NCBI GenBank assembly: GCA_018993265.1
Contig: JAGKSW010000102.1
Span: 1-47,088, forward strand
Reading direction: 5' to 3'
Length of the DNA stretch: 47,088 nt
Source of the DNA: Nostoc sp. TH1S01
GTDB lineage: Bacteria > Cyanobacteriota > Cyanobacteriia > Cyanobacteriales > Nostocaceae
Shown here: positions 1-47,088 of the stretch, piece by piece
How the letters are laid out: every line of letters starts with the position of its first letter
Position numbering within the stretch: position 1 is the first letter of the stretch
Made by a program: the position numbers and the translations under genes
The notes under the pieces: model-generated
Database searches by the model: none
What the model saw: the letters and a program-made list of their open reading frames with translations, nothing else
What the model was told of the DNA's origin: nothing

Positions 1-601
1 ATCCCTCGGCGGCATCTGACTGGCTTACAGCAGTAACATATCTTGGTTGACCATCTCGCAGTGCTAACCCATTGAAATGACACCTATCTTCCGCTGCCAG
101 TTTACTAATAAACGGTGGTTGCCACAGCGGAATGAAACTGTGGGTTGGGCTGACAGTTGCTAAACAGCTAAATAGGGTATTGACAAATATCAAATTATCT
201 GAAACAACCTGAGTGGGAATTTTGTTGCTCTGGAATAAACAATCACTCACGACGACATCGTGAATATCTAAGTCGCCTGTAACATAACTTATCTGGGGCA
301 AATACACAGCATCATAGTTGTCGTGAACCTGTCCTGGTTCCAGAATATTTTCAAAGCGCCACAGTTGATATAGGGAACTCATATACAAGCTGTTTGCTTG
401 GGCATACAAACCCATGCAGCGTTCAAAGGTGCGCTCAAATACTGATAATCGCCCGTTGGCTTGCAAGCCGATGAAAAATAGTTTACCTGCTTGATAGGTA
501 GTGAAAGCTAGACTGAGATTCTGCTCGAATAGCCAAGGGGTAAACTGCCTTGAGGCATTCATCTCTAAGCTATTAGATGCAGCTACAGAATTTTGATTCA
601 T
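1..601 (-). CDS. TIGR03032-family protein, N-terminal part (runs off left edge)
   Basis: This is the first 200 codons of a minus-strand gene whose 3' end lies outside the window. The frame opens at the ATG at 599-601 and has no stop down to base 1. The translation begins MNQNSVAASNSLEMNASRQF and continues with FTPWLFEQNLSLAFTTYQAG, then a segment ending KLFFIGLQANGRLSVFERTF. This pattern (PWL, LAxTTYQxGKLFxIG, FxRxxxRxMGL) is what I remember of the TIGR03032 family, beta-propeller-like proteins of unknown function in cyanobacteria and proteobacteria, some near polysaccharide or TPR-protein genes. I see no signal peptide. The biochemical role is not known to me. The family call comes from motif memory, so moderate confidence. 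Confidence 0.7.
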   Translation of the reverse strand, partial: MNQNSVAASNSLEMNASRQFTPWLFEQNLSLAFTTYQAGKLFFIGLQANGRLSVFERTFERCMGLYAQANSLYMSSLYQLWRFENILEPGQVHDNYDAVYLPQISYVTGDLDIHDVVVSDCLFQSNKIPTQVVSDNLIFVNTLFSCLATVSPTHSFIPLWQPPFISKLAAEDRCHFNGLALRDGQPRYVTAVSQSDAAEG

Positions 602-676
602 TGTTGATGACAAATAAGACTTCAGTGAGCCGACAAATCAAGGGTTTGGCTGAGGGGGAATGGCAATAATAAGGTC

Positions 677-722
677 AAAAGTTAAAAGTCAAAAATTCTC
701 TGACTTTTGACTTTTAACTTTT
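677..722. repeat. Perfect 18-bp inverted repeat
   Basis: Bases 677-694 (AAAAGTTAAAAGTCAAAA) are exactly complementary to 705-722, with a 10-base loop. The arms are built from a period-7 to 8 word of the AAAAGTC type, and further copies follow up to 735. Related GTCAAAA/CTTTTGAC repeats recur at 18955-19008 and 21496-21516. It may fold in RNA and end transcription, but the gene to its left points away from it, so a dispersed repeat is the simpler reading. Confidence 0.75.
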
Positions 723-1324
723 GACTTTTGACTTCCCCTTTCGGGTGTAGGTGTTCAAAACCCTCACACCCAGTCTCAACAGACAACCTTTGTGTTTAAG
801 TGCTGACAAAGAGGGAAATACAAAGCTAATACCAGTTTTGCCTGCTTTTATGCTTTCTTATTATCTCTGAAGCAACTTCTGGTAAACGGCTTTACTGAAT
901 CTTAAAAATGTTACGTAATCTAAAATCTTATATGTTCCCAGGTTTTGGTCAACTCTAATTTAATCTTTGTAAAAATATATGTTTTTTCACTTATTAAACA
1001 GTTGATATCTTGTGTAGTTTTATTTTCTTATTGACATAGAAGAAATTTCTTCTTGTGCTAAAAATTATTCTGTGATAAGCAATATTACTGAAAATTTATA
1101 AGTTATTTTGATTGAATATTCTGTGCTTGAGCAAGAATCAAGTTCATATAAGCTTAATATAATGCTAGTGACCATAACTAATCAGCTTATCAAGCCGATT
1201 AATAATACAGTATTTGAGATTGACGGCTAAGAGGATGTTTTAAAAATCCTTAGTAATGTATAGCAGTCGAAGCATAGGTTAGGACTATGTTGGTGGCTGA
1301 AACTCATGAAAATACTTAGTTCCT

Positions 1325-1349
1325 ACTCAGCACTCAGCACTCAGCACTT
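1325..1349. repeat. Period-7 tandem repeat (ACTCAGC type)
   Basis: Three to four copies of the heptamer ACTCAGC/CAGCACT in tandem. This is the same short tandemly repeated sequence found in the tal-pyk spacer (2625-2656, 2715-2747) and inside smc. Confidence 0.8.
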
Positions 1350-1390
1350 CACTATATCAAAGACTTTGAGATTCCTCTAAATCCATACAG

Positions 1391-1446
1391 AAATCCCACA
1401 TTCCGCTTCTCCTTTGTGTTAGTGGGAGATACAGAATGTGGGATTT
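1391..1446. repeat. 13-bp inverted repeat, possible hairpin downstream of tal
   Basis: AAATCCCACATTC at 1391-1403 pairs perfectly with GAATGTGGGATTT at 1434-1446; the interior holds a second short pairing (TCTCC with GGAGA). It lies about 140 bases past the tal stop on the minus strand. It could act as a weak terminator or be a small mobile repeat. There is no strong T run on either side. Confidence 0.6.
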
Positions 1447-1469
1447 TCAGCTGCTGCACATTTAACTTC

Positions 1470-1575
1470 AGGACTTACGCAAAAATAACGTAACTCCGTC
1501 ATTACGAGCGATAGCGAAGTAATCTCCCCTGACCCTGGGATTGCTTCCCTACACTTCGTTCCGGTCGCAATGACA
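1470..1575. repeat. REP/MITE-like element with imperfect inverted ends
   Basis: The element starts GGACTTACGCA, a word I associate with ends of small Nostoc repeats. It contains GTCATTACGAGCG (1498-1510) facing GGTCGCAATGAC (1563-1574), with inner AGTAATC and GATTGCTTC blocks also inverted. The layout resembles interspersed cyanobacterial REP elements. It ends eight bases before the tal stop codon and could serve as its 3' hairpin. Confidence 0.6.
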
Positions 1576-1582
1576 ATTTGTT

Positions 1583-2581
1583 CTAATGGCTGGCGACTAC
1601 TTCTAAACGAATTAGGCGTTCTGCCAATAGTTTTTCTAGGTCTTCTAAGGCTTTGGTAAATCCTTTGATACCTTCGTCTAATTTGTCGTAAGCCATTTGG
1701 TCTTCGGCGTGCATTTTGTCGAAGGTGGCTTTGTCGATGGAGATTTTGGCAATGTCCATGCTGGCTGCTTTGGTAGCGTCCAGTTTGCGGGGTAGTTCGT
1801 CGATGGTGGCTTGCAACTCACCTAACAAAGAAGGAGAGATGGTGAGTAAGTCGCAACCTGCCAACTCTGTGATTTCACCAACGTTGCGGAAGCTTGCGCC
1901 CATAACTTCGGTTTTGTAACCGAACTTTTTATAGTAGTTATAGATGGTGGTAACAGATACTACACCGGGATCTTCAGCAGAGGGATAACTGTCGCGCCCA
2001 GTTGATTTTTTATACCAGTCAAGAATCCGACCGACGAAGGGGGAAATTAAGGTAACACCTGCTTCAGCACAAGCGATCGCTTGATGTAAACCAAACAACA
2101 GAGTTAAGTTACAGTGAATGCCTTCTTTTTCCAGAATTTCGGCAGCGCGAATACCTTCCCAGGTACTAGCAATTTTAATCAAAATTCTTTCGGGGCCAAT
2201 GCCAGCAGCTTTATACTGAGCAATGATTTCTCGACCTTTGGCAACTGTCGCTTCTGTGTCGTAAGACAAACGCGCATCTACTTCTGTAGAAACGCGACCA
2301 GGAATGATTTGCAGAATCTTCAAACCAAAGGATACAGCCAAGCGGTCAAAAGCTAAAGAAACAATTTGGGCTTGGCTTGCACCTGCACCTGCATCTTTTT
2401 TGGCTTGCAGTAAAGTCTGATCAACAATATCCTGATACTCTGGCATTTGTGCCGCAGCAGTAATCAGTGAAGGGTTGGTGGTCGCGTCTCTCGGTGTAAA
2501 TTTTTCAATGGCTTTAATATCGCCAGTATCAGCAACTACTACTGTAACTTCGCGCAACTGTTCTAGTAAATTTTTAGACAT
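1583..2581 (-). CDS. tal: Transaldolase
   Basis: Transaldolase moves a dihydroxyacetone unit between sedoheptulose 7-phosphate plus glyceraldehyde 3-phosphate and fructose 6-phosphate plus erythrose 4-phosphate, in the cytosolic pentose phosphate pathway. The 332-residue protein shows ATTNPSLI (33-40) and the Schiff-base lysine in [12 protein letters not shown] (K136), as in the TalB class; the length is usual. I start it at the ATG at 2579-2581 because GGAG lies six bases upstream; an in-frame TTG six bases earlier would touch that GGAG. It is last in the xfp-gap-pyk-tal series, 284 bases after pyk. Many cyanobacteria carry another tal near zwf/opcA, so this may be one of two copies (family knowledge, not visible here). 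Confidence 0.95.
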
Positions 2582-2624
2582 AATCAACTCCGCGATGGTG
2601 ATTTGTGTAGGATTTACCTAACTT

Positions 2625-2747
2625 AGTGCTGAGTACTGAGTGCTGAGTGCTGAGTCTTGATTAAAGTAGAAAAGACTCAAACCTATGAGACTAGATAGCT
2701 GTGGGAGGTTTTTTAACTCAGCACTCAGCACTTTTAACTCAGCACTC
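2625..2747. repeat. Two opposing blocks of heptamer repeats between pyk and tal
   Basis: Block one (2625-2656) is a run of TGAGTGC-type heptamers and block two (2715-2747) is the complementary CTCAGCA-type run. An RNA crossing this spacer could form a long stem of about 15-20 bp. It lies in the 284-base gap between the pyk stop and the tal start, where it could affect read-through or message stability. Confidence 0.75.
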
Positions 2748-2865
2748 TTCATCTAATTCCCCTATGTGTTTACACTCTCTACTGTCGCTAAAATTCTGAT
2801 TTCGGCAATCTTTCTTAATGCTTGCTTATTTCACTGAGCGAAGCCTCAGCCTTATTCTAGGTGCG

Positions 2866-4296
2866 TCAAGCTAGAATTGGCTGTCCAATAGAATGCACTT
2901 TGATTAAACTAGTTGTGCCTGATTTACCAATTGGAACGCCGGAAGTAATCACCACTTTATCGCCTTCATTCACCAAACCCGTGTCTGCCACTGTGTTGAG
3001 GACATTGACAAACATTTCCTCAGCGTTGTGAACTGGCGGAATTAATATAGGTTCGATTCCCCAAGAAAGTGCTAGTTGGCGATAGGCATTTTCTTCAGAG
3101 GTGAGGGCAATAATCGGCGCGGAAGGACGGTATTTTGAGACTAATTTGGCTGTACTGCCAGAGGTGGTATTACAAAGAATTGCCTTTGCGCCTGTTTCAT
3201 AAGCAATGCGACATACTGCTTCAGCCACCGATTCAGTAACGCTGAGACTACCTGCTTCGTGACACCAGGAATGTTTACCACCTTCTTGCAAAGCTTGTTC
3301 TGTGCGTAGGGCGATATTATGCATGGTTTGCACAGCCGCTATGGGATATTGACCGACGGCTGTTTCTCCCGAAAGCATGACGGCATCGGTACCATCCAAA
3401 ATGGAGTTGGCAACGTCGGTAGCTTCGGCGCGGGTGGGATCTGGTGCGCTAATCATCGACTCCAGCATTTGGGTAGCGGTAATCACGGGTTTGCCAGCCT
3501 GATTACAACGGTGAATAATATCCTTTTGAATCAGGGGAACTTCGTGAATGGGAACTTCTACCCCTAAATCACCACGGGCAATCATAATGCCGTCAGCAAC
3601 TTGTAAGATGGAGTCGAAACGCTCAACTGCTTCTGGTCTTTCGATTTTGGCAATCAAACGTATAGAAGCCCCAGCAGCTTCGATCATCCGTTGGGCAGGT
3701 TCTAAATCTTGGGGCGATCGCACAAAAGAAACCGCCGCAAAATCAACACCCAACTGAATGCCAAAGCGTAAATCCATCAAGTCTTTTTCGGTGATTGAAC
3801 TTACGGGTAGCGGTGTTTCTGGCAGATTAACGCCCTTGTGGGTGGAAATTAACCCGCCAATTTTTACCAACGCCCGAATTTTATCGGCATCGCGATCGGT
3901 GACAATTAATTTGACGCGTCCATCATTAATTAAAATTGGTTCCCCTGGTCTAACCATTGCGAACAAAGTCGGCAAGGGTAAAGGCAGTTCGTCGATACTA
4001 TTGCCTTTGTCCTGCAAAACAAATGTGACTTCTTCACCAGCTTCGACATTTAGTCCTTCTGGTGGTAAAACTCCTAAACGAATTTTCGGGCCACAGAGGT
4101 CTTGCATAATTGCCACTGGCTTTTGGCGATCGGCACTAATTTGCCGTAAATACTTAGCCGTTTGTCCGTGAAATTCATGAGCGCCGTGTGAAAAATTTAA
4201 CCTCGCTACGTTCATCCCAGCTTCTACAAGGGCTTGCAGTTTTTCCGGTGCAGAACTAGCAGGGCCAACAGTGCAAATAATTTTGGTTCGACGCAT
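2866..4296 (-). CDS. pyk: Pyruvate kinase
   Basis: Catalyses phosphoenolpyruvate plus ADP to pyruvate plus ATP, the last step of glycolysis. The 476-residue protein has the N-terminal RRTKIICTVGPAS, the substrate-binding ARLNFSHG (R32, N34, S36), and the active-site LIAKIERPEAV (K217, E219) followed by IMIARGDLGVEVP. The C-terminal domain contains TTSGSTAKLVSKYRP, the usual effector phosphate-binding segment. Length fits the bacterial family. The ATG at 4294-4296 is the natural start, since residues 1-10 already belong to the fold. It is third in the cluster, 354 bases after gap. Cyanobacteria usually have two pyruvate kinases; which of the two this is cannot be settled here. Confidence 0.96.
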   Translation of the reverse strand: MRRTKIICTVGPASSAPEKLQALVEAGMNVARLNFSHGAHEFHGQTAKYLRQISADRQKPVAIMQDLCGPKIRLGVLPPEGLNVEAGEEVTFVLQDKGNSIDELPLPLPTLFAMVRPGEPILINDGRVKLIVTDRDADKIRALVKIGGLISTHKGVNLPETPLPVSSITEKDLMDLRFGIQLGVDFAAVSFVRSPQDLEPAQRMIEAAGASIRLIAKIERPEAVERFDSILQVADGIMIARGDLGVEVPIHEVPLIQKDIIHRCNQAGKPVITATQMLESMISAPDPTRAEATDVANSILDGTDAVMLSGETAVGQYPIAAVQTMHNIALRTEQALQEGGKHSWCHEAGSLSVTESVAEAVCRIAYETGAKAILCNTTSGSTAKLVSKYRPSAPIIALTSEENAYRQLALSWGIEPILIPPVHNAEEMFVNVLNTVADTGLVNEGDKVVITSGVPIGKSGTTSLIKVHSIGQPILA

Positions 4297-4650
4297 AGGG
4301 ATCAGGGTTCAGGTATATATTGCGATATAGCGCAGGAGGCAGGAGGCAGAGAGCAGCGCGTTGCGGGGGTTCCCCCCGTTGTAGCGACTGCGGAGAGGCA
4401 GAAGGCAGGAGGTAAAAGTATTACTACTGCTAGTATTGGTACTTTTGAAATTTCCTAGTCTTTCTGACTACAGCTATAAATACCTTCAGCAATTATCTGC
4501 ATCTATATCACTTGTGCTTCATATCACTCCTTTTGTATGTAAAAAAGCTTTTTTATGGAGTCTGAAGTGTGTAGACACCCTTTGGGCGGCTTCCCAAAGG
4601 GCAAGCTGAAGTCTAAATTTCATACTTCACACTTCACACTTCAGACTTTA
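4297..4650. repeat. Repeat-filled spacer between gap and pyk
   Basis: No gene is visible. The gap contains a purine-rich (A)GGAGGCAG repeat tract (about 4330-4412) interrupted by an insert with GCGGGGGTTCCCCCCGT (a short hairpin). A second element at 4559-4648 has ends GTCTGAAGTGTG and CACACTTCAGAC in inverted order and an inner hairpin CCCTTTGGG/CCCAAAGGG near 4579-4603. Both look like nested mobile repeats. The second could stall or end transcription leaving gap. Confidence 0.7.
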
Positions 4651-5691
<1,041 letters not shown>

Positions 5692-5837
5692 TCAACCTCC
5701 TAATTGAGAACAACCCAGGTCTGTTCTCCGTTTCAGCGCGGCATTTAGCTGGGTTAATTTTGGTCTGACTGAGCTGATCGTGACAGCCTTAGACACCTAA
5801 ACGCATTTTGTTAGATATCTTTTAAGGTTTTGGGAAA

Positions 5838-5898
5838 GTATGAAGTGTGAAGTATGAAGTATGAAATTTCAGACTTCAGCCTTCATACTTCAGAATTT
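5838..5898. repeat. Period-7 repeats forming a hairpin between xfp and gap
   Basis: A run of GTATGAA/GTGTGAA heptamers (5838-5868) is followed by the complementary CTTCAGC/CTTCATA run up to the xfp stop codon. Paired in RNA this gives an imperfect stem immediately downstream of xfp. Similar CTTCATA-type repeats occur at 4618-4648, 23265-23291, 25908-25940 and 43660-43675. Confidence 0.75.
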
Positions 5899-8278
5899 AA
5901 TACGGCCACTGCCAGTTGCGGATTTCGGGCATATCTTCGCCGTACTTGGAAATGTAGTGTTTGTGTTCGATCAGCTTATCTTGCAGGTTTTGTTTGATGT
6001 ATGCGGCTTTGTAACCTAGTTTTGGTACGCGATCGATTACATCCATAACTAAATGATAGCGATCGAGGTCATTGAGAACCACCATATCAAAGGGTGTTGT
6101 GGTCGTTCCTTCCTCTTTGTAACCACGGACATGGAGGTTATGATGATTAGTCTGGCGATAAGTTAACCGATGGATTAACCAAGGATAGCCATGAAAGGCG
6201 AAGATAATCGGTTTATCGGTTGTGAAAATTGTATCGAAGTCTTTGGGAGTTAAACCGTGAGGATGCTCACTTTTTGGCTGTAATGTCATCAAATCGACGA
6301 CGTTGACCACTCTGACTTTTAAGTCTGGGAAGAATTGACGCAGCATATCCACAGCCGCCAAGGTTTCTAAGGTGGGTACATCCCCAGCACAAGCCATGAC
6401 TACATCTGGTTCACTACCTTGGTCGTTACTTGCCCATTCCCAAATGCCAATGCCTTTGGTGCAGTGTTTAATGGCCGCATCCATATCTAGATACTGCAAG
6501 GCTGGTTGTTTGCCTGCAATAATCACGTTGACGTAGTTCCGGCTTCTTAAGCAGTGGTCGGTAACAGAAAGTAAGGTGTTGGCATCAGGGGGAAGATAGA
6601 CGCGAATTACTTCTGATTTTTTATTAATCACATGGTCGATAAAACCAGGGTCTTGGTGCGAGAAGCCGTTGTGGTCTTGTCGCCAAACGTGAGAGGTGAG
6701 TAAGTAATTCAGGGAAGCGATTGGTCTGCGCCAGGAAATATGGCGGGTGGTTTTCAACCATTTGGCGTGCTGGTTGAACATGGAATCAATGATGTGGATG
6801 AAGGCTTCGTAGCAGGAGAAGAAGCCGTGACGACCAGTCAGGAGATAGCCTTCTAACCAACCTTGACAATTGGTTTCGCTGAGAATTTCCATTACCCGAC
6901 CGTTGGGGGATAGGTGTTCGTCTTCGGGCAGGATTTTGGAAACCCAAGTTCTATCTGTGACTTCAAAGATGGCATCTAAACGATTGGAGGCGGTTTCATC
7001 AGGGCCAAAAACGCGGAAATTCCGGCTGTCGAGGTTAAGTTTCATCACATCCCGCAGGAATTTGCCTGTGACTTTGGTGGCTTCCGCTTCGATTTTGCCG
7101 GGATGTGAAACATGCACAGCGTAATCTTGGAAGTTGGGCATTCGCAAGTCACGCAACAAGATACCGCCGTTGGCGTGGGGATTGTCGCCCATCCGCCGCA
7201 GACCTGTGGGGGCTAATTGGGCGAGTTCGGGAATCAGTTTGCCGTTAGCATCGAAGAGTTCTTCAGGTTTGTAACTCTTCATCCATTCTTCTAATAATTT
7301 TAAATGTTCCGGCTGCTGTGCGATCGCTCCGAAGGGAACTTGATGCGATCGCCAAAAATCTTCGGTTTTCTTGCCATCAACTTCTTTTGGCCCTGTCCAG
7401 CCTTTCGGCGTTCTGAGAATTATCATCGGCCAGCGCGGACGTTCTATAAATCCATGTACGCGAGCTTCTCTTTGGATGTTTTGAATTTCGGAAATGACTG
7501 TATCTAATGTTGCCGCCATCTGCTGATGCACATCTGCGGGATCGGCACCTTCGACAAAGTAAGGTTTATAGCCATAACCCACAAATAAGCTTTCTAATTC
7601 TTCATCGCTTAACCGTGATAACACTGTCGGGTTAGCAATTTTATAGCCATTAAGATGCAGAATCGGCAAAACAGCCCCATCATTAACTGGGTTGAGAAAC
7701 TTATTGGAGTGCCAACTTGTAGCTAAAGCACCTGTTTCAGCTTCGCCATCACCCACAACCGCAGCCACAATCAAATCAGGATTGTCATAAGCTGCACCGA
7801 AGGCGTGAACTAAGGCATAACCCAACTCGCCACCTTCGTGAATTGAACCAGGGGTTTCGGGGGCTACGTGGCTGGGAATCCCACCAGGGAAGGAAAATTG
7901 TTTGAACAACTGCTTCATCCCTTCAACATCTTGGGAAATGTTGGGATAATATTCGCTGTAAGTTCCTTCTAGGTATGTGTTAGCAACTAAGCCAGGGCCA
8001 CCATGACCAGGCCCAGCAATATAAATCATGTTCGCATCATATTTTTTAATAATGCGGTTGAGGTGGACGTAAATAAAATTCAGCCCTGGTGTAGTACCCC
8101 AATGTCCTAAAAGTCGGGGTTTCACATGTTCTATTTTCAGGGTTTCTCTCAGCAGTGGATTATCTAGTAGATAGATTTGCCCTACTGATAAATAGTTCGC
8201 CGCCCGCCAGTAGGCATTAATTTGATGCAATTCTTCATCTTTTAAAGGCTTGGTCTGTGGAGAGATTGCTAAAGTCAT
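5897..8278 (-). CDS. xfp: Phosphoketolase (xylulose-5-/fructose-6-phosphate)
   Basis: A thiamine-diphosphate enzyme that splits xylulose 5-phosphate (and usually fructose 6-phosphate) with inorganic phosphate into acetyl phosphate plus glyceraldehyde 3-phosphate or erythrose 4-phosphate. The 793-residue length is normal. Visible marks are [36 protein letters not shown], and the TPP/Mg motif [19 protein letters not shown]. The C-terminal third has [11 protein letters not shown] and the [16 protein letters not shown] segment. ATG at 8276-8278 is the start. It is the first gene of the xfp-gap-pyk-tal series, so the series promoter should lie in the 1-kb spacer upstream. The product acetyl phosphate can feed acetate or acetyl-CoA synthesis and gives a route around part of glycolysis. 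Confidence 0.96.
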
Positions 8279-9222
8279 ATTGAATTTCCGTATACAACAG
8301 GATTTTGACTTTGTTCAGTAAGCTAGTGTAGTGGTCTATGCAGTCAAGGCCATCTTACTCATGACAAATTTTTCCCAGCGCAAATCTGGAAAAAACTGTA
8401 CTACTTTTTATTGCGATCGGTGGTTTGAAAATTTTAATGAGTGATGAATAATTCCCGACTATCTCCTCTTTGAGAGAGTAGCAGATATAACCAAGATGGC
8501 TTGCTAGTTTTAAGATTTTTTTAAACCATTTATTACAAAAGAAGAAAATTCACTATATAAGTGAATTTAGAAAAGATAATCTTTATTAAGAAATACTACT
8601 TCTGATAGCAAAACAAGAACCCTGTGAAATTGATTAGGGGAAGGATAGCTTTTGCGCCAGTGAACATTATATTTTGATGCAAATAAGTAGAGCGACGTAA
8701 ATATTTGTAGTTGAGAAAAGGCAGAAGGCACTGGTTCGGCTCCTTTCGGCTTCGCTCAAGGCAAGTCGCTCACCAACCAGGCAGGAGGGAAGAGGGTTTT
8801 AAGCTAATTAACCTTTCTTAATATAGTTTGGTTTTTTCCACCGACTTACTTATCTAAAATTGCCTGTAAATATAGCAGTTTTTAAATCAGTAAGGTACAA
8901 GGAAAAATAATTAACCGCAGATTAACACGGATAGAATTTCAGTGATTGCACTAAGTAGAATATTTCATTAATTCGTAGCGAATTCTCTGCGTACCTTTGC
9001 GTTTAAATTTTTAACCTCAATTCGCTACGATTTTATGCAAAGCTTTCCTAAGTTATACTAACTGCGTCATCCTAATACTTCAGATGTTGAACCCGCTTTT
9101 GTGACTTTAGGAAAAGATAAATAAGTAATAGCAATTCTTTGTGAAGCTGCACAGACAATTGGTATAAGGCACTCTTCCATACAAAATTCATCGCATTAAT
9201 CAGCAACGCCAAACAATGAAAG
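8279..9222. other. Long spacer upstream of xfp, promoter region plus repeat remnants
   Basis: I see no supported gene. One 27-codon frame (8361-8444) has no homology signal I recognise and no ribosome site. The part nearest xfp (8279-8660) is low in repeats and is the likely promoter and leader of the xfp cluster. Bases 8720-8790 hold a nested repeat (AGGCAGAAGGC tract split by a GGTTCGGCTCCTTTCGGC insert). Bases 8971-9031 hold the inverted pair TTCGTAGCGAATT / AATTCGCTACGA. I could not identify a confident NtcA-type GTA-N8-TAC site. Confidence 0.6.
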
Positions 9223-9253
9223 AGGCAGAGTAGTATTTAAAGCTACTCTGCCT
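9223..9253 (-). terminator. Hairpin terminator after the PRC-barrel gene
   Basis: AGGCAGAGTAG (9223-9233) pairs perfectly with CTACTCTGCCT (9243-9253) around a nine-base loop. It lies about 30 bases past the stop of the 9285 gene. Read on the minus strand it is followed by CTTTCATTGTTT, a moderate T tract, so it probably ends the smc/PRC transcript. Confidence 0.75.
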
Positions 9254-9284
9254 GCTTAATTATCAAGATGAAATGGGTTAAATC

Positions 9285-10265
9285 TTAATACCCGCCTTCT
9301 TCTTCGTATTCTGGTTGCCTTTCTTTGACTTTCTTAGGAATGTTGACTGGTTTTGGCGCATCTTCCCAAGCGTCGCCTTCGACATCATCGTCATAATCGT
9401 CGTAATCGTCGGTGTAGGCTTTGGTTTCGTACTTGGGTGGTTGTTGATATCTGTCGCGGCCTGTAGCTTCACTCCAGTTATCTTCTTCTTCGTCTTCTTC
9501 GTAGCGGATAGACTCATACTGTCGCGCTCGCATAACTTCGCGCCTTGGTCTTTCTTCTTCTACGTAGTCTTCGTTCCATTCTTCTTCCCGTGCTACGGGT
9601 TCGGGGGTGCGAACTTTCGGCTTGGGTGGCTGTAATGGTACACCACTGGGTAGCTGATTAGAGGGTGCAACTGTGCGCGGTGCAGAATAACCATATTCTT
9701 CGTCTGCATCTCTTTCCCAAGGTGCTTTACCAATACCTAAACGCTCCAGCACACCTACTGTTAATTGCGTTGTACGTTCTTCAGCGCCTTCAAAGACAAT
9801 TAATCTGCTGGGGCCTGTGCTAACAATTTCATCGATGGAAATTTCGTAAGTGCTGAGAAATTGGTCGGGAATTTGCGGTACTCCCAAAGAAGCAATAATG
9901 ATCGAGTGTAGTTTACCTGATATACCATCAAACTTAAAGCCTCGGACTCTGCCTAAGACTTCACCTGTTTCTGTAATTACTTCCCAGTTAATCAGATTAC
10001 TGAAAGCTTCAATATCAATATCTTCGATGACATCTTCGTTATCAACCAGGATGGCATCACCGATTTGGTTGATACTACTAAGGTACATATAGCGTGGCAG
10101 TCCAGAGATAGAGATCAGGCTGTCTCGTAAACCAAGAGCCACAACCTCCCTTTGATCAATATCAACCCAGATTTGATTAACAATCCCTAGCCGCTTGGCG
10201 TTGTCGCGGGTAATCACCTGAGTATTTAATAAGTCGGAACGCCTAATTATCTGTTCAGAGGTCAT
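9285..10265 (-). CDS. Two-PRC-barrel protein with long acidic disordered tail
   Basis: The 326-residue protein has two PRC-barrel-like beta domains. The first is near residues 5-85 (RRSDLLNTQVITRDNAKRLG, VNQIWVDIDQREVVALGL). The second is near 88-175 (NWEVITETGEVLGRVRGFKF, SIIIASLGVP). From about residue 190 to the end it is rich in Pro, Glu, Asp, Arg and Tyr, including runs like EEDEEED and DDYDDYDDD, so very likely disordered. There is no signal peptide or membrane segment. The start ATG at 10263-10265 lies 58 bases after the smc stop, so the two are probably one transcript. PRC barrels occur in photosynthetic reaction centres, RimM and archaeal division proteins. The role here is unknown; a link to SMC is only a context inference. 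Confidence 0.85.
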   Translation of the reverse strand: MTSEQIIRRSDLLNTQVITRDNAKRLGIVNQIWVDIDQREVVALGLRDSLISISGLPRYMYLSSINQIGDAILVDNEDVIEDIDIEAFSNLINWEVITETGEVLGRVRGFKFDGISGKLHSIIIASLGVPQIPDQFLSTYEISIDEIVSTGPSRLIVFEGAEERTTQLTVGVLERLGIGKAPWERDADEEYGYSAPRTVAPSNQLPSGVPLQPPKPKVRTPEPVAREEEWNEDYVEEERPRREVMRARQYESIRYEEDEEEDNWSEATGRDRYQQPPKYETKAYTDDYDDYDDDVEGDAWEDAPKPVNIPKKVKERQPEYEEEGGY

Positions 10266-10323
10266 TCTATACCGAGTCCTGATCTCGAATCCGGTTTATC
10301 TATACACTATTATTAACAAAGAT

Positions 10324-13300
10324 TCAAGCAGATGTATTCGAGGATGTTAACTTAATTCCCAAAACTTGGGTGTAAGCGCCTCGTGCTTGAGTAACGCCAA
10401 TGGTGCGTTCGGCTGATTCTATCATCGGACGACGCAAACTCACAACTATAAACTGTGCTAGTTGTGCTTGTTGTTTGATCATTCTAGCTAATCGTTCTAC
10501 GTTTGCCCCGTCTAAAAACATATCTACTTCATCAAAGGCATAAAAAGGTGATGGGCGATAGCGTTGTAAGGCGAAAATAAAACTTAAGGCGGTGAGGGAT
10601 TTTTCACCTCCAGACATGGAAGCAAGTCGCTGTACTGGTTTACCTTTGGGGTGCGCGACTAAGTTTAAACCACTGTTAAAGGGATCTTCAGGATCATCGA
10701 GTTGCAGGTAGCCGTCGCCTTCTGAAAGGGTGGCGAAAATCGATTGAAAGTTTTCGTTTACAGCGTCAAAGGCTTCTTTAAAGGCGCGTTGTCGCAAGGT
10801 GGTAAAGTTTTCAATTCTTAATAATAATTCGGTGCGTTCGGCTTCTAAGGTTTGTAATTTTTCTGTGAGTTCTTGCAGGCGGTTTTGGGTGCGTTCGTAT
10901 TCTTCCAACGCCAACATATTTACAGGTTCCATTGCTTGCAAGCGTTTGGCAAGCGATCGCAATTCTTTCTGTAATTCTTCTAAATCTACCTGTTCTGGCA
11001 CTTCTGGTAAAGGGCTGGGTAATTCTGGAAGTAGTTCTCGCAATTGATTTTGTAAAGCTTCTAGTTCTTCCCGCCGCTTTTGTTGGGTTTCTTGCAGTTT
11101 TTCCAGTTCCCATTCTAATTGTTGCTGACGGAGTAAATGCGATCGCACTTCTTGTTCTATTGCGTCACGTTTTACCTTTTCTTCACCCAAACTTTTTTCC
11201 ATTTCGCTGAGTTTGGCGCGAGTTTCGGCGATTTGAGTGCTGAGTGCTGAGTGCTGAGTGATGAGTGTTTGGAGTTTCTGCTGTGAACTTACTTGTTCTT
11301 GATGATACTGAGCAATTTTTTGTTCGGCTTCTTGTATACGTTCTTGTAAACGCTGTTGCTGATTCTCCAAGTTTTTCAGCCGTTGTTCCGCTTCCCGTAA
11401 TGCGGATTCCCGTTGTTGTAATTGTTGCTCTTGGGTTTTAATTACCGCTTGAATTTGCTGCCATTCACTAGGCGTTTGAGATGCTTCTAACTCTGCTAAA
11501 ACATGACGTAATTGTTGTAATTGCGCTTCTTGCCCTGGTAAATCTTTATCCAAAATTTCTAGGCGAGATTGGGCGGCGGAGAATTTTTCGGTATTTTGGG
11601 CAAGTTGCGCTCGCGTTCCTTCTAACTGTGCCGTCAAAGCTTTAATATCTTTTTGCAACTGTTCTAATTGCAATTGCTGTTCGCGGCGTACTTGACGGGC
11701 TTCGGTGAGTTCTTGGGATAGCTGTTTAGTTTTGCTGGATAAGGATGCGATCGCATCAATACAACGATCTAAAATCCGTTCAATATCTGCCAAGCGATTT
11801 TTTAAAGCAATCGCTTCATCTGATTCCGCCGCTTCCCCTGTACCGAAGCGCAACGCCGAACGCTGATTTGTACTACCACCAGTCATTGCACCACTGGTTT
11901 CCAGCAATTCCCCGTCTAAGGTGACAATGCGATATAAACCAAGGTTTTTCCGCGCCTGTTCTAAGGTGGAGAATACGACTGTGTTACCGAAAACATAGTT
12001 AAACACATCTTTATAACGGCGATCGCACTCAACCAAATTCACCGCATAATTAACAAAGCCATTTGCTAATCGCAGCGTCGCATCTTGAGTAATTCTCGGA
12101 GCCTGAATCTTATTTAACGGTAAAAATGTCGCTCTCCCGGCGCGTTTTTGCTTGAGTAGTTCAATTCCGGCGGCGGCTATCCCATCATCATCTACCACAA
12201 TATGTCCCAACCTCGCACCAGCCGCAATTTCCAACGCCAACTGATAGCGGGGTTCCACCCGTCCCAAATGTACCACCAAACCACAAACCCCAGGCATCCC
12301 TGACTGAATAATTACCTTACTAGCTTGCGTCCCTTGGACTTCTTGCTGTGCTTGCGTTTGCGCCTCAATTTTATCTAACTGGCGTTGCTTTTCCCGTTGT
12401 TCATTAGAAAGCCGCTTTTGTGTATCTTGCTGAATTTGTAATTCTTGTTCTGTCGCCGCGAGATTTTGCGCTAGGTTTTGGATAGGTTCGTTAGAGACGT
12501 TAAATTCTGCCTCGACTCTTGCACATTCAGCTTGTTTTTCTGCCAACTGCGGTTCTAAAGTGGCAATTAGCTGAGTTTGTTCGTGAATGAGTTCTTGTAG
12601 CTGACTATTACGCTCTCTTAATTGTGCTTGCTCTGTGCGCTGCGGTTCTAGAGTTTGCAACAAAGTTTCAATTTGACGGTTGAGTGCAGTTTGTTGCTGT
12701 ACCCAAGCTTCCGAGGCGGTGGCGATTTCGGCGGCGGCTTCACGGGATTTTTGCAGTGCTTGTTCCGCCTCATCCCGTTGCTGTTGACAATATATAATCG
12801 ATTGCCGTTCTACATTCTGGGTTTCGGCAATTTCTCCCAAAGCTTGCTGATGCTGTTGAATTTCTTGCTGAGTTTGCACCAAGCGTTTAGCTGTTTCTTG
12901 AGAGGTTGCTTCTAACTCTGTTTGCTGACGCTGGAGTTGTTTGCGTTCGGCTTCTTGAGTAGCCAGAGTAGCTTGTACACCTAACAATTCCTCCTCACCC
13001 AAAGCTTTCACATGAGCATTGAGTTTTTCTAGTTCAGCAGTTTTCTGAGTAATGCCGACATTGAGAGTTTCTAATTGGAGTGTAAGGTCATTATGAGAGC
13101 GATCGCCATTTTGAATTTCCGTCGCTAACTTTTCTTGCTGTGCTTGCAGCGAACGCCACGATAACACCGCTTCCCAAGATTGCTTGTGCAGATATTCCGT
13201 CCGCAACTTTTGATATTTTTCCGCTTTCGCTCTATCTTGAGAAAGGCGATCGCGTTGTGCAGTTAACTCCGTTTCAATAATCCGACAACTATCTTCCTTC

Positions 13301-14016
13301 TCCTTCACCTCATCTAACGTACCCTTAGCTTGGTGAATCTTGCGATCAAACGCCGCCACCCCCGCCAACTCATCAATAATTTCCCGCCTTTCCCGCGCAT
13401 TCATCGAGATAATGCTAGTAACGTCCCCTTGCAGCACGACGTTATAGCCTTCAGGATAAATTCGCAGATTCTCCAACGCCTCATGCAACTCCGTCAGCGT
13501 ACAGGCAACACCATTGATATAGTAATTTGACGTGTAAGTTCCTTGATGAGTCACCCGCAACCGTCTTGTGACACTCCATTCAGTGCTGAGTGCTGAGTGC
13601 TGAGGAGCCACTGCGCTGGGCGGGTTCCCCGACTTGAAGCAAGTGGCGTTGCTGAGTGCTGAGTCGGTATTCTCGTTTTCTTCCTCTAATTCCTCCGCGC
13701 CTTCCTCACTTTGCGCCTTTGCGCCTTTGCGCGAAATAATTTCCTCCCCCGTCAAATCAAAAGTCACCGTGACACTAGCTTCCACAGACGCGCGTCCTTT
13801 AGCAGTTTGAGTATTATTTACCAGATCCGGCAGGCGATCGGCCCGCATTCCCTTAGAACTGGCAAGTCCCAAACAAAACAACAGCGCATCCAAAATATTC
13901 GACTTACCGGAACCATTCGGCCCAGATATGACAGTAAACCCCGGCAGCAAAGGGACTGAAGTAGTACCGCCGAAGGATTTGAAGTTGGTAAGTTCCACGC
14001 GCTTGACGTACACCAT
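10324..14016 (-). CDS. smc: Chromosome partition protein SMC
   Basis: SMC is the ATPase core of the condensin-like complex that loops and separates chromosomes. The 1230-residue protein has Walker A GPNGSGKSN (32-40), the Q-loop region VVLQGDVTSI, two long Gln/Glu/Leu-rich coiled coils flanking a hinge with GVCGLVVHLGRVEPRYQLAL and VVDDDGIAAAGIELL, and a C-terminal signature MSGGEKSLTAL followed by Walker B YAFDEVDMFLD. Start ATG at 14014-14016. Odd features: residues about 93-146, in the N-terminal ATPase lobe, are encoded by dispersed repeats (heptamers, GCGCAAAG units and a 28-base element), and a second heptamer block lies in the C-terminal coiled coil near 11234-11268. The words QHSALST occur twice in the protein for this reason. 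The gene upstream is a kinase-like protein, 179 bases away; the PRC-barrel gene follows. Confidence 0.96.
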   Translation of the reverse strand: MVYVKRVELTNFKSFGGTTSVPLLPGFTVISGPNGSGKSNILDALLFCLGLASSKGMRADRLPDLVNNTQTAKGRASVEASVTVTFDLTGEEIISRKGAKAQSEEGAEELEEENENTDSALSNATCFKSGNPPSAVAPQHSALSTEWSVTRRLRVTHQGTYTSNYYINGVACTLTELHEALENLRIYPEGYNVVLQGDVTSIISMNARERREIIDELAGVAAFDRKIHQAKGTLDEVKEKEDSCRIIETELTAQRDRLSQDRAKAEKYQKLRTEYLHKQSWEAVLSWRSLQAQQEKLATEIQNGDRSHNDLTLQLETLNVGITQKTAELEKLNAHVKALGEEELLGVQATLATQEAERKQLQRQQTELEATSQETAKRLVQTQQEIQQHQQALGEIAETQNVERQSIIYCQQQRDEAEQALQKSREAAAEIATASEAWVQQQTALNRQIETLLQTLEPQRTEQAQLRERNSQLQELIHEQTQLIATLEPQLAEKQAECARVEAEFNVSNEPIQNLAQNLAATEQELQIQQDTQKRLSNEQREKQRQLDKIEAQTQAQQEVQGTQASKVIIQSGMPGVCGLVVHLGRVEPRYQLALEIAAGARLGHIVVDDDGIAAAGIELLKQKRAGRATFLPLNKIQAPRITQDATLRLANGFVNYAVNLVECDRRYKDVFNYVFGNTVVFSTLEQARKNLGLYRIVTLDGELLETSGAMTGGSTNQRSALRFGTGEAAESDEAIALKNRLADIERILDRCIDAIASLSSKTKQLSQELTEARQVRREQQLQLEQLQKDIKALTAQLEGTRAQLAQNTEKFSAAQSRLEILDKDLPGQEAQLQQLRHVLAELEASQTPSEWQQIQAVIKTQEQQLQQRESALREAEQRLKNLENQQQRLQERIQEAEQKIAQYHQEQVSSQQKLQTLITQHSALSTQIAETRAKLSEMEKSLGEEKVKRDAIEQEVRSHLLRQQQLEWELEKLQETQQKRREELEALQNQLRELLPELPSPLPEVPEQVDLEELQKELRSLAKRLQAMEPVNMLALEEYERTQNRLQELTEKLQTLEAERTELLLRIENFTTLRQRAFKEAFDAVNENFQSIFATLSEGDGYLQLDDPEDPFNSGLNLVAHPKGKPVQRLASMSGGEKSLTALSFIFALQRYRPSPFYAFDEVDMFLDGANVERLARMIKQQAQLAQFIVVSLRRPMIESAERTIGVTQARGAYTQVLGIKLTSSNTSA
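11234..11268. repeat. Five heptamer repeats inside the smc coiled-coil region
   Basis: Five tandem copies of TGAGTGC (the last two are TGAGTGA and TGAGTGT) fill 35 bases within the smc coding sequence. Read on the minus strand they encode part of TLITQHSALSTQI, which keeps the frame and a roughly coiled-coil-compatible sequence. They match the intergenic heptamers at 2625-2656. Confidence 0.9.
13579..13733. repeat. Composite repeat insertion inside the smc ATPase-head coding sequence
   Basis: From right to left on the plus strand: a tract of CTTTGCGCC units (13709-13733); Glu-codon-rich sequence; a heptamer copy (13650-13664); a 28-base element (13613-13640) shared with 31889-31916; and a heptamer run (13580-13604). 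It interrupts the usual order TFDLTGEE ... WSVTRRLRVTHQG and adds about 54 residues without breaking the frame. Confidence 0.8.
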
Positions 14017-14195
14017 ATGCGCTGGTTCACTGGGCTAATGGTTAATGAAGAACAAGTGTATCAATTTATGAAAAATTCGCAATAGTTTCGCACAGAGAAT
14101 TTAAGGATTCAGATTCTCGAATCACAGAGGAGTGAGTCAATATTGCCATCAATGTGTAATTTATTTTACGAAAGCATTTCCTGGATAGGTAGTAA

Positions 14196-15713
14196 TTATT
14201 TTTGCAAAATTTTAATTTTTTGCAGTGTATCTTTGTAACTCTCTTGCTCTCCCTGTTCTTGGAATAGTTTTGCTGCTTTCTCCAAATCCGCGATCGCCTC
14301 TTTTTTTTGCCCTAGTTCGGCGTATATTAAGCCACGATGATAATAGGCTAAACCATACTCAGAATTCATGGCGATCGCTTGGTTAAAATCCCTCATCGCC
14401 GCTTGATAATCTTTCACTTTCACCCGCGCCAAACCTCTTCCATAGTAAGTGTAGGGGTTTTGAGAGTTAAGTTTAATCGCTTGTGTGTAGTCGGCGATCG
14501 CTTCTTTATATTTACCTAATCCAAACAAAGCAAAGCCTCGGTCATAGTAAGCATTAGCATCTTGAGGATTCAGTGCAATTGCTTGACTCGAATCTGCTTG
14601 GGCTTTTTCGTATTCTCCTAAGCGATAAAACGCATCACCCCGATAGTTATAAGCAAGAGAATTTTGGGGATTTATTTTAATAGTTTGCGTCAAAGTATCC
14701 ACAGATTCCTGATAGTTTCCTTGCTCATATTCACTTACACCCTCTTGATAAAGAAGCTGCTCACTATTCACTGGTTTTAACCATTGACCAAACCATCCTA
14801 TAAATAGAGCCGCCAATAAACTAGTAACACCTATTATTACCAGTTTTAATCTTTGAAGCTGAAGTTTTTGTGGTTGGTATTGGTAATTTTTTAATTTTTG
14901 GAGGTCATTGATAACTTCAGTTACATACTGGTAACGTTTACGGTAATCAAACCGTACCATTTTATTGATAATGCGTGTGAATTCCCGGCTAACTTTTATT
15001 GTTCTGTCACGCCAGATAATTTCACCTGTAAGTAAGTTTTTTTGACTTTGTAATCTCGATATTTCGTCCTGAGATAGACCCATAATTGCAGCGATCGCAA
15101 TCATTCCCAAAGCATAAATATCACTATTGTATTGAATTTGACCTTGCAATTGTTCTAAAGGTATATATTCTAAATTACTAACTGTAGTAGTGACAATCTC
15201 TTGCACAGAGCCAAAGTCAACTAAAACTAACTTATTATCTGAATGTCGGCGAATAATAGTTTCTGGTTGAATATCTTGGTGAATAATATTATGCTGATGG
15301 ATAAATAATAAAATTTCTAAAATTTCTAACAATAAATTAATTACTTGGTCTTCTCTGAGAGGAAATTCTACTAAAATTTCTTCAGATAATTGATGACCAT
15401 AAATTAATTCTTGAACTATATATAATTTTTCATTTGCTTCAAAATAATCAACTATTTTCTGGATTCTGTCGTTTTCTTGTCCCAGTTGTTTCAAAATATT
15501 AGCTTCCTTAAAAAAGGACTGTTGTAGCCAAGCTAAATTTTGCAGAGTGTTAGATTCTGGAAGTAGCTGCTTAACGATAAATAGCTGATCAGGAACTTTA
15601 ATATCTTCAACTAGATAGGTTTTTACAGACTCCTCCACATATAATAATTGCAGGATGCGGTAACGTGTACCCAAAATTTGCTCATCCATATCTAAGCTTT
15701 TATACGAATTCAT
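14196..15713 (-). CDS. Ser/Thr kinase-like membrane protein with TPR repeats, degenerate catalytic loop
   Basis: Residues about 15-280 have a eukaryotic-type protein kinase fold: VAIK-type lysine in LFIVKQL (K48), helix-C glutamate near E70, DFG at 166-168, and SDIYALGMIAIAAI for subdomain IX. The catalytic loop reads HQDIQPET (145-152) where active kinases have HRDxKPxN: the Asp is kept, but the phosphate-contacting Lys and the metal-binding Asn are Gln and Thr. The glycine loop is also poor. One membrane helix (about 291-312) is followed by about five TPR units (320-500), presumably outside the membrane. Cyanobacteria have many such kinase-TPR proteins. This one may be weak or a pseudokinase scaffold. 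There is no clear ribosome site; ATG at 15711-15713 or at codon 9 are both possible. It precedes smc on the same strand. Confidence 0.85.
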   Translation of the reverse strand: MNSYKSLDMDEQILGTRYRILQLLYVEESVKTYLVEDIKVPDQLFIVKQLLPESNTLQNLAWLQQSFFKEANILKQLGQENDRIQKIVDYFEANEKLYIVQELIYGHQLSEEILVEFPLREDQVINLLLEILEILLFIHQHNIIHQDIQPETIIRRHSDNKLVLVDFGSVQEIVTTTVSNLEYIPLEQLQGQIQYNSDIYALGMIAIAAIMGLSQDEISRLQSQKNLLTGEIIWRDRTIKVSREFTRIINKMVRFDYRKRYQYVTEVINDLQKLKNYQYQPQKLQLQRLKLVIIGVTSLLAALFIGWFGQWLKPVNSEQLLYQEGVSEYEQGNYQESVDTLTQTIKINPQNSLAYNYRGDAFYRLGEYEKAQADSSQAIALNPQDANAYYDRGFALFGLGKYKEAIADYTQAIKLNSQNPYTYYGRGLARVKVKDYQAAMRDFNQAIAMNSEYGLAYYHRGLIYAELGQKKEAIADLEKAAKLFQEQGEQESYKDTLQKIKILQK

Positions 15714-16073
15714 ATATTAGATACTAGTATTATTACTAGTATAATTTTTGTGGGGATCAATAGTTACAAAAAATATACAAAGACTCCGAAGATTTTCCAT
15801 TCATCTCATTCATTTTATTAATTGGCATACAGCAGTGTAGCAAAAATAAACAAAAAGTCTTTAAGTCAATGTGATGTTCACTTACTGACTCTGCCAAAGT
15901 TTACTTCCAATACAACAATTCCTAAATTTATACTCTTAATTATCGGTCGCAATATTACTGAGTAAATACTCAACAATTTAAAAATGCAATTATTGCCGTG
16001 GGATCACTCATGACACGTTATTGCTCAGTACGGTAAAAGAGTTGTAATCGAATTGCTATAAACGCCAAATAGC
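15714..16073. other. Divergent promoter region with palindrome
   Basis: This 360-base AT-rich spacer separates two genes that point away from each other and should hold both promoters. Next to the kinase start is a strong dyad at 15720-15743, with ATACTAGTA facing TACTAGTAT around a three-base centre; each ACTAGT half is itself a palindrome. It is well placed to bind a dimeric regulator of the kinase gene. I see no other gene. Confidence 0.55.
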
Positions 16074-16931
16074 TTGAAACTCAACTTATTTAAACGTAAA
16101 AATCAACTATCTGCGACCAAGCGTCAATTCCTTGAGGCGCTACGTCGGCGTGATGCTGCGGCTATCCAAGGCTTGTCCATGCGAGCGCAAAATATTATCG
16201 GTGCAGAAAAATTAACTGAAATAGTCGATGAAGCATTGCGTGAGTGCGATGCTGAAAGTCACAGTTGGTTTTTTACTAATTTTTTAGGGCAATTTAGATA
16301 TCAACAGATGCATCAAGCAGCCCAAAATAATGTCTTTCATATATTAATAAACGCAGGTTTAGAACCGGGAAAAGACTTTAGTTTTGGGCTAGATAGTGAG
16401 ATAATTGTCAGCGATCGCGCCAGGCAAATCTTACTTGATCACCTCCCACAAGACCAGCGAAGATTATTTGCGGCTCAATTACAAGCCGCCACAATTGCAG
16501 ATCCGATTGTGGCGATTGAAAAGCAGTTAGGTTGCCCATTTTATCAAAATTTAACTCAAATTGCGGCTCTTCAGGTAAAGAAACTGAGTAATACGCAAGC
16601 TGCTGCTTATTTAGGAGTTTTACTGGCTGGTTTAGTCAAACGCCATCCCGCCCTCCAAGATGTTGATTTTCCCACAAAATTTATTTTTAACACCCTGCAA
16701 AACTTACCCCAGCAGCGAGTCACAGCAATATTAAACGATCCAGAAACCAATCCGCAGTTTGATGAAGTAATTATTTTCCAGGATTTATTAGCTGCAATGG
16801 CAGAACCGGAAATGAGTGAAGCAGAGGATTGTAACAGCCTAGAACAACTCAAAAAACTAGACAGAGTTTGGTGTGGTGAATATCGGCTGGCAGAAATAGT
16901 TGCAAGCCTAGAAGAACTATCTAGGGAGTAA
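16074..16931 (+). CDS. Conserved-looking protein of unknown function
   Basis: A soluble 285-residue protein I do not recognise. It is mostly helical by composition, with a basic start (LNLFKRKNQLSATKRQFLEAL), a central block GAEKLTEIVDEALRECDAES followed by WFFTNFLGQFRYQQMHQAA, and an acidic C-terminus. There is no signal peptide, membrane helix or clear catalytic motif. The frame opens at TTG at 16074-16076, just after an in-frame TAA at 16059-16061. The next in-frame ATG is about codon 36 and would cut the conserved-looking start, so TTG is preferred though no strong ribosome site is seen. It is divergent from the kinase-like gene and convergent with lysC, 45 bases apart. Codon use looks like that of its neighbours. 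Confidence 0.75.
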   Translation: MKLNLFKRKNQLSATKRQFLEALRRRDAAAIQGLSMRAQNIIGAEKLTEIVDEALRECDAESHSWFFTNFLGQFRYQQMHQAAQNNVFHILINAGLEPGKDFSFGLDSEIIVSDRARQILLDHLPQDQRRLFAAQLQAATIADPIVAIEKQLGCPFYQNLTQIAALQVKKLSNTQAAAYLGVLLAGLVKRHPALQDVDFPTKFIFNTLQNLPQQRVTAILNDPETNPQFDEVIIFQDLLAAMAEPEMSEAEDCNSLEQLKKLDRVWCGEYRLAEIVASLEELSRE

Positions 16932-16976
16932 GAAATCCCTAGATAAAATTACGTCAAACCTTGATTTTGGCTAAGT

Positions 16977-18827
16977 TTATGCTGGCACTACAAATTTCTC
17001 GCTACCGGCGAGATCAAAGGCAGCATGAATCACTTGTAAAGCTTTCACACCTTGTTCTTGGGCGACAACACAACTAATTTTGATTTCTGAGGTAGCAATC
17101 ATTTGAATATTGATTTGGTGTTGCGCCAACGCTTCAAACATTTTGGCAGCTACACCAGGTTGTCCTACCATACCTGCGCCGACGATACTAACTTTAGCGA
17201 TCGCACTATCTAAAACAACTTCACCCCAGCCTAATTCGGCTGCAACTTGAGTTAGTAGTTTTTGAGCAGTTTCCCCATCCATCCGGGGAACTGTAAAAGC
17301 AATATCTCGTTTGGGAACACCATCAATTATGCGGCAGCGTTGAGATTGAATAATCATATCAACGCTGATGTTGTGCTGTGCCAATATACCAAACAACTTC
17401 GCCGCCATCCCTGCCTTATCTGGAACTTGACGAATCGCCAAACGTGCTTGGTTCATATCTAAGGCGACACCACGTACAGGGGAAGAAACGGGGCAGGGCG
17501 CAGGGGACGGGGGACAAGGAACTACCTCTTGTTCTCTAGTGATTGTCTCCTCTACTTCTCCTTTGGCTGCAATTTCAAAGGCGTTACTCAGTGCAGCTAC
17601 GGCGCGATCGCAGTCTGTTGCATTTACTAAGCAGCTGACTTTGACTTCGCTGGTAGAAATCATTTGAATGTTTACGCCTGCTGCGGCGAGGGTGGCAAAC
17701 ATTTTAGCTGCTACCCCAGGACGGCCAATCATGCCTGCGCCAGAAATGCTGACTTTGGCCACGTCTTGCTCAATCATCACTTCTGCTTCGTCGGAATTAG
17801 GTTTGGCTGGATTTCTCAGGGCGGGTGCGATCGCTGATGCTACTGCTTCTGCCCGTTTTAATATCGGTGTGGTGACTGTAAAGGCAATATCATTGCTATT
17901 ACCTTCATGGATTGATTGAATAATTAAGTCTACATCGACGTTTTGCCGAGCAATTTCCCCAAATAACTTAGCTGCTACCCCTGGTTTATCCGGTACGCGC
18001 AATAAAGCTACCCTGGCTTGGTTAGTGTCAAACTCTACCGCATCTACAGGACGGGCAATCTCTAGATTGATGAGCGATCGCTCTTGAGGTTTGTGTGATG
18101 TTACCCAAGTACCGGGGTCATCTGTCCAGCTTGACCGCACTACTAAAGGTACACCATAGTTTCTAGCAATTTCTACTGAACGTGGATGTAATACTTTTGC
18201 CCCTAAGCTTGCCAGTTCTAGCATTTCATTACAAGTAATCGCATCCATCAACTGGGCTTCGGGAACTAAACGCGGGTCTGTAGTTAAAATACCTGGTACA
18301 TCTGTATAAATTTCACAAAAATCTGCTTGAATTGCTGCTGCTAAGGCCACCGCTGAAGTATCAGAACCACCACGTCCCAAGGTAGTAATTTCTAACTCTC
18401 CGGTTCTGGATATGCCTTGAAAGCCAGCTACCACAACTACTTTACCTTCTTTAATATGACGCAGCAAGCGGTCAGTTTCTATATGTAAAATCCGGGCGCG
18501 GGTGTGTTCGGCTTCTGTCACAATTCCTACTTGTGCGCCAGTCATCGAGATAGCTGGCTGCCCAATTTCTTGTAATGCCATACTGAGTAGAGCAATGGTT
18601 ACTTGCTCCCCAGTCGAAAGCAACATATCCATTTCCCGGCGGTTAGGATTTTGAGAAATTTCGCTGGCTAGTTTAACAAGTCCATCTGTAGTTTTACCCA
18701 TTGCGGAAACTACTACAACCAAAGAGTTTCCGGCTTTAACTGTTTTAGAGACACGCTGTGCAACAGCTTGGATGCGTTCGACTGAACCGACAGATGTACC
18801 ACCGAATTTCTGAACTATAAGCGCCAT
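16977..18827 (-). CDS. lysC: Aspartate kinase with four ACT domains
   Basis: Phosphorylates aspartate, the first step to lysine, threonine and methionine. The 616-residue protein has the kinase start VQKFGGTSVGS (5-15), GRGGSDTSAVALA (151-163) and CEIYTDVPGILTTDPR (171-186). After about residue 270 come two pairs of ACT domains: 273-420, and again 455-600, recognisable by repeated RVPDKPGVAAKLFG / RQVPDKAGMAAKLFG and GAGMIGRPGVAAKMF / GAGMVGQPGVAAKMF. Doubled ACT pairs are known in cyanobacterial aspartokinases and bind the feedback inhibitors lysine and threonine. The linker between pairs (about 423-453) contains VPCPPSPAPCPVSSPVRG, encoded by a G-rich tract that looks like a repeat insertion. 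Start ATG at 18825-18827. Confidence 0.95.
   Translation of the reverse strand: MALIVQKFGGTSVGSVERIQAVAQRVSKTVKAGNSLVVVVSAMGKTTDGLVKLASEISQNPNRREMDMLLSTGEQVTIALLSMALQEIGQPAISMTGAQVGIVTEAEHTRARILHIETDRLLRHIKEGKVVVVAGFQGISRTGELEITTLGRGGSDTSAVALAAAIQADFCEIYTDVPGILTTDPRLVPEAQLMDAITCNEMLELASLGAKVLHPRSVEIARNYGVPLVVRSSWTDDPGTWVTSHKPQERSLINLEIARPVDAVEFDTNQARVALLRVPDKPGVAAKLFGEIARQNVDVDLIIQSIHEGNSNDIAFTVTTPILKRAEAVASAIAPALRNPAKPNSDEAEVMIEQDVAKVSISGAGMIGRPGVAAKMFATLAAAGVNIQMISTSEVKVSCLVNATDCDRAVAALSNAFEIAAKGEVEETITREQEVVPCPPSPAPCPVSSPVRGVALDMNQARLAIRQVPDKAGMAAKLFGILAQHNISVDMIIQSQRCRIIDGVPKRDIAFTVPRMDGETAQKLLTQVAAELGWGEVVLDSAIAKVSIVGAGMVGQPGVAAKMFEALAQHQINIQMIATSEIKISCVVAQEQGVKALQVIHAAFDLAGSEKFVVPA
17487..17525. 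repeat. G-rich low-complexity tract coding the lysC inter-ACT linker
   Basis: Plus strand carries GGGGCAGGGCGCAGGGGACG and then GGGGGACAAGG, a tract similar to the intergenic GGCAGGGAGC-type repeats of this window. On the minus strand it encodes the Pro/Cys-rich linker PCPPSPAPCP between the two ACT pairs. Insertion is inferred from composition; a homologue comparison would settle it. Confidence 0.55.
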
Positions 18828-18951
18828 ATCTTTGTCTTAAATGAAGTTTGCCTACTTTCATCAAGGCTCCTACCGGGTTAGGAAGCTTTGAAGGCATTAG
18901 CAGTAGTTATTTAGTTTACAGAAAATAGTGGGAAGTGTGAAATTTTCATAA

Positions 18952-19012
18952 AAGTAAAAGGCAAAAGCCAAAGAAATTTTCTTTTGACTTTTGCCCTTTG
19001 AATTTTTTACTT
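18952..19012. repeat. Imperfect inverted repeat at the 3' end of the DedA gene
   Basis: AAAGTAAAAGGCAAAAGCCAAAG faces CTTTTGACTTTTGCCCTTTG across a short AT loop, giving an imperfect stem of about 20 bp. It lies just past the stop of the minus-strand gene at 19017 and ahead of lysC. It may end that transcript; similar AAAAGTCAAAAG repeats occur elsewhere in the window. Confidence 0.6.
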
Positions 19013-19016
19013 ATGT

Positions 19017-19646
19017 CTATTCGCCTGCTGCACGCTTAACTTGTCGGGATTCCAACCATAAGGGGATGGCAATCACAGCGACTAAAATAAGTAAGGCGGC
19101 GATCGCAAATTGGCTTACCCAAGCAACCAATTGTTCTAAAGAAATTACTTTGCCTGCAAAAAAAGCTAATGTTACCATCACAGCAGCCCAGGTTGTTGCT
19201 CCTGCTAGGTTATATAAGAAGAATTTTTGGAACGGGATTTCTGCTATTCCTGCTAGTGGCGCAGCAAAAATTCGCAACAAAGCGAAAAATCGTCCAAAAA
19301 ATACAGCTTTAATAGCATTTTGGCTAAATTGCTCTTTAATATTCAGTAATTTTTCTTCAGAAATCCTAAATACTTTACCTATTTGCAACAGGAAAGGCCA
19401 ACCTCCCAGTCTACCAATCCAATAACCGCAAGCACCACCAATTACAGCACCTGCAACTGCATCACTCAGTACTAACCAGTAACTCAGCTCATCACTACCA
19501 GCCAGAAACCCACCTACAAGGGTTACGGTTTCACCCGGAAGAGGAATGCCCAAGTTTTCTAGTAAAATTCCCAAAAAAATTGCCCAGTAACCATACTGGT
19601 GGGCAAATTCCTGGATGTTTTCTAGTGAAATAAATTCAAGAGACAT
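19017..19646 (-). CDS. DedA-family membrane protein
   Basis: A 209-residue inner-membrane protein of the DedA/VTT superfamily. Members are proposed lipid flippases or proton-linked transporters for undecaprenyl phosphate and phosphatidylethanolamine; which substrate applies here is unknown. Visible marks are WAIFLGILLENLGIPLPGET (21-40, with E30 and E39), a re-entrant-type GGFLAGSDELSYWLVLSDAV, FFGRFFALLRIFAAPLAGIA with the conserved FGRF...R, and two C-terminal membrane helices (about 145-200). Length is usual for the family. Start ATG at 19644-19646. It stands alone: its upstream neighbour is the divergent STAS gene 470 bases away, and the lysC gene follows on the same strand after about 190 bases. 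Confidence 0.9.
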   Translation of the reverse strand: MSLEFISLENIQEFAHQYGYWAIFLGILLENLGIPLPGETVTLVGGFLAGSDELSYWLVLSDAVAGAVIGGACGYWIGRLGGWPFLLQIGKVFRISEEKLLNIKEQFSQNAIKAVFFGRFFALLRIFAAPLAGIAEIPFQKFFLYNLAGATTWAAVMVTLAFFAGKVISLEQLVAWVSQFAIAALLILVAVIAIPLWLESRQVKRAAGE

Positions 19647-20119
19647 CCCGCACCGCCGCCTTTACAATTTTTTACCTTTACTCTATCTTGGCGCGTTTGT
19701 GCCTGGAGTGTCAATCAAAGTACTGTTTTGTCAGACCTAATCTCATCTTTGGGAATTGTTAACACTTTATAAAATTTATAACTTATTCAGTATTGACTAT
19801 TATTTGTTCAGACGCTATTAACACAGGTACATAGTATCTTAAACAAATCAAGAAATTTTTTATAAGAAATTTATAAAAATCTCGTGAAATTATGAAAATC
19901 TCGTAAAAGCTATTATTGATACTGAATTTACTAAGCGTTTGTGCCTATATTTAGTAAAGTTAACACAAATTATACGACATAAATACGTAAGCTGATAGCG
20001 TCAACTTCACAAATGTGAGTTCGCAACGCTTGGGTATCAGCAGTTATTCTCTGGTGAAACCGTGCAGTATTGATGTCAATTTTCATTTTTTCCAGTAGTT
20101 CAACTACCCAGATAAATAC
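19647..20119. other. Divergent spacer with both promoters and a structured leader
   Basis: An AT-rich 473-base gap with no supported gene. Bases 19871-19911 hold a direct repeat AATCTCGTGAAATTATG / AATCTCGTAAAAG. A multi-part hairpin is at 19991-20041 (listed separately). Promoters for the DedA gene on the left and the STAS gene on the right should be here; I could not place boxes with confidence. Confidence 0.55.
19991..20041 (+). promoter_or_regulatory. Possible structured RNA leader upstream of the STAS gene
   Basis: Nested pairings can be drawn: GCTGATA (19991-19997) with TATCAGC (20035-20041); GCGT (19998-20001) with ACGC (20026-20029); and TCAC (20007-20010) with GTGA (20015-20018) as a terminal loop. 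The 51-base fold would sit about 80 bases before the STAS ATG. It matches no riboswitch class I know. It may instead be a transcription-factor site or a small repeat. Confidence 0.4.
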
Positions 20120-20473
20120 ATGACTATCGCACAAGAATTGCAAGTGGTTTTATTCAAACCCCAAGGAACCATAGACTTGCAGGGTGGTATGGCTCTCAGC
20201 CAAAGCATGGCAGAAGTAATACCCCAACCTGATCAACTTTGGGTCATTGACTTAGCAGAAGTAGATTTCATGGATAGTTCTGGTTTGGTTCCCTTAGTCA
20301 AAGCACTGACATCTGCCCGACAATGTGGTTGCCGCTTAGTTATTTGTAATGTCAAAGCTCCTGTAAGGTTAATTTTAGAACTGACCCAGTTGGATTCAGT
20401 TTTTGAAATTTTTAACACTTACGAAGAGATCACCAACATTGTTAGCCAACAACCTTTGGCACTAGCAAGCTAA
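20120..20473 (+). CDS. STAS-domain protein (anti-sigma factor antagonist-like)
   Basis: A single STAS domain of 117 residues. The fold marks are FKPQGTIDLQGG, WVIDLAEVDFMDSSGLVPLV and CRLVICNVKAPVRLILELTQ. The phosphorylatable serine of this family is the second Ser of DSSG, here S54. Such proteins bind and are phosphorylated by anti-sigma kinases or relay signals through partner switching. No partner kinase or PP2C phosphatase is adjacent, so the target is unknown; in cyanobacteria related STAS proteins act in signalling beyond sigma factors. ATG at 20120 is the only good start. The gene is monocistronic: a terminator-like hairpin follows at 20640-20668. Confidence 0.9.
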   Translation: MTIAQELQVVLFKPQGTIDLQGGMALSQSMAEVIPQPDQLWVIDLAEVDFMDSSGLVPLVKALTSARQCGCRLVICNVKAPVRLILELTQLDSVFEIFNTYEEITNIVSQQPLALAS

Positions 20474-20639
20474 TCTCCAATTATAGTAAGAAAAATTGTT
20501 GGTGTCTACCAAAAGCAATTATCTGTTTTACCGTTAATACATTAAGGGCGATCGCCAGATTTCCACAGTTGCTAAAATTCAACACTCTTGACACTTAAGG
20601 GCATTACAAATCTAAGTTACGAAAAGCTAAGACTATTAG

Positions 20640-20668
20640 AGCCTGTGAATTGCAGGCTTTATTTTTTA
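20640..20668 (+). terminator. Rho-independent terminator between STAS and coiled-coil genes
   Basis: AGCCTG (20640-20645) pairs with CAGGCT (20653-20658), seven-base loop, followed by TTATTTTTT on the plus strand. It lies 167 bases after the STAS stop and overlaps the stop codon of the convergent minus-strand gene, so it fits as the plus-strand terminator. Confidence 0.7.
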
Positions 20669-21226
20669 AGCATTTTGTACCGCAGAAACACTACCTTGCC
20701 CAGCGGTGGGGCGAGGAAAGTTAGGTAAGTCAATACCACTGTGACTGGAAGTACGGGTTTTTAAGGCTAAACGGTAACTGACGCTTTGCAATTCTGCTTG
20801 CAGTTTGCGATTTTCTCGTTGCAACATAGCAACTTTGTCTCTCACTGGAGCCATACGTTCCTCAAACTTCCGGCGATAAATTTGAGGTAATTCTTGTACT
20901 ACCTGCTCTAACATCCGGCTACGGTCTGTTAATTCTTGGACAGACTGGCGCAGTTGATAAATTTCTGCATCACGAGTGGCAATTTGCTCTTGATAAAAAG
21001 TTACCTGTTGCTCAACAGCTTGTAATTGTTCTCGTAACGCTTGCAACTGACTGAAATCGCGCTCCGATTCAGAACGCTGGGGCATAAAATTAGCATTGCC
21101 CTTCACCAGCCGAAAGAGTTCTTGAGATAACTGCTGCACTAATTGATCTCGCAGTTGCAGCTCTTGGCGCAATTGCGATACTTCTGTTGAGAGAGCTTGG
21201 ATGTTGGGTATGTCAGTTTGGCTCAC
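20666..21226 (-). CDS. Coiled-coil protein of unknown function
   Basis: A 186-residue soluble protein dominated by heptad patterns between about residues 10 and 155 (EVSQLRQELQLRDQLVQQLS, QALREQLQAVEQQVTFYQEQ, QLQRENRKLQAEL-like stretches). It has a positively charged middle (PQIYRRKFEERMAPVRDKVA) and a Ser/Pro/Gly-rich tail. There is no signal peptide or membrane segment. I do not recognise a named family; it resembles small cyanobacterial coiled-coil proteins of structural type, but that is only composition. Start ATG at 21224-21226. It is convergent with the STAS gene and lies 292 bases after rpsF on the same strand. Confidence 0.8.
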   Translation of the reverse strand: MSQTDIPNIQALSTEVSQLRQELQLRDQLVQQLSQELFRLVKGNANFMPQRSESERDFSQLQALREQLQAVEQQVTFYQEQIATRDAEIYQLRQSVQELTDRSRMLEQVVQELPQIYRRKFEERMAPVRDKVAMLQRENRKLQAELQSVSYRLALKTRTSSHSGIDLPNFPRPTAGQGSVSAVQNA

Positions 21227-21518
21227 AGTGGCTTACAGCTCCCGTTGACGAATCTTTTATCATCTTAGGTATAACGGCGATCGTACTGCCTTTGGCAAGT
21301 ACTTGTTAATTTAGCATTCCCAACCGAAGCACAAAACAGTCAAAGGTAAAAAAAATTTTGTTTTACTGTATCTAGTACTGAGTTTTGTAGTATAAACACT
21401 CATTACTCAGTACCTAATTATGTCCTTAGTACAGCATGGCGTAAATCAAGCAAGCAATTGAAATAAGTGCAAAGCTGAGAAGAAAAACACTCTTTCTTTT
21501 GACTTTTGCCTTTTTGTA

Positions 21519-21845
21519 CTAGGCAGTTACGGCAACTTTCTCTGCTGCTGCTCCTGAAACTTCTTGCTTAATGGTTAAGTAGCGAATTACCTCTTCACTC
21601 AACCGCATAGCACGCTCTAAAGGAGCAACAATGGTTCCCGGCCCAGTGTAGTTCATTTGGATGTAAATTCCATCCCGTTGCTTTTTAATTTCATAAGCCA
21701 GACGACGCTTACCCCGATTTTGAATTTCAATATTTTCGGCACCTTGCTCTTGAATCAAGGTTTGGTACTTAGCGATCGCTTGATCTACCTGTTCGTCATT
21801 GAGGTCAGGACGCAGGATATACATTGTTTCGTAAACTGTGGACAT
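21519..21845 (-). CDS. rpsF: 30S ribosomal protein S6
   Basis: Small-subunit ribosomal protein that binds 16S rRNA with S18. The 108-residue sequence has [40 protein letters not shown] and [20 protein letters not shown], the standard S6 pattern; length is normal. Start ATG at 21843-21845. Unlike the rpsF-ssb-rpsR operon of many bacteria, no ssb or rpsR follows here, which is usual for cyanobacteria as far as I recall. A pyrimidine-rich tract just past the stop (21490-21516) may help end the transcript. Confidence 0.97.
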
Positions 21846-22351
21846 GAGTTTGAAATCCCCTTTTGGACTATTTGGCTGCTAGCGCGAAATTATACAAGCA
21901 TCCTGAGAAAATACCTGCATATTTCAACATCTGAAGCAACAAGGAACTATAATCTTACCAGTTTTTTAGATGAATCATCAGCAAAATCTGCCGAAATTTG
22001 TACTTTAGCCAAAGGTTACTTTATGGATGGGAAGGAATCAATCAGAGTAAAAGGGGCAGGAGGCAGGGAGCAGAGGGGAAAACGGGACGTTTTATCGGTT
22101 TTCGTCTCTGCTCTATGCATGGGAACTGGGTAAAATTCTCCCCCTGCTCCCCATCAAAAAATTTTGCTCTGCCTTGCTCCCTGCTCCTTTTCCCCTTGCC
22201 TCTTCCAGTAAATAACAGCAAATTAATTGATCTATTGGCTGAACCAAAAGGTATGCTTCCCAAAGGAGCCTATAAACTCCTGACTTGAATTGCTGAAGAT
22301 TATCGGCGATTACGGCTCTTAATTGCAGACAATAAGGATATTATCAAGGTT
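21846..22351. other. Divergent spacer between rpsF and the FAH-family gene
   Basis: A 506-base gap. Next to rpsF is ordinary AT-rich promoter-like sequence. Bases 22050-22205 are a low-complexity composite: GGGGCAGGAGGCAGGGAGCA on one side and CTGCTCCCCATC, TTGCTCCCTGCTCC on the other, so the two halves are complementary and could fold into one long stem of imperfect pairing. Open frames crossing it are products of this repeat and not genes. Confidence 0.6.
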
Positions 22352-23125
22352 ATGGCACAGCGTTATGTGCGAGTTCAAAATCCAGAAGGCAAAATTTATT
22401 ACGGCTTGCTTCAACTATCTCTGAATGTACAGGTGTTGGATGCGCCACCTTGGTTACAGGGACAACCGACAGATTTAGTTTTAGCACCCGATAGTTACCA
22501 AATTCTCTCTCCTTGCGCTCCCTCAAAAATTGTGGCGGTAGGTAAGAATTATGCAGACCACGCAGCAGAGATGGGAACCTCCGTACCCAGTGAGCCATTA
22601 ATTTTTCTCAAGCCACCAACATCAATTATTGCTACTGAATCTGAAATCAAATATCCTCTGCAATCTCACAGAGTTGATTATGAAGGTGAATTAGCACTAA
22701 TAATTGGCGATCGCGCTTGTGACTGTACCCCAGAGGAAGCCCAAACCAAAATTTGGGGTTATACGATCGCTAATGATGTGACAGCACGAGATTTACAACA
22801 AAAAGATGGTCAATGGACTAGAGCCAAGGGGTTCGATACTTTCTGTCCCCTAGGCCCTTGGATCGTCCGAGAATTGAATCCAGGTGCAAGATTGCAGACT
22901 TTCATTAACGATGAGCCGAATCCCGTGCAATCTGCGGGGATTGATCAAATGGTTTTTACCCCTGATATTTTGGTATCTTACATCAGTAAAGTGATGACTC
23001 TAATTCCAGGGGATGTGGTATTAACGGGTACACCATTAGGTATTGGCCCCTTGCATATAGGCGATCGCATTCGGGTGGAAATTGAAGGCATTGGTCGTCT
23101 AGAAAACACCATCGTAGCCCGGTAA
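22352..23125 (+). CDS. Fumarylacetoacetate hydrolase (FAH)-family protein
   Basis: The 257-residue protein belongs to the FAH superfamily, metal-dependent hydrolases, isomerases or decarboxylases acting on acyl pyruvates, oxaloacetate or aromatic-degradation intermediates. It shows KIVAVGKNYADHAAEMG (59-75), RVDYEGELALIIG with metal ligands E111 and E113, ANDVTARDLQ with D142, KGFDTFCPLGPWIV and LTGTPLGIGP. The N-terminal 57 residues match the small extra domain often found in this family. The most widespread members are oxaloacetate tautomerase or acylpyruvase (FAHD1-like); which reaction this one does cannot be told. ATG at 22352 directly begins conserved-looking sequence (AQRYVRVQNPEGK). 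Single gene. Confidence 0.9.
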   Translation: MAQRYVRVQNPEGKIYYGLLQLSLNVQVLDAPPWLQGQPTDLVLAPDSYQILSPCAPSKIVAVGKNYADHAAEMGTSVPSEPLIFLKPPTSIIATESEIKYPLQSHRVDYEGELALIIGDRACDCTPEEAQTKIWGYTIANDVTARDLQQKDGQWTRAKGFDTFCPLGPWIVRELNPGARLQTFINDEPNPVQSAGIDQMVFTPDILVSYISKVMTLIPGDVVLTGTPLGIGPLHIGDRIRVEIEGIGRLENTIVAR

Positions 23126-23200
23126 TAAATGCTGAGTTGAAAGTGCTGTTAGCGGTAGCGGGGCGTTTAGCCCGTACTGAGTTACAAGACTAGCCTCTGG

Positions 23201-23302
23201 TACAGTCGGCAGAAATAAAGCACCCAATATAAATTGCTGAAAAGCTCACTATACGGGTTTCTTCATTTCATACTTCCTACTTCATACTTCAGCCTTTTTT
23301 AC
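23201..23302. repeat. Dispersed element, copy A
   Basis: About 100 bases here match 43553-43684 nearly base for base, for example AAATAAAGCACCCA, TATAAATTGCTGAAAAGCTC and TTCATTTCATACT, and both end with CTTCATACTTCAGCCTTTTT. Copy A supplies the stop codon of the Tic20-like gene (TAA complement at 23299-23301). Confidence 0.85.
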
Positions 23303-23775
23303 CGCACCTGCATATAAACAGCATCGGAAATTGCGGGAATTTCTGCATAACGTCCCAGAAGAGACTGGACAACTGAATATGCTACTGCTGCCACTATACC
23401 CAGAAAAATAGTGCTATATAGAGTTTGCAGAGCAAAGCCTCCATTGGGAACTAGCCCCACAATATCAGTTAGAATGCCACACAAAAAGATAATGATGTCT
23501 AAAAGAATTGCTTGCATGGTGTTGAAACGAATAAAGTGAGAGATATTTTCGTTTCTGACTACTAACAGCCATAAAGCAAAGAAAATAATTAGCCCAGCAA
23601 ATCGCACACGTCTATATAATGACCACAAAATTAGAACAGGGCTAAAAACAACCGTTAAGGCAGGAAACTGTTGTAATAAAATAAAACCAAAACTTAGAAC
23701 CTCAACCAGAGGTAGCAAATAAGGTAAACAAGCAAAAATGCGATCAGAAACGTTTGTAGAACCACGCCAGGCCAT
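23299..23775 (-). CDS. Tic20-like membrane protein
   Basis: The 158-residue protein has about four membrane helices (around 15-40, 42-72, 83-100 and 115-140) and starts MAWRGSTNVSDRIFACLPYL; it contains HFIRFNTMQAILLDIIIFLC. This is the pattern of cyanobacterial homologues of chloroplast Tic20, the core of the inner-envelope protein import channel (Ycf60 family). The bacterial function is not established. Start ATG at 23773-23775. A small Cys-containing gene lies 79 bases upstream on the same strand and may share its transcript. The last codons and stop overlap dispersed element A, so the C-terminal end may have been changed by its insertion. Confidence 0.88.
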   Translation of the reverse strand: MAWRGSTNVSDRIFACLPYLLPLVEVLSFGFILLQQFPALTVVFSPVLILWSLYRRVRFAGLIIFFALWLLVVRNENISHFIRFNTMQAILLDIIIFLCGILTDIVGLVPNGGFALQTLYSTIFLGIVAAVAYSVVQSLLGRYAEIPAISDAVYMQVR

Positions 23776-23854
23776 TTTGCATTCTCCTGTGGCAGAATTT
23801 TAAGAGTTACTTGAGCCTAGGATAACGCAGTTGTCTAGTTTCCCAGAAGCGACA

Positions 23855-24109
23855 TCATCGGATATCGGCAACCCGAAAGCCCATGATACATTCATACTGC
23901 TCTGGCTGTTGTTCGGTAAGTTTGCGAATAGCTTGACCGCAATGCAGTTGACCACCATACCAACGGGGTTGACCACTCCTATTCGCAAGTACACAAGACT
24001 GGCAAACCTGCTCAGGAGCAAGGATTTGATCATCCATTAAAATGACTAACATCCGAAGACCTCCTGCAAATCTTAAAATAATCTGTTTTTGTTCAGGGGA
24101 GAAAACCAC
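23855..24109 (-). CDS. Small four-cysteine protein of unknown function
   Basis: An 84-codon frame whose content looks real: FSPEQKQIILRFAGGLRMLV, VCQSCVLANRSGQPRWYGG, LHCGQAIRKL and a final ECIMGFRVADIR. Cysteines at 36, 39, 57 and 74 suggest a small zinc-binding fold, but no named family is recognised. The frame opens with GTG at 24107-24109; ATG at codon 20 is possible but would remove sequence that looks conserved. The Tic20-like gene follows 79 bases downstream on the same strand. The overlapping frames on both strands have poorer composition, so this is the preferred one. Confidence 0.65.
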   Translation of the reverse strand: MVFSPEQKQIILRFAGGLRMLVILMDDQILAPEQVCQSCVLANRSGQPRWYGGQLHCGQAIRKLTEQQPEQYECIMGFRVADIR

Positions 24110-24584
24110 TATTGGTATTTAAAGAGCGGCTGGTTGCAGAATTGACCTCAGCTATACATCAAAGCAAATTGCTTTGGGATTAATGTAGAATTAGCCTTTT
24201 CGTCTTCTATTAGCCTCGTTTTTGGCAAAAATGAGGTTAATTACCAAAAATTCTCCAGTGAACCTTAAATTCATTGTATGTTGAGTCTTTCAGAGATAGA
24301 GTTATTGAGTAATAGCTCATACATAAATTTTTACACCTAGTTTGAGCAGTATTTATAGTCTCTAGATAACTGTTAAGTTCATGTTCCAGAAAGAGCTTTA
24401 TAATAATTAACACATCAATGGGACTTAATCGGGCTGGGAGCTAAGTAATCAATTTTAGTTACTACCAATAGTTAATAGTCAGCAGTCAAAAAATCTGGAA
24501 ATGTAAACATTTGACTGCGAGTTATTACTTTGAAACTCAGTTCAAAAAATACCATTGTCCAAATTTCCACTAAGGATAGTTAAA
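24110..24584. other. Spacer upstream of glyA
   Basis: A 475-base AT-rich region holding the divergent promoters of glyA and of the small Cys gene. A 9-bp perfect inverted repeat, GCAGTCAAA (24482-24490) facing TTTGACTGC (24510-24518), lies about 70 bases before the glyA start; it belongs to the GTCAAAA-type repeats of this genome. I see no riboswitch pattern. Confidence 0.5.
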
Positions 24585-25868
24585 GTGACTAGGACTAATT
24601 CAGATTTTCTTGCATCTTCTGACCCCGCGATCGCCGGATTAATTGACGAAGAACTCCAGCGTCAACGCGACCATTTAGAGTTGATTGCGAGTGAAAACTT
24701 TACCTCTGCGGCGGTACTCGCGGCTCAAGGTTCAGTCTTAACTAATAAGTATGCTGAAGGCTTACCCGGTAAACGTTATTATGGCGGCTGTGAATTTGTT
24801 GATAAAGTCGAACAAATCGCCATTGACCGAGCTAAACAAATGTTTGGTGCGGCTCATGCTAACGTCCAACCCCATTCTGGCGCTCAAGCAAACTTTGCAG
24901 TTTTCCTGACTTTACTAGAACCAGGCGACAAAATCATGGGGATGGATTTGTCTCATGGTGGACACCTGACTCACGGTTCGCCTGTCAACGTTTCTGGTAA
25001 ATGGTTCCAAGTCAGCCACTACGGGGTCAGTAAAGAAACAGAACAACTCGACTACGACCAAATTCGAGAGCTGGCGTTGAGGGAGCGTCCAAAGCTCTTG
25101 ATTTGTGGTTATTCTGCTTATCCTCGCATCATTGACTTTGAAAAATTCCGTAGTATTGCGGATGAAGTTGGTGCTTACTTACTGGCTGATATTGCTCACA
25201 TTGCTGGTTTAGTGGCTTCTGGCTTACATCCCGACCCCATTCCTTATTGTGACGTTGTAACTACAACTACTCACAAAACCCTGCGCGGCCCCAGAGGTGG
25301 ATTAATTTTAACTAAAGACGCAGAACTGGGCAAAAAGCTGGATAAATCAGTTTTTCCCGGAACTCAAGGCGGGCCTTTAGAACATGTAATTGCTGCTAAA
25401 GCAGTGGCTTTTGGCGAAGTTTTAAAGCCAGAATTTAAAACCTATTCTGCACAGGTAATTGAAAATGCGCGGGCTTTAGCGGCTCAACTGCAAAACCGTG
25501 GGTTAAAGCTGGTGTCAGATGGTACTGATAACCATTTGATGTTGGTAGATTTACGCTCCATTGGTTTGACAGGTAAACAAGCAGATCAACTGGTGAGCGG
25601 TGTCAATATTACTGCCAACAAAAATACCGTACCCTTTGATCCCCAATCGCCATTTGTCACCAGCGGTTTGAGATTGGGTTCTCCCGCCATGACTACTAGA
25701 GGATTGGGTGTAGCAGAATTTACCGAAATTGGGAATATTATTGCTGATCGCCTGCTCAACCCCGAATCAGAAGCAGTCGCAGCTGATTGTAAACGTCGGG
25801 TAGCGGCATTGTGCGATCGCTTCCCCTTATACCCACACCTGCAAATTCCCGTACCAGCACTAGCATAG
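24585..25868 (+). CDS. glyA: Serine hydroxymethyltransferase
   Basis: A PLP enzyme that interconverts serine plus tetrahydrofolate with glycine plus 5,10-methylene-tetrahydrofolate; it supplies one-carbon units and acts in photorespiratory glycine/serine metabolism. The sequence has [35 protein letters not shown], the PLP lysine in [14 protein letters not shown] (K231), and the late [17 protein letters not shown] start it at GTG 24585 because AGGA (24573-24576) sits eight bases upstream and the resulting 427 residues fit the family. A longer frame from TTG at 24555 would place that ribosome site inside the gene. Monocistronic, with a hairpin just after the stop. Confidence 0.96.
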
Positions 25869-25880
25869 GTCATTTATCCA

Positions 25881-25942
25881 GTATGAAGGCTGAACAACTT
25901 ATTTCATCCTTCATACTTCACACTTCACACTTCATACTTCCT
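25881..25942 (+). terminator. Hairpin and heptamer repeats after glyA
   Basis: GTATGAAGG (25881-25889) pairs with CCTTCATAC (25908-25916), followed by a run of CTTCACA/CTTCATA heptamers. Placed right after the glyA stop it could act as a terminator, though there is no long T run; it is also one of the dispersed period-7 repeats. Confidence 0.5.
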
Positions 25943-26053
25943 TCCATAAAATCTTCTGCTGATAAAAACCGAAAATGTAGTAGATATTAAGTAGAACCCT
26001 CCCTCGGCAGAGTTTTGTCTTAACCACTACTTAATTTAAAATTTAAAATACAG

Positions 26054-27100
26054 ATGCCTGCTCAGATTTATCATCTGATTGCCTTCCTTGTGTCCGCCGT
26101 AGTCGTTCTCTGGACTACTCCTGATGTTAAGAACATTGGTATAAAAAGTGGAACTGTAGATAAACCTGGTGGTCGAAAAGTTCATGAACGCCCAATGGTA
26201 CGCCTTGGAGGAGTTTCTATCTTCGCAGGTACTCTCATTTCCCTAATCATTGTCTGGTGGTTAGGTGGATTTGGCAATTTGCCGCCTGACAAAGAATGGC
26301 AAATTTGGGGTGTTACTTTAGGGGGTCTGGGCTTTTTTCTCATTGGTTTAGCAGACGATTTATTAAGCCTGTCTCCCTTGGGACGGCTGCTATTACAGAT
26401 TATTGTTGCCGCTGGTGCATGGAAAGCTGGTGTAAGTATAGACTTTATTAGCATTCCGACAGTTGGTATAGTTGACTTGAATTGGCTAAGTCTGCCCATT
26501 ACAGTGATTTGGCTGGTGGGGATGGTTAATGCTATTAACTGGATTGACGGTTTAGATGGTTTAGCTGCTGGTGTATCGGGAATTGCTGCTGTAGTTATGC
26601 TTTTGGTGTCTCTATTTATGCACCAACCAGCCGCAGCCTTAATTGCAGCTGCTTTAGCTGGTGCAGCACTAGGATTTCTCCGATATAACTTCAACCCCGC
26701 ACAAATCTTTATGGGAGATGGCGGGTCTTATTTTATGGGATTCACCTTGGCGGCTGTTGGCGTAATTGGTTTGGTGAAAATTCCAGCTTTTACCGCTGTA
26801 ATTTTGCCTTATTTAATTTTGGCAGTACCAATTTTGGATATGTCAGCAGTCATTTTGACCCGCATTCGTCGTGGTCAATTGCCTTGGGTAGCAGATAGAT
26901 GTCACTTGCACCATCGATTACTACAAGCTGGTTTGTCTCATCGCTGGACAGTTTTATTTATTTATACACTCACACTCTGGGTTGGCAGTTTAGCATTAGC
27001 TATAGCTGGTATCCCTAGTGGTATTGCTTATGCTTTTGGTACAACCTCACTGTTAACTTACACTAGTTGGCGAGTTTGGAAACGCTCTCAGCAAAAGTAA
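26054..27100 (+). CDS. Polyprenyl-phosphate sugar-1-phosphate transferase (WecA/MraY family)
   Basis: A 348-residue integral membrane enzyme that loads a UDP-sugar phosphate, probably N-acetylglucosamine or a related sugar, onto undecaprenyl phosphate to start a cell-surface glycan. It shows VDKPGGRKVHERPMVRLGG (35-53), LADDLLSLSPLGRLLLQ (D101, D102), NAINWIDGLDGLAAGVSG (D165, D168), the FMGDGGSYFMGF motif, and the cytoplasmic HLHHRLL loop. About ten membrane helices are expected. The HLHHRL motif and lack of MraY-specific sequence favour the WecA/TagO/RgpG branch over peptidoglycan MraY. Start ATG at 26054. It is followed by the cinA-like gene, but a 248-base repeat-rich spacer separates them. 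Confidence 0.92.
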   Translation: MPAQIYHLIAFLVSAVVVLWTTPDVKNIGIKSGTVDKPGGRKVHERPMVRLGGVSIFAGTLISLIIVWWLGGFGNLPPDKEWQIWGVTLGGLGFFLIGLADDLLSLSPLGRLLLQIIVAAGAWKAGVSIDFISIPTVGIVDLNWLSLPITVIWLVGMVNAINWIDGLDGLAAGVSGIAAVVMLLVSLFMHQPAAALIAAALAGAALGFLRYNFNPAQIFMGDGGSYFMGFTLAAVGVIGLVKIPAFTAVILPYLILAVPILDMSAVILTRIRRGQLPWVADRCHLHHRLLQAGLSHRWTVLFIYTLTLWVGSLALAIAGIPSGIAYAFGTTSLLTYTSWRVWKRSQQK

Positions 27101-27139
27101 AAACTAGCAAGGTAAAAGAAATACAGTATTTTAAATAAG

Positions 27140-27306
27140 AATACAGAAGTCAGAATCTAGAATTCAGAATCAATTAGTGGAAGACAAATACCTACCACAA
27201 ATTTTAGATCACTAAATCTTCTCATTCAGAGACGCTGCGCGAACAAGTGAACTAGGTGTTTCACCGTTTATTTATCCTGAATTTTGACTCCTGACTCCTG
27301 AATTCT
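27140..27306. repeat. Inverted-repeat element between the WecA-type gene and cinA
   Basis: The left side carries AGAAGTCAGAAT and AGAATTCAG (27159-27167), and the right side carries TTTTGACTCCTGACTCCTGA followed by ATTCT (CTGAATTCT at 27298-27306). The ends are thus complementary across about 165 bases, with an inner GAGACGCTGCGCGAACAAGTG fragment that looks like another repeat nested inside. Resembles a MITE or degenerate repeat cluster. Confidence 0.6.
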
Positions 27307-27348
27307 ATTTAAATTAAGCCTGTTTCTTTTACCTTTTGCTTTGGTTAT

Positions 27349-28599
27349 ATGAGTGCAGAAATTATTTGTGTTGGGACTGAATTACTGTTAGGCGATATCC
27401 TCAACAGTAATTCTCAATTTCTCGCCCAACAATTAGCGAAACTAGGAATTCCTCATTATTATCAAACAGTGGTGGGGGATAATGTCGAAAGATTAAAGCA
27501 AGTTATCGAAATTGCTATTTCTAGAGCGAATATTTTAATTTTTACTGGTGGTCTAGGCCCAACACCAGATGATTTAACTTGTGAAACCATTGCCGATTTT
27601 TTTGGTGCGCCTTTGATAGAACGCCCAGAAATTATCGAAGATATTACTCAAAAATTTGCTCAACGCGATCGCGTGATGACTCCCACCAACCGCAAGCAAG
27701 CGTTAATTCCCCAAGGCGCTGAAGTTTTACCCAATCCTACAGGAACTGCACCAGGGATCATTTGGCAACCGCGTCCGGAAATTACGATTTTTACCTTCCC
27801 AGGTGTTCCTAGTGAAATGCACAGGATGTGGTACGAGACAGCAGTACCATTTCTGCAAAGCCAAGGCTGGGGTAAGGAAATTATTTACAGCCGGAGTTTA
27901 AGATTTTGGGGTATTGGTGAGTCTGCTTTAGCGGAAAAAGTGTCTTCTTATTTCAACTTACCCAACCCGACAGTTGCACCTTACGCGGGAAAAGGAGAGG
28001 TAAGACTGCGAATTTCCGCCAAAGCAGCATCAGAAGCAGCCGCAGAAGAATTGATTGCACCTATTGAACAACAACTGAAAGAAATTGCTGGGTTCGATTG
28101 TTATGGTGCTGATGATGATACTTTAGCTTCTGTGGTGGGTGAGTTGTTGCGTTCAGCAAGCGAAACGGTGTCCGTGGCAGAATCATGTACTGGTGGTGGA
28201 CTGGGGCAAATGTTCACAGAAGTTGCTGGTAGTTCTGATTATTTTTGGGGTGGAGTAATTTCTTACGACAACTCGGCTAAAGTGCGGCTATTGGGGGTAA
28301 ACCCAGAAGATTTAGAGCAATTTGGGGCTGTTAGCGGCATAGTAGCTGAACAAATGGCAGTTGGGGTAAAAAACCGCCTTGCAACTACTTGGGGATTAAG
28401 TATTACTGGGATTGCTGGCCCTGGTGGCGGAACCCAGACAAAGCCTGTAGGTTTGGTTTACATCGGTTTAGCTGGGCCAAATAACGAAGTGAAAAGTTTT
28501 GAATATCGTTTTGGGACAATGCGCGATCGCACCTTTATTCGTCATTTAAGCGCGTGTACAGCACTTGATTTACTGCGTCGGCGGTTGTTGACGAGGTAG
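27349..28599 (+). CDS. cinA: CinA-like protein (nicotinamide-nucleotide amidase type)
   Basis: A 416-residue two-domain protein. The N-terminal MoCF-type domain (about 1-170) starts SAEIICVGTELLLGDILNSN and contains FTGGLGPTPDDLTCETIADF; in related proteins it acts as an ADP-ribose pyrophosphatase (COG1058). The C-terminal domain (about 255-415) has SVAESCTGGGLGQMFTEVAG, ISYDNSAKVRLLGV and TGIAGPGGGTQTKPVGLVYI, the PncC amidase pattern that converts nicotinamide mononucleotide to nicotinate mononucleotide. Together they recycle pyridine nucleotides; the old name competence-damage protein should not be read as function. Start ATG at 27349. No recA follows, unlike in some bacteria. Confidence 0.93.
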   Translation: MSAEIICVGTELLLGDILNSNSQFLAQQLAKLGIPHYYQTVVGDNVERLKQVIEIAISRANILIFTGGLGPTPDDLTCETIADFFGAPLIERPEIIEDITQKFAQRDRVMTPTNRKQALIPQGAEVLPNPTGTAPGIIWQPRPEITIFTFPGVPSEMHRMWYETAVPFLQSQGWGKEIIYSRSLRFWGIGESALAEKVSSYFNLPNPTVAPYAGKGEVRLRISAKAASEAAAEELIAPIEQQLKEIAGFDCYGADDDTLASVVGELLRSASETVSVAESCTGGGLGQMFTEVAGSSDYFWGGVISYDNSAKVRLLGVNPEDLEQFGAVSGIVAEQMAVGVKNRLATTWGLSITGIAGPGGGTQTKPVGLVYIGLAGPNNEVKSFEYRFGTMRDRTFIRHLSACTALDLLRRRLLTR

Positions 28600-28879
28600 A
28601 AATTAGGGAGTGGGGAATAGGTAGTAGATTTGTTTATAGCTAATTTAGGATTTTTTATCTAAATGAGGTGCATTTCTCTAGTCCCTAACCTCTAGCTTCT
28701 CTCCGTATATGAACAAAATTCCTATCCTCCAACCAAATCAGTCTTACCTCACATCTTGCACCAATAAAAATTGATGTAATTTTATTACTCAGTAAAAAAC
28801 CAAAAGCCTTGATTTAGCGACAAGAGCCTATAAAAGTAAGGTATCTTTATCGCGCATCTTTTTACTTTACCTGTGGTTA
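28600..28879. other. Spacer and probable promoter of the cobalt transport operon
   Basis: No gene. AT-rich sequence before the riboswitch; a possible TATAAA lies at 28829-28834 with TTGATT at 28809-28814, but the 14-base spacing is short, so the promoter call is weak. A cinA terminator is not evident. Confidence 0.4.
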
Positions 28880-28993
28880 TACGTAGAGGTGCAAGATATG
28901 AGTTACCCCTTCTGAGGGGAAAGCCCGGTGTAAATCGGGCACTGTCCCGCAACTGTGAACCAAAATTGAGTGAGTCAGGATGCCCGCCGATAT
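28880..28993 (+). promoter_or_regulatory. Cobalamin (B12) riboswitch
   Basis: The sequence follows the adenosylcobalamin element in order: GAGGTGCAAG at the 5' side, GAGGGGAAAGCCCGGTG, then TCGGGCACTGTCCCGCAACTGT (the B12-box region; key bases 28936-28956), and GAGTCAGGATGCCCGCC at the 3' side. It lies 40 bases before the cbiM ATG, so ligand binding can hide the ribosome site (GAGGT at 29020-29024) or stop transcription. The regulated operon imports cobalt, the B12 metal, which fits feedback control. Confidence 0.93.
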
Positions 28994-29031
28994 AACTGAA
29001 TATATTTACATAAATCTGCGAGGTACAGATT

Positions 29032-29811
29032 ATGAACAGAAAAAAGCAGGCTTTAGCTAGTTTATGCCTGATGGCAGTAATTAGTTTTTATTTAGTAGTT
29101 GGTTTACCCAAACCTGCCTACGCTATGCACATTATGGAAGGTTTTTTACCAGTGCAGTGGGCAATTTTTTGGTGGGTTGTAGCATTACCATTTTTTCTGT
29201 TAGGGTTGCGGAGTTTGACGCGCATTACCCAAGCTAACCCCCAACTTAAATTATTACTAGGCTTGGCGGGTGCGTTTACTTTTGTACTTTCAGCCTTGAA
29301 AATCCCTTCGGTTACAGGTAGCTGTTCTCATCCTACTGGGACAGGGTTAGGTGCGGTGCTGTTTGGCCCCTTAACTATGTCGGTTTTGGGTAGCTTAGTA
29401 TTGTTATTTCAAGCTTTGTTATTAGCACATGGCGGCTTGACAACCCTGGGTGCAAATGCGTTTTCGATGGCGATCGCCGGGCCATTTGCCGCTTACTGGA
29501 TATATAATTTCACAATTAAGCTGGGTGGTAAAGAAAGAATCGCCATATTTCTCGCCGCCGCCATCTCAGATTTACTCACCTACATTATTACTTCTATCCA
29601 ACTCGCCCTAGCTTTTCCTGCACCTGTTGGTGGCTTCATTGCTTCATTCACCAAATTCGCCGGCATTTTTGCCTTAACTCAAGTCCCTCTCGCAATTAGT
29701 GAAGGATTGCTAACTGTATTAGTGTGGAATTGGTTGCAATCTTATAATCCTCAAGAATTAGAATTGCTGAAATTAATTAAACGGGAACCCCAAGGAAATG
29801 AATCAGTCTAA
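29032..29811 (+). CDS. cbiM: Cobalt ECF transporter substrate-specific component CbiM
   Basis: CbiM is the membrane S component that binds Co2+ in the CbiMNQO energy-coupling-factor transporter. The 259-residue protein has a signal peptide (about 1-31) ending PKPAYA, so that processing would expose the metal-binding N-terminus [17 protein letters not shown]. Met1-His2 of the mature form and a later His ([11 protein letters not shown]) are the known Co2+/Ni2+ ligands of this family. It has six or seven membrane helices, and the typical [20 protein letters not shown] and [20 protein letters not shown]. It is the first gene of the operon behind the B12 riboswitch and overlaps cbiN by 14 bases. 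The ribosome site is GAGGT, seven bases before ATG. Cobalt and not nickel is inferred from the riboswitch and cbiN. Confidence 0.95.
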
Positions 29812-30100
29812 AAAAGGGTTGAGTAATTGGTTATTAGTATTAGCTGTATTAGCTTTAGCCATTGCACCCTTAATCTTTGTCCGTGATGCAGAATTTGGCG
29901 GTGCTGATGGCAAAGCACAAGAAGCTATAAGTGAGATACAACCAGAATATAAACCTTGGTTCAAATCAATTTTTGAACCAGCTAGTGGCGAAATAGCAAG
30001 CTTATTATTTGCATCGCAAGCTGCTTTGGGTGCGGGAGTAATTGGTTATGCAATTGGCTTATATAAAGGACGTTCCCAACAACAAAAGCATGAAGAATGA
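29798..30100 (+). CDS. cbiN: Cobalt transport protein CbiN
   Basis: A 100-residue accessory component of the cobalt ECF transporter with two membrane helices (about 11-27 and 67-88). Between them is the usual extracytoplasmic loop: [20 protein letters not shown], then [20 protein letters not shown]. CbiN helps CbiM load Co2+ and is largely confined to cobalt, as opposed to nickel, systems, supporting the substrate call. The start overlaps the end of cbiM by 14 bases and its last bases overlap the cbiQ start (ATGA arrangement at 30097-30100), which indicates translational coupling. Confidence 0.95.
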
Positions 30101-30890
30101 GTTTGCAATTAGATACGTTAGCTTATACTAATCGGTTGCGAAAATTACCTCCAGAGCATAAACTAATTTTTGCATTTACTACTCTTGCTATTTCCCTTTC
30201 TAGCCATCCATTAGTGCAGATGTTGATAGCATTTTGGATGGGTGTTTGGATAATTGTTTATGCCAAAATTCCCGCTGCTATTTATTTTCGCTTGTTATCA
30301 TTTACTATAGTTTTTTTTTGACAAGTTTACCTGCTTTGATGGTAAATGGAGTGTTAATTCATGACTTGTCAAAAGTGCAATTAGATACGTTATATGGGCT
30401 AACTTTTGGACAATTCTATATTTATGTCAGTCATCATGGCAGCCTGCAAGCGTGGGCAATCTTCACCAGGGCTTTAGCCTCGGTTTCTTGCCTATATTTT
30501 CTCATGTTAACTGTTCCGTTTACAGAAATATTACAAACTTTGCGTTACTTGCGATTTCCGGTGCTGCTAACTGATTTGTTATTACTCATGTATCGGTTTA
30601 TTTTCATTCTGCTGAATACAGCTAATGAAATATGGACAGCACAAAATTCTCGCGGTGGCTATCGCACCTGGCGTAGTTGGATGAAAAGTTTAGCCATATT
30701 AATTGGACAACTTTTACAGCGCACTTTACAAAGATATAGTCAGTTTTCTCTGGGTTTAGAAGCGCGGGGTTTTGTTGGGGAATTTAAAGTTTGGCATCCT
30801 CGCCGCTATCATCCCCAAACCAGATATATCATCGAAGCAATTTGCGGCTGTATTGGTTTAATCGGATTGGAATTTTGGCGGAATGCATGA
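30097..30890 (+). pseudogene. cbiQ: Cobalt ECF transporter T component CbiQ, frameshifted at a T9 run
   Basis: CbiQ is the membrane coupling protein between CbiM and the ATPase. The frame from ATG 30097 gives 74 residues (LDTLAYTNRLRKLPPEHKLI, SFTIVFF) and then stops at TGA 30319-30321. The rest continues in another frame: LTSLPALMVNGVLIHDLSKV through the late coupling motif GLEARGFVGEFKVW to the stop at 30890. The break is exactly at nine T (30311-30319). Ten T, or a -1 slip, would rejoin both parts into 264 residues, a normal CbiQ length, with no other damage. Possible explanations: sequencing or assembly error in the homopolymer, a real mutation, transcriptional slippage or ribosomal frameshifting. 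The 3' end overlaps cbiO by eight bases, so the operon design is otherwise intact. Confidence 0.88.
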
Positions 30891-31719
30891 ATATTTATTA
30901 GAATTTGAGCAAGTATATTACACCTATTCCGGCGCACAGCAATCAGCTTTGAATGGACTTAACTTAAAAGTTCCATTGGGTAAAAAATGTGCGCTCATTG
31001 GTCAGAATGGTTGTGGGAAAACTACGTTATTTTTATTAGCTAATGGTTTATATAAACCTGATAAGGGTGTTGTGCGGTGGCGCGGAGAACCGTTAACTTA
31101 TCATCGTAATTATCTGGGGAAATTGCGTCAACAAGTCGGGCTAATCTTTCAAGATCCAGAACAGCAGTTAGTGGCTTCTACAGTTGAAGAAGATATATCC
31201 TATGGTTTGTGTAACTTAGGCTTGCCTGTGTCGGAAATTCAAGAACGAGTAGAAAAAATATTAGTAGAATTTGGGTTGACAGCTTTAGCAGAAAGACCAG
31301 TACATCATTTAAGTTTAGGACAAAAAAAGCGTGTTTCTATAGCAGATGTGATGGTATTGAATCCAGAATTATTATTGTTAGATGAACCGTCAGCTTATTT
31401 AGATGTGAAACATACGCGAAATTTGCTGAAAACTCTGCAAAAAATTCATCGAAATGGTACGACTTTAATGATGGCAACCCACGATTTAGATTTGGTGTAT
31501 CGTTGGGCAGATTGGGTTTTTGTCATGGATAAAGGACAATTGATAGTAGAAGGTGAACCGCAAGATGTCTTTAGTCAGCGTTCTTTATTAGAAGAATTAG
31601 AGTTAGGCGTACCGTTGATATATGAAATGTTATTTGATGGGTTATCGGGTGAGGATGAAGAAGTTAGAGAACGGGTGAGGCAAAGAATATTAAATTTATT
31701 TCATAATTTTGCATCGTGA
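30883..31719 (+). CDS. cbiO: Cobalt ECF transporter ATP-binding protein CbiO
   Basis: The ATPase of the CbiMNQO transporter. The 278-residue protein has Walker A GQNGCGKTT (40-48), Q-loop GLIFQDPEQQLVAST (86-100), signature LSLGQKKR (143-150), Walker B LLLLDEPSAYLD with catalytic E168, and the switch histidine in MMATHDLDL. The QDPEQQ in the Q-helix region is typical of ECF ATPases, which bind the T component CbiQ there. It starts eight bases inside the end of cbiQ. A single ATPase gene implies a homodimer, as in other CbiO systems. The sequence is complete and so argues that the transporter is, or recently was, functional despite the cbiQ break. Confidence 0.95.
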   Translation: MHEYLLEFEQVYYTYSGAQQSALNGLNLKVPLGKKCALIGQNGCGKTTLFLLANGLYKPDKGVVRWRGEPLTYHRNYLGKLRQQVGLIFQDPEQQLVASTVEEDISYGLCNLGLPVSEIQERVEKILVEFGLTALAERPVHHLSLGQKKRVSIADVMVLNPELLLLDEPSAYLDVKHTRNLLKTLQKIHRNGTTLMMATHDLDLVYRWADWVFVMDKGQLIVEGEPQDVFSQRSLLEELELGVPLIYEMLFDGLSGEDEEVRERVRQRILNLFHNFAS

Positions 31720-31734
31720 TCTGGTTTAGACTTG

Positions 31735-31972
31735 TCAATAACTTTTTTTTAACGAACCACAGAGACACAGAGAACGCAGAGAGAAGAAAAACTCCGCGTA
31801 ACTTTGCGTGGTGTTGCATATTTGCGGGATGAATTCAGACTTCTTGACAAAGCTGAAAGTCGATTCTTTGCGCCTTTGCGCGGCAGTCGCTTCAAGTCGG
31901 GAAACCCGCCCAACGCGCTGCCTTGCCTTTGCGCGAGACAAAATTCATCCCATTAATCACCAATGCCCAAAA
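31735..31972. repeat. Repeat-derived spacer after cbiO
   Basis: The gap is built from dispersed repeats: AACGAACCACAGAGACACAG followed by AGAACGCAGAG, then ACTCCGCGTAACTTTGCGTGG, then CTTTGCGCCTTTGCGCGG and a 28-base element (31889-31916) that recurs inside smc (13613-13640). It lies between convergent genes. No terminator other than these repeats is evident. Confidence 0.7.
31889..31916 (+). repeat. Intergenic copy of the element found inside smc
   Basis: This 28-base stretch (GCTTCAAGTCGGG followed by AAACCCGCCCAACGC) equals the reverse complement of 13613-13640 with two differences. In both places it sits next to CTTTGCGCC units, so the two are copies of one composite repeat. Confidence 0.85.
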
Positions 31973-34900
31973 TCAACGCTTCTCCTCAAGCACAATAGTA
32001 GACTCAGCAGAACGCCCAAATTCTTCAGGTGCGTATTGTAAATGTGCTTCTGCGCCAGGCCATGTATATGTACCGGGAGTTACTGAACGGACTAGATAAT
32101 GTAGGCTATAAACTCCTGGTTCGAGGTGGTCGGCGTAGGCGATAATGCGATCGCGGTAAATATTGCGATAACCAAGTTGCCAACTATCGGCTTTCGCTTG
32201 TAATGCGGCTGTCGCAGTCTGAAAACTTTGGTCTACGGCTTCAAATCCTGCTGGTAATGGGTCTTTAATGACTATATGGTCTACAGGATGGTCTGCGATT
32301 ATTTCTAAACCAATATCAAATACTTGTCCACTATCGACAGTTAAGGGTTTGTCTACAGCATACATCCCAGTTTTTTGCAGAACTTTTTCTTCTCCGACTT
32401 TGCTAATTTCTCTTGTTACCCGTAACCCATTAAATCTGCCTGGTTGGTTGCCTTGCAAGCGATAATTATAGGCAACTAAATAATGTAATTTGCCCCTACC
32501 TGATTTTTGCAATATCACATCATGGCGACCACGGGGTAATTTATCCATTGCAACAGTTAGCTGCAAGTTTGGATTTTTGTAACCATCAAAGCGATTTTCA
32601 CCTAATTTTTGACCAGCTAATTTAACTGTGGTGGCAAAGTTTGGTGGTGTAGGTTGGAGTTGACTATATTCTACTAATGCTGTTAAAGCTTGAGCATTAT
32701 CATAGTTAGTTTGCCATGTGCCATCGCGGCGTAAACCTAATAGACTTTGGAATAATTTATCGATGACTTCTGGTTTACTTTGTTTGGCAATAAATAATCT
32801 TAAAGCCTGTGCTTGGGCTGTGGTAGATGAATTCATCCATCCCCAACTTTGAGGTAAACTAATTACGGCGTTGCGTCCAGTTTCATAGATATTTTGTTGT
32901 AACTGGTTCAACATTTGTTGTGATTCATCTTGCCATTCTGGGAATTGCGATAAGTACCGCGCTAGTTTGATTTGGGTGACGATATCAAAGTTATTGCGTT
33001 GTTGGTAAATATCGCCTAAGAAACTATTGCTTTTATCACCTAATTCTGCTAAGGAGATTAAGGCGTTTAATTGCAGTTGATTTTTACAAATTTGTTGTTT
33101 ACAAAAATCATACTGTCCTGGGTTTGCTACTACCTTTTGCAGATAAGTTTTTAAGCGCGTTAGTGTTGCAGAATCGATAAAACCAGGAAATGCTTGATTA
33201 GCTTTTACTAAAGATTCTGCCGAGTATGCAGAAACCCAAGGGTCTGATTTTTCTTGTCCTGGATAAGCGGCAAAACCACCGTCAGCTATTTGTAGTTTTT
33301 GCAGTTGAGTAATGGCTTGATTTGCTTTTTGGCTAGGATTAAATTCAGCAAAGGATTGACTGTATTGTTTACCTAAAGTTTGCAGATTAGCAGCAATAAT
33401 TAATTGACTAGCGGCTGGTTCTGCGAAGGGTAAATCATCATCTTCTAGAACTTGTTTGGCTGGTGCTTTAATTTCAGGTATTAACGTACTCGCCAATTGA
33501 ATATCTAAACCGCCAGCTTCGGGGTAGATATTTTTATCAACATTCAGGGGAATTTTAACTTGCTTTTCTGTTACCCCAGCTTCTACAACTTGTTCGGTAA
33601 TTTCTAGCGGCTTCACTTCCAAGGGTAATTCAAAAGCATCGGCTGTATTATTTAGTTGGGTGGTGAACCTAACTTTACTTTCGCCAACGCCACCTGCAAT
33701 CATGGGGAAGCGATAAGCTTTGGTAGCTGGTTCGGCGTTGGTTTGCAAGGAAGTCGTGGTGGGGTTATTTTCCGCAAACTTGACTGTACCGCTAAGTTCG
33801 CCGTTAATTGAGAGGTTTCCGTTATTCCCGGTGGTGTTGGTGACGGATAAACCTGCGAAGATGCGATCGCCTGGACGGACAAACTGTGGCAAGATGGCAT
33901 TAGTGAGCAGTGGTTTGGTGGTGATAAATGTCGCATCAGCATTACCAAAGCGCAAGTTTCCATCAGTAGCAACAGCCATCACCCGCCATGTTGTGAAATC
34001 ATCAGGTAATTTAAAGGCTATCTGCGCCTTACCACTCGCATCAGCTACAACCGAACCGTTGTAGTAAGCTAAAGCTTGAAAATCTGTACGGACGCGGGTA
34101 TTTGCTGCACCGACAGAAAAACCACCGCCATAACCCCAGCCTTTGGGTTTCGCAATATCTTGGGGTTGTATCACCACATCAGGACGATTATCGCTGAACC
34201 GGGTAGATATTTGCTGTTCTGCGTAGACTGTATCTACCAAGTTTGGCGGACGATAACCAGATAGTTGTAACACCGCTTCATTCACCACCATGACAGTAAA
34301 TTGTCCTGGGGTGGGGTTATTTTGGTTGTCTTTGAGTTCTAATTGTATTGTTTGTTCTGCACCTGGTTCTAAAGATGCTTGCAAGGGTATCACTTGCACT
34401 TTTAAATATTTATCTTGCAAGTTGACTTTAAAAGGTGAGAAACCGATTTTTACAAGTTTATCTAAACTTCCTGGTTCGACTTGGTTAAGAGGTGCGCCTT
34501 GTCTAACTAATACAGCTTCAACTGCTGCATTGGGTAACATTTCTGGGGTGACTTGAAACTGAATTTGGGGTGCGCCTCCCTTAACTTTACTTACTTGTTG
34601 ATAAATTGGTTTGTCTTTAATTACCGCAAAATATAATTCGGCTTCGAGGTAGGGAGATTGAATTAAAGCTGTGGCAGTTTCCCCAGGATTATACCATTTT
34701 TTATCTAGTTTAACTTCTAGGCGATCGCGGTCTTCCGAACTCCAATAAACTGGGGTTTCTCCTGTTGCCCAAATTTGCAAATCTGTCGCCGTTAATTCCT
34801 CTTTTGTATCGCTAAAATTAGCCCTAATTCTGTATGAGCCTGATTCGGGTGGTGTTAAAGTTAATATCTGGGAAGTATCAGCAGAAGTAATATCTGTTTG

Positions 34901-37708
34901 TTCTACTGTTTTATATTCCACTTGATTTTTAGCAGTACGACTTCCTTCCACTAACTGCGTCACACTACTATATTTCATCTGTTGTAATTCTAAATGCACC
35001 CGTTGACCTGTGATTGGTTTTCCTGTAGGTTCAGTCACTATCATTTCTACAGGTAAAGCCTTACCTGCATCAGCAATAAAATTGCTTTTAAGTCCAATCA
35101 GTTTGTTACTGGGTAAAGCGGTAAACTTTTGAGAAGCCGCCACAGATAAATTAGAAACATCTGCAATTTGCACATCTACTTGATAAGTCATTGGGTAAGG
35201 TAAATCTTTCGCCACCGTCACAGTTTGGCTAGTTTTACCACTTGCATCTAACTTGTCACTAGTTTGCAAAACCTCACTGGTTAACGATGGACTTTCTTCC
35301 GGCCAAAACCATTGTCTACCAAAACTAAATTCTTCCCAACCTTTAGGGATAAAACTAGTTTGTTGGCGCGTGACAAAATATTTTGCTTCGCCAGCTTCCA
35401 CAGGCGCACCAAATAAATAATTACTCGCAGCTTTCGCTTCCACTTTATCGTTAACTAGGGCAAACTCTTTATCTAAATTGAGTTCAACCTTAAAGTTAGG
35501 TGGTTTAAATTCAGCTACCCGAAACTCGCCAGAAATTTCTTGTCCTGCCTTACCTTTACCCTGAATTGTATAGTAGCCCAAAGCTTGAGTTGTCTGAATG
35601 GGTAACTCTAGAGAAAATGTCCCAAACTCATTGGTAGTTTTGCCACCTAATTGTGTCTTCTGTCCGTCAGGATTAATCAAAGTTAATTGATAAACGGCGT
35701 TTTTATCTTGCTGAAGAGTCCCATTTTCTAAATAATCAGCAAAACCAGTAAACCAAGCTTTTTCTCCCGGCTGATATAAGTCTCTGTCAGAAAAAATTAC
35801 ACCACGAGATTCTGCTTTAGCTTCTTGCCAACCTGCATCAATACCATATCCAAAAGCACCGCTATATTCTTCCGTTCTGGCAAAAGCCCAATCTTGATTT
35901 TCTCGCGCAATTACTAATAGTTGTGGCGATTTATTAAATCTTTGATTATCAGGAAAACACTGCTTTAAATTATCAATTTGTAATCTGAAAGTGCCATTTT
36001 CATCAGTTTTACCCGTCGCACAAGGTACAGCATTACTAGGATACTTTTCCTCTAACTTTGATTGATAAACTTCAATAGCTGCATTCTTCGCTGGTGAACC
36101 ATCACTCAAATGATGCACACGAATTAAACCAGAGTCAGGAAACCATTGACTAAATACACCCAAATTTGTTAATTGAACTAAACCATAAGTTACAGGTTCC
36201 CGCCACAATTCCTTGCCATTATCTTGATATTTATTCGTGCGTGCTTGGACTCCATAAGCTAACATCCCTGTCGGGCTACCAAGCTTTTCTCTTAACGGAA
36301 CATTGACATCAACAAGTTGATTTTTCTTAGAGTTGATTTTAAAGCTTTGCCATGAATTTAGCTGTGGTAATAACTCATTATCATTACCTTTCGGCGAAGC
36401 ATTATTAAAATAGACTAAATCAGTAGGTTGAACTACACGATAAGCGGCTTTATATTTAGACTCTGGTAAATTAACTGTACTAATATTTAACTGTAAATTT
36501 TGACTGGAGGGAAAAATATGTAAATCTGAGGGAACCCAAATATCACCTGCCAAATCGCCAGTATTATATTGTAATGTGACAGGTTTATTTAAAGTCTGAC
36601 CAAATTTATCTTTAATATTTGTCCCAATCGTAATTTTATAATTAGTTGCAGGGTCTAAAGCGTAGGGATTAAGCGTCACCACATTAGATTCTTCTGGAAC
36701 TTGGAACAGTCGAGAGATATCTTTTGGTGCTGGGTCAATTTTGATATTATCTTTAACTGAATCTGCCAATAATATATTATTAAATTCTAGCTGCGGACTA
36801 CCTTTAATAAATCTGCCGTAGGTTCCGTTAACATCAGGCTGTCCGTAAAAGTTGATAGTTTTAAATTCTAAAGGTGAATAAGTCGCCAACTTACTCACCG
36901 ACTCTTTATCTGTTGGTAAGTTACCGTAATTTGCTAATATGCCAGGGGAAAATACCAGACGGTAGTTAGTCGCTTTTTCTAAACTTTGCTGTGGTGTAAG
37001 ATTATAAACCCAATTACGCGCTGAAGGGTCAAACTTTTCTAAAGGGTCTTCACCTTCTGTGGGTTTTTCTTCTTTCGCTAAGTCTATATTAAAACTGATA
37101 TCTTTGTTTTTACCTTCAGGTACAAGTTTGAGATGTTCTTGTAATGAAGCTAAGTTTAATTCGACATTAGATGTGAATTGCAGCTTTTGTTTTAAATCTA
37201 TAGGTTGAATCTCAGCCTTCTCCACAGGATTCACACCGGGTAAATCAGTCAACTTAATAAGTTCAGTGTTAAAAGTCCAAGCTAAATCTTGATTTAACTT
37301 GTGATTTTTTAAATCTGCCAAACCCGCTTTTAAAGTAACTTGAAACCTTGTCGCTTGCGGTAGTGCCTTATCTGCTTGAAAGCCTACCATCCGTGGTGTT
37401 AAAAAGCGAAATTGACCGGGTAAAGGCGGCCATAAGGTAAATTTTTGTAATAAATTTTGTTGTTCTGGGCTGTCAAGATTTTCGACAGGAATTAATGCTT
37501 CTTTAAAGCGGATACGAATTTGATTTAAAGGTGTAGCATCACCTATAGGGCTAATTTGTTCAATCCAGTCTGGTAATTTTGGTGGTGTGAGGGGAGAAAC
37601 GGCGGGTAATGGTTCTTTATTGGAGGATACACCTAATAAACTACAGCCGCTAATGCTTAATAAAAATGTTAGCGTAATAAATAATTGGAGGATGATTTTT
37701 ATAATCAT
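31973..37708 (-). CDS. Alpha-2-macroglobulin-like lipoprotein
   Basis: A 1911-residue periplasmic-side lipoprotein: the lipobox LSISGC puts the lipidated cysteine at C22. The order of parts follows bacterial macroglobulins: an N-terminal extension with Big-like domains (about 45-560), MG domains with RGVIFSDRDLYQPGEKAWFT and FSLELPIQTTQALGYYTIQG, the A2M core with RVMAVATDGNLRFGNADATF and FVRPGDRIFAGLSVTN, an alpha-helical TED-like domain (about 1410-1690), and a C-terminal MG10-like domain ending PGTYTWPGAEAHLQY. Where thioester forms read CxEQ, this protein reads LPFAEPAASQLI (about 1422-1436), so the thioester seems absent. Such proteins trap attacking proteases and pair with PBP1C; pbpC is divergent 237 bases away. 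Length is greater than the roughly 1650 of the E. coli protein. Confidence 0.9.
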   Translation of the reverse strand: MIIKIILQLFITLTFLLSISGCSLLGVSSNKEPLPAVSPLTPPKLPDWIEQISPIGDATPLNQIRIRFKEALIPVENLDSPEQQNLLQKFTLWPPLPGQFRFLTPRMVGFQADKALPQATRFQVTLKAGLADLKNHKLNQDLAWTFNTELIKLTDLPGVNPVEKAEIQPIDLKQKLQFTSNVELNLASLQEHLKLVPEGKNKDISFNIDLAKEEKPTEGEDPLEKFDPSARNWVYNLTPQQSLEKATNYRLVFSPGILANYGNLPTDKESVSKLATYSPLEFKTINFYGQPDVNGTYGRFIKGSPQLEFNNILLADSVKDNIKIDPAPKDISRLFQVPEESNVVTLNPYALDPATNYKITIGTNIKDKFGQTLNKPVTLQYNTGDLAGDIWVPSDLHIFPSSQNLQLNISTVNLPESKYKAAYRVVQPTDLVYFNNASPKGNDNELLPQLNSWQSFKINSKKNQLVDVNVPLREKLGSPTGMLAYGVQARTNKYQDNGKELWREPVTYGLVQLTNLGVFSQWFPDSGLIRVHHLSDGSPAKNAAIEVYQSKLEEKYPSNAVPCATGKTDENGTFRLQIDNLKQCFPDNQRFNKSPQLLVIARENQDWAFARTEEYSGAFGYGIDAGWQEAKAESRGVIFSDRDLYQPGEKAWFTGFADYLENGTLQQDKNAVYQLTLINPDGQKTQLGGKTTNEFGTFSLELPIQTTQALGYYTIQGKGKAGQEISGEFRVAEFKPPNFKVELNLDKEFALVNDKVEAKAASNYLFGAPVEAGEAKYFVTRQQTSFIPKGWEEFSFGRQWFWPEESPSLTSEVLQTSDKLDASGKTSQTVTVAKDLPYPMTYQVDVQIADVSNLSVAASQKFTALPSNKLIGLKSNFIADAGKALPVEMIVTEPTGKPITGQRVHLELQQMKYSSVTQLVEGSRTAKNQVEYKTVEQTDITSADTSQILTLTPPESGSYRIRANFSDTKEELTATDLQIWATGETPVYWSSEDRDRLEVKLDKKWYNPGETATALIQSPYLEAELYFAVIKDKPIYQQVSKVKGGAPQIQFQVTPEMLPNAAVEAVLVRQGAPLNQVEPGSLDKLVKIGFSPFKVNLQDKYLKVQVIPLQASLEPGAEQTIQLELKDNQNNPTPGQFTVMVVNEAVLQLSGYRPPNLVDTVYAEQQISTRFSDNRPDVVIQPQDIAKPKGWGYGGGFSVGAANTRVRTDFQALAYYNGSVVADASGKAQIAFKLPDDFTTWRVMAVATDGNLRFGNADATFITTKPLLTNAILPQFVRPGDRIFAGLSVTNTTGNNGNLSINGELSGTVKFAENNPTTTSLQTNAEPATKAYRFPMIAGGVGESKVRFTTQLNNTADAFELPLEVKPLEITEQVVEAGVTEKQVKIPLNVDKNIYPEAGGLDIQLASTLIPEIKAPAKQVLEDDDLPFAEPAASQLIIAANLQTLGKQYSQSFAEFNPSQKANQAITQLQKLQIADGGFAAYPGQEKSDPWVSAYSAESLVKANQAFPGFIDSATLTRLKTYLQKVVANPGQYDFCKQQICKNQLQLNALISLAELGDKSNSFLGDIYQQRNNFDIVTQIKLARYLSQFPEWQDESQQMLNQLQQNIYETGRNAVISLPQSWGWMNSSTTAQAQALRLFIAKQSKPEVIDKLFQSLLGLRRDGTWQTNYDNAQALTALVEYSQLQPTPPNFATTVKLAGQKLGENRFDGYKNPNLQLTVAMDKLPRGRHDVILQKSGRGKLHYLVAYNYRLQGNQPGRFNGLRVTREISKVGEEKVLQKTGMYAVDKPLTVDSGQVFDIGLEIIADHPVDHIVIKDPLPAGFEAVDQSFQTATAALQAKADSWQLGYRNIYRDRIIAYADHLEPGVYSLHYLVRSVTPGTYTWPGAEAHLQYAPEEFGRSAESTIVLEEKR

Positions 37709-37945
37709 GTTTTATAAATATAAACGCAGAGGTACGCTGAGGTAAACGCAAAGGTGCGCGGAGAAGGAAATTAAAGAGAAACTTGGTATACAATGGATAA
37801 CCAATTTAGTGTAGTTATTTCCAAAAACCACTACAATTCTTAATTTAAATTGGTATAAATTGTTAAGTCTTTGCAATATTACCTGATTAAAAAATAGCCA
37901 ACGCGTCAAAATTAAAGTAGGTTTTACTATCCAGGGGAGTCTCTG
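37709..37945. other. Divergent promoter region with repeat remnant
   Basis: Bases 37722-37765 are a repeat remnant (AAACGCAGAGGTACGCTGAG and AAACGCAAAGGTGCGCGG), close in type to 8990-9003 and 31760-31812. The remaining AT-rich sequence should carry the promoters of the macroglobulin gene and pbpC. The pbpC ribosome site is AGGGGAG at 37933-37939. Confidence 0.5.
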
Positions 37946-40234
37946 ATGAGACTAAGTAGGCGGCTCATCCGAAAGTCAAAATTTTTCTTAGCTGTTGTAT
38001 TTGTATGTATAGTGGTGCGGTTAATGCCGTATTTTGCGCCTATTCATACCGCAGACATCGCCCAAAATCAGTTAGCTTTGGAATTTAGCGATCGCAATGG
38101 GCTACCATTAGGAACAATTCTCACCCGTGACCAAGAACATACCGCCGTCGTTCCCTTAAATCAAGTTTCTCCCCAATTTATCAACGCAATTATCGCCGCC
38201 GAAGATAGCAGTTTCTACCATCATGGCGCGTTGGATATCAAAGCTATTATCCGCGCTATCAACCAAGCCATTCACGCCAAAAGAATAGTCTCTGGTGCTT
38301 CCACAATTACCATGCAGTTAGCACGGATGTTAGAACCATCAGCCCGTAACTTGTCAGGTAAATTGCAAGAAATTTGGTTAGCTTGGCGGTTAGCTGCGGG
38401 AATGAATAAAGATGAAATTCTCGCTGCATATATTAACCGTCTGCCAATGGGCGGCAACATATATGGTGTAGAAGCCGCATCCCGCACTTACTTTTCCACA
38501 CCAGCCAGTGAGTTAAATCTTGCCCAAGCGAGTCTTTTGGCTGCTATTCCAAATAATCCCACCTACTTTGACCCGCTACAACATTGGGATAGACTCAAAC
38601 AGCGTCAGAAATACGTTCTTAACCGGATGGTACAGGATGGCTATATCACCCAAAAAATAGCCGACAAAACCCAAACTGAAAAAGTCGTTTTTCAATCTCG
38701 TCAACGGGGAATTATCGCTGCACCTCATTTCTTGTTTTGGTTAGCAACTCAGCTATCAAATACCCAACAACAAGAAACATCTCCAATTTTTACTACCATC
38801 GACAGGCCATTACAACAATTCGTCGAAGCCCAAGCACAGCAAGTCATCTCCAACCTCGCCGCTAACAACGTCCACGATGCAGCAGCTTTAGTCATTAACA
38901 ACCACACTGGCGAAGTTTTGGCTTACGTCGGTTCACCTGACTATTTCAATGAAGCCAAACTTGGACGTAACGACGGCGTACAAGCCCTACGTCAACCAGG
39001 TTCTACCCTCAAACCCTTTGTCTATGAGTTGGCGTTAGAAAAAAAACTGATTCGCCCAAACACAATTTTGGCTGATGTCCCCGCCCACTACGCCATTCCT
39101 GGTGCAAAACTTTATAGCCCTACAGATTATACTCAACGCTTTCTCGGCCCGGTAAGGGTGCGGATAGCGTTAGCCAATTCTTTAAATGTGCCGGCTGTGC
39201 GAGTATTAGAAAAAATCGGCGTACCAAACCTTCTGGAACGTCTGCATGAATTAGGCTTTACTCATCTCAATCAAACCCCAGAATATTACGGTTTGGGTTT
39301 AACTCTCGGTAGTGGCGAAGTTACTTTATGGGAACTGGCTCAAGCTTACGTCACAATGGCGAGACAAGGACAAAGTATCCCACTTGTGTCTACTGTTAAC
39401 GATTCTTCCATCCAAAATCTCAAATCTAAAATCGAAAATTCGACAACATGGCAACTGATTACTGATATGTTGAGCGATCGCCACGCCCGCGCCACCGCTT
39501 TTGGTGTAGACTCAGTATTAAACTTACCCTTCCCCGCCGCCGTCAAAACTGGTACTTCTTCCAACTTCCGCGATACTTGGACTGTTGGCTTTACTACCGA
39601 CTACACCGTTGCAACTTGGGTAGGAAATTTCAACGGCGAACCGATGCGCCAAGTATCTGGTGTTATGGGTGCAGCACCTTTATGGAATCGTATTATGTTG
39701 CACCTGCACGAACATCAAGAACCCGCAGATTTTGCAGTTTCCCAAGGATTAATTCAACTCCCTATATGTGCAAACTCCGGTTTACGCCCCACAGCAGATT
39801 GTAATTCTGTTGTACAAGAGTATTTTTACCCAGAAGATAAAATTGCTTACGCAACTCAAGACAAGTTTAATTTACCACCCGAATATAATGATTGGTTAGC
39901 CAAGCAGCAATCAAATTTTGTCTCTAGTAATTTACGAATTGTCTCGCCCCAAAATGGTGATTTGTATTTACTCTATCCCAGTACAGAAGGACAGCAAAAA
40001 TTAGAATTTAAACTAGCAGGAAATCCATCCTCCGTTGAGTGGCGGTTGAATGGAGAACAACTGGATACACAATCAACTAATTTATTTTGGTATCTGCGTC
40101 CGGGAAACTGGAATTTAGAAGCGCGGAGTGGAGACACCAGCGATAAAGTTAGTTTCCAAGTTGAGTTAGCTAAATTTAAACCAACCAATCGAGGTTTTTC
40201 TGTTGTTAATTCTCAAAGGATTTTGAATAAATAG
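37946..40234 (+). CDS. pbpC: Penicillin-binding protein 1C
   Basis: A bifunctional class A PBP of the 1C type that polymerises glycan and probably crosslinks peptidoglycan. The 762-residue protein has a membrane anchor (about 12-30), a GT51 glycosyltransferase with catalytic E86 in AAEDSSFYHHGALD and STITMQLARMLEP, and a transpeptidase with S353-T-L-K356, S412-L-N414 and K534-T-G536. It ends in a BiPBP_C beta domain (about 660-745) typical of PBP1C. Start ATG has AGGGGAG six bases upstream. Odd: residues about 486-500 (VNDSSIQNLKSKIENSTTW) are encoded by an AAATCTCAAATCTAAAATCG-type repeat, apparently inserted in frame between SxN and KTG. It is divergent from the macroglobulin gene, the classic partner of PBP1C. 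Confidence 0.95.
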   Translation: MRLSRRLIRKSKFFLAVVFVCIVVRLMPYFAPIHTADIAQNQLALEFSDRNGLPLGTILTRDQEHTAVVPLNQVSPQFINAIIAAEDSSFYHHGALDIKAIIRAINQAIHAKRIVSGASTITMQLARMLEPSARNLSGKLQEIWLAWRLAAGMNKDEILAAYINRLPMGGNIYGVEAASRTYFSTPASELNLAQASLLAAIPNNPTYFDPLQHWDRLKQRQKYVLNRMVQDGYITQKIADKTQTEKVVFQSRQRGIIAAPHFLFWLATQLSNTQQQETSPIFTTIDRPLQQFVEAQAQQVISNLAANNVHDAAALVINNHTGEVLAYVGSPDYFNEAKLGRNDGVQALRQPGSTLKPFVYELALEKKLIRPNTILADVPAHYAIPGAKLYSPTDYTQRFLGPVRVRIALANSLNVPAVRVLEKIGVPNLLERLHELGFTHLNQTPEYYGLGLTLGSGEVTLWELAQAYVTMARQGQSIPLVSTVNDSSIQNLKSKIENSTTWQLITDMLSDRHARATAFGVDSVLNLPFPAAVKTGTSSNFRDTWTVGFTTDYTVATWVGNFNGEPMRQVSGVMGAAPLWNRIMLHLHEHQEPADFAVSQGLIQLPICANSGLRPTADCNSVVQEYFYPEDKIAYATQDKFNLPPEYNDWLAKQQSNFVSSNLRIVSPQNGDLYLLYPSTEGQQKLEFKLAGNPSSVEWRLNGEQLDTQSTNLFWYLRPGNWNLEARSGDTSDKVSFQVELAKFKPTNRGFSVVNSQRILNK
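39404..39445 (+). repeat. Repeat insertion inside pbpC
   Basis: About 42 bases read TTCCATCCAAAATCTCAAAT and then CTAAAATCGAAAATTCG, a tandem variant of the ATCTAAAATC/CCAAAATC repeat common in Nostoc intergenic DNA. It encodes SSIQNLKSKIEN and keeps the pbpC frame. Confidence 0.7.
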
Positions 40235-40359
40235 ATGTAGCAGTGAGCAATACCATAAAAACTTGCCAAACTAATAACCTGGAAATACCAGTGAAGCTTT
40301 AGTGATGATTTGGGAATACTAAAGTTGCACAGCTTACTATCAATTCAGCGAGCCATAGC

Positions 40360-42249
40360 ATGGTTTTGGCATTTCTGAACTCTCTGTTTTCTGCCAACGA
40401 TTTTATTCCGCATGGGCATTGTTATCTCTGGAAAACAGAACTAGTGTGGCTCCATATTATTGCTGATGCCACGATCGCCCTAGCCTATTATTTTATTCCC
40501 TTGTTACTGATTTACTTCATTTCCAAACGCCAAGATGTTCCTTTTAATGGAGTCTTTCAATTATTTAGTGCATTTATCCTAGCCTGCGGTACTGGACATT
40601 TAATGGACATTTTGACGCTTTGGCATCCAGTTTACTGGATTTCTGGCGCTTTAAAAGCTTTTACAGCAATTATTTCTATATATACAGCTTTTGCCTTAAT
40701 TGTTTTAATTCCGCAAGCTTTGACAATACCTAGTCATGCTCAGTTAGAAGCTATTAATAGGGTGCTTTCCAGTGAGATTGTTGAGCGCAAACGTATTGAG
40801 CAAGAGTTACGCCTAGCCGAAGAACTAGCCAAAGACTCTAGCCAAGCCAAGAGTGAATTTCTTGCCAATATGAGTCATGAATTACGCACACCACTCAACG
40901 GTATTCTTGGTTATGCACAAATTCTACAACGTACCGAACCTTTAAGTGAAAAAGGCAGTAAAGGAATCGGCATTATTTATCAGTGTGGTTCTCATTTATT
41001 AACTCTAATTAACGATATTTTAGATTTGTCTAAAATTGAAGCTCGCAAACTAGAATTAAATCCCATTGATTTTTACTTACCTGCATTTATAGACAGTGTA
41101 AGTGAAATTTGTCGCATCCGTGCTGAACAAAAAGTCATCGGGTTTAATCTGCAATTTGACTCTGATTTACCAAATGGAATTCGTGCTGATGAAAAACGCT
41201 TGCGGCAAGTGTTGATTAACTTGCTTGGTAATGCAATTAAATTTACTCAACAAGGCAGTGTTACTTTTAAGGTAAAAGTTATTCACAAAGCCACCAATCA
41301 TCAGGGAAAAATTATATATACAATTCGCTTTGAAGTCATCGATACTGGCACAGGTATTACTGCTGAACAACTTGAAAAAATATTTTTGCCTTTTGAACAA
41401 GTAGGTAATCAAAAACGACACACTGAAGGTACAGGTTTAGGATTAGCTATCAGCCAAAAAATTATTTCGCTCATGAATAGTCAAATTCAAGTCGAAAGTG
41501 AGGTTGGTAAAGGTAGTACTTTCTGGTTTGAGATAGAAATTCCCGAATCTCAAGATTGGGCTAAGGTTTCTCGTGCAGTTGAGCAGGGAATAATTATGGG
41601 TTATCAAGGACAAAAACGCTCGATTTTAATTGTGGATGATAAATGGGAAAACCGCTCGGTTATTGTCAATTTACTAGAGCCTTTAGGGTTTCGTGTAACA
41701 GAAGCGAGTCAAGGTAAAGAAGCATGGGAAAAAATAACAACTGATCAACCAGACTTGATTATTACTGATTTAGTAATGCCTGTAATGGATGGATTTGAAT
41801 TTATTAAAAGTTTGCGCCAGTCTGCTCAATTTAAAAAGATGCCTTTGATTGCTTCTTCTGCCAGTGTGTTTGCAATTGACCAATATAAAAGTATTGATAT
41901 GGGTGCAGATGCCTTTCTGCCTAAGCCGATAGAAGCTGAAACACTTTTGGAACAACTGCGCCAATTTTTACAACTGGAATGGTTGTATGACAATCAAAGA
42001 AAGACAGTTAACAAAACCAAGGTAGATAGTTCAGATGCTTTAGTTGATTTCGTTCTTCCTAGCAAAGAAGTTTTACAGCAATTTCTGGAACTAACTCAAG
42101 ACGGTGATATTCAAAAAATTTTAGAAATAGCTGAACAACTTTCAGTATCTGATCAGCAGTTCAGTAATTTTACTAGGCAAATCATCCATTTGGCTAGCAA
42201 CTTCCAACTCAAACGTTTGGAGAGTTTGATTCAACAACACATTAATTGA
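40360..42249 (+). CDS. Hybrid histidine kinase with ethylene-receptor-type sensor domain
   Basis: A 629-residue membrane sensor. The N-terminus (about 27-125) has three helices in the order of plant ETR1: WLHIIADATIALAYYFIPLL with D36, Y43, I46, P47, then FILACGTGHLMDILTLWHPV with I73, C76 and H80. These equal ETR1 D25, Y32, I35, P36, I62, C65 and H69 with identical spacing (offset 11), that is, the copper(I) and ethylene site. Next come a short coiled coil, HisKA with H173 in NMSHELRTPLNG, HATPase_c (N290 box, DTGTGI, GTGLGLAIS), and a receiver (421-540) with D470 in ITDLVMP. A C-terminal helical tail of about 80 residues follows. Known relatives include Synechocystis SynEtr1, a phototaxis-linked ethylene/light receptor. 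No bilin-binding GAF domain is present here. The next gene is a receiver-kinase in the same direction. Confidence 0.92.
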   Translation: MVLAFLNSLFSANDFIPHGHCYLWKTELVWLHIIADATIALAYYFIPLLLIYFISKRQDVPFNGVFQLFSAFILACGTGHLMDILTLWHPVYWISGALKAFTAIISIYTAFALIVLIPQALTIPSHAQLEAINRVLSSEIVERKRIEQELRLAEELAKDSSQAKSEFLANMSHELRTPLNGILGYAQILQRTEPLSEKGSKGIGIIYQCGSHLLTLINDILDLSKIEARKLELNPIDFYLPAFIDSVSEICRIRAEQKVIGFNLQFDSDLPNGIRADEKRLRQVLINLLGNAIKFTQQGSVTFKVKVIHKATNHQGKIIYTIRFEVIDTGTGITAEQLEKIFLPFEQVGNQKRHTEGTGLGLAISQKIISLMNSQIQVESEVGKGSTFWFEIEIPESQDWAKVSRAVEQGIIMGYQGQKRSILIVDDKWENRSVIVNLLEPLGFRVTEASQGKEAWEKITTDQPDLIITDLVMPVMDGFEFIKSLRQSAQFKKMPLIASSASVFAIDQYKSIDMGADAFLPKPIEAETLLEQLRQFLQLEWLYDNQRKTVNKTKVDSSDALVDFVLPSKEVLQQFLELTQDGDIQKILEIAEQLSVSDQQFSNFTRQIIHLASNFQLKRLESLIQQHIN

Positions 42250-42279
42250 TTTGGCGGAAGTTTGACTTTTAAATACATC

Positions 42280-43542
42280 ATGAATAAGGTTTTAACTAAC
42301 GGATTTATTTTGATTGTGGATGATAATCCTACAAATTTGTCTGTTTTGTCGGAAGCACTGGCTAGTGAGGGTTGGCGTTTTCGTGTCGCAGTCGATGGCG
42401 AAAGTGCGATCGCTCAAGCAGAACGTAATCAACCAGAGTTGATTTTACTTGATATCCAAATGCCAGGGATTGACGGATTTGAAACCTGTCGTCGTCTCAA
42501 GGCTAATCCGGTAACGCAACATATACCGATTATTTTCACCACAGCCTTAGCTGATACAGAAAGCAAAGTTCAAGGTTTTTCCCTGGGTGCGGTCGATTAT
42601 ATCCCGAAACCCTTTGCCCAAGAAGAAGTTATTGCGCGAGTGCGTGTGCATTTACAACTCAAGCAGTTAACTCAATCTTTAGAACAACAAGTGCGCGATC
42701 GCACTACTGCATTACAAAAAGCTCAAGTGCAATTGGTACAGCAAGAAAAACTCTCAACTTTAGGAGAGTTAATTGCGGGAATTGCTCACGAAATGAACAA
42801 TCCCATTGGCTTTATCGTTAACAATATCCCACCTTTACAGGAATATATTGCCGCCATCACCGACCTACTAAAACTTTATGAACAAGAATATCCCCAGCCA
42901 ACAACCAAAATTTCTACTTTGATTCAAAACTTGGATCTGAAATTTGTCATCGAAGATTTGGTAAAAATTGTCAGTTCTATCCAGGTTGGTTCAGAACGCA
43001 TTCAGCATCTTTCAACTTCACTCCGTAGTTTCTCCCGCTCGGATAGTGATACCAAATTACCTGCTGATTTGCATTTAGGTATGAATAGTACGTTAATGAT
43101 TTTACAACACCGTCTCAAGCCTAATGGCGAGCGCCCCGGTATTGAAGTGCTTAGGTCTTATGGAAAGTTACCCAATGTCAACTGTTATATTGGGGAGATG
43201 AATCAAGTATTTATGAATCTTCTGGCTAACGCCATTGACGCACTTGATGAAGCAATTATCCAAGGTAAAATGAGCGATCGCATTCCCCAAATTCAAATTA
43301 AAACAGATATAAATTCTCAACAAATGGCGGTTATTCAGATTGCTGACAATGGAATTGGTATTCCTGAACGACTTAAACAAAGACTTTTTGAACCTTTATT
43401 TACTACAAAACCTGTGGGTAAAGGTACTGGACTTGGTTTATCTATAGCCCATCAAATTGTAGTAGAAAAACACAATGGCACAATGGATGTGCATTCTCAA
43501 CCCAGTATCGGGACTGAGTTTACAATCGCCATTCCCATTTAA
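42280..43542 (+). CDS. Response regulator receiver / histidine kinase fusion
   Basis: A 420-residue cytoplasmic protein: receiver (9-125) with FILIVDDNPTN and D58 in LILLDIQMPGIDGFE, K110 in YIPKPF; a coiled linker (128-158); a HisKA-like helix with H170 in LIAGIAHEMNNPIGF; and HATPase_c with MNLLANAIDALDEAI, DNGIGIPERLKQRLFEPLFT and GKGTGLGLSIAHQIV. This REC-HK type is common in cyanobacteria as a second stage in phosphorelays. The gene begins only 12-30 bases after the ethylene-receptor-type kinase and probably shares its transcript, so it may receive its phosphate. Start is uncertain: I prefer ATG 42280; TTG 42262 is also open but is too close to GGAAG at 42256-42260. Confidence 0.92.
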   Translation: MNKVLTNGFILIVDDNPTNLSVLSEALASEGWRFRVAVDGESAIAQAERNQPELILLDIQMPGIDGFETCRRLKANPVTQHIPIIFTTALADTESKVQGFSLGAVDYIPKPFAQEEVIARVRVHLQLKQLTQSLEQQVRDRTTALQKAQVQLVQQEKLSTLGELIAGIAHEMNNPIGFIVNNIPPLQEYIAAITDLLKLYEQEYPQPTTKISTLIQNLDLKFVIEDLVKIVSSIQVGSERIQHLSTSLRSFSRSDSDTKLPADLHLGMNSTLMILQHRLKPNGERPGIEVLRSYGKLPNVNCYIGEMNQVFMNLLANAIDALDEAIIQGKMSDRIPQIQIKTDINSQQMAVIQIADNGIGIPERLKQRLFEPLFTTKPVGKGTGLGLSIAHQIVVEKHNGTMDVHSQPSIGTEFTIAIPI

Positions 43543-43887
43543 ATTCATCCTAGTACAACGCGGCGGAAATAAAGCACCCATTATAAATTGCTGAAAAGCT
43601 CACTATGAGGGTTTTTTCATTTCATACTAGCCTGCGGCAAGCCGCTAAAAGCGTCTACAGACTTCATACTTCAGCCTTTTTGTACTAGCTTTTAGCCTGA
43701 AGGGTATAGTCCTACGTAGAGGTTTACCTAGATGAAATAAACCATAGGTATACCAAAATGTTTGAGATATGAGAATATTTTTATACCGTGTAATTGCCTA
43801 AAAAACTTTAATAATACCTCTTCAGAAATTTGCTGTTTTGAAATTGATGATTTAAAGTAGTGCTGAGTTTTTCGGAAACAATCATCA
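43543..43887. other. Spacer with dispersed element, no gene apart from the short ORF that follows
   Basis: The first half is dispersed element B (43553-43684). The remainder is AT-rich and should hold the promoter of the 51-codon gene at 43888. I see nothing else. Confidence 0.6.
43553..43684. repeat. Dispersed element, copy B, with a nested insertion
   Basis: Matches copy A (23201-23302) over both ends. At 43628-43660 it carries about 33 extra bases, AGCCTGCGGCAAGCCGCTAA and then AAGCGTCTACAG, that copy A lacks. The extra piece contains the hairpin TGCGGC/GCCGCT and looks like another small repeat that jumped into this copy. It begins 11 bases after the stop of the receiver-kinase gene. Confidence 0.85.
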
Positions 43888-44043
43888 ATGACTACCTTAA
43901 CTACAGAAAATCAAAAATCTACCAAGCAGAAAAAGCAGTCTTTTACGCGTATGGATATTGGTTCTCCCAAAGTTCCATTCCGCAAAACCAAAAAGACGAA
44001 GCAAGAACATGAGTTACTCAGTGACTGGGAACACGCTAGTTAA
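43888..44043 (+). CDS. Small basic protein of 51 residues, unknown function
   Basis: ATG at 43888 opens a 51-codon frame ending TAA 44041-44043. The product starts MTTLTTENQKSTKQKKQSFT and continues RMDIGSPKVPFRKTKKTKQE, ending in an acidic/aromatic tail LLSDWEHAS. It is highly basic in the middle, hydrophilic, and has no membrane segment. Codon use is like that of neighbouring genes and the sequence is free of the repeats that fill the spacer. No strong ribosome site (CGGAAAC is 11 bases upstream). I do not recognise a family. The following gene is convergent and ends only seven bases away. Reality as a gene is likely but unproven. Confidence 0.6.
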   Translation: MTTLTTENQKSTKQKKQSFTRMDIGSPKVPFRKTKKTKQEHELLSDWEHAS

Positions 44044-44050
44044 TTAATTA

Positions 44051-44611
44051 CTACTTGGAATTCCACTGACACAATTGAATTACTGGTGTCATCCGAGGGC
44101 GATTGTATTGGTAAAATCCCTCAAGATTGAGTGAAGCTTTGCGGTACAAAATCCACGTTGCACTATCCTCGTCAACATTGACGGTATTGAGGATATTTGC
44201 CTGACTAAGTGTTAAATGTTCTTCTGCATCCCACTTAAATTCAGCAGAATCAGGTGGATGTTTCTGCGGAATATCCCACACCATACTTAGACCTTCGCCT
44301 GTGATGCGATCGCTATCTACTATCCCACGCACACAAATAAATTGATCCGAGTGCGGATACCCATAATAGCCATTCACTTGATTTCCAGTTTTAGTGAAAT
44401 TAAAACAAACTCCTGCTCCATCTCGCCAATCTTGGGGATCAGGTTGACTACAAAATTGATAGTTACCGTTTCCTAAACTGGCAATATTGACTGGTTGATT
44501 TGTCAGCCGCAAGGCTTGAACAGCAAGAGATTTACCAGAAATCGGTGAACCTGCTAATAAGGTTGCACAGACAACACCCATTGGTAAGAAATTGCTTATT
44601 CTCAGCATCAT
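44051..44611 (-). CDS. Secreted protein of unknown function
   Basis: A 186-residue protein with an N-terminal signal peptide (hydrophobic GVVCATLLAG at 12-21, likely cut near residue 30), so exported to the periplasm or outside. The mature part has four cysteines, in QFCSQPDPQDWRDGAGVCFN, FICVRGIVDS and the C-terminal IQLCQWN, which could form two disulfides. It is rich in Trp, Tyr and Asp and looks like a beta-structured small domain (GNQVNGYYGYPHSDQFICVR). I know no named family. Start ATG at 44609-44611 or the next Met. Its 3' end is convergent with the 51-codon gene; upstream lies a tiny membrane-protein gene on the same strand. Confidence 0.8.
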   Translation of the reverse strand: MMLRISNFLPMGVVCATLLAGSPISGKSLAVQALRLTNQPVNIASLGNGNYQFCSQPDPQDWRDGAGVCFNFTKTGNQVNGYYGYPHSDQFICVRGIVDSDRITGEGLSMVWDIPQKHPPDSAEFKWDAEEHLTLSQANILNTVNVDEDSATWILYRKASLNLEGFYQYNRPRMTPVIQLCQWNSK

Positions 44612-44669
44612 CTCACCGCTCTATTTCTGGGAAACTGGCTTTGAGATAAATATAGAAATTAACTCTTTT

Positions 44670-44783
44670 CTAAACGACTGGAGCCGCAGAAACTACCATC
44701 AACATTAGTAATGCCAACATCAAGACGATGAGTTTGACAATTAGGTAAGTTGTAGGATCTGAGAGCGTAAAATCGCTAAACAT
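44670..44783 (-). CDS. Tiny single-helix membrane protein of 37 residues
   Basis: ATG at 44781-44783 is preceded by a near-perfect ribosome site GGAGGTG, eight or nine bases upstream. The frame encodes FSDFTLSDPTTYLIVKLIVL followed by MLALLMLMVVSAAPVV and stops at TAG 44670-44672. The first 13 residues are polar, then one hydrophobic helix of about 20 residues: a typical small membrane protein. The strength of the ribosome site is the main reason to accept it. It resembles small thylakoid or stress-type membrane peptides only in general shape. The secreted-protein gene begins 58 bases downstream on the same strand. Confidence 0.65.
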   Translation of the reverse strand: MFSDFTLSDPTTYLIVKLIVLMLALLMLMVVSAAPVV

Positions 44784-44843
44784 GGCACACCTCCATTTGC
44801 CATCATTGCAAAGTTACTTGAGGCGATGAATTTTGTTTGATTG

Positions 44844-44881
44844 GGAAACAAAGCTAAATTTTTGATGTCAGCTTTGTTTCC
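44844..44881 (-). terminator. 12-bp perfect hairpin after purN
   Basis: GGAAACAAAGCT (44844-44855) pairs exactly with AGCTTTGTTTCC (44870-44881) around a 14-base loop. On the minus strand it lies about 95 bases past the purN stop and before the tiny membrane gene. It can end the purN transcript or mark the leader of the tiny gene; there is no strong T tract. Confidence 0.6.
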
Positions 44882-44975
44882 TGATATTTATATTTTCTCG
44901 CAAAATTCTCTGACGAGAGCCATTATGTAATTATAGGTAACATTTCGGCTCATCTGAGAAAGTTGATATAGATTT

Positions 44976-45644
44976 TTAGGAAGGTGTGAGTGAGGTGTGA
45001 AGTTGACTTGCCGCGATCGCAATTCCCTGTGCTAAGATGCGATGTTCTTGAACTTGGATGCGAGCGTGGAGTGTTTCTGGCGTATCTTCTGGGAAGACTG
45101 GCACAGCCGCTTGAATTAATATCGGGCCGCTGTCAACTTCTAAACAAACCAAATGCACTGTACAGCCAGTAATTGTTACCTTTGCTTGCAAAGCTTGTTC
45201 AACAGCATGAAGTCCCTTAAAACTAGGTAACAAACTGGGATGAATATTAATAATTCTGTTAGGAAAAGCATCAATTAATACTGATGTCACCAGCCGCATC
45301 CAACCAGCTAAAATCACCAAATCAACATCATACTGGCGCAAAGTCTGGACAATTTGCTGATCTAAAGCTTCTCTATTTTTATATTCGCGGTGATTCAATA
45401 AAACACTTTCTATACCCCGCTTGACGGCGCGTGTTGCTGCTTTCGCTCCTGGATTATTGTAAATTAGAACTGGAATTTGGGCATTAATTTGCCCATTTTC
45501 AATAGCTTGGGCTACTGCTTCAAAATTGCTGCCATTCCCAGAAGCTAGAATTCCTAGTTTCAGAGGAGTATCGGTTGATGATAGGCGATGATCGCTAATA
45601 TGAGGAGAAACCAAGCTAAAAGTAGAATCGGGGCGACAGGTCAT
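44976..45644 (-). CDS. purN: Phosphoribosylglycinamide formyltransferase (10-formyl-THF dependent)
   Basis: Transfers the formyl group of 10-formyl-tetrahydrofolate to GAR in purine synthesis. The 222-residue protein has GILASGNGSNFEAVAQAI (31-48) and the catalytic triad N133, H135 (IINIHPSLLPSFKG) and D171 (CLEVDSGPILIQ), with the same spacing as E. coli N106, H108, D144. It carries an N-terminal extension of about 25 residues before the usual start; no in-frame ATG lies nearer, only a TTG at codon 11, so ATG 45642-45644 is retained. Its start is only 24 bases from the start of the divergent permease gene, so each promoter must overlap the other gene or its start. Confidence 0.94.
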   Translation of the reverse strand: MTCRPDSTFSLVSPHISDHRLSSTDTPLKLGILASGNGSNFEAVAQAIENGQINAQIPVLIYNNPGAKAATRAVKRGIESVLLNHREYKNREALDQQIVQTLRQYDVDLVILAGWMRLVTSVLIDAFPNRIINIHPSLLPSFKGLHAVEQALQAKVTITGCTVHLVCLEVDSGPILIQAAVPVFPEDTPETLHARIQVQEHRILAQGIAIAASQLHTSLTPS

Positions 45645-45668
45645 AACAGCAACAAGGAAAATTAATAG

Positions 45669-46553
45669 ATGCCAAAAATATATACTAATAAATCGTGGTT
45701 AGATAATGATACATTTGCCGCTTGGACTTTTTTAGCACCCGCATTAATTTTATTAGGAATTTTTGTAATTTGGCCAATCGCCTATTTGTTTTACCTGAGT
45801 TTCACTGCTGGTAGTTTTACATCCACAGGAACTTATGGGGTAGGATTGAAAAACTACTGGCGCTTGCTACTTAACCCCGATTTTTGGCAAGTTTTAGGCA
45901 ACACAATTTATTTTACCCTTGCTACTGTCATCCCCAGCTTAATTATTCCTTTAGGGTTGGCAGTATTATTAAATCGTTCTCTGGCTTTGCGGGGAATGTT
46001 AAGAAGTGCCTATTTTTTACCTTCGATAATTTCTCTAGTAGCGGCTGGTTTAGGATTTCGCTGGCTATTTCAAACGGATGGCCCTGTAAACTCATTTTTG
46101 AGTTTATTTGGTATTGCCCCAATTTCTTGGTTAGGAGATACCTTTTGGGCTATGACTGTGTTAATTATCTTAAGTATTTGGAAACAATTAGGTTTTAATA
46201 TGGTTGTCTTTTTAGCAGGGTTGCAAGCAATTCCTCCTAGTCGCTATGAAGCAGCCGAATTAGATGGTGCGAATGCTTGGCAACAATTTTGGCATATTAC
46301 TTTGCCTGGATTACGCCCTACTTTAATTTTTGCCACAATCACCACAGCAATTTTTACATTGCGGAGTTTTGAGCAAGTTTACGTAATTACTGGTGGCGGC
46401 CCTTTAAATTCTACTAATTTATTGGTTTACTACATTTATCAAGAAGCCTTTGGTCAATTTGATTTTGGTTATGCGGCTGCTGCGGCTACAGTTCTATTAG
46501 CTGTAACTTTAGTTTTAGTATATTTTCAGTTACAAACTTGGGGCGAGGAATAA
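45669..46553 (+). CDS. Sugar-type ABC transporter permease (MalF/UgpA family)
   Basis: A 294-residue inner-membrane permease with six helices. The cytoplasmic EAA loop, which docks the ATPase, is visible as RYEAAELDGANAWQQFWHIT then LPGLRPT (about 196-222), followed by FEQVYVITGGGPLNSTNLLV, a typical sequence of CUT1 carbohydrate permeases (MalF, UgpA, LacF). The substrate cannot be told. AAGGA nine bases before ATG 45669 supports the start. No partner permease, ATPase or binding protein is adjacent within the window, so it must use components encoded elsewhere or downstream beyond the edge. Its TAA stop (46551-46553) is part of the left end of a MITE-like repeat. Confidence 0.9.
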   Translation: MPKIYTNKSWLDNDTFAAWTFLAPALILLGIFVIWPIAYLFYLSFTAGSFTSTGTYGVGLKNYWRLLLNPDFWQVLGNTIYFTLATVIPSLIIPLGLAVLLNRSLALRGMLRSAYFLPSIISLVAAGLGFRWLFQTDGPVNSFLSLFGIAPISWLGDTFWAMTVLIILSIWKQLGFNMVVFLAGLQAIPPSRYEAAELDGANAWQQFWHITLPGLRPTLIFATITTAIFTLRSFEQVYVITGGGPLNSTNLLVYYIYQEAFGQFDFGYAAAAATVLLAVTLVLVYFQLQTWGEE

Positions 46554-46691
46554 GGGACTTCCAACTAAAAAAATATACAGTCGCTGTGGTGAGCAGAGGG
46601 AGCAGAGGGAGCAGGGAAGCAGAGGGAGAATTAATCTGCTCATCGTCTTTACTCTTCATTATTGAATAATTTATTTTCTGGAAGTCCCTAA
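46551..46691. mobile_element. MITE-like element with 11-bp terminal inverted repeats
   Basis: The ends are AGGGACTTCCA (46553-46563) and its exact complement TGGAAGTCCCT (46679-46689), flanked by TA/AA. The 115-base interior contains a purine-rich GAGCAGAGGGAGCAGAGGGA tract (46591-46629) and no coding frame. It lacks a transposase and would depend on one elsewhere. The left end supplies the stop codon of the permease gene. Confidence 0.65.
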
Positions 46692-46715
46692 TTATTTCTA
46701 TTAGTGAGTCGCAAA

Positions 46716-46744
46716 ATCCCCGACTTCTTCAAGAAGTCGGGGAT
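46716..46744. repeat. 14-bp perfect hairpin downstream of the permease gene
   Basis: ATCCCCGACTTCTT (46716-46729) pairs with AAGAAGTCGGGGAT (46731-46744). On the plus strand it is followed by CTTTGT and could end the permease transcript. The CCCCGACTTCTT word is also a widely spread Nostoc repeat, so it may be a mobile palindrome. Confidence 0.7.
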
Positions 46745-46944
46745 CTTTGTCGGAATATTATTGATATTTCCTGACTTATGTCAGCATTTTTTGTGATTAA
46801 AACCACATTTACAGCCTATTTTTCGTGAATTATCCAAATATTTTTGATTTATCATTCAGCGAATTATCTTTATTGGTGTAATCTCGATATACAGTATCTC
46901 TCACAATTGAGCTTTGCAATTATTGACACTCTGAGGTGAGTACC
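46745..46944. promoter_or_regulatory. Leader and probable promoter of the right-edge gene
   Basis: About 200 AT-rich bases without a gene. A ribosome site GAGGTGAG (46933-46940) precedes the ATG at 46945 by four bases, rather close; the GGTG core may pair. No specific promoter boxes are assigned. Confidence 0.4.
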
Positions 46945-47088
46945 ATGAGAAATTTTGCTGGTATGCAGGAGTTAATCTTAAGCCAAATTCAAGAAAAATC
47001 TGGTCAGCAGCAAGATTTTAGTGGACGTGATTTGCCAGGAATTGAGTTAAAAGAACTTGATTTAAGTAGACATCTCCAAAATAGTATA
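46945..47088 (+). CDS. N-terminal fragment of an unknown protein (runs off right edge)
   Basis: The first 48 codons of a plus-strand gene cut by the window end. It reads RNFAGMQELILSQIQEKSGQ, then DFSGRDLPGIELKELDLSRH. The last part, with Leu every fifth residue (DLPGI, ELKEL, DLSRH), suggests the beginning of pentapeptide repeats, but too little is present to be sure. A good ribosome site precedes the ATG. Function cannot be assigned. Confidence 0.55.
   Translation, partial: MRNFAGMQELILSQIQEKSGQQQDFSGRDLPGIELKELDLSRHLQNSI

Follow-up and report, generated by a model that had tools for sequence, protein, structure and literature searches.

Dispersed and tandem DNA repeats within an acidic loop of the SMC ATPase head in Nostoc and related cyanobacteria

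In-frame repeats in bacterial genes are already known. The Rickettsia palindromic elements (RPE) of 105-146 bp occur in 19 reading frames, where they lie in-frame in conserved genes, and one of the products is active (Ogata et al. 2000, as covered in part of the review PMC2229807). The element described here from the smc gene of Nostoc sp. TH1S01 resembles RPE in being a dispersed palindrome inserted in frame in conserved genes. However, RPE are Rickettsia-specific in that part of the review and longer, whereas the Nostoc element is cyanobacterial, measures about 45 nt and is nested in heptamer and octamer arrays; besides, in the Nostoc-type family one loop has been struck repeatedly by unrelated repeats. 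Small palindromes inside ORFs, as in smc, are also described for the GTAG/CGTC-tagged REPs, many of them in DNA synthesis and repair genes, and differing REPs occupy about the same recB site in two Xanthomonas species (part of PMC3733652). Section 15 of that paper names no SMC case among the REP-bearing genes. The tags are mostly absent from the Nostoc element, GTAG being found in 1 and 2 and CGTC in 1 and 6 of 66 copies at its respective ends. In REPIN/RAYT systems the element sits beside a REP-associated tyrosine transposase, whereas no Nostoc element core (at up to 5 substitutions) was located within about 1.5 kb of any of the 10 Y1_Tnp matches in this genome. The element may be mobilised in trans.

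The small dispersed repeats (SDR) of Nostoc described by Elhai et al. in 2008 are reportedly 21-27 nt long, some of the families having a conserved hairpin with compensatory changes, and often embedded in tandem heptamers or nested. A conserved hairpin with compensatory changes is likewise present in 67 copies of the Nostoc element, but its unit is about 41-45 nt with a 24-nt core, so the 21-27 nt of the SDR could mean a part. Small dispersed repeats of cyanobacteria are also cited in part of PMC3116915. The G-rich heptamers of Nostoc PCC 7120 are the same kind of repeat as those found here, genome-wide and mostly intergenic, but they are under-represented in coding regions (part of PMC4692102) whereas here the arrays concentrate in one SMC loop. 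Titles and abstract openings in the open-licence literature yielded no report of repeats in the cyanobacterial SMC loop, and we found no earlier report of what appears to be new, namely that across a family many unrelated repeats have colonised a single SMC loop again and again while frame and charge stay constant.

The SMC head loop and its repeat layout

The window (the whole analysed stretch of 47,088 nucleotides) encodes an SMC protein of the bacterial condensin type, with PF02463 at residues 3-1214, PF06470 at 575-690 and a length in the class of about 1200 aa (Pfam). ORFs of at least 120 aa cover 80% of the window, yet 16 of its 20 period-7 TRF arrays fall outside these ORFs; of the remaining four, three lie in smc. 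The features are as follows.

10324..14016, minus strand: smc, an ORF of 1230 aa with Pfam SMC_N and SMC_hinge
13579..13758, minus strand: acidic SMC head loop, hypervariable, residues 87-146, with flanking strands 78-87 and 146-155 placed by a weak structure model
13709..13732, minus strand: three perfect GCGCAAAG octamers, peptide RKGAKAQ, from the sequence
13665..13708, minus strand: acidic stretch SEEGAEELEEENENTD, limits approximate, from the sequence
13650..13664, minus strand: ACTCAGC heptamer block, first in coding order, perfect, from the sequence
13605..13649, plus strand: 45-nt palindromic dispersed element, stem GCCACT..AGTGGC at 13607-13647, minus-strand translation approximately NATCFKSGNPPSAVAP; from genome copies, copy alignment and folding
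13582..13604, minus strand: second ACTCAGC heptamer block, perfect, peptide QHSALST, from the sequence
11234..11267, minus strand: ACTCAGC heptamer array in the SMC coiled coil, peptide TQHSALSTQ, from the sequence and SMC alignment
31882..31922, minus strand: second element copy, in a spacer, within CTTTGCGC/GCGCAAAG octamers (31866-31881 and after 31922), from the sequence

The loop is a 60-residue segment bounded by a conserved strand ending at F86 and by EWSVTRR (W147 on). In coding order its DNA runs from the octamers CGCGCAAAGGCGCAAAGGCGCAAAG through the acidic stretch, two ACTCAGC heptamers, the 45-nt element and more ACTCAGC units to ACTGAA, and the element occupies exactly the gap separating both heptamer blocks. 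The initial annotation had placed repeats at 13579-13733, where they indeed lie, but this span encodes SMC residues 95-146 and not 93-146 as assigned. Its 28-base element is likewise present, though as part of a unit of about 45 nt, and the further copy noted at 31889-31916 exists but is not an exact repeat, as 26 of 28 positions match 13613-13640. The outer stem of this spacer copy differs from that of the smc copy and is still largely complementary.

The AlphaFold model of SMC residues 1-230 was of low confidence (mean pLDDT 54.7, about 30 in the loop); it would be compatible with a disordered loop, and its first ten Foldseek matches were all SMC or condensin heads at rmsd 8.9-12.1. The array at 11234-11267, one of the three TRF arrays in smc, was considered as a second insertion and ruled out because the alignment is gapless in the 20 SMCs alignable there; without any length change, its three heptanucleotides equal one coiled-coil heptad.

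Recurrence, source and turnover of the loop repeats

Of the family's 145 genomes 144 yielded an SMC, and loop stretches were taken from 129 genomes, of which 123 belong to the family and 6 to other families of the order. An acidic loop was present at this SMC site in 127 of these 129 relatives (121 of the family and the 6 others), with 15 to 97 residues and a median of 50 in the 115 of a first, stricter parse. The equally long and conserved segment in all cyanobacterial SMCs that would have refuted the initial annotation was seen as regards presence and not as regards length and conservation. The two dropped from the loop statistics were G017, with a contig break, and G147, in whose smc (L157) the frame is lost inside or beside the loop heptamer array and the remaining stretch is open in another frame; this is either genuine slippage or an error of assembly. 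When 21 full SMCs were aligned, all gap-variable columns among 10 of the 11 genus SMCs were confined to residues 92-143, except for the last three residues of the protein; G006 was left out since its frame breaks. The smc of this single-contig genome (L072) has a frame shift in the coiled coil, with 889 aa before the stop, and is open downstream in another frame as far as printed.

Repeats were concentrated in the loop to a degree not met in the adjoining coding DNA. The 127 loops, 18,987 nt in total, held 71 exact period-7 arrays of at least 14 nt, spread over 49 loops with the other 78 lacking such an array, against 0 in the 89,618 nt of SMC coding DNA that flanks them; period-8 arrays numbered 56 in the 127 loops against 2 in the flanks. 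A second, named collection consisted of the best 80 of 289 loci, of which 34 were dropped as identical to loop DNA already counted; the 46 new loops, 6,693 nt in total, held 42 period-7 arrays, with at least one in 37 of them, and their flanks 0 in 32,568 nt. The longest arrays of the 49 loops belonged to 13 main heptamer types, which require at least 21 changes on a 127-row SMC tree built without the loop, a quick tree that left 54 of its 118 inner branches open. Different heptamers also occur within three sets of rows whose SMC flanks are identical.

The heptamers in the loop tend to be those of the surrounding genome. The ACTCAGC unit in three copies had 241 overlapping matches in the genome of the window and none when reversed, as in the heptamer tandem repeats of cyanobacteria, presumably the STRR. 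We compared genome-wide abundance for two heptamers, AAAATCC and ACTCAGC, in 118 genomes (G007, G003 and G010 left out). The genomes of the 17 AAAATCC loops were richer in AAAATCC (median 21 vs 5, p = 0.0002, Mann-Whitney) and those of 7 of the 9 ACTCAGC loops in ACTCAGC (46 vs 0, p = 0.00001), though kinship among species overstates the independence of the genomes and inflates these p-values. Abundance does not fix the content of the loop, as G123 has 439 ACTCAGC matches in its genome but AAAATCC in its loop, and G005 has 148 ACTCAGC matches but ACTCCCG.

A clade of 32 rows has acidic loops of 49-77 residues, and the heptamer array is absent from all 32. Its genomes carry up to 97 AAAATCC matches with zero in the loop, which implies that tolerance of the loop towards heptamers is not universal. 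The proposal that repeats were the route creating a new loop does not hold in view of this clade. As these 32 loops are acidic without a heptamer array, the loop is, on the sequences compared, older than the repeats, which filled or replaced an existing loop in the repeat-bearing lineage, and its present content there is young. Many rows of the clade (e.g. L015, L016, L018) end the repeat-free loop in a stretch like NRK.KIRA.PGGE, which may point to a functional role in that clade.

Small inserts of at least four kinds occupy the SMC loop of sister species. The element family of the window is present in the loop of G010 on the opposite strand, with a variant in G003 and perhaps G002. The G010 loop holds a second hairpin insert; in the genome of the window two other loci (L243 and L245) encode its peptide again, likewise flanked by heptamers. 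The third insert, CGGGCTAAAAGCCCCGCTACCGCTAACAG, is located in the loop of G008 with a near copy in G002 and is dispersed, with 22 matches in G008 and 35 in G002, one of each within smc. The fourth type, ACTTCGACT..CGCTCAGT, was found in the loops of G007, G009 and G016. Heptamer numbers in the loop also vary between the sister species. We considered whether these numbers exactly offset the element lengths modulo 3 and rejected it: compared with G001 the loop gains 66 nt, made up of the 45-nt unit and 21 nt of heptamers, both multiples of three, and the limits of the other loop inserts are ambiguous.

The palindromic element, its neighbours and other host genes

The genome search for more copies that had been proposed for the element was productive, as with up to 3 mismatches allowed this genome holds 70 copies of its 24-nt core and 0 of the reversed pattern, which exceeds chance. 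The core was also found in 11 of 11 genus genomes at up to 2 mismatches, with 2 to 55 copies each. We examined 69 of the 70 copies, leaving out C102:17-40, and used 68 for neighbour counts, 67 for the stem alignment and 66 for the tag test after dropping identical contexts and copies at contig ends. The outer stem GCCACT..AGTGGC is accompanied by an inner hairpin, CGGGTTCCCCG, and the stretch folds as single-stranded DNA at -11.9 kcal/mol (z -2.17), with an equally good fold in 8 of 200 shuffles. Compensating changes were seen across the 67 aligned copies at stem pairs (4,42), with C-G 28, G-C 25 and A-T 5; (7,39), with G-C 35 and C-G 23; and (8,37), with T-A 42 and C-G 15; and at the inner pair (20,24), with G-C 50 and C-G 16.

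Tandem repeats are frequent neighbours of the element. The ACTCAGC heptamer stands on both sides of 6 of 68 copies vs 2.2% of random positions in the same loci, and an octamer of the GCGCAAAG/GCGCAGAG type on at least one side of 17 of 68 copies vs 0.9%. The six heptamer-flanked copies have identical junctions on both sides despite differing cores, which fits either a favoured insertion site within the array or spread of the whole composite; insertion into arrays, as opposed to joint spread, seems the likelier course.

Arrays and composites in other ORFs indicate that SMC is not the sole host. PriA (L037) contains a nearly identical composite and peptide, flanked on each side by PriA domains. 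A U32 peptidase ORF (L045) carries the composite downstream of DUF3656 and uses a second frame; an ORF whose N-terminus is a caspase domain (L053) carries it past this domain, with a different core variant and in the third frame. For the PriA stretch that runs from SATPSLESW to YLSLPERI, 8 of the 11 genus genomes (L258-L268) gave a continuous reading, and in all 8 it is different and repeat-rich. The PriA frame of G006 does not run on beyond its repeat-filled segment. Among the 30 heptamer loci fetched, arrays were also located in an M20 peptidase ORF, just ahead of the Pfam domain, and within the domain of an M16 peptidase and of a UPF0102 protein.

Apart from these, the element was seen within two TnpB ORFs (L056, L199) and within transposase ORFs L192 (Pfam DDE), L193 and L220, alike by eye. 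By our own count 4 of the 69 examined copies lie inside host ORFs, though about 80% of the window is ORF; ORFs with the element near an edge or upstream of the likely start (e.g. L033, L040, L049, L057, L201, L215) were kept out of this count solely on the position of the element. The element is strongly depleted from host ORFs, as is expected if most such insertions are lost.

Open frame, negative charge and the explanations weighed

The claim that an SMC ATPase head absorbed nested dispersed and tandem repeats in frame was upheld, and the absorption recurs across the cyanobacterial family. No stop was found in any of the 127 parsed loops. As the parse demands both flanking motifs in one frame, parsed loops are in frame by design and the two failures among 129 are the measure; an open frame through 127 of 129 loops argues for translation of the loop segment, which on sequence grounds is probably translated. 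On the coding strand no frame of the heptamer-element-heptamer composite contains a stop, on the opposite strand every frame does, but 1961 of 20000 base shuffles of the composite are also open in three frames, so that such openness alone is not rare. Read in the SMC coding direction, the element consensus lacks stops in three frames; in the opposite direction it lacks them in two.

The net charge of the loop was negative in 127 of 127 (-26 to -3; -9 in the window) and in all 46 further loops of the second collection, compared with 423 of 948 flank windows of equal length, which ranged from -7 to +5. The five repeat peptides tested were neutral or basic, and therefore the negative charge must be borne by glutamates between the repeats.

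We consider it quite probable that the SMC head has an insertion-tolerant acidic surface loop in which repeats settle and turn over, filtered for an open frame and negative charge. The loop would sit on the surface at the tip of a beta-hairpin in the N-lobe of cyanobacterial SMC, long, acidic and probably disordered, and in the Nostoc-type lineage its exact sequence would matter little, its content being presumably near-neutral. Tandem repeats of the genome's own stock (heptamers and GCGCAAAG/GCGCAGAG octamers) may settle there and grow, shrink by slippage or be exchanged; such arrays, the preferred neighbours and probably the landing sites of the palindromic element of the window, would then receive elements by insertion. 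Insertions preserving the open frame and the negative charge of the loop would survive and others be removed. Whichever frame is used, a heptamer array is translated into one and the same cycle of seven residues; here the heptamer and element strands on the SMC coding strand are both stop-free in three frames, which should make survival likelier.

Alternatively, the loop may be functional, for example as an acidic tether or by restraining the binding of DNA or kleisin to the head, with repeats recruited under positive selection for length and composition. We regard this as possible though rather unlikely. A loop that is present and net negative in every parsed genome, looks conserved by eye in most of the 32-row clade and gives the window SMC some 50 residues more than its Pyrococcus counterpart in the region of residues 67-150 speaks for such a function, but the spread of lengths and the unrelated sequences in the repeat-bearing lineage speak against it, as does a charge kept by the glutamate-rich part between neutral or basic repeats. 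It is very improbable that smc is a contingency gene in which slippage by one heptamer shifts the frame and toggles SMC off and on: heptamer counts do differ among sister species and the frame of G147 is lost at its array, yet this was seen in 1 of 129 genomes, whose draft assembly is likely to be in error at the repeat, the G017 case is a contig break, and 127 of 129 are in frame. Least credible of all is an ordinary conserved cyanobacterial loop with coincidental low complexity, or mis-assembly at repeats, for although some loop is present in all parsed relatives and the G017 assembly breaks at it, repeat-bearing loops also occur in the single-contig genomes G008 and G006, the second collection shows the same enrichment, and two insert types match elements dispersed elsewhere with zero in the reversed-pattern controls.

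Under the preferred reading of an insertion-tolerant loop filtered for frame and charge, such loops should be masked in SMC alignments and handled carefully in draft assemblies. A more speculative extension, which we hold doubtful, is that the SMC and PriA loops are frame-buffered landing pads, where stop-free heptamer and octamer arrays, carried on the surface loops of proteins central to DNA maintenance, draw in small mobile elements and re-phase the frame by slippage; if true, essential proteins would keep gaining and swapping peptide segments, a lineage-wide route to new protein sequence. The family offers a natural many-species series in which the loop of one core chromosome protein has been repeatedly rewritten by identifiable DNA repeats. 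It makes testable how selfish repeats become protein and what selection demands of them, and the answer looks like frame and charge, not sequence.
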